A stretch of DNA of 64,000 bases, taken from contig JAJFKX010000012.1 of NCBI GenBank assembly GCA_021772985.1, positions 62,001 through 126,000 on the forward strand, written 5' to 3'. The stretch's first letter is position 1. Every line of letters begins with the position of its first letter. The stretch is from Gammaproteobacteria bacterium. GTDB taxonomy: Bacteria > Pseudomonadota > Gammaproteobacteria > Xanthomonadales > Wenzhouxiangellaceae. This document shows, piece by piece, positions 1 to 64,000 of the stretch. The notes under the pieces are model-generated. The model made no database searches. It was given only the letters and a program-made list of their open reading frames with translations, and was not told the DNA's origin. Both the position numbers and the translations under genes were made by a program.

Positions 1-623
1 GGGCTGATGGTAGTAGTGCAAACAGCGCCGAATGTAGCCATGGGTGTCAGCATCAGAATAAGGAGTATAAATAGCAATCTTGAGTAACTGGACACGGAGT
101 TTTCTCCCAGTTTGTTAGTACTTCTTTAGTGTCTTTTGCGCTAGTTTACCAAATATTATTGCAGATGGGAATATTAATAATATCCGTAGCTTATGAAAGT
201 ATTATAAATATAACATTAACTTTTCAACTCTATGTCCGGCAGGCTTCCAGCCCGGACTTCTCATCACCTTTCCAGGGTGGCGCCTCAATAGCGTGCACCG
301 TCTATTTTTCGCTCAATCAGAGCGCCAGAAGTGTGCGCCGGTTTGGTGCTTATATTTCTTGTCATGTTTAATCTCTGATGGTCTAATTTCCCGCCCCTTG
401 GGGCGAGTAGTCATTCCCTCCTACGCGGAAATGACGATTTAATAGCCCACAGCTTGCTGTGGAGATGTTTAATGCGGTAATGATCTATTAATAATCGTTG
501 GTTTTTCCACGCATTCACAGTGTCTGCAGTATGTTGCCCAAAGCCGCTAAGATGTGTTTCAGATAGACTAACAGAGGGATTTTGATAGTGGGTTCGTAAT
601 CCGGTTAACCCTGTAAAGAATTT

Positions 624-1463
624 ATGCTGAACAATAAACAGATCAAACAATTCCAGGCGCAGGGTTACCTGGTGCTGGAAAATGCAATTGCAGCACCTGA
701 TGTTGCTGCTGTTAAACAAGCGGCACTGGCTATTGTTGATGATTTTGATATCGATCAACATCGGACCGTATTCAAAACCACTGACCGGAATGTCAGTCGT
801 GACGATTATTTTTTTGATTCAGCCGAGGCTGTGCATTGTTTTCTGGAAGAAGGTGCATTGGATGCGGCCGGCGAACTTATCCGACCAAAGGAGTTGGCAA
901 TCAATAAGATCGGGCATGCCATGCATGATCTTGTACCGGAATTTACGGCATTCTGCCGGTTGCCTTTGATTGGTCAGATTTTGCGGGATATTGGTTACTC
1001 TGAGCCACAGCTTTGGCAAACCATGTATATCTTTAAACAGCCGGGGATTGGGGGTGAGGTAAGTTGGCACCAGGATGCCAGTTATTTGATTACTGATCCA
1101 CCTTGTGTAACCGGCATCTGGGTTGCGGTTGAAGATGCACATCAGGGTAATGGTTGTTTATGGGTACAGCCAGGCCAGCATCGTTCAGCATTGCGTGAGA
1201 TTTATCATGTGGATTGGCAGCAGCGTAAAGGTAGGCTGACCACGCTGGATGATACGCCATGGCAGACTGATGCAAAGGCAGTGCCGGTGGAAGTGCCAGC
1301 GGGTAGCATGGTGCTGTTCCATGATCATATGCCGCACTACAGTTCACAGAATTATTCGGATACTTCCAGGCATGCATTTACCATGCATGTCGCTGACAAG
1401 CATGCCGAATGGTCGCAGCAAAACTGGCTGCAGAGAAATCAGCTGGGAAGATTTCGCCTTTAA
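624..1463 (+). CDS. Phytanoyl-CoA dioxygenase (PhyH) family protein
   Basis: 279 aa ORF; WHQDASYL and HDHMPHYS motifs typical of Fe(II)/2-oxoglutarate PhyH-type dioxygenases. Confidence 0.85.
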   Translation: MLNNKQIKQFQAQGYLVLENAIAAPDVAAVKQAALAIVDDFDIDQHRTVFKTTDRNVSRDDYFFDSAEAVHCFLEEGALDAAGELIRPKELAINKIGHAMHDLVPEFTAFCRLPLIGQILRDIGYSEPQLWQTMYIFKQPGIGGEVSWHQDASYLITDPPCVTGIWVAVEDAHQGNGCLWVQPGQHRSALREIYHVDWQQRKGRLTTLDDTPWQTDAKAVPVEVPAGSMVLFHDHMPHYSSQNYSDTSRHAFTMHVADKHAEWSQQNWLQRNQLGRFRL

Positions 1464-1588
1464 AAAAAGGGTGTTGATACTTTCGCAGGTGTCTTTATCA
1501 GTAATTAATTTCGGAATATGGTTAAACTAAGCGCCAGCAAAATCCATGGTGACACCGTTAAAGTTGCCAAAAACGTTAGGAGATATCC

Positions 1589-2908
1589 ATGATACGAAGC
1601 TTCACCTGTCTATTGGTGGTTTTGTTGTTTGCCACCGTGACGGCTTCTGCCGGCAGTCTGAATGCTGAGATTGAGCAAGATTACAATGCTTATCTAGGCA
1701 GTCTTTTTGATCATTTTCATCGCAACCCGGAATTATCACTGGTTGAATTTGAAACAGCCAAACGAATAGCCTCCGAGCTTCGCAATGTCGGCTATGAAGT
1801 TACCGAAGGTGTAGGCGGCACCGGTGTGGTAGCAATGATGGAAAACGGAGCTGGTCCGCTGGTAATGATGCGAGCCGACATGGACGGTCTTCCGGTAGAA
1901 GAAAAATCGGGATTGGCTAATGCTTCGAAAGCAACACAGGAAGATCCGATTACCGGCAATATGGTAGCGACCATGCATGCTTGCGGCCACGATGTCCATA
2001 TCACCAGTCTGGTTGGGGCTGCACGGCAAATGGCAGCTCATAAAGATCAGTGGAGCGGTACGTTAATGCTGGTCGGGCAACCGGCTGAAGAACGTATTAT
2101 TGGTGCCAAGATGATGAAGGATGATGGAATCTGGGATCGTTTTGGGCGCCCGGATTACGCCTTGGCATTTCATGTGTCCGCTAATGATGTTGCCGGCAAA
2201 ATAAATATTTCTGAAGGCAGTCCCTATGCCGGTGCAGACACCGTTGATATTATTATCCACGGTGTTGGCACTCATGGCGCACATCCCCACCGGGGCAAGG
2301 ACCCGATCGTATTGGGTAGCCAGATTGTGATGGCATTACAGACCCTGGTTGCACGTGAACTGTCGCCCAGGGATCCGGGTGTGGTTACTGTCGGCTCATT
2401 TCATTCAGGTACTAAGCACAACATTATCTCTGATCGGGCACATTTGCAGCTCACTGTGCGCAATACCAGCGTAGCGACCCGGGAACTGTTGTTGAATGGG
2501 ATCAAGCGGATTGCTGAAAATATGGGGAGAGTGGCCGGATTGCCCGAAGATAAATTACCGGAAGTGATTGTTTCAGAAGAAAGCGTTCCGCCAACCATTA
2601 ACGACCCGGTATTGGCACGACGGTTAAAGGCAGCTTGGGCCAAGGCCATGGGCGAAGCAACAGTCATCGATAAGCCCACTAAAGGTATGGGGGCTGAAGA
2701 TTTTCCGTATTTTTCGGTAAACCCACCAATCACCAGTGTTTACTGGGCGATTGGCGGTACGCCAGTTGAGGACTTTGAGCGTGAGGCCGCTGGTGGAACG
2801 CCAGTCCCCAGTCATCATTCGCCTTTGTTCAAAATCTCGCCAGAGCCATCGGTACGTGCTGGTGTTGAATCGACAGTGGTGGCATTACTGGAGTTAATGG
2901 GCAGCTAA
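1589..2908 (+). CDS. M20 family amidohydrolase/metallopeptidase with signal peptide
   Basis: 439 aa; N-terminal hydrophobic signal; HRNPELS, MRADMDGLPV, MHACGHDVH and GAEDFPYF motifs. Confidence 0.9.
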   Translation: MIRSFTCLLVVLLFATVTASAGSLNAEIEQDYNAYLGSLFDHFHRNPELSLVEFETAKRIASELRNVGYEVTEGVGGTGVVAMMENGAGPLVMMRADMDGLPVEEKSGLANASKATQEDPITGNMVATMHACGHDVHITSLVGAARQMAAHKDQWSGTLMLVGQPAEERIIGAKMMKDDGIWDRFGRPDYALAFHVSANDVAGKINISEGSPYAGADTVDIIIHGVGTHGAHPHRGKDPIVLGSQIVMALQTLVARELSPRDPGVVTVGSFHSGTKHNIISDRAHLQLTVRNTSVATRELLLNGIKRIAENMGRVAGLPEDKLPEVIVSEESVPPTINDPVLARRLKAAWAKAMGEATVIDKPTKGMGAEDFPYFSVNPPITSVYWAIGGTPVEDFEREAAGGTPVPSHHSPLFKISPEPSVRAGVESTVVALLELMGS

Positions 2909-2938
2909 ATATCGATTGTTGTCATTGTTAAATAATGG

Positions 2939-2973
2939 CCTATCCCGATTCAATAACTGGTGAGTCGGGGTAG
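2939..2973. terminator. Imperfect stem-loop after the M20 amidohydrolase gene
   Basis: CCTATCCCGATTC...GAGTCGGGGTAGG; no strong T-tract. Confidence 0.35.
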
Positions 2974-3137
2974 GTAAATAACCTGACTGGTTAATACTGT
3001 TAACGCATCACCAGTAAATCCGTACTCGGCCCGTTCCAGTGAGTGATGTTGTCTACAGTTTTTTGGGAAATTCAATAAGCGGCTTTTTTCAATAGTGACT
3101 ATGGCTTGATCTGATTAATTTCAGTTATCGGGTAAAT

Positions 3138-4016
3138 TTAACGATGATTATCTTCGAGGAAAACTTTCCCTCCTTGATAATCAAAAGTGATTTTGAATCG
3201 TTCGAATAAGGCGTTACCAGCATTGGCGTGCTTATAGCGGCCGCCATCTCTGTCAGGGATGCTCGCTTGTATATCGAACAGTTCGAAAGGTCCAATTTTC
3301 AGCATTGGCCAAACGCCATCGCGGATAGTGAATTCACCACGTGCTCCGGCGGCAGTGGTTTCCTGCCATTCGATGTCTTCCGGTATACCGCCTATTTTTT
3401 CCACACCATTAGAAAACAGTTCCAATCCAAAGCTGGAACCGGTATCCATACTGACTATTAAAATCTCACCATTTAATTCCACTTGCATCAATGGCATGAT
3501 ATCGTCGGGCGCGGTAACCAGATCAAAAACATACGTATTTTCACCTATATCCGGCAGTTGGGGATCAAATTGTATGCTTTGACGTGCATAGTCTATTTGC
3601 ACTGTCTTGTTGTTAAGAAAACTGTTACCCAAAATGCCGTGCAGATCTAATCCCAGTTTGCTGGATATACCGCCGGTAGGAAAAGCCACCGCATTGATGT
3701 CGCCAAAGTCCCGACCTTGAAGCTGCAGTGATTGAATAGAGCTCGGGTAAATATAAACTGTATCCTTCCCGCCGCCATTTGCTTGAGATGCGTTTTGTTC
3801 GTCCAGTGGTAAACCCAATCGTTTTACCAGTTCAGTATCAATCGCCGATGGGGTAACACCAGTATCCAATATGAATAAATAGGGCCCTTGACCAGCAATT
3901 GTGGCATCCACAAGAATTTGATGTTTGTGGTAATTGAAAGGGATTTCCAGTGGGGTTTTTGCTTCAGCAGGTAAACTGAAAACAAAAATTAATAATAACC
4001 ATGAGTAAATGTTCAT
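3138..4016 (-). CDS. Retropepsin-like aspartyl protease family protein, secreted
   Basis: Start chosen at MNIYSWLLLIF (signal peptide) rather than the longer ORF start at 4151; two DTG motifs (FILDTGVTPS, VSMDTGSSFG). Confidence 0.75.
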   Translation of the reverse strand: MNIYSWLLLIFVFSLPAEAKTPLEIPFNYHKHQILVDATIAGQGPYLFILDTGVTPSAIDTELVKRLGLPLDEQNASQANGGGKDTVYIYPSSIQSLQLQGRDFGDINAVAFPTGGISSKLGLDLHGILGNSFLNNKTVQIDYARQSIQFDPQLPDIGENTYVFDLVTAPDDIMPLMQVELNGEILIVSMDTGSSFGLELFSNGVEKIGGIPEDIEWQETTAAGARGEFTIRDGVWPMLKIGPFELFDIQASIPDRDGGRYKHANAGNALFERFKITFDYQGGKVFLEDNHR

Positions 4017-4122
4017 TCTGCGAAGGTAAACACCAATGGATTGCCGGTCAATAAGGTTGACGTTAGGATGCAGGCTATTAAAGATTAACAACCTGACATC
4101 AGTTAGATTGGATGGGCTGCAT

Positions 4123-4464
4123 TTAAAATCGCGAAGCAGCCAGCGCAACATCCGCTTCCACCCACACGCTATCCAATTTTTGCTGCATGGCTTCAGCTTC
4201 AGACGTATTACCCTGTGCTTTCAGGCTTTTAACCAGGCCGAACATTGACCGGCCGTTACCTGGATAAATTGCCAGGTCGTTGCGATATACAGCTTCTGCA
4301 GTGGCAGCATCGCCAGCAGTCAGTAATGCTTTACCAAGTGATTGACGAGTAGGGTAGTACCAAAAAGGTGGCTCAGTGTACGGCAACTCATCTTGAGCGG
4401 CGACCGCAGCTGTGAAGTGGGTGACTGCTTCGGCAGCACTATTTTCAGCCGTTGCTATTACCAT
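4123..4464 (-). pseudogene. Truncated duplicate of the 3' end of the TPR lipoprotein gene at 5646-7370
   Basis: 113 aa nearly identical to the C-terminus of the 584 aa ORF (AEAVTHFTAAVAAQDELPYTEPPFWYYPTRQSLGKALL...); no full-length gene upstream. Confidence 0.8.
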
Positions 4465-4713
4465 TTCAGCCTTGCCATACCCGTTAATCTAAACTTGCCC
4501 CATTCAGTGACTGGTTTCGCGCCTGGCTTTAGATAAAACTTAATAGCATGCTTGTTCCAGCCCAGAACTAACCATTCCATGCTGGTACAGTTATGTTGAT
4601 GGCATGCGCCAGTTATTTTGTAAGTGTTAATAGCCAGATGGATGATGAGTGATGCCATTTTCCATTGTGGTGAGAGCTGAGTGCAGTGTGGATTTAATGG
4701 GTGTTTATGTGTG

Positions 4714-5484
4714 TCACTTAACGCTACGAATAGGTATGCTGTTTATCAATGTGATCAAAACGAAGCTCAACAACATCAACAAATACCATGACGATAATTT
4801 TGTTATTGGAACCATTCTCCACTCAATAAGCTGGTTAGGATAAACCCAGATATTTGCGTAAGTGGCAATGTTTTCGGCGATCCAAATAAACAACGCAACC
4901 AGCAACCAGCCGAGCAGTAACGGCATACATCGCATAGTTGTTTTAACTCTAAAATAGATTACAGTTCTCCAAAACATTATTGCAGTAATTGTCAGTAAAA
5001 CCCATCTGGCATCAGGCAGGAAGTGATGAGAAAAGAAATTGATATAGATACCCAGGATCAGCAACACAGTGAGTATTTTGGAAGGGTAGTTTGAAAATTC
5101 AAACCCAAAGATTCTCCATACACGTGCTATGTAACTGCCAACGGCGCTGTACATAAAACCAGTAAATAAAGGCACATTTCCAATACCAAAAAAATATTCT
5201 TCAGGATAATTCCATGAAGCTATTAAATCAGATGTCTTAAATAGCTCCATAATTGTGGCGACAATATGAAAGACAACAATAACCAGTGCTTCTTTAGTTG
5301 TCTCAAGTTTAAACAGCAATAGAATAATTTGGAACAGTATTGCAGATAGGAAAATAAAATCGTATCTGTGCAGGATTTCTACCGGATACCAAAAATGGGT
5401 GACAAGCATAACCAGTAGCAAAAAACCACCGAACAAGCAGGCATAGGCTTGCTTTAGTCCAAACAGCCAAAATTCTTTTATCAA
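4714..5484 (-). CDS. DUF817-family integral membrane protein
   Basis: 256 aa multi-pass membrane protein; FWLFGLKQAYACLFGGFLL N-terminus recalls the DUF817 family. Confidence 0.7.
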   Translation of the reverse strand: MIKEFWLFGLKQAYACLFGGFLLLVMLVTHFWYPVEILHRYDFIFLSAILFQIILLLFKLETTKEALVIVVFHIVATIMELFKTSDLIASWNYPEEYFFGIGNVPLFTGFMYSAVGSYIARVWRIFGFEFSNYPSKILTVLLILGIYINFFSHHFLPDARWVLLTITAIMFWRTVIYFRVKTTMRCMPLLLGWLLVALFIWIAENIATYANIWVYPNQLIEWRMVPITKLSSWYLLMLLSFVLITLINSIPIRSVK

Positions 5485-5645
5485 ATTTTATCTTCCATTC
5501 GAATTCGGATAAGTGTATGGGTAAGGAGGGTTGGCATACGAATCTAAACTTTTTGTACCCAATCGTTATTTGCAACAGCAGTAGCTGACGGACATGGTGG
5601 AATGCCCGTCTTTATGAGTGCTTGATCGATTTACCCTTGCAGTAT

Positions 5646-7370
5646 TCAGAAGCGCGATGATGTTAATGCAACATCCGCTTCCACCCACACGCTATCCAAT
5701 TTTTGTTGCATGGCTTCAGCTTCAGATGTTTTGCCTTGTGCTTCCAGACTTTTAACCAGGCCGAACATTGACCAGCCATTTCGCGGATAAATTTCCAGGT
5801 CGCTACGATATACGGCTTCTGCAGCAGCAGCATCGCCGACTGTCAATAATGCTTTACCAAGCGATTGGCGAGTAGGGTAGTACCAAAAAGGTGGCTCTGT
5901 GTATGGCAACTCATCTTGGGCCGCGACCGCAGCGGTGAAATGCGTGACTGCTTCTGCAGCATTATTTTCTGCCGTTGCTATTTCACCTTGTGCCAATTCA
6001 TCTGCTATTAATAGTAATTGGCTGGCTGGATAATCGATGGTGTCCAAAAAATGCACTTTGCTGGATTCACGCAGTGGCACCAACGCAGCATATTCAGCTT
6101 TTGCTGATACTGGATCACCCTGCCGGGCAAATGCGGTAGCGCGTACGTAGTGCCAGATGGCATTGGAAAAATCCAGCTCAGCGGCAGGTTGTGGCTCTTG
6201 CAGCAATTCATCCCACCGACCGAACTGGGTTAGTGCCAATAAAGGGATGGTGTGGAAAAACTCAACCATTGGAAATTCTTCGATGACTTCCAGTCTGACA
6301 TTGGCGGCAACCCGTCGGGCCGATTTGATGGCCAGTTCGCTGCGTCCTTCCATGCTGGATGCGGCCCATAAAAAGTGAATGTTATGAGGATAGTAAAGCG
6401 CCGGGTAAAACCCTTGAGCATTACACTGGGCAATGTAATTTTCATCAACATCAGCAGCGAGAATATTTGCTTCTGAAGCATCATGGTAACGTCCCACACG
6501 CCAGTATATATGTGCCGGCATATGTACCAGATGGCCGGCACCGGGAACAAGGTTAGTCAGCATATCTGCTGCCGGTTCAGCACGCTCCGGGCTGGAAGAA
6601 GCTTCGACGGCATGAATATACAAATGCAATGCCAGCGGGTGATCGGGCGATCTTTCCAAAACTGTTTCCAAGGCGGCAATCACTTCTTCGGTAAATGGTT
6701 TGGGATTTTCCGGATCTACCCAGTAATCCCAGGGCATGGTGGTCATCAAAGCTTCAGCGAACAGTGATGCGGCATCATCATCATCAGGGTATTTATGATG
6801 TAATGTACGCATGGCATCAGCATAGGCCAGGTCAAGAGGTTCACGTGGGCTACCGGGATCGCCGTTATAGCGCAGAGCCAGAGCATTGATGTAGTCACGC
6901 TCTTGTTCTGAACCTTTATCCTTAAGTTCACTGGCCTTCTGTACAGCAGCATGCGCCGCAATGCGTGCGTCATCCGACATGATAGCCTTGCCATTGCTGG
7001 TGACGTTAATGTTGGGGCCTAACGCCAGGGCTTCACCCCAATAGCACATGGCACAATTACTATCCAAAGTTTGCGCCGCCCTGAATGACCGGGCAGATTC
7101 GGCGTGATTAAAGGCAAAATCGATGATCAGGCCCTGATCAAAATACCTTTGTGCCCAGGGGGCGCTGGTGGTTATTGCATGATGATGATCACCCATGCCC
7201 TCGAATAATGGAGCGCCGCTGTAGGCCACTACCTCGGCTTGGCTTGCTGCCTCACTGAATTGTTTTTCCCCGCCGGCTGATTGAGGATCAGCAGGCGGCC
7301 GATCACAAGCCGATAGTAAAAACGCTGAACATAAAAACAGCTGAGATTTTGATGAATATATTTTGTGCAT
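5646..7370 (-). CDS. Tetratricopeptide-repeat lipoprotein
   Basis: Start chosen at MHKIYSSKSQLF (lipobox LLSAC); MCYWGEALALGPNIN and LALHLYIHAVEAS as in TPR proteins of this kind. Confidence 0.75.
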   Translation of the reverse strand: MHKIYSSKSQLFLCSAFLLSACDRPPADPQSAGGEKQFSEAASQAEVVAYSGAPLFEGMGDHHHAITTSAPWAQRYFDQGLIIDFAFNHAESARSFRAAQTLDSNCAMCYWGEALALGPNINVTSNGKAIMSDDARIAAHAAVQKASELKDKGSEQERDYINALALRYNGDPGSPREPLDLAYADAMRTLHHKYPDDDDAASLFAEALMTTMPWDYWVDPENPKPFTEEVIAALETVLERSPDHPLALHLYIHAVEASSSPERAEPAADMLTNLVPGAGHLVHMPAHIYWRVGRYHDASEANILAADVDENYIAQCNAQGFYPALYYPHNIHFLWAASSMEGRSELAIKSARRVAANVRLEVIEEFPMVEFFHTIPLLALTQFGRWDELLQEPQPAAELDFSNAIWHYVRATAFARQGDPVSAKAEYAALVPLRESSKVHFLDTIDYPASQLLLIADELAQGEIATAENNAAEAVTHFTAAVAAQDELPYTEPPFWYYPTRQSLGKALLTVGDAAAAEAVYRSDLEIYPRNGWSMFGLVKSLEAQGKTSEAEAMQQKLDSVWVEADVALTSSRF

Positions 7371-7512
7371 GACGCTGACTCCAAGCGATGACTCTTGCAA
7401 TCTGCAGAGTCATTGATCGTTATTTTAATATCAACCGAGTATAGGGCTGTGAAAGGCTGTTTTGCAAAAAGCTGTTGCTGGATTGGATATTTGTGCCTGT
7501 TTATGAATAATT

Positions 7513-8748
7513 TTAGTCAGACCGCTGCCGATCGGTTCGTATCAATTTCAGCAAATCTGAGCCTGCCGGTTGCTGGTAAATGCGCAAGCCAAATTCCTGC
7601 ACCACTGCCAGCAGGTGATCGAAGATATCCGACTGGATATCTTCGTAAACAGCCCACTCGGTGGTATTGGTAAAGCAGTATATTTCTAATGGCAGACCAT
7701 CGGGTCCTGGAGCTAGTTGCCGCACAATCAGTGTCATTCCGGTGTCGATTCCGGGGTGGTTTTTCAGGTAGTTGAGCGTGTATGCCCGAAATGTTCCAAT
7801 GTTGGTCAGTTGCCGTTTGTTTACTTCCGTATCTACCTCGTTTGTGAGTGCCGCATTGTAATCGGCCAGCTCCTGTTGTTTGTGCCTAATGTAGCCCTTG
7901 AGCAATGCGAAACGGTTGAAATGATTCACTTCCTCCGGTGTTTGAATACGAATTGATGACAGGTCGATAATAATTGAACGCTTGATCCGTCGGGCTCCGG
8001 TTTGTGACATTCCGCGCCAGTTTTTGAATGAGTCGGCAATCAGCCGGTGTGTTGGGATGGTGGTAATGGTCTTATCCCAGTTTTGCACTTTGACGGTATG
8101 TAACTGCACATCAATCACATCACCGTCAGCGCCAAACTGCGGCATCTCAATCCAATCACCGACGCGGACCATATCCTGTGCGGTGAGTTGCACGCTGGCG
8201 ACCAGCGACAGGATGGTGTCTTTGAATATCAATAATAAGATAGCGGTCATTGCGCCGAAACCGCTGAGTAACAACAGTGGCGAACGATCCAGCATGGCCG
8301 CTATGGCCAGGATGCTGCCAAATATCCAGACTATGATCTGCAGCAACTGCACAAAGCCCTTCAATGGCCGTGTCCTGGCGACCGGCATAGCGGCATAAAT
8401 GGTATTGGCGGCGCTTAGCATAGCGGTGAGTGCTAGCGTTAACATCAGCACCATATAGCCCATGGCGAGGTTGCGGATAAGCTGCGTAACGCCTTCCGGC
8501 AGGCCAGATATAAACGGCAGTCCGATGAATATAATCAGTGCTGGAACTACCTGCACGAAACGACCAAAGACGTTAAATTCGACCAGCACGTCGTCCCAGG
8601 CAACCTTGGACCGCTCAGCAAATGTCCGTGCGGTGCTGACCACAATGCGCTTGGTGATCAAATTGATGATCAGCGCACCTGCCAGTAGCGCCAGCAGTGC
8701 TAGGCCGGACGGCAGCAGGGGATGAATGGTGCCGAGTTGTTCAAGCAT
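7513..8748 (-). CDS. ybdG: MscS-family mechanosensitive channel, YbdG-like
   Basis: 411 aa; strong recall similarity to E. coli YbdG (GDWIEMPQFGADGDVIDVQLHTVKVQNWDKTITTIPTHRLIADSFKNWRGMS). Confidence 0.9.
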   Translation of the reverse strand: MLEQLGTIHPLLPSGLALLALLAGALIINLITKRIVVSTARTFAERSKVAWDDVLVEFNVFGRFVQVVPALIIFIGLPFISGLPEGVTQLIRNLAMGYMVLMLTLALTAMLSAANTIYAAMPVARTRPLKGFVQLLQIIVWIFGSILAIAAMLDRSPLLLLSGFGAMTAILLLIFKDTILSLVASVQLTAQDMVRVGDWIEMPQFGADGDVIDVQLHTVKVQNWDKTITTIPTHRLIADSFKNWRGMSQTGARRIKRSIIIDLSSIRIQTPEEVNHFNRFALLKGYIRHKQQELADYNAALTNEVDTEVNKRQLTNIGTFRAYTLNYLKNHPGIDTGMTLIVRQLAPGPDGLPLEIYCFTNTTEWAVYEDIQSDIFDHLLAVVQEFGLRIYQQPAGSDLLKLIRTDRQRSD

Positions 8749-9201
8749 CTATACGGAATCCAATTTCAGTGGATGCATATGTTAGCACCCGTTGATAGGT
8801 ATTATTCAATAAGATGGAGAGAATTTTTGCGTTGACCAGTAATCATGATATATAGCTGGCATTTTTGATCAGTTTCGGAGGTAACTAATGGGCGTCCGCA
8901 TGGGCTTTATATACGGGCTCCGTGTATGTGCGAAGCCACGAATAATTTTGTAATGGCAAAGGAGAATAGAGCTATACAGGTTTGTTTTGCAAAGTCAGCA
9001 AAAAGGCATAAGTTCATCTGCTGTTTTTCTTCAAGTAAAGTTATTGGCTTGGTATTATTAATGGATGTTAGGGTATTAAAGTAAATAATAGACTCTATGG
9101 TGAACATTTCATGCTTGTATTGGGCGGTGTATTATTTTTATATTAGGAGTGCATGGTTAACAGAAATCAGCTGAGTGCTCGGCAAGTGTTGGAGAGAAAT
9201 A

Positions 9202-9606
9202 ATGCCAATGGTTAACAATATATATGTTTACCGCGATAACCATCCGGATTCTCCTGTTCTAGTGTTGCATGGCAATGGAATGCGCACGGCAACCGGTAAT
9301 TATGTTGGTGTGGCTGGGAAAATTCAGGTCGGGCAGAAAATTGAAAAGGGCAGCCAATACCGTATCTGTGAAGATGGTGCTTATAACCCTGAGAATAATC
9401 ATGGAGCTATAAAGGCTTGCGAGCGTATAGGTAGTGCCAAGGGTAGAGATCCGCAGCGGGCAAATAGTTATGTTGAGGAAAATGAAGCAGGGCAAAAATT
9501 CACCTTGGCTAAAGCGAGTGATTCGAAAGCAGTCGTCAATCATCCAGGTCGCGAGAAATGGGTATTTGTTTTTGGAAATCACCAAGAGGCGAATCAAGTT
9601 GGTTAA
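9202..9606 (+). CDS. Hypothetical protein
   Basis: ORF of about 134 aa from ATG at 9202 with GGAGAG upstream; no family recognised; in an AT-rich patch. Confidence 0.5.
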   Translation: MPMVNNIYVYRDNHPDSPVLVLHGNGMRTATGNYVGVAGKIQVGQKIEKGSQYRICEDGAYNPENNHGAIKACERIGSAKGRDPQRANSYVEENEAGQKFTLAKASDSKAVVNHPGREKWVFVFGNHQEANQVG

Positions 9607-9703
9607 TTAGAATGGCAGGTACTCATGTCGCTAGCCAGTCTTATTCACAAGTCTAGTTAATAGCGTATGATCATGCTGGCTAATGGTATATCAGCAGTGG
9701 TGA

Positions 9704-10381
9704 TTAGGTCTGGTTGATTTGCTGTATTTCTAGCGGGTCCTTATCAAGAATAATATCACAATGGACCAGCGCACTTTTTAGCAGTTGATAAGAATAATCA
9801 ATTGCATTTTTATTCAACTTAATATACTTGATGACTTGTGTATTATTATTTGGGTAATCATCTAGCATTCGATTGATATCTTTTATGATGATTTCCTCTT
9901 CAACCAGATCAAAATAAGGTATTAATTCAGTAGTGGAGTCGTTGTTGTTAAGTGTTTTTCTCAGTTTGGAAATGCGGCACTTGTGACGAGGTAAAACCTC
10001 TCCATCCTTATGGGCAAAACAGTGTCGTATCCGAAACAATCCATCTAGCTCAAACCATTTTCCCCAAACGCCATTGCCATTTCTGATGGAGTACTTCTCA
10101 TGCAAGTATTCTACTGTGTTTACTCTATTTTTGTTGTATAAAGGGCTAGAAGGTTTACAGTGCGGAGGAATACAGTGAATGCTTTCAATGATTCTTTCAA
10201 ATAAACTCACCATTGATACTATGCCGGAACCCAAAATAATATTCTGAGCATGTTCATTTTCTTGGCCGGGCCAGTTGGAATGAGTAACAGCATTATCGAA
10301 AAAAAGTGCTTGATCTCTTAAAGCAACTGTTGGGTCGATTATTCTTAGATTCCTTTCATCACTTGTTTTGCTTATAGTCAT
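9704..10381 (-). CDS. Hypothetical protein with HEPN-like R-x4-H motif
   Basis: 225 aa; FRIRHCFAHKDGE fits the HEPN Rx4-6H signature; otherwise unknown. Confidence 0.55.
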   Translation of the reverse strand: MTISKTSDERNLRIIDPTVALRDQALFFDNAVTHSNWPGQENEHAQNIILGSGIVSMVSLFERIIESIHCIPPHCKPSSPLYNKNRVNTVEYLHEKYSIRNGNGVWGKWFELDGLFRIRHCFAHKDGEVLPRHKCRISKLRKTLNNNDSTTELIPYFDLVEEEIIIKDINRMLDDYPNNNTQVIKYIKLNKNAIDYSYQLLKSALVHCDIILDKDPLEIQQINQT

Positions 10382-10573
10382 TATTTGCCCTTAGATTAAA
10401 ATACAATTGGCCAGGAATATCACGACACAAAGCCTACATGCCTACTAACCATATACTATAATATTTTTAAATATTTCTATTGGTGAGGAAAGGCGATATT
10501 TCTGGCTGTAGTTGATACCTTATGATCTTTTTTAAGGCTTTTCCATATCAATAAAGTGCGAATTAAATTCATT

Positions 10574-11422
10574 TCAATTAAAATACCGCATACTAAAATC
10601 CACAGCCTCAACCTGCTTGCCTAATTCTCCGATAGAAATATCATCCACCCCTGTTTTGGCAACAGCTCTGACCGTACTCAGATTAATCCCGCCGGAAGCC
10701 TCCAGTCTAATCAGTCCCTTGTATTCCACAACAGCTTGTTTTAGTACGGATAATTCAAAATTATCCAGTAACGCCCGGTCGGCTTTAACCTGCGCCGCTT
10801 CATGCAACTGTTGCAAAGTTTCAACTTCGACAATCACTGGCACACCTGGGAACAGCCGGCGTGCCTGCTGTACTTGGCTGGTGATGCTTTCACCAGCAGC
10901 CAGATGATTTTCCTTAAGCATTATCTGATCGAACAAACCCATCCGGTGGTTGTAACAACCACCACAGGTCACTGCATATTTTTGGGCCTGGCGTAACCCG
11001 GGAACTGTTTTGCGGGTATCCAGCAAGCGCACATTAATGCCGGCAACCGCGTCGGCATAACGCTTGGCCAGGGTGGCGGTGCCGGATAGCAATTGCATGA
11101 AGTTTAAAGCGGTACGCTCGCCGGTCAGAATGGGCCGTGCTGGCCCGTGGATTTCACAAATGGCTTGTCCGGGTTGCAGTTGATCTGCATCGTTGGCCTG
11201 CCAGTTAACTTCAACGGTTGAATCCAATTGTGCAAATACAGCATCTAGCCAGGCGCGACCGCACAAAATGGCATATTGTCGACAGATAATCTGAGTCTGA
11301 AATGTTCGTTCTACCAGTACCAGCTGGGCACTGACATCACCACTGCCGATATCCTCGGCCAGCGCAATCCGGACCTGCTCATGGATACCTGCTGAATCCG
11401 GCAGGTGTAATGAAGCAACCAT
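10574..11422 (-). CDS. nadC: Nicotinate-nucleotide pyrophosphorylase (carboxylating)
   Basis: ALAEDIGSGDVSA, RLLDTRKTVPGLRQAQKYAVTCGGCYNHRMGLFDQIMLKENH; start chosen at MVASLHLP, one nt after the upstream gene's stop. Confidence 0.96.
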   Translation of the reverse strand: MVASLHLPDSAGIHEQVRIALAEDIGSGDVSAQLVLVERTFQTQIICRQYAILCGRAWLDAVFAQLDSTVEVNWQANDADQLQPGQAICEIHGPARPILTGERTALNFMQLLSGTATLAKRYADAVAGINVRLLDTRKTVPGLRQAQKYAVTCGGCYNHRMGLFDQIMLKENHLAAGESITSQVQQARRLFPGVPVIVEVETLQQLHEAAQVKADRALLDNFELSVLKQAVVEYKGLIRLEASGGINLSTVRAVAKTGVDDISIGELGKQVEAVDFSMRYFN

Positions 11423-11423
11423 G

Positions 11424-11696
11424 TCAGGCTGGGAAATCCTTGAACTGTGTGGTGCCAATTCCGGCTTCATAAAGCAGCACCGGAATATCATCACGAATAG
11501 GATATAGTACTTTCCCATCCTGGGTAATCAACGCCGCTTGCAACGGTTCGGTCAGCGATTCGCCATCAACGGTAACCACCTCACCGGTCGAAATTTCGTT
11601 GTTCAGATACTGCAATTGTGACTTGCCGGCGATCCCAAGGGGACTGTGGCTGACCGGACAGCACAGGATTTCCAAAAGTTGTTTACTGATTGCCAT
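11424..11696 (-). CDS. Trm112-like family protein
   Basis: 90 aa; LLEILCCPVSHSPL and YPIRDDIPVLL motifs. Confidence 0.85.
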   Translation of the reverse strand: MAISKQLLEILCCPVSHSPLGIAGKSQLQYLNNEISTGEVVTVDGESLTEPLQAALITQDGKVLYPIRDDIPVLLYEAGIGTTQFKDFPA

Positions 11697-11817
11697 AATG
11701 ATTGTTAAGACGATTCAATGGATTAAACACATCAGGTAACTTGCTGATTGATTCAGAGTACCCGTTTATCTGGTACATTATGCAGTTTTCCAGCGGATAT
11801 TAAAGACGGCGGGGAAC

Positions 11818-12321
11818 ATGTCAGAAAGCAGTGCAATACAACCCCAGGTCGCGGTGATTATGGGCTCGAAGTCGGATTGGCCGACGATGCAACATACAAC
11901 CGAGATACTGGCAGATTTTGACATTGCCCACGAAGTGCAGGTGATATCTGCCCACCGTACACCCAAAAGCATGGTTGAGTTTGCTGAAAATGCACGTGGG
12001 CGTGGGTTAAAGGTGATTATCGCCGGTGCCGGCGGTGCTGCGCATCTGCCCGGTATGGTCGCGGCTATGACTACTTTGCCGGTAATCGGCGTGCCGATTC
12101 AAAGCAAAGCACTGGATGGCATGGATTCGTTGTTATCCATCGTGCAAATGCCTGGTGGCGTGCCTGTGGCTACTGTAGCGATTGGCAGAGCCGGCGCCCA
12201 GAATGCCGGGCTGTTGGCCGCTTCAATTCTGGCAACTCAGGATTTGAAGCTGGCTCAAGCATTGACTGCCTACCGCGATCAGCAGCGTGATGCAGTATTG
12301 GCTGAACAGGATCCCCGCTGA
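11818..12321 (+). CDS. purE: 5-(carboxyamino)imidazole ribonucleotide mutase
   Basis: [39 protein letters not shown]. Confidence 0.97.
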
Positions 12322-12361
12322 TTCGCAGAAGTATTTTCCCAATTTATTGAACCAATTACAG

Positions 12362-13483
12362 ATGACTCGACTAGGAATTATAGGTGGAGGGCAATTGGCT
12401 CGTATGCTATCACAGGCTGCGGCCAGGCTGGATATAACCACTATTGTACTGGATCCCAATGCCGATGCCTGCGCAGGTCAGGTGACCGAACTGATCCAGG
12501 CAGAATACAGCGATCAAAATGCGCTCAATGCGCTTGCGGATCAATGTGATGTACTAACCTTTGATTTCGAAAATGTGCCTGCAGAAAGCCTCCGGCAGAT
12601 ATCTGAGCACTGCCGGATATGCCCAGGTACAGATATTCTGGCGATTGCTCAAGACCGATTGTCCGAAAAAAACCTGTTCCGGGAACTAGGCATTGCGATA
12701 GGTGGATTTCATGAGGTTAACTCGCGTCCTGATCTGCTTGCCGCTCTGGAAAAAACTGGTTACCCGGCGGTATTAAAAACCCGTCGTTTTGGTTATGACG
12801 GTAAAGGTCAACGGGTATTGCGACAACCAGAAGATTTGGAATATGCCTGGCGCGAGCTGGAAGGACACGAACTGATTCTGGAACAGTTCATTCCCTTTGA
12901 CTGGGAGTGTTCCATTATTGGTGTGCATAACGATACAGGCGAAACCCGTTGTTATCCGTTGACCCGCAATCATCATCGTAACGGTATTCTGGCATACAGC
13001 CGTGCGCCTATTCCTATATGTGACCCTGAACTGCAGGCTACTGCCCAGGACTATTTGCAACGGATTGCCGACAAGTTCGGTTACGTAGGTGTGTTAACGC
13101 TGGAATTGTTTGTGCTTGATGGGCAATTATTGGCTAATGAAATCGCTCCCAGGGTGCACAATTCTGGCCACTGGACCATCGACGGTGCAGTTTGCAGCCA
13201 GTTTGAAAATCATGTGCGCGCCAGTTGTGGTTTGCCTCTGGGGTCAACTCAGGCAGTGGGTGAATCTTTGATGCTGAACTGGATTGGTGAAGTTCCCGAT
13301 CCACGATTGTATCAACAGGTCGATGGGCTGCACTGGCATGATTATGGGAAAAGGGCACGTGTTGGCCGTAAGGTTGGGCATGCAACATTAACGGCTGAAA
13401 ACTCAGCTGAATTGGAAATGCGCATACAGAAGCTGGCCGATTTAAATACAGATGGAGACATGTTGGATCAGCTGTTTATTTAG
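12362..13483 (+). CDS. purK: 5-(carboxyamino)imidazole ribonucleotide synthase
   Basis: Start at MTRLGIIGGGQLARML; ATP-grasp motifs RFGYDGKGQ, EIAPRVHNSGHWT. Confidence 0.96.
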   Translation: MTRLGIIGGGQLARMLSQAAARLDITTIVLDPNADACAGQVTELIQAEYSDQNALNALADQCDVLTFDFENVPAESLRQISEHCRICPGTDILAIAQDRLSEKNLFRELGIAIGGFHEVNSRPDLLAALEKTGYPAVLKTRRFGYDGKGQRVLRQPEDLEYAWRELEGHELILEQFIPFDWECSIIGVHNDTGETRCYPLTRNHHRNGILAYSRAPIPICDPELQATAQDYLQRIADKFGYVGVLTLELFVLDGQLLANEIAPRVHNSGHWTIDGAVCSQFENHVRASCGLPLGSTQAVGESLMLNWIGEVPDPRLYQQVDGLHWHDYGKRARVGRKVGHATLTAENSAELEMRIQKLADLNTDGDMLDQLFI

Positions 13484-13665
13484 GTGAATGAAACTCTCTG
13501 GCTTTAATCCCAGTAAAAAAGCCATGCAGTCTACCTAGGCCAGTTGTTACCAGGCTAAGCAAATGGCGGATTTAACGGCAAGGCTTGCGTGACCGGACAA
13601 GCGGTTAATAATAGTGATGCCGGCCGATGAGCAACTTGCTTTAATTCAGGAAATCATTACCCGGA

Positions 13666-14529
13666 TTAACTGTGTAACAACAATACCGGAATTTTGGCCA
13701 TGGCCATCATATACTGTGAGGTGCCGCCAAATACCCGCTCGCGCCAGCGGCTTCTGCTGTAGGCACCCATGATCAATAAATCCGATTGAGATTCATAATA
13801 GCTGTCCATCAGTTCGTCATTGACTTGCTTTCCACGGGTCTTAATTTTTTGTGTTTTGATACCCCAGCCGCTCAAATAATTAACCAGATGTTGAGTTTTA
13901 GGACCGACCAGATTTTCCGGTCCGCAACTGACGATAGTGACATTATCTGCAGCTTGCAGAATTGACATGGCGCTGGTGACTGCACGGGCTGCCTCGATGC
14001 TTTGATTCCAGGCAATGCAAACATTCTTGCCAACCTTTGCAGCACCGGTTTTCGGCAGAACCATCACCGGTCTGCCGGTTTCCATCAATGACGAGAGCAT
14101 AAAAAGGCGGGCAACCTCGCTGCGTTTGGAAGATGGTCTGGTAACGATGATTAGATCGTTTACCGGCCCGACTATGCGTAAAACCTTATCTGGTGCGCCC
14201 ACTTTCTCTTGCCAGATAGCAGCAGCAGTGGCACGTGGGTGACGGGCGATGCTGTAATCATTTGCTTTAGCGATGGTTTCAAACAGCTTGCGAGCGGCTA
14301 TCGATGTTTCATTATTGGCTTTTTGGGACCAGATATGATCGGCTGACCGGCTGCTTGCTCCAAAGTATTGTGCACTGAATTCAGAAGACAAGGTGACCTT
14401 GGAATCGCTGTGGGCACGGATATGACAACCGGTCAGGCTGGCTTCGAGACGTTTGCTCAAAGCAAATGCGGTACGCAGTGCTCGCGCGCATTCCGGCCGG
14501 TCAGCAACAGGGACAAGAATTAATTTCAT
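13666..14529 (-). CDS. Tandem universal stress protein (UspA family)
   Basis: 287 aa; two Usp-like halves; C-terminal LLIMGAYSRSRWRERVFGGTSQYMM. Confidence 0.88.
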   Translation of the reverse strand: MKLILVPVADRPECARALRTAFALSKRLEASLTGCHIRAHSDSKVTLSSEFSAQYFGASSRSADHIWSQKANNETSIAARKLFETIAKANDYSIARHPRATAAAIWQEKVGAPDKVLRIVGPVNDLIIVTRPSSKRSEVARLFMLSSLMETGRPVMVLPKTGAAKVGKNVCIAWNQSIEAARAVTSAMSILQAADNVTIVSCGPENLVGPKTQHLVNYLSGWGIKTQKIKTRGKQVNDELMDSYYESQSDLLIMGAYSRSRWRERVFGGTSQYMMAMAKIPVLLLHS

Positions 14530-14766
14530 GATGTGTGATCCTCACGTGATGGCATACCAATATCCAATATTTTAGGGTTTATCAGTGTCAGCCAATTTGA
14601 GCTGGATCAAATACATTGCCGGTGCTATAACCTTCATGTCTATCCGGGAAAAGCGTTCATACGCTCCGACATTGTTCATGGAGCAAGTCTTGCCTAAGCT
14701 GCTATTATTGGTGGCTGCTAAACTAAAGCACTAACAAGAAATAATTTAACTATCGGGAAACCAGCT

Positions 14767-16686
14767 ATGCAACAACCTCTTCCTCAACTGACTGTCAAGG
14801 CAATTATCCTTGGTATTTTGTTATCAATGGTCCTGGCTGGCGCTAATGCCTATCTGGGCTTGTTTGCCGGTCTGACGGTTTCAGCTTCGATTCCCGCAGC
14901 AGTGATATCCATGGGGATTCTGCGTTTGTTCAAAAATTCCAATATCCTGGAAAACAATATTGTCCAGACGGCTGCATCTGCCGGTGAATCACTGGCCGCA
15001 GGGGTAATATTTACTTTGCCGGCTTTAATTTTGCTGGGTTACTGGGAAACCTTTGATTATATCTGGGTAACAATGATCGCCGGCCTGGGCGGTTTGCTGG
15101 GTGTGTTGTTCACCATTCCATTAAGGCGCTCGCTGATTGTTGAAGAAAACCTGGCGTTTCCGGAAGGTACTGCCACAGCTGAAGTATTGAAAGTGGGTGA
15201 TACCGGTTCCGGTGTAAAACTGTTAAGCCTGGCAGCATTGGCTGGTGGTCTGGTCAAATTTGCGGATACCGGTTTGCGTTTATGGCAGGGGGTAGCACAA
15301 GCAGGTACATTTGTTGGTCAGGGTATTGCTTATGTAGGCAGTAACCTATCGCCGGCTTTGCTCAGTGTCGGATATATCGTAAGGCTTAACATTGCAATAT
15401 TGGTATTTGGCGGTGGTGCATTGGCCTGGTATCTGGGTATACCTGTTTATTCTGTGATGTTTCTGGATCAGGATCCCAATCTGATTGCACTTCAGGAGCA
15501 GGGCGCGGGGGCAGCGGCTGTGGCTGGTGATATCTGGAATCGCAAGATTCGCTATATGGGCGTCGGGGCGATGTTGCTGGGCGGTATTTGGGCGTTGTTT
15601 TCAATGCGCCGCTCGCTGGTATCCGGTATCAAAAGCGGCCTGCAGGAATTCAAAAAGGCCAAAAGCGGAACAGTGCGAGCGGAAACAGACAAAGATATGC
15701 CGATGCCTCTGGTTCTGGGCGCGATTGGGCTGTTCACAATCCCAATCTTTTTGTTGTACTGGCAGGTAGTTGATCAGCTGGGAATCAGTTTGGCATTAGC
15801 TGCAGTGATGGTGATCACTGGTTTTTTGTTTTCATCAGTGGCGGCATACATGGCAGGCCTGGTTGGTTCAAGTAATAACCCGATCTCTGGTATTACCATT
15901 GCCACCATTACATTTTCGGCTTTTCTGCTGTTATTGTTGCTCGGTGAAGGGGCGGGTAATGGTCCGGCAGCGGCGATTATGGTCGGTGCAGTGGTTTGCT
16001 GTGCAGCAGCAATTGCCGGTGACAATCTGCAGGATTTGAAAGCCGGCCATATACTGGGGGCTACACCCTGGAAACAGCAGGTAATGCAGGGTATCGGCGT
16101 AATGTCTGCGGCCTTGGTGGTGGCACCGATTTTGACACTATTGCTGGTTGCTTATGGCTTTGGGCCACCGACTGAGGCACATCCGAATGCTTTACAGGCA
16201 CCTCAGGCAACGCTGATGGCTTCTGTCGCCAGAGGGGTGTTCGGAGGTGATCTGCCCTGGAATATGGTGTTCATCGGTATGGCTATTGGTGCAGCGGTTA
16301 TTTTTGCTGATCAGGTGCTGGCCAAACGCGGCAGCAATTTCCGAATGCCGGTTCTGGCAGTGGCTGTTGGTATTTATCTGCCATTGCAGTTAAGTACCGC
16401 CATCTTTGCCGGTGGCCTTATTTCCTGGTTGACCGAGCGGATTTCCGGCCCTGACGGCCCCGGACGCAAGGCAGGCGTGTTGATTGCGGCTGGGTTAATT
16501 ACTGGTGAAGCATTAATGGGTATTTTGTTGGCTCTGCCATTTGTGTTTGCTGAAAACCCTGCGTTTATGGCGATTTCCAGTTGGTCTGGATTGAGTAATG
16601 ATCCACTGGGTTATTGGCCTGGCTTGCTGGTAATGGCTGTATTGTGTATGTGGTTATACAAATCAGCATCAAGGCAAACTGACTAA
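14767..16686 (+). CDS. OPT family oligopeptide transporter
   Basis: 639 aa polytopic protein; GANAYLGLFAGLTVSASIPAAVISMGIL and NIVQTAASAGESLAAGVIFTLPAL motifs. Confidence 0.93.
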   Translation: MQQPLPQLTVKAIILGILLSMVLAGANAYLGLFAGLTVSASIPAAVISMGILRLFKNSNILENNIVQTAASAGESLAAGVIFTLPALILLGYWETFDYIWVTMIAGLGGLLGVLFTIPLRRSLIVEENLAFPEGTATAEVLKVGDTGSGVKLLSLAALAGGLVKFADTGLRLWQGVAQAGTFVGQGIAYVGSNLSPALLSVGYIVRLNIAILVFGGGALAWYLGIPVYSVMFLDQDPNLIALQEQGAGAAAVAGDIWNRKIRYMGVGAMLLGGIWALFSMRRSLVSGIKSGLQEFKKAKSGTVRAETDKDMPMPLVLGAIGLFTIPIFLLYWQVVDQLGISLALAAVMVITGFLFSSVAAYMAGLVGSSNNPISGITIATITFSAFLLLLLLGEGAGNGPAAAIMVGAVVCCAAAIAGDNLQDLKAGHILGATPWKQQVMQGIGVMSAALVVAPILTLLLVAYGFGPPTEAHPNALQAPQATLMASVARGVFGGDLPWNMVFIGMAIGAAVIFADQVLAKRGSNFRMPVLAVAVGIYLPLQLSTAIFAGGLISWLTERISGPDGPGRKAGVLIAAGLITGEALMGILLALPFVFAENPAFMAISSWSGLSNDPLGYWPGLLVMAVLCMWLYKSASRQTD

Positions 16687-16967
16687 GTGCCGGACCAGTC
16701 CATCCAAAAACTGATTGAGGTATTGCATGAGATCAATGCAAATCAACAGCAACAGTTAAAAAAACAGGATCAGGTTCTGGCTTTACAGCGCGAAAACCTG
16801 GAACTGGCCAAACGCCAGTTCCAGCGTGCTGAAAAGCTGCAGGAACGTGCTGAAAAGTTGCAACATACCAGTCCGGAATGGTGCAGGCGGCGCGTAAGGC
16901 AATGGTGGTTATCGTACCCGTAATATTTAGCTTGCTTGCCTATTTGACCTGGCTATTGTTTCGTTAG
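16687..16967 (+). pseudogene. Small coiled-coil plus C-terminal TM protein, apparently frameshifted
   Basis: GTG-start ORF (16687-16923) encodes an EKLQERAEKLQ coiled coil; an overlapping frame supplies SGMVQAARKAMVVIVPVIFSLLAYLTWLLFR, ending at TAG 16965-16967. Confidence 0.55.
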
Positions 16968-17080
16968 TGAAAGTTATTATAGTTTCTGGAACGGCTGCAA
17001 TGCAGTCTTGCAGTACTGAATCGGCTATTCGGAACAGTGATGTTTATGGCAATGGGGGTGGCAGCTTATAGAAGGTATAT

Positions 17081-17461
17081 TCAAGCTTTTTTATTCACTC
17101 GCCACGGTGGATTCAGCCGGTTTTCACCCGCCCAGTACAATTTAATTTTGTTTCCGGAAGGGTCATGTAAAATCGACTCCCGCCAGAGGTAATGCATGTC
17201 AGTAGGTAATTGATCAAACTCGAAGCCCTTGCTGATCAGTGAGTTGACCCACTGATCAAGTTGTTCGTGTTCAAAATAGATAATGGTTGGATTGACTGCC
17301 GGTTCATCAATCAAAGACAGAGAAAATGTTGAATGACCTTCAGGGCATGCGAAACGGGCATAGTGTGGTGAGTCGACTATCTGGGTAAAACCCATGCGTA
17401 AATAAAAGTCACAAGCCAGCTGCATATCGCTAACGGGGATGGTGATTTGGTTGAGATTCAA
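17081..17461 (-). CDS. VOC family protein (glyoxalase/bleomycin-resistance fold)
   Basis: 126 aa; ITIPVSDMQLACDFYLRMGF...LHDPSGNKIKLYWAGENR. Confidence 0.85.
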   Translation of the reverse strand: MNLNQITIPVSDMQLACDFYLRMGFTQIVDSPHYARFACPEGHSTFSLSLIDEPAVNPTIIYFEHEQLDQWVNSLISKGFEFDQLPTDMHYLWRESILHDPSGNKIKLYWAGENRLNPPWRVNKKA

Positions 17462-17734
17462 AACGAGCCTCCAATAGTTTGGTGATAAGCATAAAATGCC
17501 ATAACGCTGATGCTGGAATCAAACCAGTTGGATATTATCGGAGGCTAATACTCCAGGTTCTAACTAATAATTGCTGGCATAGATCAAAACGCTGGTTCTC
17601 ACCAGCAGTTATAACTTCATTTAAGGCTGCCGATTTCCAAGCTTGAACCGAATCACTCATGCGCATGTTTTCGCCGGAGAGATCCGCTTGCTTGGCTTAT
17701 TCAGCAATCAATATCAGTTATGCTGATTGCATTG

Positions 17735-19186
17735 TCAAAACGTAAACTGGACTTGTGCGTAGAAAAAGCTGATGTCTTCGGAACTGCCGGTATCTTCTAG
17801 AAAATCACCGGCAAACAGGTGGCTGTAACCGATAAGCGTGGCTAGCCGGGAACTGAAATTATACTTAAAAGTGAAGTCGAGTTCTGTGCCGATTTGTTTG
17901 GATGCTGTTGGGTCTGCTGCTCTGACTATGCCACCTCCGGCGTTATAAAAGGCATCACCTCGATTGGCGCGAGACAATATATGGGTTTCAAACCCGAATA
18001 CTGCTTTATTAAACGGACTGAAAGTAAAGCCTGGATGGAAGTCAACGATATTTTGCCGCCCTACGATATCGATGAAACCGAGATAGGCATGTCCCAATGG
18101 GAACAGTTGATTGAAAGTTCCGACGTTACCACCAACCTGGTTATCACCGCTGGCATAATCAAAACCAAAGGACAAGCGTGGTTTGCCAAACCATCCGGTT
18201 GGGCGATAGCCAACCAGTCCGGTAAACATGCCGGCACTGATATCATTATTGCCAACTTCACCAGTTTGCCAAGCAGCTTCTATTTCATAATCAAATTTGT
18301 TTTCGAGGTATTTGCCCCAGTGCCGGAAACCAAAAGTATGACGATCTTCATTACCCTGGGTACCGTTAAATGAGCGATTGGCACGATCTATACCGTACCA
18401 GTAATAATCAAAGCCACTATTGGCGCTTAGCTTTTGGGTGGCATTTATTCCGAATAAAATGTTATTTGCATCACCGTTATTAAAATTTGACCTATCGACG
18501 GGTACGAATTTTGAGTAAAAGCCATGGATGCGAAAGCTTGGATTTTCGAAAATAGCAGTTAGCCCATCCCAGTGTCTAAGTGCGTTGGCCCAAGGCAATG
18601 GGCTGATCAAACGTTGCTTTCCGAAGGCGTATTCTTGTCGCCCGGCGCGTAGTGTCAAGTTGCTGGTATCACTAATGGGGATTTTGTAGTCAGCAAATAA
18701 CTGTTGTAACTCGTACCTGTCCACATCAATAAGTCGCTTGCCTCCGGGCAAGTTTCTGCTTGTGATATCAGCATGCTTAAATTCAGAAAAAACTCGAAAA
18801 TTATCACCAAAATGCCAATCAGCATGAAATAAGCCACGGCCGAGCAGGAATGTATCCTGATCATTTATCGGAGCTCCAAAAGCAAAGCTATTCCAGTTTT
18901 CAACACGTAAGCGTAGATGGCCGCCAAAACTAACCCAGATATTTTTATCTTCACTCAAAGCAACAAATTTATGCTTATGTTCTGGTTTCAACTGTTCACG
19001 CGGAATCTGCTTCAAGCTGGACCAATCTTCTTCAAATCGTAGGAATTGCGTTTTTGGAACTGAGTAAGAAGATTCGTCGTCTGCGATAGCTGAAAATGCA
19101 AGGAAAAACAAAGAAATTACCAATAAGAACGAAATATATATAACAGATGAAGTTTTATTTAATACAGGCAAATATATAGATTTCAT
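17735..19186 (-). CDS. Alginate-export family outer-membrane beta-barrel protein
   Basis: 483 aa; signal peptide; LRLRVENW, RAGRQEYAFGKQRLISPLPWANALRHWDG, terminal aromatic FYAQVQFTF. Confidence 0.8.
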   Translation of the reverse strand: MKSIYLPVLNKTSSVIYISFLLVISLFFLAFSAIADDESSYSVPKTQFLRFEEDWSSLKQIPREQLKPEHKHKFVALSEDKNIWVSFGGHLRLRVENWNSFAFGAPINDQDTFLLGRGLFHADWHFGDNFRVFSEFKHADITSRNLPGGKRLIDVDRYELQQLFADYKIPISDTSNLTLRAGRQEYAFGKQRLISPLPWANALRHWDGLTAIFENPSFRIHGFYSKFVPVDRSNFNNGDANNILFGINATQKLSANSGFDYYWYGIDRANRSFNGTQGNEDRHTFGFRHWGKYLENKFDYEIEAAWQTGEVGNNDISAGMFTGLVGYRPTGWFGKPRLSFGFDYASGDNQVGGNVGTFNQLFPLGHAYLGFIDIVGRQNIVDFHPGFTFSPFNKAVFGFETHILSRANRGDAFYNAGGGIVRAADPTASKQIGTELDFTFKYNFSSRLATLIGYSHLFAGDFLEDTGSSEDISFFYAQVQFTF

Positions 19187-20316
19187 GTTGCGACATCCTT
19201 GTGCGGTTTATTTTAGAGCTTGGTCAATTTTAGGAATTGAACATAGGTATTTTTAAGGTTATGTTAACTCTCAGCAGTTTACGCAAGCTTCATAACTGCA
19301 GCTTCCAATATATAAAATAATGGCAATAAACCTGGCTAATGTTGTTGCAGACTGTGTAAGTCAATACGAATGGTGTAGCCATACCTAAATCCCTATGTGG
19401 TAAGCACTCATTACGAGTGTATAGTGGGTAATTGATATGGTCAAGTTATAGAGTTTGTGACAATGGGCTTTCGTCTAAAGTGTGTGTAAATATTTAGTAG
19501 TAAATAGTCAGTATGGAATATTTATTTCTGGTGGGTTTTACAGAAAATACTAGACAATAGTCTTAGAATAGGTGATTGTTATAGGTAGACTTTATAGTTT
19601 ATTGAATATATTTTTATCAAGCATATGCAATCTTTATGGGGCTATCAGATTGGCTGAAGTCATGTATTTCGCCGGTTTACTCGGCTTTATGAAATCACTT
19701 ACAGTGAGGCTGGTGGGGAAATATACGGATAAGTTCGTAGCATTGGTTTTTATGCTTTCTGGCGGTTTTATTTGCCGGAAAGTATGGTTTAACGAAAAAT
19801 ATAAATTTTTTTCACAGAAAGTATTTGCCGAATGTGGATGTTTCTGTGGACCGTCTTAGTGTCCGGTTGTGCAATTTTGCTTAATTGGGTCAACTGCATT
19901 GCAATAATAGGTGATTAAATTGGAAGTTATCTCGATATGCCATTGGAATAGGGTTATAACTATCTGATATAAAGATTAAATTTAGCTTTAAATATGTGCC
20001 TATATGGCGTGGTATGCTAGTCGATAACGACACATATCACAGTTTAATTGCTCAATTTGAATACAGGTTTGTGGTTATTGGTATACTACATTAGTATTAA
20101 TATGTGGTTTAGCAAATTTATACTGTAAACTGATTGATTGTACGATTGGTTGATTTAAGAATTGAAAAAAGACTGTAAATAGACTTATTATTGTATGTTG
20201 ATGTCACTTGTATGATTTTGTATAACAGTTGGAAGTTATATGGGATTGTTCGCAACTGGTGCAAAGGGATGCATGGGTAAAGTTTAGCGAACTAACAAGG
20301 GGTTAGGGAATAAAAC

Positions 20317-22311
20317 ATGGATGTAGCTAGCATAGATTGGAAGGTAAACCATCACCTTCGGGATCATCAACCGGAAACGGTGAGCACAGGCCTCAAAGGC
20401 TGGTTGCCGTCATTAACTCACAGAATACTGATTGCAATTGCGTTGGCTGGCATAGGTATAGCTTTGACTCTGTGGGTGGCCTATATGGTTAATCAGGCTG
20501 CGCAGGAACGGCAACTGGCATCAACAGAACGTAATTCTGTTGCAATCAGTGCTTCACTCACAGCAAATGTCCAATCTGATCTGGAAGCCTTAAGTCTATG
20601 GTCTAAGTATTTTCAAACTGTGGTTGAAACTGCGGATATTGAAAATGTTCAGGCACAGTTTTCTGAGCTCGCAACCGACCTGTTTGATCAGCACAAGGGT
20701 TTCCAGGTGTTGGCTTATGCGCCACGTATTACCTTGGTTGAACGCGAGAATTACATTCAGCAGTTCAATTATTTTACCGGTCTGCAAAATCAAATACTTG
20801 AGTATTCTGAAGATGGTGGTTTCAGGGATGCGCTAGAAACTGACCAGGCGTTTCCAGTTGACCAAGTTGAAAGCTTTGCAAATGTTGAACTCCCCATTGG
20901 ACTGGATTTGGCCTCTAACCCTGTATGGCTAGAGGCTTTGTTTCAAGCGCGTGATTCACGGTTGCCGGTTGCAATTAGCGTTGAATTAAGTGGGGTAATG
21001 GATTACTGGGTGATACAGCCATTGTATTCAGGCACTGAGATCGAGCGAATTTTATCACCGGTTGGTGGCCTTTCCGGTTATGTGCTGGGCATCTTAAAAC
21101 CGCAAGATGCATTAAACGCTTATCTGGAAGGACATGTTACTGACAATATGCAAATCAGCTTACGTGATAGCGCTGTTGAGGAAATGGTTGTAAGTCACCG
21201 TGACCCAGCCATTGCTGATGCTGCATTCCCGGCAAGTGATATGTTGGAAATTGCCAGTACTCCGATAGCTTTTGCAGGTAGAGAATTATTGCTGCAAATA
21301 AAAACCATACCAGCCGAAAGCATGTTGGGTTCAGGTCAGAATGTATATATCAATATAATCGGCCTGGTGCTGACAGCATTATTAATCGTGCTGTTTTGGC
21401 TAATTACAGGGCGAACATTGCAGATTCAAGATGTGGTTAATCGTCGCACACAGGAGTTATCAGCAGCATATGATCAGCTGAAAGAATCGCAAGTGCATTT
21501 GGTGCAATCTGAAAAAATGGCTTCATTGGGTCAAATGGTTGCAGGCTTTGCGCATGAAATCAACACGCCGCTTGCCTATGCCAAGGGAAGCTTTGAATTT
21601 GTTTTACAACAACTGACAAAGCTCAATGAACAGGATATTAGGCTTTTAGAATTTACTGAAGGTGCGACCAATAGCAGTGATCAAGTGAACCAATCGGGAG
21701 ACGCGCATTGGCTGACTGCTTTGAGTGAGAGAAAGCAGGAAAATATTGTTGGGCAATCGTTGAAGCTATTATCAATAGGAATCTCTGGACTGGATGAAAT
21801 CCAGGAACTGGTTATAAATCTGAAAAATTTCAGTCGGCTCGATCGCGCGAACATCGTTGAATATGACTTGGTTGAAGGTCTGAACAGTACCCTGGTTATT
21901 TTAAAGAGCCAATTAGATTCACAGATTATTGTGCATAGGGATTATGGTGATTCTGCAATAGTCCACTGTGCGCCATCTCAAATTAATCAGATATTTCTTA
22001 ATGTCATCAATAATGCAGCTCAGGCTATTGATGGTGCCGGCAACATCTACCTGCGGATCAACAGCCAGGAAGATTCTGTCAGTGTTGAAATTGAAGATGA
22101 TGGCATTGGGATTGATGAAGCAAATCTGGCAAAAGTGATGGATCCATTTTTTACAACAAAAGAAATCGGCCAAGGCACCGGTTTAGGGTTATCAATTTGT
22201 CATAAAATTATTCAGCAGCATGGTGGTGATATTAATATTTATTCAGAGCTTGGAGCAGGTACAGTAATGACCATAACACTGCCACGTAGCCCCATATCAG
22301 ATGCTGCATGA
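20317..22311 (+). CDS. CHASE-domain sensor histidine kinase
   Basis: 664 aa; N-terminal TM, CHASE-like GFQVLAYAPRITLVERENY, H-box MASLGQMVAGFAHEINTPL, ATPase GQGTGLGLSICHKII. Confidence 0.9.
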   Translation: MDVASIDWKVNHHLRDHQPETVSTGLKGWLPSLTHRILIAIALAGIGIALTLWVAYMVNQAAQERQLASTERNSVAISASLTANVQSDLEALSLWSKYFQTVVETADIENVQAQFSELATDLFDQHKGFQVLAYAPRITLVERENYIQQFNYFTGLQNQILEYSEDGGFRDALETDQAFPVDQVESFANVELPIGLDLASNPVWLEALFQARDSRLPVAISVELSGVMDYWVIQPLYSGTEIERILSPVGGLSGYVLGILKPQDALNAYLEGHVTDNMQISLRDSAVEEMVVSHRDPAIADAAFPASDMLEIASTPIAFAGRELLLQIKTIPAESMLGSGQNVYINIIGLVLTALLIVLFWLITGRTLQIQDVVNRRTQELSAAYDQLKESQVHLVQSEKMASLGQMVAGFAHEINTPLAYAKGSFEFVLQQLTKLNEQDIRLLEFTEGATNSSDQVNQSGDAHWLTALSERKQENIVGQSLKLLSIGISGLDEIQELVINLKNFSRLDRANIVEYDLVEGLNSTLVILKSQLDSQIIVHRDYGDSAIVHCAPSQINQIFLNVINNAAQAIDGAGNIYLRINSQEDSVSVEIEDDGIGIDEANLAKVMDPFFTTKEIGQGTGLGLSICHKIIQQHGGDINIYSELGAGTVMTITLPRSPISDAA

Positions 22312-22320
22312 CACAGGGAG

Positions 22321-23322
22321 ATGTCCATCATGAAAGCTAAATTATTGTTGGTAGATGATGAGAGTAGAATTTTAATTGTATTGAAAGCTATTTTTGGCCA
22401 GTTGTACGATGTTTATACAGCCACTGATGGAGTGACTGCACTGGAAATATTGCGTACAACTGATATCAATGTTCTGGTTAGCGATCAGCGTATGCCTAAG
22501 ATGTTAGGCACAGAGTTGTTATTGCAGGCAAAGGAGTTAAAGCCTGATGTGATCAGAATATTGTTAACGGGTTATGCTGACTTTGAAGCGAGTATGGCAT
22601 CGGTTAATGAAGGCGAGGTTTTTCGTTATCTGTTCAAGCCATGGGACACCCATAAACTGGTTAACACAGTGGCGGAAGCTGTCAAGGTTTCGCAGCAACT
22701 GATAAGCGCTCATCTCGAAGCTGATCAGCGCCCGGCAGGAGTTATTGATCAGCAGCAGCCCATCCAGTTGGATGTTCAAAAGATGAGCTTACTGGTGATC
22801 GGTGACAATCAAGAGGTTATCAGTTTTTTAAGCAAAGAATTTACAGAAAAACACCCTGTGTACAGCTGCATGCATTTGGCAGATGCCATGGATAACCTCA
22901 AACAACATTACATTGGAGTTGTTATAGCTGAAGCAACAGTTAACGGTGTCAGCACAGTCAAATTTCTTGCTGCATTACGTGCAGCCAACCCCACCATTGT
23001 AACCCTGGTGTTAAGTGCGCACCGGGATGTGACGCTCATATCCGATATGATCAATAGCGGACAAATATTCAGGTTTTTGCCTAATCCACCTGGCATGGGG
23101 ATTTTACGGCTAAGTGCCAAATCGGCCATTAAGCAACACCATGTGTTCAAAAAAAACCCATTGCTTACTGCTCGTATTAATGGTGACCTGAGCCTGTTTG
23201 AAGATGAAAAGGAACCAAGCGAAGTAAAAGACAGGGCAGTTATAAAAAATGATATTGATAACAGTTTTGTTTGGTTGAGGCGGACGTTTCGGCGTGTATT
23301 TAACGCTGCCAAAGCACACTGA
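22321..23322 (+). CDS. Response regulator with receiver plus degenerate second receiver
   Basis: 333 aa; KLLLVDDES...VLVSDQRMP...ILLTGYAD...YLFKPW; second half LLVIGDNQ...GVVIAEATVNG...LVLSAHRD...FLPNPPG. Confidence 0.88.
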   Translation: MSIMKAKLLLVDDESRILIVLKAIFGQLYDVYTATDGVTALEILRTTDINVLVSDQRMPKMLGTELLLQAKELKPDVIRILLTGYADFEASMASVNEGEVFRYLFKPWDTHKLVNTVAEAVKVSQQLISAHLEADQRPAGVIDQQQPIQLDVQKMSLLVIGDNQEVISFLSKEFTEKHPVYSCMHLADAMDNLKQHYIGVVIAEATVNGVSTVKFLAALRAANPTIVTLVLSAHRDVTLISDMINSGQIFRFLPNPPGMGILRLSAKSAIKQHHVFKKNPLLTARINGDLSLFEDEKEPSEVKDRAVIKNDIDNSFVWLRRTFRRVFNAAKAH

Positions 23323-23364
23323 AATGGTATTGCATATAAAGCTTAAAATGGAGTGAGAGCTATC

Positions 23365-24288
23365 ATGAGAATTGTAATTGTAAAACGAGTGGCCTTTGTG
23401 ATTTTGACATGGATGCTTGTGGCTTGCGGTGATGTGTTTGCCCAAAGTTTGACCCCTTCACATGTATTCCAAAACTCAGAAAGAATAGTGGCAGAAATTG
23501 TAATTTTAAGGGAGGCTTTAGGTGCTGATGATTATCCGCCTGACCCTGAAAAACAAACGCTTAAGAAACCCATTCATGTCTATACAAAAGCACTCGAGGT
23601 GTTGGAAAAAATAGCTTTGGCTGAAAAAAGACTGGGTTTGGCAACAGTAGAAGTCGGTCAGGTTCCCTTAACACCGATTGAGCCGCAGGATGTTTATAAT
23701 GTTACTGTCAGAGTGCTGGAAGAGTTGCAAAATATGAAAGAATATTTAGCAGTTGCCACGCCCATTGAAGATGTGCCATTCGTGGACGGCAAGGCACCCA
23801 GTCATGTTTACGAAAATTTATGGCGAGCATCATACATGCTTGATAATCTCGCTGGCTCGATAAAACCTGATGATGTATACCGACATGTTCGCTACGTTCA
23901 CTTTGAGATTGACCTGCTTGCCAGTGAGTTTAATGTGTCATTTAACGGATTGCCGACACCGCAAGTTGAACCCCAGGTCCGTCCGAAAGATGTCGCAGCG
24001 CAAGGCCTGCTAAACCTCAATAAACTGGTTCGGTTGCAGAAGAAAATCGGCATGGATGCTTCTTTTGTGCCGACCATGACGCTGGTTCGTGCCACACCTT
24101 CGGATGCGTTTGATATCACCAATATATTAATGGCTGAACTGGTCCGCATCAAAGTTCATTTAGGTTTGCTCACCCCACGGCCTGTTTACCCCAGTGAAAC
24201 CGGGAGAAAACCAGCCGATGTATTACGGCTGATGAAGCATGCCAGTATGAAATTAGATAGGATAGTGGCAAACGCAAGAAGAAGTTGA
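23365..24288 (+). CDS. Secreted protein with P-x-[HD]-V-[YF] helical repeats, unknown function
   Basis: About 307 aa from ATG 23365 (GTG at 23353 also possible); signal sequence; repeated motif. Confidence 0.75.
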   Translation: MRIVIVKRVAFVILTWMLVACGDVFAQSLTPSHVFQNSERIVAEIVILREALGADDYPPDPEKQTLKKPIHVYTKALEVLEKIALAEKRLGLATVEVGQVPLTPIEPQDVYNVTVRVLEELQNMKEYLAVATPIEDVPFVDGKAPSHVYENLWRASYMLDNLAGSIKPDDVYRHVRYVHFEIDLLASEFNVSFNGLPTPQVEPQVRPKDVAAQGLLNLNKLVRLQKKIGMDASFVPTMTLVRATPSDAFDITNILMAELVRIKVHLGLLTPRPVYPSETGRKPADVLRLMKHASMKLDRIVANARRS

Positions 24289-24413
24289 TTGCCTGGTTGT
24301 TGAAATATTGGTGTCTCGATTTTCAACAAAGGATTCAATGTGGATATCAATTTAAACATATCCAGTGTATTGCCGCTGGTGAAATCCATGGCTAAATTTG
24401 CTACATTCCACTT

Positions 24414-24438
24414 AGAAGCACAGCACTGCTGTGCTTCT
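24414..24438. repeat. Perfect 11-bp inverted repeat between convergent genes
   Basis: AGAAGCACAGC-ACT-GCTGTGCTTCT. Confidence 0.6.
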
Positions 24439-24564
24439 TGGGTCAGCACTATCATCATTGGTTTGATCAGTTATCAATATAAATTGATAAGGAATGATCA
24501 AAGCAGATAACGACAGCACCCCGGTTCCGGTTCTGACAAGCTCGGACTTATTGGTCACCGCCGG

Positions 24565-25146
24565 TCAACCATGAAATCGTTGATTTACGAATCCCCAGTT
24601 CACCAAATGCCAAAAGGCATCAAGATATTGCGCCCGTGCATTCCTATAATCAATGTAGTAAGCATGTTCCCAAACATCACAAGTCAATAATGGCAGGTTC
24701 TCACTCTGTAAAGGGCTATCTGCATTGCCGGTGCTGGTTACTGCCAGCCGGCCGTCGGGTTGTTTGACCAGCCACGCCCAACCGGAACCAAAAGTGGATA
24801 GCGCTGTATCTGTAAATTGCTGTTTGAACTCAGTAAATGAGTTGAATGACTGATCAATAGCCTCTGCCAGTGCGTGCTCGGGTTTGCTGCCAGCGTTGGC
24901 GCTGAGACAATTCCAGTAAAAGCTGTGGTTCCAGATTTGCGCCGCATTGTTGAAAAGCCCACCTTCAGACGTTTTCACAATGGTTTCAAGGTCCTGGCCT
25001 TCATGTTCGGAGCCGGGCAGCAGTTTATTTAGCTTGGTGACATAGCCCTGATGATGCCTGCCGTAATGGTAATCCAGCGTTTCCTTGGAAATATAGGGTT
25101 CCAGAGCATCGCGTGCGTAGGGCAGAGCAGGTAGTTCGATAGACAT
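24565..25146 (-). CDS. sodB: Superoxide dismutase [Fe]
   Basis: 193 aa; ELPALPYARDALEPYISKETLDYHYGRHHQGYVTKLN, DVWEHAYYIDYRNARAQYLDAFW. Confidence 0.97.
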   Translation of the reverse strand: MSIELPALPYARDALEPYISKETLDYHYGRHHQGYVTKLNKLLPGSEHEGQDLETIVKTSEGGLFNNAAQIWNHSFYWNCLSANAGSKPEHALAEAIDQSFNSFTEFKQQFTDTALSTFGSGWAWLVKQPDGRLAVTSTGNADSPLQSENLPLLTCDVWEHAYYIDYRNARAQYLDAFWHLVNWGFVNQRFHG

Positions 25147-25242
25147 CTATGTCTCCTTGATTTACTGTATCTAATTGATCGTCATCTGGTACACACTAAT
25201 GTGTCTGCCAGTGTGTTTTTTCAAGCAAAGTTTTACTTTGAG

Positions 25243-26820
25243 ATGCAATCTGCAACCACCAATGATGCTATCAGTTTGAGCTTGTTCGCCAGCCGGGTAT
25301 CAGCGATTTGCGAGGAAATGGGTGCGGTGTTGGCGCGTGCCGCTTTATCTCCCAATATTCGCGATCGTTTGGATTATTCCTGTGCTTTATTTGACGCCTA
25401 CGGCGATTTAATTGCTCAAGCCACACATATACCTGTGCACTTAGGAAGTATGGCCTACGCGATGCAGGGACTGGCGCCCAGCTGTACCTGGCGAGCAGGG
25501 GATGTGATGATCCTGAATGACCCTTTTGCCGGTGGCACACATTTACCGGATGTGACTGTGATTGCTGCCTTGGTACAGGATGGGCAATTACATGGTTTTG
25601 CTGCCAGCCGGGCACATTATGCGGATATTGGCAGCACAGCGCCTGGTTCAATGCCAGTCAGTGATCAACTGGAACAGGAAGGTGTATTGATATCACCTCA
25701 ATTGTTGTATCGACAAGGTGAATTACAGGCTGAAGTGTTGCAACCTTTATTACAGGCAGTTGGAGATCAGTCCAGAGTCAAAGCTGATTTGCAGGCCCAG
25801 TTAAGTGCTTGCAGAGTTGGCTGCAGTTCATTGGCCAGGCTTCTTTCCAGTGGTGGTGATGTCTGGTTCCTGGAACAATTGGCTGCACTGAACAATTATG
25901 CAGAATGTCTGACCAGAGTCATGATTACTGATATTCCGGATGGTGATTATGACTACGTTGATATGATGGATGATGATGGATTTGCCCATCAGGATATCCG
26001 GATACAGGTCAAAGTCAGCGTTCAGGGAGATAGTTTGAGTGCAGACTTTACCGGCACCGACCCTCAGGTGCCCGGTAACGTGAATTGTCCGTTAAGTGTC
26101 ACCGCAGCTGGAGTTTATTACGTGGTTCGATGCTTGTTGCCCGGCTACACGCCGACCTGTGCAGGTGTTTTACGGGCGTTGCGTTTGAGCGCGCCTGAGG
26201 GCTGCCTGGTCAACGCGACAGGGCCGGCAGCAGTGGCGGCCGGTAATGTTGAAACCAGTATGCGAATAGTCGATGTATTGTGCGGAGCATTACAGCAGGC
26301 ACTGCCCGATAAAATACCTGCAGCCAGTCAGGGTTCCATGAACAACCTGGCAATGGGAGGTGAGTGGCGAAATAACGGTGAACAGCTTCGTTGGAGTTAT
26401 TACGAAACGCTGGCAGGTGGTTGCGGAGCAGGCCCGGATGGACCAGGCCGATCAGCAGTACATAGCCATATGACCAATACCTTGAATACCCCGGTAGAGG
26501 TTTTGGAAACTGAATACCCGTTACGTATTCAACGCTACACAGTTCGCTCTGATTCGGGTGGGTTAGGGGAATACAATGGCGGAGATGGCATTGTGCGGGA
26601 GTATCAGTTTTTACAGAACACGACAGTGTCAATTATCAGCGAACGCAGGCGCAGAACACCATGGGGTATTGCTACAGCTTCTGATGGGCAGCCCGGTAGT
26701 AATTTACTGAATAAACGGCCATTGCCAGGAAAAGTTACCCAACAAGTTCAGTCTGGAGATGTGTTGACCATTGCAACCCCCGGTGGTGGTGGCTGGTCGA
26801 GCCTTGACCAGGATGGCTGA
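25243..26820 (+). CDS. Hydantoinase B/oxoprolinase family protein
   Basis: Start probably MQSATTND (GTG at 25201 also possible); RDRLDYSCALFDAYGDLIAQATHIPVHLGSM, LNDPFAGGTHLPDVT, PGGGGWS. Confidence 0.93.
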   Translation: MQSATTNDAISLSLFASRVSAICEEMGAVLARAALSPNIRDRLDYSCALFDAYGDLIAQATHIPVHLGSMAYAMQGLAPSCTWRAGDVMILNDPFAGGTHLPDVTVIAALVQDGQLHGFAASRAHYADIGSTAPGSMPVSDQLEQEGVLISPQLLYRQGELQAEVLQPLLQAVGDQSRVKADLQAQLSACRVGCSSLARLLSSGGDVWFLEQLAALNNYAECLTRVMITDIPDGDYDYVDMMDDDGFAHQDIRIQVKVSVQGDSLSADFTGTDPQVPGNVNCPLSVTAAGVYYVVRCLLPGYTPTCAGVLRALRLSAPEGCLVNATGPAAVAAGNVETSMRIVDVLCGALQQALPDKIPAASQGSMNNLAMGGEWRNNGEQLRWSYYETLAGGCGAGPDGPGRSAVHSHMTNTLNTPVEVLETEYPLRIQRYTVRSDSGGLGEYNGGDGIVREYQFLQNTTVSIISERRRRTPWGIATASDGQPGSNLLNKRPLPGKVTQQVQSGDVLTIATPGGGGWSSLDQDG

Positions 26821-26895
26821 TGGCATAGTCAAAAGATGGGAAACACCACTTCATATATACAATAGCAGGCTATGCTCAAATTTGCAGAAACCATG

Positions 26896-27990
26896 CTATT
26901 GCTGGTCTGTTTGATTGTTCAGACGACTGGTAAGCAGCTGGTGGAAGTGGTGACATCCAGACTCATAATCAGGTGCATAACGACCGCGCTGATATAAACG
27001 CGATTGCAACCCTGCCTGACTGGTAAGCACTACAGCTTCATCCTGCTGCTCCACTTGATCCAATATCGAACCGGCGCCGGTTGCCAGTTTATCCGGCTGC
27101 CATACATAACTCAAAAACCGAACCCGTGTTTGCGACACTCCGAGTGGTTCAACTACATTGACACTGAGTCCCCATGGGTAAAAATTCATCATCAGATTGG
27201 GAAATAACCAAAAATAATACGCAGCAATTTGCTGCCCATAGTCAGGTGATGATTTGGGTAAATCGAAAGCTGTCTGCCCTGCCGCGGCTAAACCCAGTTG
27301 CAGGTTGCAATATTTGAATAGCTCAATTCGATAGCGTTTAATATCCAGAGTCTGGTTCAGCTCCGGATGTATATAGGGAATGTGCAGGTAATCCAGGTAG
27401 TTTTCGCAATACAATGTCCAGTTAGCCGGAAAGGTGTAATTTTCACAGCGTTGCTGATCCAGTAAAAATTCATCCATCGGAAGCCATGCCAAGCGTTGTT
27501 GTACTGGACCCAGCCAATCGTTAAAACTGATTTCCGGATTCAGTGAGGTGAACAGTAAAGGCCCCCAGCGTTCCAGCTGCAGTTCAGGCAGATTATCACT
27601 ATCTGATGGAAAATTTTCAGCCTGTTCAAAACCCGGTGCGTAACGAAATTTCCCGTTCAGCTCAAAACGGCGACTATGATAAGGGCATCGTAAATCGTTG
27701 TGTTTGCCTGCTGTCTGGCAGATCAGGTTGCCCCGGTGTGTGCACACATTCGACAGGCAATGCAGTTCCCCATGCTCATCGTTGGTCAAAACCAAAGGTA
27801 CCTCAAGGCTGCCGGGTAACAGCTTAACCGGGCTGACGGAACCGGGCTCATGAAGCGAGCTGGAATCACCAATAAACTGCCATGAACGGGCAAATACATT
27901 ATCCAGTGAACTGCGATAAATTGCTGAATCGGTATACAACCGGGCAGGAGGTGTGGCAGCGTGACGGATATCAGGTTCGATTTTAATCAT
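26896..27990 (-). CDS. Rieske [2Fe-2S] aromatic ring-hydroxylating oxygenase alpha subunit
   Basis: CTHRGNLICQTAGKHNDLRCPYHSRRFELNG Rieske motif; ENYLDYLHIPYIHPEL mononuclear Fe motif. Confidence 0.92.
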   Translation of the reverse strand: MIKIEPDIRHAATPPARLYTDSAIYRSSLDNVFARSWQFIGDSSSLHEPGSVSPVKLLPGSLEVPLVLTNDEHGELHCLSNVCTHRGNLICQTAGKHNDLRCPYHSRRFELNGKFRYAPGFEQAENFPSDSDNLPELQLERWGPLLFTSLNPEISFNDWLGPVQQRLAWLPMDEFLLDQQRCENYTFPANWTLYCENYLDYLHIPYIHPELNQTLDIKRYRIELFKYCNLQLGLAAAGQTAFDLPKSSPDYGQQIAAYYFWLFPNLMMNFYPWGLSVNVVEPLGVSQTRVRFLSYVWQPDKLATGAGSILDQVEQQDEAVVLTSQAGLQSRLYQRGRYAPDYESGCHHFHQLLTSRLNNQTDQQ

Positions 27991-28149
27991 GTTTGAAGTT
28001 GTTTAGTGAGCAGCGAAAACCAGCAGCAGGTAGATTCTAGCGCAATCAAAAATGTAACAGCCTGTATCTATCCACTTACCTCGGGTTTGCAAGGTATTCT
28101 ATTGATACAATGTGATTACATTCAATGACAGCAATACTGGGAGAAACAT

Positions 28150-28398
28150 ATGGGTATTATTTCGTGGGTTGTATTGGGTTTGATCGCAGGCGCTTTAGCC
28201 AAGTTAATTATGCCAGGCAAGGATGGTGGCGGAATATTGATCACCATGGCGCTAGGTATTGCCGGAGCTATTGTTGGTGGATGGTTGGGCGCATTTTTTG
28301 GTTTGGGCAGCACCGGTGATATTGGGTTTGGCAGTATCGTGACCGCAACGGTTGGCGCTTTGCTGATTTTATTCATTTACAAACAAGTCAAAAAATAA
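28150..28398 (+). CDS. GlsB/YeaQ/YmgE family stress-response membrane protein
   Basis: 82 aa; GIISWVVLGLIAGALAKLIMPGKDGGGILITMALGIAGAIVGGWLG. Confidence 0.93.
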   Translation: MGIISWVVLGLIAGALAKLIMPGKDGGGILITMALGIAGAIVGGWLGAFFGLGSTGDIGFGSIVTATVGALLILFIYKQVKK

Positions 28399-28460
28399 TT
28401 ATTCAGTTGATAAGCAGCAGACTGGTGTGCTTCCAGTATGCCAATCTGCATAAGAGATCA

Positions 28461-29414
28461 TTAGCGGTCGAAATTGTGTAAACGACGGATACGTTGTCTT
28501 ATGCTCAGACCGCCAATCAATAGCAAACCCAACAATAGCAGCGCCTGACTTGGGTTGTTAAGGGCAGGAACGGGCACAATCGGTGGTAATTCCGGTGCTG
28601 GCCCAAAATCAAAACGCTGATCGATACCTGCAGCAAATGTGTGGTTGATCTGAACATCGTCAAAGTAACCAATTTGCCCTTGATTAAAGGTGCCGACGCC
28701 AATGCTGACCAGGATAAGTGTGGCATCACCAAAATCTGATGAAAATACTGGTAGCCAGCCAGCCAGGGTGTTGATTGGAGGGCCTCCGGCTGTGTTTGGC
28801 TGGCCAAAACCACCTGTCCACCAGAATAAGCCGTTGTCTTGATCGATATTGACATCGGTCCAGCTATCGGTTGCAACCAATGAGCTGACTGGCGTTGCAG
28901 AACTTGACGTTGGACCATTCCAGGTGGGTTCGTATACCAAAGTGCCAAAGCAGTCGTTGGCACTGGCCGGGTCATCACATACCGGGTTCAAAAAAGTCAA
29001 TTTAATGGCAGGAGCTGCGGATAGGTTCTGGCCGGCATTATCGGCTTTGAAAAAGCTATAAGCCACATTCAAGCTGGCAAGAATATCATTGGGCATGCCG
29101 TAGTCATCGAGGATCCCAACTTCAGCTTTATCACCATTATCAAATTCAGTGGTAATCAACGCAGAACCAGGCGGTAACGGCTGACTGGTTTCCAAATTTC
29201 CACCAATACCTGACAAGTCAATAACACTGGCGACTCCCATTTGTCGGACGTCGTTCTCAAACCAAACAGCCGGGTCTGTATTGGTACTTGGGGCAAACTC
29301 AGTTACAGGGGTTTGCGCGGAAACAGGTAGGGAATAGATTGCCAGTAATACCATCACACCCATTAAATTGTTGCGGATTCGATAGTGCAGCATAAATGAC
29401 TCCAAAATAACCAC
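28461..29414 (-). CDS. Exported protein with VPALN/TM/Arg C-terminal sorting-like tail
   Basis: 317 aa; signal peptide; C-terminus VPVPALNNPSQALLLLGLLLIGGLSIRQRIRR resembles CTERM sorting signals. Confidence 0.6.
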   Translation of the reverse strand: MVILESFMLHYRIRNNLMGVMVLLAIYSLPVSAQTPVTEFAPSTNTDPAVWFENDVRQMGVASVIDLSGIGGNLETSQPLPPGSALITTEFDNGDKAEVGILDDYGMPNDILASLNVAYSFFKADNAGQNLSAAPAIKLTFLNPVCDDPASANDCFGTLVYEPTWNGPTSSSATPVSSLVATDSWTDVNIDQDNGLFWWTGGFGQPNTAGGPPINTLAGWLPVFSSDFGDATLILVSIGVGTFNQGQIGYFDDVQINHTFAAGIDQRFDFGPAPELPPIVPVPALNNPSQALLLLGLLLIGGLSIRQRIRRLHNFDR

Positions 29415-29763
29415 TGTCTACTCAATACGCTGAGCAGTTGCATGATGAATTGACTAATTTAGAGTATAACATAAAGAATAGTCTATAAGCTATTGTAAAT
29501 AATAGTAAATATTTTATACAAATGAATGAATAGGTGGTGCTGGGGTTGTTATCGATGTTATTTTGGTGGATGGTTACAGTGACTGAGCCTGGGATTGATC
29601 CAGCTTGTTATGAGTTATAGATAGCTGAAAGGATTGTTTAGCTCCGACCCATTTCATCAATCAACACAGCTGCGAATGAGCAAAACATTATCTAGGCAGT
29701 TGGATACTGACGCCCTTTCCAGCTGCTTCCAGCCTGCCAGGCAGATAACCAGGTCATGCCCAG

Positions 29764-30120
29764 CTACAAGCTTGCTATCAAAGGCTGACATACCCCACAT
29801 TGGAGATAATCGGCAGCCAATATACAATCATCATCAGTGCGCCGGTGAGCAGCAATAACAGCTTGGATTAGCGTAGCCGGGTATAAGCGGGTTCGTGTCA
29901 CAAGAACACCGACATCAGCCAGCGAACTGCTCGCTTGCCGGCTGATGACATCACGGCTCAGTCCAAGCCATGTGTCCAGACCACGGTTCTTCAGTTGCGT
30001 AGCCAGCTGGCGGTCGTTGATGACCGCGTTGCTGATGGTTGTATAGCTATCGATGACATGTAATGCATCAAAGCGGGTAAAATCGTACCGTATTCGATAA
30101 GCACAATTATATCGACTTAC
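29764..30120 (-). pseudogene. Start-less open frame, possible gene remnant
   Basis: 119 open codons between TAG stops (VSRYNCAYRIRYDFTRFDALHVIDSYTTISNAVINDRQLATQLKNRGLDTWLGLSRDVISRQ...); no credible start codon. Confidence 0.25.
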
Positions 30121-30201
30121 CTACGACCAGTTTTACTCCGCATATAATTTGGGTATTCGTGAGCAATCACAGTTACCGGTGTTATTGATAAATGCCAATA
30201 A

Positions 30202-31362
30202 TTAAGCGATTTCTTTTTGCTCAGGATGTGTTTCATTACCTGCTGGTTGATCGTCTTTGACATAGACCGGTATGGCTTTATCTGAGCGCGTCTGTTTATA
30301 TGTAACAGGTAATTCCGGTGCAAACGGGCCATCCAGCTTGGGGCCACGGATACTGGCCAACAGCGCTTTTATCGGATGTGCAAAAGTATCTTCTACAGCG
30401 GTGCCTTCATATCCGCAATGGGCCATACAATTGTCACATTTAGGGTTACGGCCAGTACCATAACTATCCCATTCGGTGTCTTCGATCAATTCCCGGTAGC
30501 TGCCTGCGTAGCCTTCATCAACTAACAGATAGCATGGCTTTTGCCAACCGAAAATGTTGTAAGTGACATTACTCCAAGGCGTGCATTGATAACTTTGGTT
30601 ACCTGCCAGGAAATCCAGATACAAACTGGAGTGGTTCAACGGCCATTTGGTCTTGGTTTGTTGTTCGCGTTGTTTGCCCTGGCGGAAAATGTCACGGAAT
30701 AGTTCCTTGGATTTATTGCGTGGTAAAAACACATCTTGATTAGGCGCAAATTGGTAACTGTAACCAGGTGAAACGGTAATGCCTTCAACCCCCAGTTCGA
30801 CACAATAATCAAAAAATTCAGCAACCCGTTCCGGAACTTCACCATCAAACAGCGTGCAATTCACACTGACGCGGAAGCCTTTTTCAATCGCCATTTTAAT
30901 TGCGGCGGTGGCTTTTTCGAATATACCTTGCTGGCATACCGATTTGTCATGTTCTTCCTGCAGTCCGTCTAAATGTACCGACCAGGTGAAGTATGGGGTC
31001 GGTTTATAGTCGTCTATTTTTTTAGCCAAAAGAATGGCGTTAGTGCATAGATATACGAACTTCTTGCGAGCGACAATGCCTGCAACGATTTCCGGCATTT
31101 CCTTGTGGATTAACGGTTCACCACCGGGAATGGAAACAACCGGCGCATCGCATTCATCAACCGCACTTAAGGCATCAGCAACGCTGATTCTTTTTTGCAG
31201 GATATCTTTAGGGTACTCAATCTTGCCGCAGCCGGCACAGGCAAGATTGCACTGAAACAGTGGTTCCAGCATCAGTACCAATGGGTACTTTTTATTGCGC
31301 TTCAGCTTCTGGGTAATGATGTATTTAGCAATGCTGAACTGTTGGATGGCAGGTATGCCCAT
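30202..31362 (-). CDS. hpnH: Hopanoid biosynthesis radical SAM protein HpnH (adenosylhopane synthase)
   Basis: 386 aa; MGIPAIQQFSIAKYIITQKLKRNKKYPLVLMLEPLFQCNLACAGCGKIEYP (CxxxCxxC). Confidence 0.95.
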   Translation of the reverse strand: MGIPAIQQFSIAKYIITQKLKRNKKYPLVLMLEPLFQCNLACAGCGKIEYPKDILQKRISVADALSAVDECDAPVVSIPGGEPLIHKEMPEIVAGIVARKKFVYLCTNAILLAKKIDDYKPTPYFTWSVHLDGLQEEHDKSVCQQGIFEKATAAIKMAIEKGFRVSVNCTLFDGEVPERVAEFFDYCVELGVEGITVSPGYSYQFAPNQDVFLPRNKSKELFRDIFRQGKQREQQTKTKWPLNHSSLYLDFLAGNQSYQCTPWSNVTYNIFGWQKPCYLLVDEGYAGSYRELIEDTEWDSYGTGRNPKCDNCMAHCGYEGTAVEDTFAHPIKALLASIRGPKLDGPFAPELPVTYKQTRSDKAIPVYVKDDQPAGNETHPEQKEIA

Positions 31363-31367
31363 GGTCT

Positions 31368-31970
31368 TTAATCCTTATTAACTGGCTGCAGGTAAGGTTG
31401 CAGCAAAGTCTGGTGTTCGGTATTTAAATTGGCCCATTCCATTTTGAACCAGGGTGTAAAAGCGTTTGGGTATTGTTGTAGTTCACGGTTCAGGTCATCG
31501 GCGCTGATAAAGCGCCAGTCAGCAACCTCATTTTTATTGGGTTGTGGCTGTTCGTTGCAGCGACCGAGATATACCCAGCATAATTCGCGTTCTGAACCGC
31601 TCTCGTCGAACTGTGCATGATACTGGAATTTATAGATAAAAGCGGCATCGGTATACATGCCTAATTCCTGTTCCAGTCGCCGGTTGACGGCATAGTCAAC
31701 GGACTCTCCGCGACGTGGATGACTGCAGCAGGAATTGGACCAATACAAAGGCCATAACGGTTTATCTGCGCTTCGTTGCTGCAGCAGCAACTGACCTTGG
31801 TTATTGAATACGAACAACGAGAACGCACGGTGCAAGACGCCTGTGCCACGGTGGCAACCGGCTTTGTCCAGATGCCCGATTTCCAGGTCATTATCGTCGA
31901 CCAGGATTAAATCTTCGTCTGGAAACGAAACAACTTCATCCCTGAGTGCTGCGTTTGTTAAATTAGCCAT
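31368..31970 (-). CDS. idi: Isopentenyl-diphosphate delta-isomerase, type 1 (Nudix)
   Basis: Start at MANLTNAALRDE; YWSNSCCSHPRRGE, RRLEQELG Nudix motif, ELCWVYLG. Confidence 0.94.
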   Translation of the reverse strand: MANLTNAALRDEVVSFPDEDLILVDDNDLEIGHLDKAGCHRGTGVLHRAFSLFVFNNQGQLLLQQRSADKPLWPLYWSNSCCSHPRRGESVDYAVNRRLEQELGMYTDAAFIYKFQYHAQFDESGSERELCWVYLGRCNEQPQPNKNEVADWRFISADDLNRELQQYPNAFTPWFKMEWANLNTEHQTLLQPYLQPVNKD

Positions 31971-32919
31971 TAACAGTGACCTCCATGGCCTGATAGCCGG
32001 CCTCATTAAGTGCTTCAATGACAGTTTGCTGATTACCCGGACACAATGCAATAAATGCACCGCCGCCACCGCCGCCAGTAACTTTGGCTCCCAAAGCACC
32101 GTTTTGTCGGGCAACCTGGATCATTTCTTCTATTTCCCAGCAGGAGACCTGCAAGGCATTGAGTAAGCCCTGGCAGACGTTCATCAGTTCACCTAATTGT
32201 TGCCAGTCACCGGTTTGTAATGCATCACGTCCCTGCAGGGTGATGCTATCAATGAAATCGAATATTTGCTGGTATATCGCTGGGTTCTTTTTACGTGCAG
32301 CGGCTACCCTGGCGACCATTTTTAACGTCAGGCTTTCCACTCCACTGTAACCGACCACCAGTGGTAGTGGCGCACCCAGGGTAAGTTTTTCTATCAAAGC
32401 GGGTTCGTTTTTCTTACCTTTCTTGAACAAAATGGGATAACCATAAGTGGCTACGGTATTGTCAATGCCGGAAGGGTTGCCATGCGCTAGTTTTTCGCAT
32501 TCGAATGCCAACGTATTGACTCTATGGTCATTCAAATTAAGTTGATAGTGTTGATTTAGTGCCCGCACAATACCCACAGCCAAAGCCGCAGAACTGCCCA
32601 TGCCTGCGGCACGGTTTACATTAGCATTAACTTCAATTTTCATCTGCTGATCCATCAGGCCGAGCTGTTCCAGGATCAGAGTGACTGTTTCTTCCATTGG
32701 GTGGGGGTTATCTGGGGATTGCTGCAGTTGCACTTGTGTGCCCCAGCTAGGAATATAAATATGAATGCCATCATCACTATCGGTAATGTTGGCTTTAACA
32801 GCTAACCGCACCGGTACAGCCAGCGCGTGCCTACCATATACCACCGCATGTTCGCCGAGCAAAATGACCTTTCCATGGCCGACAGAAAAATCGTGCGTTG
32901 TATTCTCTAAGTCAGCCAT
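31963..32919 (-). CDS. Mevalonate kinase, stand-alone second copy
   Basis: 318 aa GHMP kinase: GHGKVILLGEHAVVYG, GMGSSAALAVG, GAKVTGGGGGGAFIAL. Confidence 0.92.
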   Translation of the reverse strand: MADLENTTHDFSVGHGKVILLGEHAVVYGRHALAVPVRLAVKANITDSDDGIHIYIPSWGTQVQLQQSPDNPHPMEETVTLILEQLGLMDQQMKIEVNANVNRAAGMGSSAALAVGIVRALNQHYQLNLNDHRVNTLAFECEKLAHGNPSGIDNTVATYGYPILFKKGKKNEPALIEKLTLGAPLPLVVGYSGVESLTLKMVARVAAARKKNPAIYQQIFDFIDSITLQGRDALQTGDWQQLGELMNVCQGLLNALQVSCWEIEEMIQVARQNGALGAKVTGGGGGGAFIALCPGNQQTVIEALNEAGYQAMEVTVNG

Positions 32920-35173
32920 TAACAGTTACCTCCATGGCCTGATAACCGGCGTCTTTAAGTGCTTCAATAACAGTTTGCTGATTATCCGGGCACAATGCAA
33001 TAATTGCGCCACCGCCACCGCCGCCGGTAACTTTGGCTCCCAAAGCTCCGTTTTGTCGGGCAACCTGGATCATTTCTTCTATTTCCCAGCAGGAGACCTG
33101 CAAGGCATTGAGTAAACCCTGGCAGACGTTCATCAACTCACCTAATTGTTGCCAATCACCGGTTTGCAATGCATTGCGACCTTGCAGGGTGAGTGCATCG
33201 ATGCCATTGAACATTTGTTGGTATATCGCCGGGTTCTTTTTGCGTGCAGCGGCTACCCTGGCAACCATTTTTGCAGTCAGGCTTTCCACTCCACTGTAAC
33301 CGATCACCAGCGGTAGTGGCGCACCCAGGGTAAGTTTTTCTATCAAAGCGGGTTCGTTTTTCTTACCTTTCTTGAACAAAATGGGATAACCATAAGTGGC
33401 CATGGTGTTATCCACTCCGGAAGGGCTGCCGTGTGCGACTTTCTCCCATTCGAATGCCAGTGCGTTGACCTCTACATCACTTAACTTGAGCTGGTAGTGC
33501 CTGTCCAGGGCTCGAATAATGGCAACCGCTATGGCTGCTGAACTGCCTAGACCGACCGCACGTGGTACAGCCGCAAAGACTTCAATTTTCATCGGTTGAT
33601 CGATTAATTCGAGTTGCTCAAGGATCAAGGCAATTGGCTTTTCAAAGGAATGCCGTTGGTCCGCGCGAGGATTCAAACGCTGTGATGCTCCCCAGCGGGG
33701 AATATTGATATCGATACCGTCGTCACATTCCGTGACCTTGGCTTGAATTGTCAAGGGGATCGGCACAGCCATTACATGGCTGCCATAAACAGCCGCGTGC
33801 TCACCGAGCAAGATGACCTTGCCATGCCCCACAGCCAGCTCTTCGGCGTCAGGTATTACGTTTGGGAAAGTGCCGCTTATAGCAGATTGTGCTCGAACGT
33901 CTTCTAGAATTTCGCGAGCTTTCCAGATCTTGATATTACCGCTTTCGATCAATCGGTCGACCACGGTATCAAACAGATGAGTCGGTGCACCTGCTGCCAT
34001 GGCAACACTTCGGGCATGCAGGGTCATGTGTCCTTGCTGGATGCCGCTGGTCACCAGTGCCCGCAGCGCCGAGAAATTTTGTGCCAGGCCAACAGCGCCC
34101 ATTAATTCCGCCAGCTCGCGTGCTGAATCCACCTTCAACATGCGGTGGTTGATCATCACCGATTTGTTGGATTGCAACGGTCCGCCTACTGTGCCGACTT
34201 TCATTGGAATTTCCAGCTCACCAACCAGATTTTCATCCTGGTCTTTGTACCAGCGGGTCAGTGAACTATATTGGCCACTGCGTGCTGCATAGGCATGGGC
34301 TGCTGCTTCAATGGCCCGCCAGTCGTTACCGGTTGCCAGCGCCACGGCATCCACGCCATTCATAATGCCTTTGTTGTGGGTTGCGGCACGATAAGGGTCG
34401 ACGGTAGCCAGATCGTTGGCCAGAATGATGCCATCACGAACCTGCTCGCCATCGAAACCTTTGCCGGATAGTTTTTCGGTTGGGTACACAACTTTGGCTT
34501 TGACCAATGCACGATCTGTCAGGTTTGACAAAATTCTCAGAAATACTTTACCGTCGGTGATGCTTTCAACCAACGATGCTACGCCTTCGCACATGGTATT
34601 AACCAGGTTGGCGCCCATCGCATCACAGGTATTAACCAGTAGATGAATGACCAGCATGGTTGTTCCGGTAGATGGAGAACGATGTAGATGCACTTCCAAT
34701 CCTTTAGCGCCTCCACCACGAGCGACCATTTTGGGGTGCAAACTGTTTGCCAGGTTAATAATTTCTTCGCTGCGCTGCTGGATGGTGGCTTTAGCCTTGG
34801 TCACATGGGCTATATCAACTACCTGTATCTGCCCAATCAGGATGGGCTCGGTGCTTTCTACCTGGAATCCGCCGGTATGCAAAGCCAGCTTGGCAGCTGA
34901 GCTGATTGCAGCAACAATCGAGGGTTCTTCAACAGCCATAGGCACAATATACGGCTTGTTGTTGACCACAAAGTTTAAGCCGATACCCATTGGTATCCCC
35001 AGCACGCCAACCACATTTTCGATCATTTTGTCCGCTGTGGACGGATCCAGGATATGCTTGCCGCTGCTTAGCAGGCGGTAATCTTCTTTGGACAGTAAGC
35101 CGCGTTCGTGCACAGCGCGCACACGATCTTGCAGGCTTAAGCGATAAAAACTGGGGATACGTGATTGTTCCAT
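32912..35173 (-). CDS. Class II HMG-CoA reductase / mevalonate kinase fusion
   Basis: 753 aa single ORF; N-terminal HMGR (SRIPSFYRLSLQDRV, IENVVGVLGIPMGIGLNF, VEEPSIVAAISSAAK, DAMGANLVNTMCEG), C-terminal GHMP kinase (VGHGKVILLGEHAAVYG, GLGSSAAIAV). Confidence 0.94.
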   Translation of the reverse strand: MEQSRIPSFYRLSLQDRVRAVHERGLLSKEDYRLLSSGKHILDPSTADKMIENVVGVLGIPMGIGLNFVVNNKPYIVPMAVEEPSIVAAISSAAKLALHTGGFQVESTEPILIGQIQVVDIAHVTKAKATIQQRSEEIINLANSLHPKMVARGGGAKGLEVHLHRSPSTGTTMLVIHLLVNTCDAMGANLVNTMCEGVASLVESITDGKVFLRILSNLTDRALVKAKVVYPTEKLSGKGFDGEQVRDGIILANDLATVDPYRAATHNKGIMNGVDAVALATGNDWRAIEAAAHAYAARSGQYSSLTRWYKDQDENLVGELEIPMKVGTVGGPLQSNKSVMINHRMLKVDSARELAELMGAVGLAQNFSALRALVTSGIQQGHMTLHARSVAMAAGAPTHLFDTVVDRLIESGNIKIWKAREILEDVRAQSAISGTFPNVIPDAEELAVGHGKVILLGEHAAVYGSHVMAVPIPLTIQAKVTECDDGIDINIPRWGASQRLNPRADQRHSFEKPIALILEQLELIDQPMKIEVFAAVPRAVGLGSSAAIAVAIIRALDRHYQLKLSDVEVNALAFEWEKVAHGSPSGVDNTMATYGYPILFKKGKKNEPALIEKLTLGAPLPLVIGYSGVESLTAKMVARVAAARKKNPAIYQQMFNGIDALTLQGRNALQTGDWQQLGELMNVCQGLLNALQVSCWEIEEMIQVARQNGALGAKVTGGGGGGAIIALCPDNQQTVIEALKDAGYQAMEVTVNG

Positions 35174-35186
35174 AGCTACTTTACCG

Positions 35187-36278
35187 TTAAATGGGTTTTT
35201 TGCTTACAAAACCAGAGCTGATTCCCGTTGCCGACGATCGGCTGGAATTTATCTCAACACCTTGTTCTGCTGGTGCTAATTCTAACAGACCATAGCCTGC
35301 CACTTGAACCTGATTAGCAAATTGTGCGAGCTGATTGGTGTCGGCAGCGGCGGCCATTGCAATATCACCACCACCGGCACCTGAGGGTTTAAAGGCAACA
35401 CCATATTGTCTGGCAAGTTGTGCCAGGCGGCGATGATCGTCAGTATATATCTGCGCATCAGCAACCTCGCCCAAAGCCTGCATAGCCTGGCCATAGTCTG
35501 CAATGGATTGCAGGCAATCACCCGCAGATCCATTGGCAAAGGCTTTAACACCAGTTAGTGATAATTCACCAAGGTAAGCCATATGCCTGGCGTACTGGGT
35601 TGGATTATGCAGCTTAAAATCGCTCATCCGGCCAAGGAATTCACTTGTCGACGCCGAATGCCCAATCCATATCCAAATGCACTCAATGCTCGCCGGCCAT
35701 TGTAGTTGCTGCACAACACAATCGTTATCGGTGATGCGGTACTCTATTAATCCGCCATATATGCTGGCAGCTACATCTGCACCACTGCCACGGCCATCCT
35801 GCAGTTGCTGATGTAATTTGACCAGTAACGACAACCAGCGTTGCTGATCAAAAGTTTGCCCGGGATTGCGCTGCCGATACCAGGTTGCAGCCAGCGCAAC
35901 GGTCAGTGCAGCACTGGAGCCCAATCCAAGCTTATCACCATCACCGGAGAAAAAATCACGGGTATCCAAAGTCAATGACCAACTGTGTTTTGGGGTGTGC
36001 TCCCACTCGCCCAACGCCCGCATCAAAAGTGCAATAAACGGCAGTCTTTGCTGATGGTCAGCTTGCCGCCATTGGAACTGCTGGTTGTCATCAAAATAAA
36101 AGCTCAGCGGTTGATCAAGCAATGGCAGGGCGGTGATGGTATGGCTGTCTGCGGGTGCTAGCTGAACCCGTGCGCGCCTGGTCAGACCCTGAACGATTGC
36201 AGGATATCCCTCCAGGACCGCATATTCACCTAAAATCAATGCCTTGCCCGGTGTGCTGGTTTCAATTATTTGATTCAT
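35187..36278 (-). CDS. Phosphomevalonate kinase
   Basis: GHMP kinase, TPGKALILGEYAVLEGYPAIV, GLGSSAALTVALAATW, FKPSGAGGGDIAMA; position in mevalonate cluster; start at 36278 overlaps the mvaD stop (ATGA). Confidence 0.88.
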   Translation of the reverse strand: MNQIIETSTPGKALILGEYAVLEGYPAIVQGLTRRARVQLAPADSHTITALPLLDQPLSFYFDDNQQFQWRQADHQQRLPFIALLMRALGEWEHTPKHSWSLTLDTRDFFSGDGDKLGLGSSAALTVALAATWYRQRNPGQTFDQQRWLSLLVKLHQQLQDGRGSGADVAASIYGGLIEYRITDNDCVVQQLQWPASIECIWIWIGHSASTSEFLGRMSDFKLHNPTQYARHMAYLGELSLTGVKAFANGSAGDCLQSIADYGQAMQALGEVADAQIYTDDHRRLAQLARQYGVAFKPSGAGGGDIAMAAAADTNQLAQFANQVQVAGYGLLELAPAEQGVEINSSRSSATGISSGFVSKKPI

Positions 36279-37276
36279 TGTGGCTGCAGGCGTACGCCGC
36301 GTCCAAGACCACAAGTGATGACTTTAACTACCCCCGGCACCTGTTGCAGGCATTCGGCAACCTGACTAGTCGCACCCGCAGTGCAAACCGCTTTTACCTG
36401 TGGCCCTGCATCCATAGTGAAGCAAACCGGTAAGCCGGCAGCGCGCAAATCACGGATACTGTGCATGGCAGCCAGGGATGCAGCATTCCAATAAATCACA
36501 CCAGGTTGTGCGGCCAGTGCTGAGGCGTGCATTTTTAGCGTACTAAATTCAGTCACATTTGCCAGAGTCTCAAAATCTTTTGCTGCGATGGCATCTCTGG
36601 CAGTTTCGATATCTGCCTGGGCACCTGCAATCCAGGCCGGGTAATAAGGGGAGGTCTGCATGGTTTGTCGCATGCCATCCGTTGAACTGATTTTTTTACT
36701 GCCGGCATCAGTCACTGCAATCAGCACTTTCAGGTTCCAATAATCCGGCTGGTGCAGCTGTGTGGCGATACTGTCCAAACCATCTTTGCGCTGGCCGTGC
36801 GCCATTTCCACAATTCCACCAAATATTGAGCGGGCTGCAGATCCGGATCCTCGCCTGGCCAGCATTGATAACTGGCCGGGTTCCAGGCTCGCTTGCAAAG
36901 CCTTGCCGGTAGCCAGAGCCAGTGCAGCAAAACCAGATGCAGATGAGGCCAGTCCGGCAGCTGTGGGGAAATTGTTATGGCTGTTAACCTGCGCGTATGG
37001 ACGTTGCTGGTTAGTACTTTTGACCTGTTGATAAACCAGATTCAGAAATGCACTGATGCGGTCGGCTGCTGATTCACCGGGGTGTTGATTATTCAATTTA
37101 ATGCAGTCATGGTTCAAATCGGAATCAAAACTGACACTGGTGGTAGTGGTTAAACCATCCAAGGTCAGTGACAACGAACCAGTGGCAGGCAGGTTGAGTT
37201 TGTCATCACGTTTGCCCCAGTATTTGATCAGGGCAATATTGGCATGTGCGACAGCGGTAGCTTGAGTGTTGTGCAT
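36275..37276 (-). CDS. mvaD: Diphosphomevalonate decarboxylase
   Basis: AVAHANIALIKYWGKRDDKLNLPATGSLSLTL, NNFPTAAGLASSASGFAALA. Confidence 0.96.
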   Translation of the reverse strand: MHNTQATAVAHANIALIKYWGKRDDKLNLPATGSLSLTLDGLTTTTSVSFDSDLNHDCIKLNNQHPGESAADRISAFLNLVYQQVKSTNQQRPYAQVNSHNNFPTAAGLASSASGFAALALATGKALQASLEPGQLSMLARRGSGSAARSIFGGIVEMAHGQRKDGLDSIATQLHQPDYWNLKVLIAVTDAGSKKISSTDGMRQTMQTSPYYPAWIAGAQADIETARDAIAAKDFETLANVTEFSTLKMHASALAAQPGVIYWNAASLAAMHSIRDLRAAGLPVCFTMDAGPQVKAVCTAGATSQVAECLQQVPGVVKVITCGLGRGVRLQPQ

Positions 37277-37281
37277 AACGA

Positions 37282-38529
37282 TTATGCTACAGCGGCTGCA
37301 GATGGCCGCAGAAAACGTTGTCGGTAGGCACTAAAGTGCTCATTGATCCAGTCTGTCTGAAGGCCGAAATCGGTCAATGTATGTTGATGATGCCCATGTC
37401 TGTGTTTGGGGTTGCGGGTTAACCAGGCCTCCTGGGATGCGGCGGTTTGTGGTTGCCAATCCAATTCGAAATGGGCATAAATCTGCTGCAGCGTATTCAG
37501 TGGTGAGGTCGTGAGTTGGTGGTAATCCACGTCAAATATCCGTTCCGAGGGGATCTTTTTTTGATCTCTGGTTAGCAATGCCGATGCCAACGCCTGTGAC
37601 CACCGGTGGATCACTTCCGGGCCAATCTGCCGGGCATCATGCCGATCACTAAAGGCGCCTCGCAGTTCAATTGTCAGACTGGCCAGCGATGACATCACTT
37701 CAGTGGGTTCCCGATGGGTTTGAATAATGCAGGCGTCCGGATAAATTTCCAGTAATTCGCTCAGTCCAAACAGGTGCGCAGGTGCTTTTAGTACCCAGCG
37801 TTGAGTTGGAGCCTGCCACTGCATGTGCTGTAAAAAACGCCGGTGATAACGGTATGCAGCGCTGCGACTTTGTTGCTGCAGCCAGCTTTGATAGCGAGGC
37901 ACATAGTGGGTCGTCTGAAATTGATAACTATGCAGTGCATGGGCTGTTATCACCAGACATTCCTGAGGCAAACCGGCCTTGACAGCATGAATTCGATGGA
38001 AGTCGGGTGCCAGAGCATCAAGCCATAACAATTGTGATGCCACTTTGCGTTGGATTGCCGCATGTTGCCGGGCATGTCGGCTTGCTGCAATCACAGGTTG
38101 CATGGTTTCCCAGGTTAATGGTGAACGATGCCGGGGATCACTGGCCAACAGGTTTTGTAACATGGTTGTGCCGGTACGAGGCAATCCGACCACGAATATC
38201 GGTTTTTTAATGGGTTGTTGGGTAATTGGCGGGTTGTCAGCAATGACTTTTTCGATTTCCAGCCGATGTTTGAGTAATCTGAGCAAATCAAAACGAGCTG
38301 CGATTCTTCCGGGCAGGTGCAGCTCAGCATCGGTTTCAAAATCCTGGCATAACAAAGTTAATGGTAAATTTGGGTCAGGGTCTCCCCATTGATCCCATTG
38401 AGCCAGTTCCTGTGCTGCTGTTAACAGTCGATGACTGGAAAGTTTGGGATTCTCTAAGCCAAAATATCGCAGCAGCCGACCTGACTGCTTAGCGGTACCG
38501 ATAGTGTAACGGCGCAGCTGGCGTAACAT
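37282..38529 (-). CDS. Sulfotransferase family protein
   Basis: PIFVVGLPRTGTTMLQNLLASDPRHRSPLTWE PAPS-binding loop; LKAPAHLFGLSELLEIYPDACIIQTHREP; ORF also allows a start at 38556. Confidence 0.88.
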   Translation of the reverse strand: MLRQLRRYTIGTAKQSGRLLRYFGLENPKLSSHRLLTAAQELAQWDQWGDPDPNLPLTLLCQDFETDAELHLPGRIAARFDLLRLLKHRLEIEKVIADNPPITQQPIKKPIFVVGLPRTGTTMLQNLLASDPRHRSPLTWETMQPVIAASRHARQHAAIQRKVASQLLWLDALAPDFHRIHAVKAGLPQECLVITAHALHSYQFQTTHYVPRYQSWLQQQSRSAAYRYHRRFLQHMQWQAPTQRWVLKAPAHLFGLSELLEIYPDACIIQTHREPTEVMSSLASLTIELRGAFSDRHDARQIGPEVIHRWSQALASALLTRDQKKIPSERIFDVDYHQLTTSPLNTLQQIYAHFELDWQPQTAASQEAWLTRNPKHRHGHHQHTLTDFGLQTDWINEHFSAYRQRFLRPSAAAVA

Positions 38530-38583
38530 TAAGCACTCCCTGAAAGTCGGTAGCATACGTTTAATTTTTGCATGACTGACTCT

Positions 38584-39588
38584 TTACCCAAAATAACCAT
38601 GTTGCCTGTACCAGTCCAGTGCGTCACTGAGAGCTGCCTGAGCCGGTCGTGGTTGATAACCCAGCTCATTAATCGCCCGCTGACTACTGAAAAACATCGG
38701 CTTACGGGCTAATTTTACCCCAGTAACGGTTGTCAACGGCTCCCGCCGCGTAATCAAATGCGCCCAGGCTTCGCTGATATAAGCCAATGGCAATACCAAG
38801 GGAGCCGGCAGTTGAACTGTTGGAGGCTTGCGATTCAGCAATTTTGCCAGTTTGAAAAGCACCTGTTGCAAACTTAAATTTTCACTGCCAAGAATATATT
38901 GGCGGCCCGGTTCGCCAAGTTCAAGCGCTAATAGATGCCCATTAGCAACATCATCAACATGGACAACATTCAGGCCGGTATCGACAAATGCCGGGACCTT
39001 GCCGCGGGCAGCTTCCACGATCAGTCGGCCGGTAGGGGTGGGTTTGATATCGCCTGGACCGACAGGTGTGCTGGGATGGACAATCACTGCTGGCAGCTGC
39101 TGTTCAGTGATCATTGCTTTGACCTTCTGTTCAGCTGCATATTTGGTTTTTTTGTAAGCGCCGATCAAATCTTTGGGGTTAAGCGATGTATCTTCATCAC
39201 TGGGTGTGCCATCTGAATGTAAGCCGATGGTGGCCACGGTGCTGGTGTAAACAATACGTTTTACACCAGCTTCCAGTGCAGCCTGCATTAGTGTTTGTGT
39301 GCCGGTGACATTAACTGCGTACATATAATCCGGGTCAGGCACCCATAGACGATAATCAGCAGCCACATGAAATAGATAGTCGCAATCATTAATCGCCTGG
39401 TGCAGCGACACATGATCGGTCAAATCACCGGTTACCTGTTCCACGTCCAGTCCGGCCAAGTTACGCAAATCAGCATTGGCCCTCGCCAAGCAACGTACAT
39501 GATGACCGGCAGCCAGTAAACGACGTGTTACAGCCGCACCTACAAAGCCGGTGGCACCAGTTACCAGGCTAAGCGGTTTAGTTGTCAT
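38584..39588 (-). CDS. hpnA: Hopanoid-associated sugar epimerase HpnA
   Basis: 334 aa NAD-dependent epimerase: LVTGATGFVGAAVTRRLLAAGHHVRCLAR; neighbourhood. Confidence 0.88.
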   Translation of the reverse strand: MTTKPLSLVTGATGFVGAAVTRRLLAAGHHVRCLARANADLRNLAGLDVEQVTGDLTDHVSLHQAINDCDYLFHVAADYRLWVPDPDYMYAVNVTGTQTLMQAALEAGVKRIVYTSTVATIGLHSDGTPSDEDTSLNPKDLIGAYKKTKYAAEQKVKAMITEQQLPAVIVHPSTPVGPGDIKPTPTGRLIVEAARGKVPAFVDTGLNVVHVDDVANGHLLALELGEPGRQYILGSENLSLQQVLFKLAKLLNRKPPTVQLPAPLVLPLAYISEAWAHLITRREPLTTVTGVKLARKPMFFSSQRAINELGYQPRPAQAALSDALDWYRQHGYFG

Positions 39589-42232
39589 GGTGGTCTCCAG
39601 CCGGAGCAGGGACTACCACCGGCATCAAAGCCGGTAAAACCAATAGTGTGGCGGTTACCATCAAGCTCAAACCAAGCGCCAGTAGCAAGCCCATGCTGGC
39701 GGTGCCGGTATGTGTTGAAAACATCAGGTTGCCGAAGCTGAGTACGGTAGTTAAGGCACCGAATACAATACCTCGTGCGGTGGTGGTGCGTAATACATTT
39801 GCCAGCTGACCATCGGCGGTAGTAGGCATGTCACGGCTACGGTGCCGGTAAACCAGGTGGACACCGTTATCCACAGCAACCCCGAGTAGCAAAGGCAGCG
39901 CAACCACATTGGCAAAATTAAGTGGCACTTTAATTAAAACCAGAATGGCGCCGGTGACAAGGCCACCCAAAAGCAATGGCACCAGCACCCGGGTGCTATC
40001 ACCAACACTGCGCAAAATAATGATCAAAACCAGACCAATTCCAAGTACTGCCCAGAGCATGGCTTCCCGCAATGCAGCACTGACTGCCTGGCCGGAGCGT
40101 TGTTGCAGAACCGGCATTCCGGTGACCTGTGGGGCCAGGTTGGCTACTTTACCGATCAACTCGCGGACATAAGCAAAATCATTGGTGTCACCGGCAGGAA
40201 AAACCTGCACTATGTAAGTCCCCGATGGGCTGCGCCAGCGGTCACTTATGTGGTCGGGTAATGCATCACTGGTGACTTGTTGGTCGACGCTTATGACTTG
40301 TTGCAGGCGCTTTAAGGTATCAGGCAGCAAGCCGATCAATGCGCTATTTAATGCCGGGTAAACTGATGTGCCATGATCCGAATTTTCCAGCTGTTGTAAT
40401 GTGGTATATAGCTGATTGGCGACAGGCGTATCAAATTTCGGTAATGCCAAGGCCAATTGGCTGATGGCGTAATGCAGGCGATCTTGATCAAGTACAGGCA
40501 GGTTGTCTGGAATTGATAATAAATCCAATCCGGTGGTCCAGCGAAGATCTTCCAGCAACAACAGTTTTTCCTCTTGATCAACCGGGATCAGGTCAAGCAA
40601 GGAGATGGCGCGATCAACTTCTGGTAATGCACGCAGCTGCATGGTGATACGTTGTGCTTCACTGGCATTATCGCTAAGTACTTGCAAGTTCCGGTGCCCG
40701 GTCGATTGACTGCGCAATAATTGGCGCAAAGTATTCACAGATTCTGATTGCGGATCACGCAGATTAAGTGGGTCGCTATCAAACGGTAACTGCCAAGCCA
40801 GGGCTATACTTGACAAAGCGATCAATAATGCACCGATACGGACTTTCCTACGCTGCAGCAGGGGAGCATCCAGCAGGGTTTCCGGCAACTGCAAGCGGCT
40901 TCGGGTGTTATCAACTTTGGGCGCAGGGGTGACAGCCAGTAGTGCAGGCAGCAGGCTGTAGCTGATAGCAAAAGTGATGAACATGGCTACGCCGGCTATT
41001 AATCCAAGCTCAGCCACGCCACGAAAGGCCGTTGGCATAAATGCGAAAAAACCGATTGCAGTGGTAATTGCACTCAGCGCCAGAGCACCGGCCAGTAACC
41101 GGGCGGTGCTGAGGATTGCCATATGTTTGGACGTTTGCTGAACAAGTTGTTCGCGGTAGCGCAGCATAAAATGAATGCCATAATTCACGCCCAGGCCGAT
41201 ATACAAAACGGTAAAGGCAATTGAAATCAGGTTGATACGGCCTACTGCCAAAGCAGCAAAACCCAATGTCAGGGTGAAACCTGCGGCCAGGCTTAGCAAT
41301 GCAATGGCGACCAACCGAATTGAACGCAAGGCCCACAACATAACCAAAGTCACCAGGATAATGGCCAGAATACCGGCACGTTTGGCACCGGTCAAAGCAC
41401 TCAGCAATTCCTCATGTTCCAGTGCTACCGGGCCGCTAAGCAACATCCGCACAGGTTGCTCTGCGGTCAGATTCAGGTCAGTGCGAACCTTATCAGCTGC
41501 AGCCATGACCTCACGGCCGGCCATCACCTGGGTAAAATTCAATCGCGGTTCGACCACCAGGGTTTCGCGAAAAACACTTGTCTGCGCGATGTTATCTGGA
41601 GTGGCAAAAAACACCTGTTCCCAGGACATCGCGGCTGGTTGGCCGGTTAATACCTGTGTTGTGGTTCGGTCAATAGCCGACAGCATATTATCCAGCCCAG
41701 CCGCTTGGGTTTCGGCGTAGTCGCCGGCCTCGGTCAGTAGTTCAAACAGCGTGGCTGCTTGCGGGTCTTCCGCCAGGCGGGTCAGAAAAGGCTGTGCAGC
41801 ACTCAGCTGGTCGCCTAATTCAGTCAGCTCTTCAGGGCTCAAAAACAACAGGCCATTTTGCTGGAAATAGGCCTCGCCCGCGAACCAATCAACTGCAGCA
41901 AAATGCTGCTGGTCAGCCAATAGCCGGGTTTTTACCTGATGGGCAGTGTTGCGCGCCTGTTCCGGTGTCGGAGCTTCAATCACCACCAGCAGGTTATTGG
42001 CCAGGGTAGGGAATTCACGTCGGAATCGATCGAATGTTTGCCGAAAAGGCAAGCTGGCATCCAGCATATCTGCAGTGTCGGTATTCACACCCAGATGCTT
42101 GACGGTGTAATCCAGTGCACCGGCACTGGCCAAAAACAATAGTCCGATAATGAACCACGGGTAGCGAATAACCAGCTTCAACCAGGCCATCAGTGCATTT
42201 TGGATACGGGTGTTGTCTGCGGTTTTTTTCAT
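39578..42232 (-). CDS. hpnN: Hopanoid-associated RND transporter HpnN
   Basis: 884 aa RND protein with two TM bundles and MMPL/SSD-like segments; next to hpnA/hpnM. Confidence 0.88.
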   Translation of the reverse strand: MKKTADNTRIQNALMAWLKLVIRYPWFIIGLLFLASAGALDYTVKHLGVNTDTADMLDASLPFRQTFDRFRREFPTLANNLLVVIEAPTPEQARNTAHQVKTRLLADQQHFAAVDWFAGEAYFQQNGLLFLSPEELTELGDQLSAAQPFLTRLAEDPQAATLFELLTEAGDYAETQAAGLDNMLSAIDRTTTQVLTGQPAAMSWEQVFFATPDNIAQTSVFRETLVVEPRLNFTQVMAGREVMAAADKVRTDLNLTAEQPVRMLLSGPVALEHEELLSALTGAKRAGILAIILVTLVMLWALRSIRLVAIALLSLAAGFTLTLGFAALAVGRINLISIAFTVLYIGLGVNYGIHFMLRYREQLVQQTSKHMAILSTARLLAGALALSAITTAIGFFAFMPTAFRGVAELGLIAGVAMFITFAISYSLLPALLAVTPAPKVDNTRSRLQLPETLLDAPLLQRRKVRIGALLIALSSIALAWQLPFDSDPLNLRDPQSESVNTLRQLLRSQSTGHRNLQVLSDNASEAQRITMQLRALPEVDRAISLLDLIPVDQEEKLLLLEDLRWTTGLDLLSIPDNLPVLDQDRLHYAISQLALALPKFDTPVANQLYTTLQQLENSDHGTSVYPALNSALIGLLPDTLKRLQQVISVDQQVTSDALPDHISDRWRSPSGTYIVQVFPAGDTNDFAYVRELIGKVANLAPQVTGMPVLQQRSGQAVSAALREAMLWAVLGIGLVLIIILRSVGDSTRVLVPLLLGGLVTGAILVLIKVPLNFANVVALPLLLGVAVDNGVHLVYRHRSRDMPTTADGQLANVLRTTTARGIVFGALTTVLSFGNLMFSTHTGTASMGLLLALGLSLMVTATLLVLPALMPVVVPAPAGDHHDN

Positions 42233-42260
42233 TGGTTGGATAAACGATCAGCAGTTGAGA

Positions 42261-42905
42261 TTATTCTGACACCAGCCGTTCAACCTGCTGTTGGAGGTAA
42301 TCAAGCACGGCTTCCAAACCTCCCTGGTTATATAGTTTGCTGTATTGGGTACGTTTTAATGCCAGATCGCTGACTCCGCGAGTGGTTATATTGACTATCC
42401 GCCATTGGTCGTTTTCCTGTAGCAGCAGATAATCGAAAGCAATCTGTTCGCCCTTGCCAGTAAGCAACTGATGCCTAACCTGGGCACGGTTACTGCCGGG
42501 CTGCATGGCGCTTACCGCAACAAATTGTTGATCATTGAAACTGTTGAAACGGGCAGCATAGGTGGCAATGGTCAAAGCCTGAAATGAATTCATGAAGTTG
42601 CTTTGCTGAGCTGGATCAAATGTATTCCAACGGCTGCCAAATAAAAACCTGCCCATCCGGGGAAAGTTGAATACCCGTTCTATTACCGGTTGCAAGCGCT
42701 GGCTGCGACCGGCATGATCGAGTTGTTCTGCCTGCATGATATTTAATAATGCCTGTTCCAGAGTCACCACAACCTGTTCGGGTGCTGCGTCGCTGGAAGC
42801 TGGGGTGATAATGCTTTCGGTTTGTGCAAATACTGCTGAAATCGACAGCACTATGCCAAGCATTATCACTGCAGGAAAGTGCTTTGAATAGATTTTTTTG
42901 ATCAT
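42261..42905 (-). CDS. hpnM: MlaC/Ttg2D-family periplasmic protein HpnM
   Basis: 214 aa; signal peptide; VFNFPRMGRFLFGSRWNTFDPAQQSNFMNSFQ. Confidence 0.88.
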   Translation of the reverse strand: MIKKIYSKHFPAVIMLGIVLSISAVFAQTESIITPASSDAAPEQVVVTLEQALLNIMQAEQLDHAGRSQRLQPVIERVFNFPRMGRFLFGSRWNTFDPAQQSNFMNSFQALTIATYAARFNSFNDQQFVAVSAMQPGSNRAQVRHQLLTGKGEQIAFDYLLLQENDQWRIVNITTRGVSDLALKRTQYSKLYNQGGLEAVLDYLQQQVERLVSE

Positions 42906-43573
42906 TCCATTCTCTCAAGTGTTTGTGCAACAGTGGCTAGTGTCTGACAAGCTTGCTGTTGTGCTCTGGCCAGCTTGAACATGGCCTGCATCCTAACAGG
43001 CTTAGCTGCCAGCCAACCGGCCAGGCGCAAGATTTTTGGTTGTGCGTAGCTATCACAGCATTCGATCAGACCAGCCGGTAATGTTTGCTCTGAATCGTCC
43101 AATATTGCCCGTGTTACCAGAGCAGGGACTTTATGCTGAGCGGCTATTCGCATGACCATGGCGCTTTCCATATCTGTCGCGGATGCCTGAGTATCAGCAG
43201 CGAGTGTCTTTTTAGCCGAACACGAAGTCAATACGGTAGCAGTCTCAGCCAGTGGAGCATGACATGCATCAGTTAACTGGCTGCTGAACCGCTGCCACCA
43301 ATGTTGATCACACAGCAGATGTGATCCATCGGCGGTCACTATCTTCTGCGGCAACAACAATGTTCCGGCTGTAAGCCCAGGTTGCAGACCGGCGGCGCAG
43401 CCATAGCTGAGCAATACATTCGCGCCTTGCTCGATAAGTGCCTGCGCGCCGGCAGCGGCGGCGGACGGACCCATTCCAGTCAGTTGCCAGCGGATGGTTG
43501 TACTATCCTTGACTAATACCTTTTGCAGACATCGTGCTTCCCAGCGCAATGCCACAACTACACCGATAAGCAT
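42902..43573 (-). CDS. hpnG: Hopanoid-associated nucleoside phosphorylase HpnG
   Basis: 223 aa; WQLTGMGPSAAAAGAQALIEQGANVLLSYGCAAGLQPGL, ATDMESAMVMRIA; between shc and hpnM. Confidence 0.85.
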   Translation of the reverse strand: MLIGVVVALRWEARCLQKVLVKDSTTIRWQLTGMGPSAAAAGAQALIEQGANVLLSYGCAAGLQPGLTAGTLLLPQKIVTADGSHLLCDQHWWQRFSSQLTDACHAPLAETATVLTSCSAKKTLAADTQASATDMESAMVMRIAAQHKVPALVTRAILDDSEQTLPAGLIECCDSYAQPKILRLAGWLAAKPVRMQAMFKLARAQQQACQTLATVAQTLERME

Positions 43574-43579
43574 CGCTGA

Positions 43580-45532
43580 TCAAGCCTTGGTCAGTTGCCG
43601 GTATCTGCTTAATGCCCACAGCGGGAAATAGTGGTTATAACCGTGATAGCGCAGATAAAACACCCGTGGAAAACCTGGTGCGTTAAACCATGGGTCGGAC
43701 CAACTGCCGTCGCTTTGCTGTTGCTCAATTAACCAGTTGATACCACGTTTGACGGCCTTATCATTAACCTGGCCGGTTGCCATCAATGCCAGCAATGCCC
43801 AGGCGGTATGAGAACCGCTGCTGAACCCGGCCTGGCCATTTAGTTGTGGGTCGATGTAACTGTCGTTACTTTCTCCCCAGCCACCATCAGCCCGCTGACG
43901 AGACAGCAGGTAAGCCACTGCTTTCTGAATATAATTCTGTTGTGGGTCCTCGCCGGCAAAGGCCAAGCCAGCCAGCACACTCCATGTCCCATAAATATAA
44001 TTGGTGCCCCAACGCCCCCACCATGAGCCATCAGCTTGCTGATTGGCTTTCAGGTAATCAATGCAACGCTGCATAGCAGCCTGATCCTGGGGCCGCCTCA
44101 ACAGGCCTAATGGCAGTAATACACGCCCGGATACATCTTCAGTAGCAGGGTCCAGCAACGCACCATGATCGGCAAACGGTATGCTGTTAAGGTAATATTT
44201 GTCGTTATTGGCATCGAAAGCGGCAAACCCCCCAGCGCAGGCTTTGCTGGTTGATTGCAGACCAACCAACCAGTCGCATGCCTGGTTAACAGTATCGGCA
44301 TATTCGCCATTGTGATCTGCCACGTGCAACAAAGCTGCAACCATTGCCGTGTCATCCAGGTCCGGGTAATGCGGATTGGCGTATTGGAATGCCCAGCCGC
44401 CGGGTTTGACAGTTGGGGCCTGTATCGACCAATCGCCGATAAACTCTGTTTCCTGTTTATCGATTAACCACCGGCAGGCATTTCGGATGGATTGTTGGGT
44501 GGCGTGATCATCTCCGGCTTTTAATAAGGCGACTGCTGCCCAACCGGTATCCCAGACCGGAGATACACAAGGTTGACAATAAGCACTGCCATCCGGGTAT
44601 TCAACCAGCAGTTTTTGAATCGAGCGCATGCAGGTCAGCCTTAGAGGATGATCCCGTGAATAACCCAGGCAATCCAATGCCATGCAGGCATTCACCATCG
44701 CCGGGAAAATTGCACCCAGACCATCTTCACCGTTCAGACGTTCAACAAACCACTGCTGTGCACGCCGGAGAGCTTTGCGTCGTATGAATCCAGGGATTAA
44801 AGGTTCAAGGCAATATAGTGAAAAACGTTCCAGCCTCAACAGGAAAGTGTTTAATGGCGAGCGAATGGGGAAATAATGACGCTCTTGATCAGGTGGTGTT
44901 ATGAACAGCTCCTGGATATCAATACTGCGTGGGTTGATAGCTTGGGGTTTGTAAGCATAGAGCACAAATAACGGGACCATCACCGTACGCGACCAATAAG
45001 ATACTTTACTGATATGGAACGGAAACCAGCGTGGCATTAACATCACTTCTGGTGGAATAAATGGCACGGCCCGCCATGGCACCTGGTTAAATAATGCCAG
45101 CGCAATGCGGGCAAACACATTGGCCCGGGCTGCCCCGCCAGCTGCCAGGATAGCTTCCCTGGCACGCTGCATATGCTTTGAATCGACGCTGTCACCGGCC
45201 AATTTAAGCGCAAAGTAGGCTTTTACGGTGCAGCTGATATCCATCGCGCCGCCGGTGTATAAAGGCCAGCTGCCATCTTCACGTTGATGATGGCGCAGGT
45301 ATTTAGCCAGCCGTTGTTCCAAACCGGCATCGATTTCGTCCATGAAGTGCATCATCATGATGTACTCGGCAGGAATGGTGCAATCGGCTTCCAGCTCAAA
45401 ACACCAATGACCATCCGGATGTTGCTGCTGAAGCAAATTCTTCCGGGCAGCATTGATTGCTGCATCCAGGTGCTGCCCTGAAAGTGATACTGAGGGTGTT
45501 TGCTGATTGTCGGTAGCCAACGAGACTTGCAT
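43580..45532 (-). CDS. shc: Squalene-hopene cyclase
   Basis: 650 aa; DLDDTAM (DxDD) catalytic motif, multiple QW motifs (QQADGSWWGRWG, QRADGGWGES, QQSDGSWSD). Confidence 0.97.
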   Translation of the reverse strand: MQVSLATDNQQTPSVSLSGQHLDAAINAARKNLLQQQHPDGHWCFELEADCTIPAEYIMMMHFMDEIDAGLEQRLAKYLRHHQREDGSWPLYTGGAMDISCTVKAYFALKLAGDSVDSKHMQRAREAILAAGGAARANVFARIALALFNQVPWRAVPFIPPEVMLMPRWFPFHISKVSYWSRTVMVPLFVLYAYKPQAINPRSIDIQELFITPPDQERHYFPIRSPLNTFLLRLERFSLYCLEPLIPGFIRRKALRRAQQWFVERLNGEDGLGAIFPAMVNACMALDCLGYSRDHPLRLTCMRSIQKLLVEYPDGSAYCQPCVSPVWDTGWAAVALLKAGDDHATQQSIRNACRWLIDKQETEFIGDWSIQAPTVKPGGWAFQYANPHYPDLDDTAMVAALLHVADHNGEYADTVNQACDWLVGLQSTSKACAGGFAAFDANNDKYYLNSIPFADHGALLDPATEDVSGRVLLPLGLLRRPQDQAAMQRCIDYLKANQQADGSWWGRWGTNYIYGTWSVLAGLAFAGEDPQQNYIQKAVAYLLSRQRADGGWGESNDSYIDPQLNGQAGFSSGSHTAWALLALMATGQVNDKAVKRGINWLIEQQQSDGSWSDPWFNAPGFPRVFYLRYHGYNHYFPLWALSRYRQLTKA

Positions 45533-45586
45533 GGTTGTTTGGTGGTCAGTTCAGATCAACAGGGTTATCAAATAAATAACCTGCAC

Positions 45587-46756
45587 TCAGGCGTGCATGG
45601 ATTGCATTTTTACGCTTGCGCATGGGGTTGCCGGTTCACTGGGAGCGTCGCTGTTGTGGTAGTTGGGTAAAGGCAGTTCATAATTTGTAATTTCCGTGCA
45701 TGGCAAATGTTGACCGGCTTTGCGGAATAACCATTTCAGTAAACGGTTACTACGCCCGCAAATTTTGCTGAGAACAATCACCTGCTTGACCCGACGGCGG
45801 CTGACTTTGACTTCCTGACTATTGCTGAAATGAGGTGATTGGTGAATATTCTTCAGAGTCAAAATTGCCAGGCCCAGAGCCCACAGGCAGAACTTGCGAA
45901 TTCCACGCTGTTTGTGAGGCAGCATCAAGGTATAGCGAAGTGCGTTTTGTATATGGCCATGAGTGATCCCGATGAGTACATTCAATGCCTGCTGATAACC
46001 TGCTGTTTGATGTTGGCTTTCTAATTTGGCCAGGTTTACACCATATTGCAAAAATGTTGCTTTCGGCCACCAGCAGACACCCCGGTCGCGGTCATCCCAA
46101 ACATCTTTGAGGATGTTGGTCATTTGCAGGGCCTGACCAAAGGAAGGGGCCAGCTGCATCAGCTGCTCACGCTGTTGTTCTATAGCAGGATCATGATAGC
46201 AGAACAGGTCGGTCAACATTTCACCAACCACGCCAGCGACGTAATAGCAATAAAAATCCAGGTCGCGCTGTTCAGCCAAACCATCTGCAGAGGCACTGCG
46301 CTGGTAGTTATTCATGCCCCTGCCCATCACCTGTACACATTGGAACAAGGCTTTTTGCTGGACCGGTGCAAGGCTTCTTGTAACCTCAATAACCAAGTCT
46401 GTGTTAGCGACCAGATCACGTTCAGCCGTTAGTGTCTGTGGTGCTACCAGGGGGGCAATATGATCAGCGAAATCACCAGCATCCCGGTGTCCGGCAATCA
46501 CTTCAATAAACTGTTGCTGATAAAGGATTTTTTGCTGGGTATCCCAAGCTGCATCATCCTCAATGGTATCGGCGATCCGGCACAGCAGATAAGCGTTGGC
46601 GACCGCCGTATACAGATCTTTAGGCAGTTGCGGAATGGTCAGGGCAAAGGTGCGTGAAACAGCGACCAGAATATGTTCCTGGTAAGCCAGTGCTTTTGCC
46701 AGTGAGCCGGCAACAGTGTCAGCGTCAATGCCTGAGGCTGAAAATGATGGTTGCAA
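45587..46756 (-). CDS. Squalene synthase (farnesyl-diphosphate farnesyltransferase type)
   Basis: 389 aa; SRTFALTIPQLP, LLCRIADTIEDD, QALQMTNILKDVWDDRDRG. Confidence 0.9.
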   Translation of the reverse strand: MQPSFSASGIDADTVAGSLAKALAYQEHILVAVSRTFALTIPQLPKDLYTAVANAYLLCRIADTIEDDAAWDTQQKILYQQQFIEVIAGHRDAGDFADHIAPLVAPQTLTAERDLVANTDLVIEVTRSLAPVQQKALFQCVQVMGRGMNNYQRSASADGLAEQRDLDFYCYYVAGVVGEMLTDLFCYHDPAIEQQREQLMQLAPSFGQALQMTNILKDVWDDRDRGVCWWPKATFLQYGVNLAKLESQHQTAGYQQALNVLIGITHGHIQNALRYTLMLPHKQRGIRKFCLWALGLAILTLKNIHQSPHFSNSQEVKVSRRRVKQVIVLSKICGRSNRLLKWLFRKAGQHLPCTEITNYELPLPNYHNSDAPSEPATPCASVKMQSMHA

Positions 46757-47097
46757 ACCAATTGCTCCCTTTAGTTCAATTCCAATTGGGCTGTTGGTGA
46801 TACCGCAGCTTGCCGATATGATCCATTTGCCATGGATGATCGTTTTACTGTGGCAACAGCGCTATGGGTGGTTCTTATATTAAGCATAGATCAGCCAGCT
46901 CTCGTTGTGTATTAAAGTGCAAATACGCTTGCGGATGTTACTGATAGGATGTATAGCCGCGTAGTATAATCAAGCGTGAAAATATAACCTGAACTCAGTA
47001 CATTTTAGCCGCTCGGCCCTATCCAGGTCGAGTCATCTGATAAAAGTAATCAGACGGGCGGCTGACAATACTAATTGCAACTACCCTTTGGAGAGTT

Positions 47098-48000
47098 ATG
47101 ACACCGAATCACGACTTCGCGGCGCATTCAAAAACGCTGGTGCATCGTGTCAATCAATACCTTGATCGATTGTTATCACAGACATCTGCCAGCGATCAGT
47201 TGCAGTCGGCTATGCGCTACGCAGCATTGGGTGGTGGTAAGCGTATTCGGCCGTTGCTGGTGTATGCCGCAGGTTTATTATCCAAGGCGCCAATGTCAGC
47301 GCTGGATGCTCCCGCGGCAGCGGTTGAATTGGTGCATTGTTACTCCCTGGTGCATGATGATTTACCCGCTATGGACGATGATGATTTGCGTCGTGGTCAG
47401 CCTACCTTGCATAAGGCGTTTGACGAGGCTACTGCTATTTTGGCTGGAGATGCGCTATTGGCACTGGCGTTTCAATGCCTGGCTGATGCTGCACCAGAAT
47501 ACCGTGATGCACAGGCAATAACCGCGAGCATTCAGCTGCTGGCGCATGCCAGTGGCGGTGACGGTATGGTCGGCGGTCAGATGCTGGATATCGATATGGA
47601 AGGCAGCTATCCGGAAAAAGAATCGGTAGAACAAATGTTCAGGTTGAAGACCGGTGCATTGATTCATGCTGCAGTGATGTTGGGTATTCATGCCTCAGAT
47701 ATGTCCTCTGATCAGCAAATGATCGAACAACTGTCTCAATTCGGTGATGCTATTGGATTATGTTTCCAGGTTCAGGATGATATTTTGGATGTCACCGGAG
47801 ATACCGACAAACTGGGTAAACCACAGGGCTCGGATGAAGAAAAAGATAAACCCAATTACGCATTGCGCTATGGTCTGGATGTGGCACGTGAACGAGCGGA
47901 CGGTTTATTTAGTGCAGCCATACAGAATTTAACGCACTATGGAGACCAGGCTGAGCCGTTACGTTGGATGGCAAGTTATATTACCAGGCGTGATTATTAA
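47098..48000 (+). CDS. ispA: Polyprenyl (farnesyl) diphosphate synthase
   Basis: GGGKRIRPLLVYAAG, VHDDLPAMDDDDLRRG, FQVQDDILDVTGDTDKLGK. Confidence 0.95.
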   Translation: MTPNHDFAAHSKTLVHRVNQYLDRLLSQTSASDQLQSAMRYAALGGGKRIRPLLVYAAGLLSKAPMSALDAPAAAVELVHCYSLVHDDLPAMDDDDLRRGQPTLHKAFDEATAILAGDALLALAFQCLADAAPEYRDAQAITASIQLLAHASGGDGMVGGQMLDIDMEGSYPEKESVEQMFRLKTGALIHAAVMLGIHASDMSSDQQMIEQLSQFGDAIGLCFQVQDDILDVTGDTDKLGKPQGSDEEKDKPNYALRYGLDVARERADGLFSAAIQNLTHYGDQAEPLRWMASYITRRDY

Positions 48001-48137
48001 AGGCTGGGCGGCATTTCTGATATTTCTTCCGATTAAAGCCCCGACTTCGGTGGCCGATGTCCCGCCAACCATTGAATAAATCATCAGGGCACCATTAAAC
48101 CAGAACTTGATAAGTATTAATGTGGTTTTTGGTAGAG

Positions 48138-49160
48138 CTAATTCACCCCCAGCCGTTGATGCATCAGCGAACTGGTGGTTGTGTATTGTAAACGCACTTT
48201 TTGTTCCGGATGCAGATGTTGTTGAACACCGAAAGCAGCCAGCGCAGCCTCATGAAATCCGGACAGAATGAGTTTTTTCTTACCAGGGTAAGTATTGATA
48301 TCACCTATTGCAAAAATACCAGGGATATTGGTTTGGAATTTTTCGGTGTCAACTTCTATAGCACGTTTTTCCAGTTGCAAACCCCAGTCAGCAATTGGTC
48401 CCAGGTTGGGTGATAACCCCCAGAATACCAATACTTGCTGACACTCGATTTGAGTGCGCTGGCCATCACGATTAATCAGCTCCAGACCGGTTAGCTGGCC
48501 ATCCTGAGATAAAGCCTGAGTGACATTCCCCTGATGCTCAACCACTTTCCCATTTTCTGCCAGAGCTTTCATTTTGTTGACTGAGGCTGGCTGTGCACGG
48601 TATTCAGGACGCCGATGCACCAATTGAATGCTGTCAACCCGGTCGTGTAGTTCCAGGCACCAGTCCAAGGCAGAGTCACCGCCGCCCAAGATGGCCAAAT
48701 GCTTGCCGGTAAAGTTTTCCGGCTTGAGTACTTTGGTGTGAATACTGCGATCATAAAACTCGGCAGCGCCGGGCGCTTTCAGCTGACGCGGCATAAACGC
48801 ACCCAGACCGGCGGCAATGATGACTGTTCCTGTATCGAACTCAGTGCCTTTACTGGTGACCACATGGAATCGGCCATTATCCAATTGGCGCATTTGGCTA
48901 ACTTGCTGGCCCAGATGAAACTGCGGATTAAATGGCTCAATCTGTTGCTGCAGGCGATCAATTAACTCCTGGGCGCCTACTGCAGGCAGTGCCGGGATAT
49001 CATAAATCGGTTTGTCAGGATATAACTCTGAACATTGACCGCCAGGTTGCTTAAGGCTGTCAACAATATGCGCGGAAATATCCAGCAACCCCAGTTCGAA
49101 TACTTGAAACAGGCCACACGGACCTGCACCGATAATCAGGGCATCGGTTTTGATGGTCAT
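48138..49160 (-). CDS. NAD(P)/FAD-dependent oxidoreductase (TrxR-like ferredoxin--NADP reductase)
   Basis: IIGAGPCGLFQVFELG, AILGGGDSALDWCLEL, GIFAIGDINTYPGKKKLILSGFHEAALAA. Confidence 0.9.
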   Translation of the reverse strand: MTIKTDALIIGAGPCGLFQVFELGLLDISAHIVDSLKQPGGQCSELYPDKPIYDIPALPAVGAQELIDRLQQQIEPFNPQFHLGQQVSQMRQLDNGRFHVVTSKGTEFDTGTVIIAAGLGAFMPRQLKAPGAAEFYDRSIHTKVLKPENFTGKHLAILGGGDSALDWCLELHDRVDSIQLVHRRPEYRAQPASVNKMKALAENGKVVEHQGNVTQALSQDGQLTGLELINRDGQRTQIECQQVLVFWGLSPNLGPIADWGLQLEKRAIEVDTEKFQTNIPGIFAIGDINTYPGKKKLILSGFHEAALAAFGVQQHLHPEQKVRLQYTTTSSLMHQRLGVN

Positions 49161-49278
49161 ATGAAATCCAATTAGTTAAATACCATTATCATCATGGTCG
49201 GGGTTGCTATACAGGAAAACAAGCCGACCATGGTTCAGACGTGCTAATCTGCGGCGCAGATAAAACACATGGCAAGGC

Positions 49279-49977
49279 ATGACTGCTACTCAGCGTACAA
49301 TTCAATTACATCAATCCTGGTTGAAACGGTTACAGTCGGAAATCGAAACCGATTATATGCAGCAACTGCGCACATTTTTACTGCAACGCAAACAGGCTGG
49401 CGCGGTTATTTATCCTCCCGGTCCGGAGATTTTTGCAGCACTGGACACCACACCTTTTGAACAGGTCAAAGTGGTGGTATTGGGACAAGATCCATACCAT
49501 GGACCCGGTCAGGCTCATGGCCTGTGCTTTTCAGTAAAACCAGGGATAGCCACGCCTCCTTCGTTACTCAATATCTACAAAGAATTAAAAACCGATGTAG
49601 GGTTTGAGATACCGCGACATGGCTATCTGATGCCGTGGGCAATGCAGGGTGTATTGTTATTGAATTCAGTCTTGACTGTTGAGCGCGGTCGGGCAGGGGC
49701 GCACCAAAATAAGGGTTGGGAGCGGTTTACTGATAGTGTTATCCAGCATTTGAATGATCAACGAGAAAGCCTGGTGTTTTTATTGTGGGGCAGCTATGCG
49801 CAGAAAAAAGCGGCATTTGTCGATAGGAATAAACACCTGGTGTTGAGTTCACCACATCCTTCACCATTATCTGCCAGCCGGGGTTTTTTCGGTTGCCGGC
49901 ATTTTTCACAAACCAATGACTATCTGGAACAAAATCAGCAAATGCCTATTGATTGGCAGTTGCCGATGCAATGTTGA
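49279..49977 (+). CDS. ung: Uracil-DNA glycosylase
   Basis: [57 protein letters not shown]. Confidence 0.97.
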
Positions 49978-50001
49978 ATCTGGCTGAGAAAGCCTGGTGA
50001 T

Positions 50002-50017
50002 GTTCAGCATGCTGAAC
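50002..50017. repeat. Perfect 16-bp palindrome GTTCAGCATGCTGAAC
   Basis: Direct reading; between convergent ung and VWA-protein genes. Confidence 0.6.
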
Positions 50018-50019
50018 AG

Positions 50020-50045
50020 CGTTCCCACACGGGCGCGTGGGAACG
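50020..50045. repeat. REP-like hairpin CGTTCCCAC-N8-GTGGGAACG
   Basis: Perfect 9-bp inverted repeat in a convergent intergenic region. Confidence 0.6.
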
Positions 50046-50074
50046 GGCTGACTGCTGATAGCATGTGAATAAAT

Positions 50075-52261
50075 TCAATCTAGGGCAACAATTTTTTCCT
50101 CATTGGGTGCTATTTTCACAGGGTAACGTTGTTCGCCTACCTGTACTTCATAATCACCAGCAGGCAGGGAAACCTCCAGTCCATTGACGGTACCATTGGC
50201 AATTTTCCGTTGCTGGTTGTCATACACGCTGTAAGTCAATTCCAGCGATTGCTGCATAGCATTGGACAAGGCCTCAGCATTATTGGCGTCAAAATATGCA
50301 CCGCCACCCAGTTCCGTCCAACGGGCGAATTCCTGCTTAAGCGCAAACTCATCAATAGCGAAACCGATGATGTTTATCCGAACATCAAAGCCGGAGTCGC
50401 GTAAATTTGCAATAGCCTGGGCCGGATCACCGTCGCAGGTTTCTTCACCATCGGTCACCAGAATGACCAGCGCTTGACCTTCTACCGCGGCCAGATCATT
50501 GGCCACCTGTGCCAGCGAGTCGGCGATCGGTGTGCGTGCAAGGTTTTTGGCTTCGATACTGTTGATCACGGCACTAGCGGTGTTGCGGTTTAGCGGGGCC
50601 AACGGCTGAAGCAGTTCAGTATCACAGGCGTCTGGCTGGCGATGCCCGAACACCCGTAACGCATACTGGCTATGCTCCGGTAACAGATTGTTGACCAAAT
50701 GATTGAGCGTTTGCTTGGCAATAGTGATACGGCGCTGTCCATCCAGTTGTTGCAACATGCTGCCGGAAGCATCCAGGATCAGTTCAACAGCACCGAATGT
50801 GCTGGCATGGGTAGTTGCCGTTGGGTTGTCAGCAACCACGCGCAGCGTACCGGGTACCTGCGATGGTGTAACCAACAGGGCAACACTGGCCAATGATTGC
50901 CGCTCCTGCCCAGTCAGGTAATGCAGCTCATACTGGCCTGGTTCCCATGGGGCACGAACTGTTGCCGGGTCGCCATCGCGGGTCAGGCTGTAGGTGTGAT
51001 AGTCGGTAGCAATGCCAACGGTTGTGACCGCAATATAATCGGTTCGGTTATCCGGACCTGTCCAGTCAACCGTAAACGGTTGCCCGGCTTCCACGCTGGC
51101 TGGCGCCGCCAGACTGGCGGCGGCCGGCATAATCGTGAGCGGTACCCGGGCCAGTATCCGGCGTTCCTGACCGGTAAGATAACGTAACTCATAATCCCCT
51201 GGCTGCTCCTGCAATAACAGTTTTGCGGGGCTGCCATCATGGGTATACACGTAGTGATCGTATGCTTTGTCCTCACTGTCGGCTGGTACAGCAGTAATAA
51301 AATCCAGGCGGTTATTCGGGCCTTCCCAGTTTAATTCGATACTGCTGCCGGCGATGGCTTCAGCAGGTGCTTGGATACTGGCAGCGGTATCAGCGATTTG
51401 CAACGGGGCACTGCCAAGCATCCTGTAACCACGTTTGGCAGGTGTCAAATAGCGAACTTCGAAGTCGCCGGGAGATTCGGGCAGTTTTACTTCCAGTGGG
51501 TTGCCACGGTGTGTATAAGCGTAACTGCCGTATTCACTTTCTTCTGATCCGGCAGGCACTATAGTAATGAAATCCTGCTGGTTATCCGGGCCAGTCCAGT
51601 TTATTGTCAAATGGCCGCCGATCGTTGTCACCGGTTCAAAATCAACACTGGCACTGGCATCTATTACTGCAATCGGGATCCTGGCCAGAGTGGAATATTT
51701 GCCGCCGGTCAGATAGCGTATTTGATAGTCACCGGCTTCTGCCGGGGCAGTTAATTCCACCGGATTACCGCGCTTGGTATAACTGTAAACGCCGTATTCA
51801 CGTTCCGGCGCCTCGCTGGCCACAATGGTAATGAAATCCTGTTTATTGTCGGGTCCTTGCCAATTCACTTTGAATTTGGCACCGATGCCAACACCCTCCG
51901 GAGCCTCCAGGCTGGCGCTGACCGATTCAATCTGCAAATCCAGCTTATCCAGTGTGGGGTAGGGGCTGGTACCGTCGAGTATCCGGATTTGGTAATGCCC
52001 GGCAGTTTCCGGGGCTGTCAGTTCAATCGTCGCAGAGCGGGCATAAGCGTAATGGTCATACTCGCCTTCCGGTTTATCAGGGGGGACGATAGTGACAAAA
52101 TCCTGTCTGTCGAAACTGCCTGTGATGTTGATTTTCAGGGTGGCACCGGCTTTGGCCGTTGCCGGCGCGGACAGTGTTTGTGTTAACCCGTTATTAGCGA
52201 TAAGCGCGCCGGCCAGCAATAACATCATGCTGATCCAAACTGGGCGAAAAATAGTGTGCAT
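50075..52261 (-). CDS. Secreted protein with five tandem ~88-aa repeats and a C-terminal VWA domain
   Basis: 728 aa; signal peptide; repeats with W-x-G-P-x-N-x-x-D-F-I-T-x-V ... G-x-Y-x-x-R-Y-L-T; MIDAS-like VELILDASGSM. Confidence 0.85.
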   Translation of the reverse strand: MHTIFRPVWISMMLLLAGALIANNGLTQTLSAPATAKAGATLKINITGSFDRQDFVTIVPPDKPEGEYDHYAYARSATIELTAPETAGHYQIRILDGTSPYPTLDKLDLQIESVSASLEAPEGVGIGAKFKVNWQGPDNKQDFITIVASEAPEREYGVYSYTKRGNPVELTAPAEAGDYQIRYLTGGKYSTLARIPIAVIDASASVDFEPVTTIGGHLTINWTGPDNQQDFITIVPAGSEESEYGSYAYTHRGNPLEVKLPESPGDFEVRYLTPAKRGYRMLGSAPLQIADTAASIQAPAEAIAGSSIELNWEGPNNRLDFITAVPADSEDKAYDHYVYTHDGSPAKLLLQEQPGDYELRYLTGQERRILARVPLTIMPAAASLAAPASVEAGQPFTVDWTGPDNRTDYIAVTTVGIATDYHTYSLTRDGDPATVRAPWEPGQYELHYLTGQERQSLASVALLVTPSQVPGTLRVVADNPTATTHASTFGAVELILDASGSMLQQLDGQRRITIAKQTLNHLVNNLLPEHSQYALRVFGHRQPDACDTELLQPLAPLNRNTASAVINSIEAKNLARTPIADSLAQVANDLAAVEGQALVILVTDGEETCDGDPAQAIANLRDSGFDVRINIIGFAIDEFALKQEFARWTELGGGAYFDANNAEALSNAMQQSLELTYSVYDNQQRKIANGTVNGLEVSLPAGDYEVQVGEQRYPVKIAPNEEKIVALD

Positions 52262-52337
52262 GGCAGACCCCGGTTTTATTTATGCGCCTATGCTAGCAAA
52301 AAACGGCTGCTGTAATAACAGGGTTTCGGGTATCGGA

Positions 52338-53264
52338 TCAGGTAACCTTGGTGTGCGTGTCTTCCGGGATCAGCAGTCCCGGGTCAATCTGACTGAATAT
52401 CTCGGCAAACGCCTGCATAAAAGATTTGTTGGCATTGGTTTTTCGCCAGCACATGGCAATGATGCGTTTGGGCGCTGGTTCAGCAAAGCTGCGAATAACC
52501 ACGGTATCCATTTGTGCCACCGGTGGTTTGACCGCCAGTGTTGGCATCAGAGTGATACCAGTATTGGCTGCAACCATTTGACGAAGAGTTTCCATACTGG
52601 TGGCGTGAAAATCCAATTCTTCCAGTCCTCCGGCCAATTGGCATACTTCCAGTGCATGATCGCGCAGGCAATGACCTTCTTCCAGCAATAACAATGGAGT
52701 ACTGCGCAAATCCTTGGTTTTGATGTTGGATTTGGCCGCCAGCGGGTGTCCGCAAGGTATTGCCAGGACAAACGGCTCTTCAAATAGAACCTGATGTTCC
52801 AGTGACTCATCCGGAAGCGGCAGAGCCAATATGCCTGCATCCAGTTTGCCCTGCTCCAGCATTTGCAGTATATCGGCGGTTTTTTCTTCGAATAGCTGTA
52901 ATGTAAGTTTCGGAAAACTTGCTCTTATTGCAGGTATCACATGTGGCAGCAAATATGGCGCGATGGTCGGGAACAAACCCAGTTTCAAGGCCCCTGAGGC
53001 CGGGTCACGGCGTTGTTTGGCCAACTGTTTTAATTGCTGGGTATCAAGTAATACTTTGCGGGCACGTTCAACAATTTCCTCACCGATAGGTGTCAGCATG
53101 ACTTTGCGTGGCGCCCGTTCGAACAGCTGTACTTCAAGCTCGGATTCCAGTTTTCGAATCTGAGTGCTCAAGGTTGGCTGGCTAACATGACAGGCTTCTG
53201 CAGCTTTGCTGAAATGACGTAAATCAGCCAGCGTCACCAGGTAGTGTAAGTCGCGTAAGTTCAT
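52338..53264 (-). CDS. oxyR: LysR-type hydrogen-peroxide-responsive regulator OxyR
   Basis: Start at MNLRDLHYLVTLADLRHFSKAAEACHVSQPTLSTQIRKLE; EEGHCLRDHALEVC; divergent from ahpC. Confidence 0.94.
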   Translation of the reverse strand: MNLRDLHYLVTLADLRHFSKAAEACHVSQPTLSTQIRKLESELEVQLFERAPRKVMLTPIGEEIVERARKVLLDTQQLKQLAKQRRDPASGALKLGLFPTIAPYLLPHVIPAIRASFPKLTLQLFEEKTADILQMLEQGKLDAGILALPLPDESLEHQVLFEEPFVLAIPCGHPLAAKSNIKTKDLRSTPLLLLEEGHCLRDHALEVCQLAGGLEELDFHATSMETLRQMVAANTGITLMPTLAVKPPVAQMDTVVIRSFAEPAPKRIIAMCWRKTNANKSFMQAFAEIFSQIDPGLLIPEDTHTKVT

Positions 53265-53276
53265 ATCCCGGCTGCC

Positions 53277-53313
53277 ATAGAAATTAGCTATTAAAAGGAT
53301 TAAGACATTCAAT
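53277..53313. promoter_or_regulatory. Candidate OxyR binding site
   Basis: ATAG-N7-CTAT-N7-ATTA-N7-CAAT versus consensus ATAG-N7-CTAT-N7-ATAG-N7-CTAT, in the oxyR-ahpC divergent region. Confidence 0.6.
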
Positions 53314-53399
53314 TTGAATTATAACAGCGCAGCCCCGATCATTGCTTCATCAACGATGAATTTTGCCGTTCTCGGCAGCCATGTTTTAAGGAGAGACAA

Positions 53400-53939
53400 A
53401 TGTTAACCATTGGTGATCAATTTCCGCGTTTTGACTTAACTGCAACTGTATCGACTGAGATGCAGACAGCTTTTCAGAATATCAATAACGATACGTATGC
53501 CGGCAAGTGGTTGCTGGTCTTTTTCTATCCTAAAGATTTCACATTTGTGTGCCCGACCGAGATCAAGGCATTTGGCGACTTAAACAGCGAATACGCTGAT
53601 CGTGACTGTCAAGTGCTGGCAGGCAGTGTGGATTCTGAGTTTGTGCATCTGGCATGGCGTCGTGATCATGATGACCTGCGTGATTTGCCGTTCCCAATGC
53701 TGGCTGATATCAAGCGTGAACTGTCATCAGCACTGGGCATTCTGCACCCGGAAGACGGTGTTTCCATGCGTGCGACCTTCATCGTTGATCCGCAAGGCGT
53801 GATTCGGCATGTGTCAGTTACAGACATGAGCGTAGGTCGTAACCCCCAGGAAACGCTGCGGATTTTGGATGCGTTACAAAGTGATGAATTGTGTCCGTGC
53901 AACTGGCAGAAGGGTGAAGACACCCTGAAAGTCGGTTAA
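53400..53939 (+). CDS. ahpC: Peroxiredoxin AhpC
   Basis: [36 protein letters not shown]. Confidence 0.94.
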
Positions 53940-53966
53940 CCGGCTGGCTACAGCTAACAAAGTTTT

Positions 53967-53995
53967 ATCAGGGCCGCATCGCGGCCCTGATTTTT
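53967..53995 (+). terminator. Intrinsic terminator/attenuator between ahpC and ahpD
   Basis: ATCAGGGCCGC-ATC-GCGGCCCTGAT perfect 11-bp stem followed by TTTT. Confidence 0.8.
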
Positions 53996-54007
53996 AGGAG
54001 TTTTAAA

Positions 54008-54538
54008 ATGTCGATACAAGATCTGAAAAGCGCAATTCCTGACTATGCAAAAGATTTGCGTTTGAATCTGAGCAGTGTATTAAGCAACGATGGTAGCCCG
54101 GCTTTGAACGATGCACAGCGCTGGGGGGTGGCATTGGCTGCTGCATTTGCCACTGGACAGCGCCAGTTGCTGGCGGCGATCGAAGCTGATGGCGCTGAGC
54201 AATTGGATAACAGCTACCGGCAGGCAGCACGTTCTGCTGCAGCAATAATGGGCATGAACAATGTTTATTACCGGTTTCTGCATTTGTCGTCCAATGAAGA
54301 CTATGCCCAGATGCCTGCACGATTGCGGATGACCGTGATTGGTAATCCCGGGATTGAAAAAGCTGATTTTGAATTGTTTTCGATTGCGGTGTCTGCAATC
54401 AATGGTTGTGGGATGTGTATTGATGCGCATGAAAAGGTCTTGCGTCAGGCGGGTGTCAGCACCAGTGCCATTCAGGACGCAGTGCGAATCGCCGCAGTGA
54501 TTAATGCAGTCGCTACTGTACTGGTACAAACAAGTTAA
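54008..54538 (+). CDS. ahpD: Alkyl hydroperoxidase AhpD
   Basis: 176 aa; [23 protein letters not shown] CxxC motif; downstream of ahpC. Confidence 0.94.
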
Positions 54539-54599
54539 ACGCTGTATGTGGCAATATAGGCACACTTTCCAGTAAGCAGTTATTGCAACGAGCATCGCC

Positions 54600-55007
54600 G
54601 TGAACAATTTTCAACAGCGGGTGAAAAACTCCACCACCCAGGTCACCAAACTGGTTTTTCCACATGACACCAACCACATCGGAACGCTGTATGGCGGTAC
54701 TGCCATGCAGTGGATTGATGAAGTTGGTTTTCTGGTTTGTACCCGATTCTCCAGGCAAAAGGTGGTCACTGTTTCGATTGACCGGGTTGACTTTAAAGTG
54801 CCGATTCCGGAAGGCAGCATTGTTGAGTTGAAGGGCAAAGTTATCCGGGTCGGCAATACCAGCATGACCGCGCTGGTGCAGATTTTTCGGGAAAATATGT
54901 TTAAAGGTGATCAGGAGCTGGCGGTAACTGCAGAAATGGTATTTGTAGCAGTCGGCGGCAACAATCGTCCAACTCAGTTAAGCGTACACCAGACAACAGA
55001 CAATTAA
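54600..55007 (+). CDS. Acyl-CoA thioesterase (hotdog fold)
   Basis: VFPHDTNHIGTLYGGTAMQWIDEVGFLVC; GTG start. Confidence 0.88.
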   Translation: MNNFQQRVKNSTTQVTKLVFPHDTNHIGTLYGGTAMQWIDEVGFLVCTRFSRQKVVTVSIDRVDFKVPIPEGSIVELKGKVIRVGNTSMTALVQIFRENMFKGDQELAVTAEMVFVAVGGNNRPTQLSVHQTTDN

Positions 55008-55009
55008 GT

Positions 55010-55498
55010 ATGTTGTATTACCTTGCTTACGGATCCAACCTGCATCCCCTCAGATTGGAAAAACGGCTTGGTCCGATTGCTCGTGTCGGCAACGCCAAAC
55101 TGACTGGCTGGAAGTTACATTTCCATAAACGAGGTGCGGATGGTTCCGGCAAAGGTAACCTGATACAAACACCGGCTGCTATGGCCTGGGGAGTGGTTTT
55201 TCAATTGGAACCCGGGCAGAAAAGCATACTGGATGAATTCGAGGGTGATGGTTACGATTGTGAAAACATGACGGTAACCGTCAGCAGGCGTAATTATGAT
55301 TGTTTCTGCTATCTGGCGCAGCCCGGCTGGGTGGACAATGACTTGCTGCCGCATGACTGGTACCGGGATTTGATTTTTCATGGTGCCCGGCATGCACAGT
55401 TTGATGCCGATTACCTGCATTTGATCCAGCAGCAACCTGTACAACTGGATGCCCAAGGGCGGAGCCGTCACTCGCAGTTGTTAAAAATAATGCAGTAA
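55010..55498 (+). CDS. Gamma-glutamylcyclotransferase-like protein
   Basis: YYLAYGSNLHPLRLEKRLG, VVFQLEPGQKSILDEFEG. Confidence 0.85.
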   Translation: MLYYLAYGSNLHPLRLEKRLGPIARVGNAKLTGWKLHFHKRGADGSGKGNLIQTPAAMAWGVVFQLEPGQKSILDEFEGDGYDCENMTVTVSRRNYDCFCYLAQPGWVDNDLLPHDWYRDLIFHGARHAQFDADYLHLIQQQPVQLDAQGRSRHSQLLKIMQ

Positions 55499-55546
55499 TC
55501 GATTCTGAACCCTGCCTGGTTATAGCCCAATGCAAATGGAAAAGCT

Positions 55547-57094
55547 TCAAGCTGGCATGGGTTTGTCACGGTAGCGATCTACCAGGCAATAAAAGCCAAA
55601 AGCTTTATTGCCGTCATTACGCAGTTGGTGCCGGCTGAGCGGCGGTATATAAGCAATATCCTGTTCCTGGAGCAGGTGTGATTGTTGCTCAATAATTAAA
55701 TGCCCTGCACCGTGTACGCCGATAATCACATGGGTATGCTGGTGGCGTTCATGACTGGTGTAACCACCAGGTTCCAGTTCAAAATAACGCAGTTCAAAAT
55801 TTGTCTGCTGCTGGTGTTTGCCAATCAATTCAGTGCGGGAGGCATTGGCATGCGGCAGCGATTGTTCGGTTTTGTAAACGGTCTTTTCCCGGTCTGACCA
55901 GCCATGGTCGGCAGTGGATTTTAGAATGAGTGGCGCTGTGGTTTGCTTTTCAGTATTAACCAACTGCATGCGCCCTGGATAACAGTCTTGAATACGGGAC
56001 ATATATTCATGTGTGCTGTTTTTTAGATCAGGACCATGTGCCAGTAAAGCGCCTCCCACCAGCAATATGGAGTTTTCACCATATTTGTCCAGCATTTCAG
56101 GAATCAGCTCTAAAGTATTTCCACCCGCGGGACACGGAAAGCTGGGTAGACACTCGCCCAAAGGCTCAGACAGAGCATGTTGAATGTGGCTACAGGTGGA
56201 TTCGCCGCTGGTGATACGGCCGCCGTGCCCAGGGAAAATGCTGATATCAGCACCGCCTAAGCGCGATAGAGTTCCATTCAAAACTGCTGCATCGATGCCA
56301 TGTTTTTCCGGGAGGGTAAAAGTGCCTGCAAGTGCCGGATGTGCCATGTAGATCAATTCGAAATCTTTGGCCAGCTGTTTGCAATTGCCCAGCCCCATTA
56401 TCCAAGGGCATAACAACACCCCATCCAGCCCCAGGGATTTGACCAGCTCCAGACAGCGTTTAAGATGGTCTCCGGTGCCGGTGACATGCGGTAGATACAA
56501 ACACGGCCGACCACGTTTTTGAGCTGCAGCTTCAACCGCGTTCGCACAACCGGTTACCCGTTCTCTGAATTGCTCAAAATCAGTTTCAACCAGATTCTGA
56601 TCATCTTTAAGCACATCTCCTCCGCCAGCAATGAAATCAGTTGCCAGCCGGCGGTAATATTCCAGGCTTTCACCACGTGGTTTAATCACAGTGGCCAGCA
56701 TCGGCCGGGCATAAATACCCAGCAACTCCCTTATTCCGTTGATGCCATAGCATGGTCCGCTAATACTGGTGGCAAGCTGTGCAGGGATCTGCAAATGCTC
56801 CAGTCGCACCCGTGGATACAGTGATACGTTGCCATAGGCCAAGTTAAACAATTGGCCGATCTGATTGCTGGCCAGATGTGCCGGGTAGCTGATCTCGACC
56901 AAGAGTGAACCATCTGGATCATGTTTGATATTCAGCACTTCGCCTACAGTCTGCTGGCGTACCTGCTCGCTGACAACAGATTCAACAACTTCCACGGTTT
57001 GCTCCCAGGCCATGGCGCGCGCCATGGCTGCTGCCTGTTCAACCGGGCAGTGGATACGGTAAGTAGCAACAATAGCTGATGATGAAGTTGTCAT
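55547..57094 (-). CDS. RuBisCO-like protein (form IV) with C-terminal cupin domain
   Basis: GPCYGINGIRELLGIYARPMLATVIKPRGES, GGGDVLKDDQNLVE, plus cupin SHERHQHTHVIIGVHGAGHLIIEQ...IPPLSRHQLRN. Confidence 0.88.
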   Translation of the reverse strand: MTTSSSAIVATYRIHCPVEQAAAMARAMAWEQTVEVVESVVSEQVRQQTVGEVLNIKHDPDGSLLVEISYPAHLASNQIGQLFNLAYGNVSLYPRVRLEHLQIPAQLATSISGPCYGINGIRELLGIYARPMLATVIKPRGESLEYYRRLATDFIAGGGDVLKDDQNLVETDFEQFRERVTGCANAVEAAAQKRGRPCLYLPHVTGTGDHLKRCLELVKSLGLDGVLLCPWIMGLGNCKQLAKDFELIYMAHPALAGTFTLPEKHGIDAAVLNGTLSRLGGADISIFPGHGGRITSGESTCSHIQHALSEPLGECLPSFPCPAGGNTLELIPEMLDKYGENSILLVGGALLAHGPDLKNSTHEYMSRIQDCYPGRMQLVNTEKQTTAPLILKSTADHGWSDREKTVYKTEQSLPHANASRTELIGKHQQQTNFELRYFELEPGGYTSHERHQHTHVIIGVHGAGHLIIEQQSHLLQEQDIAYIPPLSRHQLRNDGNKAFGFYCLVDRYRDKPMPA

Positions 57095-57239
57095 GGTGCC
57101 TCTATGATAGTTTTTTTTGAACAGCTATGGCAGACAGAGGGATGCTCAGCGCTTACAATGCGTCACTGGCTATGCTTGTATGATTTTTACTCAAAAATCT
57201 CAGGTTTAATTTGAAATTCCCTAAACAGCTGCACAAATT

Positions 57240-58250
57240 ATGAACACCAAACGTAGAAGCCTGACCGGCATTACCACCAGTGGGACACCACATCTGGGTA
57301 ACTATGTGGGCGCTATAAAACCAGCGATCGCCGCCAGCCGTGATGATGCCACCGAGGCATACTATTTTCTGGCGGATTATCATGCTTTGGTTAAATGTTT
57401 TGAATCAGACCGGCTGCATCAATCCACTCTGGAAATCGCGGCTTCCTGGCTGGCACTTGGCTTGGATACTGATAAGTCGGTGTTTTATCGGCAGTCTGAT
57501 ATACCCGAAATTCCTGAATTAACCTGGTTATTAACCTGCATGACGGCCAAAGGCCTGATGAATCGCTCACATGCCTACAAGGCGGCGGTGCAGGCCAATG
57601 ATGAGGCGGGCGAAGACCCGGATTTCGGCATAAATATGGGGCTGTTTAATTACCCGGTATTAATGAGTGCCGATATTTTGATGTTTAACGCCACACATGT
57701 GCCGGTTGGTAAGGATCAGGCGCAGCATCTGGAAATGACCCGCGATATTGCGCAACGTTTCAATCATCATTATGGCCAACACTTTGTGTTGCCCGAAGCG
57801 GTGATTGATGCTCAGGTTGCCACTTTGCCCGGCCTGGATGGACGCAAAATGTCCAAGAGTTATGACAACACCATTCCACTATGGCTGCCGGAAAAAAAGC
57901 TGCGTAAGCAGATTATGCGAATCGTGACCAACTCACAGGAGCCAGGTGAACCTAAAGACCCCGACAGTGCCAATGTGTTTAGCATTTATTCAGCATTTGC
58001 CGATGTTCGGCAACGTGCGGAAATGCGTCAGGCATTTGTCGATGGGATTGCCTGGGGGGATGTTAAACAACAGTTGTTTGAGCTGATCAATAACGAATTG
58101 GCCGGTCCGCGTGAGCGCTATATGGAGTTGATCAACAATCCTGCAACCATTGAAACAGCGCTTAAAATTGGGGCGGATAAAGCCCGGGCTTATGCCGTAC
58201 CACTGATTAAAAAGTTGCGAAATTCGGTAGGTATCAGGCCATTAGCATGA
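57240..58250 (+). CDS. trpS: Tryptophanyl-tRNA synthetase
   Basis: [56 protein letters not shown]. Confidence 0.97.
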
Positions 58251-58260
58251 GCATGCCTAT

Positions 58261-58536
58261 ATGATTATCTCGTTAGCGTTACTGGCGCCAATTATTGCAG
58301 TGTTGTACTGGATATATTCATATACCGGTAAGCGAGGGCTTGGTGTGGGTGATTATGTGATGCTGACATTAATCGTCATAGTTGTGTTTGCCGGCACAGT
58401 GATCACTCATTTGATGGTGGGGAATCAAAACGGCAGCCTATGGGTTTATGTATTGGCGCCGATGGTTGGCTATGGTCTGTTGCTGATTGGTATAGGGATT
58501 GCCTTTTGGTTGCGCAACAACGCGCTTAAAGATTGA
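58261..58536 (+). CDS. Small three-TM membrane protein, unknown
   Basis: 91 aa with hydrophobic segments; ORF closely follows trpS. Confidence 0.6.
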   Translation: MIISLALLAPIIAVLYWIYSYTGKRGLGVGDYVMLTLIVIVVFAGTVITHLMVGNQNGSLWVYVLAPMVGYGLLLIGIGIAFWLRNNALKD

Positions 58537-58600
58537 CTTGCCTGATTGGATAGGCGCCACCATCTGTGCACTTAATGAGCCCGAATATTCAAACATAGCG

Positions 58601-58897
58601 ATGTATTATTTAATCCGTGGTCTGGATGCACCAGGCAAACTGCAGAACAGAATGAAGGCACGCTCTGCACATTTGCAGAGGTTGCAGCAATTGCGCGATC
58701 AAGGACGATTATTAACAGCCGGTCCAATTCCTGAGGTGGATAGTGATCAGCTTGCACAGGTAGGAATCATCGGCTCTTTGATTGTCGCTGAATTTGATAA
58801 CCTGGATGCAGCACGGGACTGGGCGAGCCATGACCCATACCAACTGGCCGGCGTCTATGCCGAGGTAGAGATAAAGCCTTATGTGCCGGTGTTTTGA
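58601..58897 (+). CDS. YciI family protein
   Basis: Start at MYYLIRGLDAPGK; RSAHLQRLQQLRDQGRLLTAGPIP, ARDWASHDPYQLAGVYAEVEIKPY. Confidence 0.9.
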   Translation: MYYLIRGLDAPGKLQNRMKARSAHLQRLQQLRDQGRLLTAGPIPEVDSDQLAQVGIIGSLIVAEFDNLDAARDWASHDPYQLAGVYAEVEIKPYVPVF

Positions 58898-58914
58898 CGA
58901 TAATGGACGCAGCT

Positions 58915-59190
58915 ATGTCGACTGAACGATTAGAAAAAATAAGAACCTGTTTGACCCGTGAGTTGCAGCCAGAGCACCTGCAGATTGACGACGAAAGTCA
59001 TTTGCATGTTGGCCATGCAGGCGCCAAGGATGGTCGCGGGCATTTTTTTGTGCAGGTTGTAAGTGCCGGGTTTGCTGGTATACGGCCGTTGCAACGGCAT
59101 CGGATGGTATATCAGGCACTCGGAGAGTTAATGCAAACTGATATCCATGCGTTGCGCATCGAGGCGTATGCAGAAGATGAATTTGACTAA
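58915..59190 (+). CDS. BolA family protein
   Basis: LQIDDESHLHVGHAGAKDGRGHFFVQVVS, RHRMVYQALGELM; ORF allows starts at 58894/58903. Confidence 0.9.
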   Translation: MSTERLEKIRTCLTRELQPEHLQIDDESHLHVGHAGAKDGRGHFFVQVVSAGFAGIRPLQRHRMVYQALGELMQTDIHALRIEAYAEDEFD

Positions 59191-59243
59191 TGTCTGATAA
59201 TAAGTGCAGCCGCGTAGATCAGTTGTGCGGAGGCCTGAAAACA

Positions 59244-60056
59244 ATGGAAAAACCAATGTCTTTTAAACGTTTAATTACAGTCAGCTGCTTTATTTTGCCG
59301 GGTTTGATATTGCTGAATGGATGTTCCCGTGAAGGAGCGGATTTATCGGTGCCCGCCGTGGCAACTGTGGATGGCGAACCGATTACAGGCACGCTGTTGA
59401 ATGTCTATCTGGAGCAGCAGGGGATTTCCAACCCGACGCCGGAACAGTCCGGTGAGGCTGTGAATAACCTGATTCAGTTATTTGCTGTCTCCAATGCGGC
59501 CCAGCAGGATGCCCGCTTTCAAACTGCGAGATTGCATGCAGCTCTGGAGTTAGAGCGAAGGCGCTTGTTATTTGACCGTTACGCGGCTGATTACGTCGAG
59601 CGCTTCCCCATCAGTGATTCGGAATTGCGCAAGCAGTATCAGGAAACCATTGCTGATGCCGGGGAGCAGCAATACCGTCTGGAAACGGTTATTTTTCCGG
59701 ATGAGCAACAAGCTTTGGGTGCGATCCTGGAATTGCAAAATGATACCAGCTACACCCAGTTGGTTGCCGCTAACCGGACTGAAATACTCGATTGGATAGA
59801 TTTATCCCAAATTCCCGGCGATTACGCCGAGGCGGTCAAAAATACTGAACTTGGCGAAGTGGTGCAGATACCGTTGCCTTCGGCACAAGGTTGGCGACTG
59901 CTGAAAGTACTGGAAACCCGGCCGTTTAACCCACCAGCATTCGATCAGGTCAGTGCCGGTATGCGGCGTGATTTGAACCGTCAGAAAGTTGAAGTGTGGA
60001 TTAATCGCTTAGGTGAGAAGGCCGAAGTGGTATTGGACAACGTGCGGGTCGAATAG
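59244..60056 (+). CDS. PpiC/SurA-type peptidylprolyl isomerase-like lipoprotein
   Basis: Lipobox LLNGC; VATVDGEPIT..., ISDSELRKQYQE..., parvulin-like C-terminal region. Confidence 0.78.
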   Translation: MEKPMSFKRLITVSCFILPGLILLNGCSREGADLSVPAVATVDGEPITGTLLNVYLEQQGISNPTPEQSGEAVNNLIQLFAVSNAAQQDARFQTARLHAALELERRRLLFDRYAADYVERFPISDSELRKQYQETIADAGEQQYRLETVIFPDEQQALGAILELQNDTSYTQLVAANRTEILDWIDLSQIPGDYAEAVKNTELGEVVQIPLPSAQGWRLLKVLETRPFNPPAFDQVSAGMRRDLNRQKVEVWINRLGEKAEVVLDNVRVE

Positions 60057-60077
60057 TGATCACTGCCAAGCTGATAG

Positions 60078-60467
60078 TCAGCTCAGTTCAATTCGCGTTG
60101 GTGGTTGCCAACCCTGAGCCTGGTATTCAGCGGTCACTTTGGTGTAAATGCCTCCACGGACGTTAAAATCTGCCAGCAAGCGCATAAAGCGGGGTTGTGT
60201 TGCAGCGACCAAATCATCCAGAATCTGGTTGGTGACCGCTTCATGGAAGGCGCCTTGATCGCGGTACCACCAGACATATTGCTTCAATGCTTTCAGTTCG
60301 ACACATAGTTGGTCTGGAACATATTCAAGCTGTAAAGTGGCGAAGTCAGGCTGGCCGGTTTTGGGGCATAGACATGTGAACTCCGGAATGCTGATGCGAA
60401 TGGTATAATCGCGCGCTTTCTCCGGGTTGGGGAAAACTTCCAAATCGCGTGTTGGCTGATTGGACAT
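60078..60467 (-). CDS. queF: NADPH-dependent 7-cyano-7-deazaguanine reductase
   Basis: 129 aa; [47 protein letters not shown]. Confidence 0.96.
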
Positions 60468-60589
60468 TGATGATCTCCGGAATAAACGCGCACCTTAACC
60501 TGAGATGCGAGTAACGACAACTGAAATGCAGTCAATAATTAGTTGCAAGGCAAGCTTAATTATTCACTGTCGAGATATGAAATAACATT

Positions 60590-63500
60590 ATGCGCTTGAC
60601 TGCGATTAAACTGGCTGGATTCAAATCTTTTGTTGATCCAACCACACTAACCTTCGACAGCGACCTGATTGGGGTGGTTGGTCCAAATGGCTGTGGTAAA
60701 TCCAATATCATTGATGCTGTCCGTTGGGTAATGGGCGAAATTTCTGCGCGCCAATTGCGTGGAGAATCGATGAGCGATGTGATTTTCAATGGCTCCAGCG
60801 CGCGTAAACCGGTTGGCAGCGCCAGCGTGGAACTGCTGTTTGACAACAGCCAGGGCCGTGCCGGTGGTGAATATGCAGCATTCAGTGAAATTGCTGTGCG
60901 CCGCCAGGTCAGCCGTGACGGTGCATCCAATTATTTTCTGAATGGCACCCGCTGTCGCCGCAAAGACATTACCGATCTGTTTCTGGGTACTGGCCTGGGT
61001 CCGCGCAGTTATTCAATTATAGAGCAGGGTATGATCTCGCAAGTGGTGGAAGCCCGTCCGGAAGAATTGCGTCATTACCTGGAAGAAGCTGCAGGAATTT
61101 CCAAATACCGTGAGCGTCGCCGGGAAACCGAAAACCGCATTCGGCATACCAGGGAAAACCTGGATCGATTAAACGATTTACGTGAAGAGGTCAGCAAACA
61201 CCTGGATAAATTGAAGCGCCAGGCACGTGCTGCTGAGCGTTATAAAAAACTGCAGGCAGACAAGCGGCATCTGGATGCCAGCCTGCTGGCTTTACAATGG
61301 CGTGAGCTTCAAAGCGCCAGTGAAACCGGGCAAGAGCACAATCGGGAACTGGAAGTGAAACTGGAGCAGGCCATTGCTGCGCAAAGGCATGCGGAAACCG
61401 GTTTGGAATTATTGCGCGAACAACAAACCAAGGCACAGGATCATCTGGGTAGCGTACAGGGTGAGCTGTATCAACTGGGTGCAAGGATTGCGCAAACAGA
61501 GCAAAGTATCCAGCATCAGCGTGAATTGCGCAGCCGCCAGAAACATGAACAAACTGAGACCAAGACCAGTTTGGATCAGCTCGAACAGGTACGTGCAACT
61601 GATCTGGAGCGGATTGAAACACTCAACCAGGAACTGGCAGAGCGTGAGCCCCAGTTGGATGATCTGCAGCAGAATTTGACTGAGCAGCAAGCCCGGTTAC
61701 AGCAGCAGGAACAACTGATCGGTGAGCGTCGCACTGCATTGCGCGCCCAGTTGGATGCCGGTAGTCAGCACAGTCAGCAAACAGAGGTACTACGCACCAG
61801 GATCCAGCATCTTGACGAGCAATTGTCCAGGGATGTGCAGCGATTGGCGAAAGTGCAACAGGAACAGCAGCAATTAGACCCCGATGCATTTAATCTGCAA
61901 TTGACGGAATCCACCAGTAAGGCCGAGCAGGCCAAACAGGCAGTCACCGGCATCCAGGAGCAGATTGAGCAACAACGCCAGCAATTACACACTCAGCGCG
62001 AGTCAGCCACTGAACTGCAGCAACAGGTGCTGCAAACCCAGCAGCAGATCAGTGCTGACCAAGGCCGTTTACATTCGCTGCATGCATTACAGCAGGCGGC
62101 TTTGGGAGAGGATGATGAAGCCTCACTCAATTGGCTGCAGACAGCCGGTTTAGGTGAATCTCAACGACTGGCGGAAATGCTGGATGTTCCGGAACTATGG
62201 GCCACTGCTGTTGAAACGGTGTTGGGTGATTATTTACAGGCGGTGGTGGTTACGGATGTCAGTGAACACGCTGGCGGATTGGCTAAGCATGTTGCCGACA
62301 ATGATACCGGTGGACTGATCCTGGTGGCCGATAAAACAGCTGAGCAACCTCGCTCCGACAACAGTCGGCATAATACGCTGGCCGATCAGGTAACAGCGCC
62401 TGCCGCTATTCGGTCGGTGTTATCGCAGGTTGTCTGTATGGCAACACTGCAGGAGGCGTTGGCAGCGCAGCAGAATCTGAAGGAAGGCCAATCGGTGATT
62501 ACAGCTGCCGGTGAATGGCTGGGTATCGGTTGGGTCAGGATTCATCGTGATGCAAATCCAGCTGCCGGCAGTCTGCGCCGTCAACAGGAAATTCGCAAGC
62601 TGGAAAAACAGCTGCATGAGCACCAACAGCAGGCGGAACAATTACAACAGCAGCTGGCAGATGCCCGGCAGCAAGGTGCTCAACTGGAAGACCAACTGGA
62701 ACAGACCCGACATCAACATAATCGGGTACACCATGAATTAAGCATGGCTGAATCAGAGCGCAGTCAGACTGCTGACCGGTTGCAGGCCATGCGCGATCGA
62801 CGGCAGCAGTTGGAAAGCGAATTCACGAGCTTGAAACACAGTATCAGTGAGCATGAAACCAGTGCCAGCGGTGCGCGTGGTCAACTGGAAAGTTTCATCG
62901 GCACACTGTCGGATCTGCATGGTCAGCAGACAGAACTAGAGCAGGCACTGAAACAGCAAACAGAACAGTATGAACAGCTGAGGGAAACCGTCAGGCAATT
63001 GCAGACGCAGGTTCAACAAAATGCCATCGGCATTGAATCACGACGGGCCAGCCTGAACTCGTTGCAGGAATCACGCAATCGTGCAGATCAGCAACACCAG
63101 CAATTGCAACAACGTTACCAGGAATTATCAGCATTACTGGCGCAACAACAAGAACCAGGCGCGGCAGAGCGCGAAACACTGGATGAATTACTCAAGCAGC
63201 AATTGGAAACAGAACAACGTCTTAAGGATGCCCGCATCCGGCTGGAAGAAATTGCCGAGCAGTTACGCGAGACCGATTCCCAACGCCAACAGGCAGTGGC
63301 TAACTCCGATGAAGTGCGCGGCCAGACCGAGCAGGTCAGGATGCAATTGCAGGAACTGAAACTGCGTGCAGATAACCTGGAAAGCCGCTTGAGTGAGCTG
63401 GAAGATGTACCGGCAATGGCTGAAATGGTTGCAGAGTTGTCCGACGATGCGGCCGCAGATGAGTGGCAACTGGAAACTGAAAAACTGGAAAACCGCATAC

Positions 63501-64000
63501 GCCGGCTGGAACCGGTGAATCTGGCTGCGATCAGTGAATATGAACAGGAAGCCGAGCGCAAAGGATACCTGGATAAGCAGAATGATGATTTACAGGAAGC
63601 GCTGACGACTTTGGAAAAAGCCATTGCACGGATTGATCGTACTACCCGTACCCGGTTCAAGGAAACTTTTGAGCAAATCCGGGCCGGTATGGAAACCTTG
63701 TTTCCGAGGTTATTCGGTGGCGGGCATGCTTACCTGGAACTCACCGGTGATGATTTATTAACCACGGGTGTTTCGATTATGGCGCGACCACCTGGGAAAC
63801 GGGTGAGCAGTATTCATTTGTTATCGGGTGGTGAGAAAGCATTGACTGCGGTGGCCTTTGTGTTCGCTATATTCGGTTTGAATCCTGCCCCATTTTGCAT
63901 GCTGGACGAAGTTGACGCACCATTGGATGATGCCAATGTCAGCCGGTTTTCCAAACTGGTTCAGGAAATGTCCGAACAGGTGCAGTTTATTGTGGTGACG
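60590..64000 (+). CDS. smc: Chromosome segregation protein SMC (3' end beyond the window)
   Basis: Open frame from ATG 60590 to the window end: MRLTAIKLAGFKSFVDPTT, VVGPNGCGKSNIIDAVRWVMGE, long coiled coil, LLSGGEKALTAVAFVFAIF, PFCMLDEVDAPLDDANV. Missing from the supplied ORF track because there is no stop codon in the window. Confidence 0.97.
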   Translation, partial: MRLTAIKLAGFKSFVDPTTLTFDSDLIGVVGPNGCGKSNIIDAVRWVMGEISARQLRGESMSDVIFNGSSARKPVGSASVELLFDNSQGRAGGEYAAFSEIAVRRQVSRDGASNYFLNGTRCRRKDITDLFLGTGLGPRSYSIIEQGMISQVVEARPEELRHYLEEAAGISKYRERRRETENRIRHTRENLDRLNDLREEVSKHLDKLKRQARAAERYKKLQADKRHLDASLLALQWRELQSASETGQEHNRELEVKLEQAIAAQRHAETGLELLREQQTKAQDHLGSVQGELYQLGARIAQTEQSIQHQRELRSRQKHEQTETKTSLDQLEQVRATDLERIETLNQELAEREPQLDDLQQNLTEQQARLQQQEQLIGERRTALRAQLDAGSQHSQQTEVLRTRIQHLDEQLSRDVQRLAKVQQEQQQLDPDAFNLQLTESTSKAEQAKQAVTGIQEQIEQQRQQLHTQRESATELQQQVLQTQQQISADQGRLHSLHALQQAALGEDDEASLNWLQTAGLGESQRLAEMLDVPELWATAVETVLGDYLQAVVVTDVSEHAGGLAKHVADNDTGGLILVADKTAEQPRSDNSRHNTLADQVTAPAAIRSVLSQVVCMATLQEALAAQQNLKEGQSVITAAGEWLGIGWVRIHRDANPAAGSLRRQQEIRKLEKQLHEHQQQAEQLQQQLADARQQGAQLEDQLEQTRHQHNRVHHELSMAESERSQTADRLQAMRDRRQQLESEFTSLKHSISEHETSASGARGQLESFIGTLSDLHGQQTELEQALKQQTEQYEQLRETVRQLQTQVQQNAIGIESRRASLNSLQESRNRADQQHQQLQQRYQELSALLAQQQEPGAAERETLDELLKQQLETEQRLKDARIRLEEIAEQLRETDSQRQQAVANSDEVRGQTEQVRMQLQELKLRADNLESRLSELEDVPAMAEMVAELSDDAAADEWQLETEKLENRIRRLEPVNLAAISEYEQEAERKGYLDKQNDDLQEALTTLEKAIARIDRTTRTRFKETFEQIRAGMETLFPRLFGGGHAYLELTGDDLLTTGVSIMARPPGKRVSSIHLLSGGEKALTAVAFVFAIFGLNPAPFCMLDEVDAPLDDANVSRFSKLVQEMSEQVQFIVVT

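Follow-up and report, generated by a model that had tools for sequence, protein, structure and literature searches.

Partial gene conversion between bacterial paralogues has been documented for RF1 and RF2 (PMC4530459). A homogenised stretch beside a diverged stretch is also found in the GOT1 paralogues of a copepod, which are likewise duplicate metabolic enzymes; islands of divergence next to converted sequence have been interpreted there as places where selection may have favoured a new function (PMC3728101). The enzymes considered here are class II HMG-CoA reductase (HMGR) and GHMP-family mevalonate kinase (MvK), both known families (TIGR00532, TIGR00549; PDB 1qax, 2hfs), and each of the two domains exceeds its curated cut-off and has the motifs expected of it. 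At the locus that we describe, they form one polypeptide, as they do in relatives of this genome, and a second, stand-alone MvK lies directly downstream, between the fusion and the gene for isopentenyl-diphosphate isomerase (IDI). The window, meaning the whole 64,000-nucleotide stretch of DNA that was analysed, carries the following mevalonate-pathway cluster:

36275-37276, minus strand: diphosphomevalonate decarboxylase
35187-36314, minus strand: phosphomevalonate kinase-like gene
32912..35173, minus strand: HMGR-MvK fusion (753 aa), a degradative-type HMGR domain followed by an MvK domain from residue 447 (TIGR00532 404.8 bits, TIGR00549 249.7 bits, each above cut-off)
31963..32919, minus strand: stand-alone MvK (318 aa), the second copy (TIGR00549 258.9 bits, against a cut-off of 163 bits)
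31368..31970, minus strand: type 1 IDI (NF002995 179 bits, and TIGR02150), its true start likely at 31970
30202-31362, minus strand: hopanoid gene hpnH

The pair resembles RF1-RF2 in that bacterial paralogues have had one part of the gene converted while parts of distinct function are kept separate, a pattern seen by sliding window and by tree conflict. RF1 and RF2 are ancient and functionally distinct, whereas the MvK pair is tandem and found in a single genome, one member is a fusion domain, and a functional difference is only possible. The likeness to the GOT1 genes is that of a homogenised stretch adjoining a diverged one; that system is eukaryotic, while the MvK pair sits in a single bacterial genome. 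Unlike class II HMGR and GHMP-family MvK as known, the two enzymes are joined here and the additional kinase occurs in this genome only. Both the process and the enzyme are already known. The locus gives a clean natural instance of the former acting on the latter rather than a novel type of system, and offers a tractable bacterial case of intragenic concerted evolution.

We compared the two kinase regions along their length. They align without gaps over 307 codons at a constant offset of 949 bp, and nucleotide identity jumps abruptly from 65% on the 5' side to 92% on the 3' side. The step falls at 33400/33401 of the window in the fused copy and at 32451/32452 in the stand-alone copy, and divides the pair as follows:

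33401..33835, minus strand: diverged 5' half of the fused kinase, with motifs 1 and 2 and the catalytic Lys and Asp; 65% nucleotide identity to 32452-32886
32452..32886, minus strand: diverged 5' half of the stand-alone kinase
32915..33400, minus strand: homogenised 3' half of the fused copy; 92% identity to 31966-32451
31966..32451, minus strand: homogenised 3' half of the stand-alone copy, partner of 32915..33400
33312..33400, minus strand: exact 89-bp tract from the breakpoint, fused copy
32363..32451, minus strand: exact 89-bp tract from the breakpoint, stand-alone copy
33048..33115, minus strand: exact 68-bp tract, fused copy (partner 32099-32166)

The copies differ at 152 positions in the 435 nt of kinase nt 1-435 and at 39 in the 486 nt of nt 436-921. 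The best single breakpoint is kinase nt 435, with a maximum chi2 of 101 against a largest value of 26 in 10,000 permutations. At polymorphic sites the copies agree over runs of up to 57, a length reached in 0 of 20,000 permutations. These results bear out the preliminary description, which had claimed a sharp breakpoint between like 3' halves and unlike 5' halves and an exact match of 32363-32451 to 33312-33400; that match begins at the breakpoint itself. Within the 3' half, similarity is uneven. Two exact tracts, one of 89 bp and one of 68 bp (kinase nt 435-523 and 720-787), lie around a more divergent island, with pS about 0.4 in nt 558-720, and three segments fit marginally better than two (BIC 852 vs 855), the 89-bp tract being a possible third segment. 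This unevenness suggests more than one conversion age, and the overall difference of 8% in the 3' half means that conversion did not happen in one recent step. DNA identity reaches 77% in the first ~20 codons (motif 1), with synonymous sites as diverged as in the rest of the 5' half.

The step is equally present at synonymous sites, where uniform divergence would have spoken against conversion. Between the copies, pS is 0.775 in the 5' half, that is, saturated (which prevents dating of the 5' divergence), while dS is 0.25 in the 3' half. Among codons for the same amino acid, 54 of 89 differ synonymously in the 5' half and 23 of 150 in the 3' half. This latter stretch is not slow or conserved in general: the fused copy and its orthologue in the congener G001 differ there by a dS of 1.5, with comparable values between genera. 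Judged from these sequences, it is recombination, not protein-level selection, that made the identity step, because synonymous sites are saturated upstream of it and close downstream. Selection homogenising the C-terminal half had been offered as an alternative cause; acting on the protein alone, it is ruled out by the synonymous step together with the orthologue divergence in the same segment.

We further investigated the distribution of the second kinase, sampling one genome per species and one congener. Matches were found in 41 of 43 family genomes, and the second MvK is present only in the genome of the window; the other matching genomes carry the same HMGR-MvK fusion only, and their second matches, at 24-30%, seem to be the adjacent phosphomevalonate kinase or the remaining part of a split fusion. 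In G001, the only congener compared, the fusion is followed directly by IDI, with no second MvK. Across 398 order-level and 387 class-level genomes, strong matches lie in fusion frames or in frames truncated at contig ends. One match, in a 390-aa open frame (G587, L100), turned out to be a fusion truncated in this way. Searching the stand-alone 5' half in the same order and class genomes and in GTDB r220 contigs returned only ordinary fusions or more distant kinases. The fusion itself occurs in nearly all family genomes examined and in part of the order and class; our literature search, which missed most subscription journals, found no paper describing it in these bacteria.

Trees of the two halves conflict. 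In the 3'-half tree the stand-alone and fused copies are sisters (98/95), and forcing the fused copy together with G001 costs 13.0 log units and is rejected (AU p=0.013). In the 5'-half tree the fused copy groups with G001 (89/74) and the stand-alone copy sits on a long branch of 0.73; placing it with the fused copy (AU p=0.257) or with family genus g3 (p=0.411) is not rejected in either case. Thus the converted part clusters within the genome while the rest does not, less sharply on the 5' side given the p=0.257 for the two copies together. Quartet sites favour the two-copy pair by 15:0:0 in nt 435-558 and by 8:0:0 in nt 720-788. Composition differs between this genome and its relatives, which weakens nucleotide-based placement. 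The synonymous step, parallel to the amino-acid step, and the 3'-half tree conflict are what the earlier proposal of gene conversion predicted, and conversion is the best-supported reading of the pair. That partial gene conversion took place at all we regard as very probable.

The fused copy is 84% and 86% identical in amino acids to G001 in its 5' and 3' halves, and is considered vertically inherited in both on that basis. The stand-alone copy is 63% and 84% identical. Given the trees and this difference between a vertically inherited fused copy and a split stand-alone one, conversion would have followed the separation from G001. The fused copy is the likely donor because both its halves are vertically inherited. 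Its 3' branch is 0.019, against 0.060 for the stand-alone copy, and at 3'-half sites where the two differ it matches G001 at 20, while the stand-alone copy matches G001 at 13, which favours a fused donor modestly. Because the stand-alone copy, not the fused one, matches G001 at those 13 sites, the direction was not strictly one-way.

We propose that a tandem duplication copied the fusion's kinase domain, apparently in place rather than by import, and that the duplicated 3' end, with its built-in ribosome-binding sequence and start codon, would have allowed a translatable stand-alone MvK to form between the fusion and IDI. Both copies would then have diverged to synonymous saturation. After the split from G001, at least one gene conversion, presumably through RecA-type homologous recombination, would have overwritten the stand-alone 3' ~490 bp, mainly with sequence of the fused copy if the donor was as indicated above. 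The 5' halves would have been left unconverted, and may differ in kinetics or regulation. The whole account, old local duplication followed by partial conversion of the stand-alone 3' half, seems to us reasonably probable. It would amount to the duplicate of a fused domain escaping as a free enzyme, with one half homogenised by conversion and the other diverged.

The junctions bear on how the copy arose. The fused kinase ends as follows:

32912..32935, minus strand: reads ATGGAGGTAACTGTTAATGGCTGA, containing a GGAGGT ribosome-binding sequence and the stand-alone ATG, with an 8-nt stop/start overlap

The kinase end ATGGAGGT(A/C)ACTGTTAATGG is common to the fused/stand-alone junction, the stand-alone/IDI junction (31963-31986) and the fusion/IDI junction of G001 (L035), and all three have GGAGGT, then a downstream ATG and an 8-nt gene overlap. 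Because this arrangement is shared, the stand-alone start would be a copy of the local IDI-start context, acquired through the original duplication or through conversion. The 11-residue leader of the stand-alone copy is weakly similar to the start of IDI, with 12/27 matches outside the ATGGCT that both have (empirical p about 0.02); model confidence is very low for the first 8 residues. An origin of the leader from the fusion linker was considered and set aside, with 12/33 matches vs 18/33 to the IDI start, a weakly informative comparison. The GC3 of the stand-alone 5' half is 0.469, a native value near that of the window, while relatives have about 0.70. The anatomy shows how the C-terminal domain of a fusion could become a ready-to-translate gene, its last codons encoding the next ribosome-binding sequence and start.

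As an observation on the protein side, the last kinase codons (MEVTVNG) encode GGAGGT and the overlapping next start, so that the C-terminus of the protein doubles as a translation-initiation signal. In two further loci, L007 and L008, the aligned position reads GGCGGT and the end differs.

A stand-alone copy of chimeric origin is the alternative that deserves most weight, although we think it unlikely. Its 5' half, or the whole gene, would have been imported from an unsampled relative in the family, and recombination with the resident fusion would have replaced or supplied the 3' half. Consistent with this, the stand-alone 5' half is no closer in amino acids to the fused copy of its own genome (61%) than to family genera g1 and g3 (63-66%), it has no firm position in the tree, and the duplication is in no other genome searched. 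Against it, the GC3 fits this genome and not its GC-richer relatives, no close donor appeared among the order genomes, class genomes or GTDB r220 contigs, and the start codon and ribosome-binding sequence match the local junction. An old duplication has difficulties of its own: it would require loss of the second copy in G001, the resemblance of the leader to IDI is weak, and the 5'-half trees reject neither the two-copy grouping nor the grouping with g3. We nevertheless regard duplication in situ, long ago and followed by loss from G001, as a more probable origin than import, because of the native GC3 and the local start context.

The exact 89- and 68-bp repeats, in a locus known from an assembled contig alone, also raise the idea of an assembly artefact, with two copies mis-joined or collapsed across the 89-bp repeat. 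Yet one contig holds each of the two 5' types and each of the two 3' types, 39 distinct differences included, the conserved order HMGR-MvK-IDI and the intact frames fit a real locus, and joins swapped at the repeat would still leave the 65%/92% step; we judge an artefact very improbable. Slightly less credible still is a duplication that took place recently, once G001 had separated, and whose 5' half then evolved explosively without any recombination. It could appeal to the two-copy 5' grouping that was not rejected (AU p=0.257) and to the speed of both 5' halves in amino acids, but synonymous sites are saturated in the 5' half only of the same pair, which protein-level acceleration cannot cause, and a rescue would need a mutation-rate boundary inside the gene. 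Selection or RNA-level constraint, in place of recombination, can point to the 3' end, where the following gene has its ribosome-binding sequence and start, but is refuted, to the point of being scarcely conceivable, because the orthologues' dS of 1.5 in the same 3' half, comparable between genera, leaves synonymous sites free to change.

Partial conversion of an old local duplicate would leave two kinases whose 5' halves have evolved apart, and we further examined what these may do. Both match TIGR00549 over its full length. In Leishmania major MvK the catalytic and binding residues are K18, E24, H25, S112, E144 and D155 (PMC1851959); K17, E23, H24, S110, E142 and D153 of the stand-alone copy stand in invariant columns, with the same residues in the fused copy. 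The catalytic Lys, motif-1 Glu-His, motif-2 GSSAA, Mg-binding Glu and catalytic Asp are all present. An AlphaFold2 model of the stand-alone copy gives a confident MvK (GHMP kinase) fold (pLDDT 89), whose best PDB match is L. major MvK 2hfs (TM 0.83, E 2.8e-28). Both copies are predicted to be mevalonate kinases with intact catalytic residues.

The breakpoint lies three residues past the catalytic Asp (stand-alone residue 156/157). Motifs 1 and 2 therefore fall in the diverged half, and what is left of the N-terminal domain falls in the converted half together with the C-terminal domain and its motif 3. In the fused copy, the 5' half (33401-33835) is accelerated, with 14-15 unique residues vs 1-2 in G001 (chi2 9-12); the HMGR domain and the kinase 3' half of the fusion show no such excess. 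Patches of stand-alone 5' residues in the fused copy found no support as the cause, the 5' half of the fused copy being 61% like the stand-alone one and that of G001 slightly more so, at 63%. Among near-invariant columns (conserved in >=95% of 66 relatives), three in the 5' half are altered in the stand-alone copy (P102N, L107M, A116G) and three others in the fused copy (A467V, A475T, C576W); neither copy departs from any such column in the 3' half. Departures in other sequences have a median of 0 and a maximum of 2. The departures are compatible with complementary relaxation or specialisation, and functional divergence between the copies is possible. A further, tentative idea, which we hold doubtful, is that the kinases are undergoing subfunctionalisation in the 5' halves, which bind substrate and ATP, with the C-terminal domain kept common to both by conversion. 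If so, the free kinase may differ in feedback sensitivity or act independently of any HMGR-MvK channelling.

The setting gives the extra kinase some metabolic interest. No dxs over the family cut-off was found in the genome, and HMG-CoA synthase has one match, barely above cut-off; from these results the mevalonate route probably supplies the isoprenoids, and, with no dxs, is probably their only supply. An extra kinase could then affect flux. Hopanoid-type genes stand on either side of the cluster: HpnH on one, and an HpnA-like epimerase (38584-39588) and an MMPL-family transporter (39578-42232) on the other, with a sulfotransferase-family gene (37282-38556) between these two and the mevalonate genes. 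At 28461-29414, a 317-aa protein with no Pfam match has a hydrophobic C-terminal segment followed by a basic tail, and its C-terminus resembles a C-terminal sorting signal.
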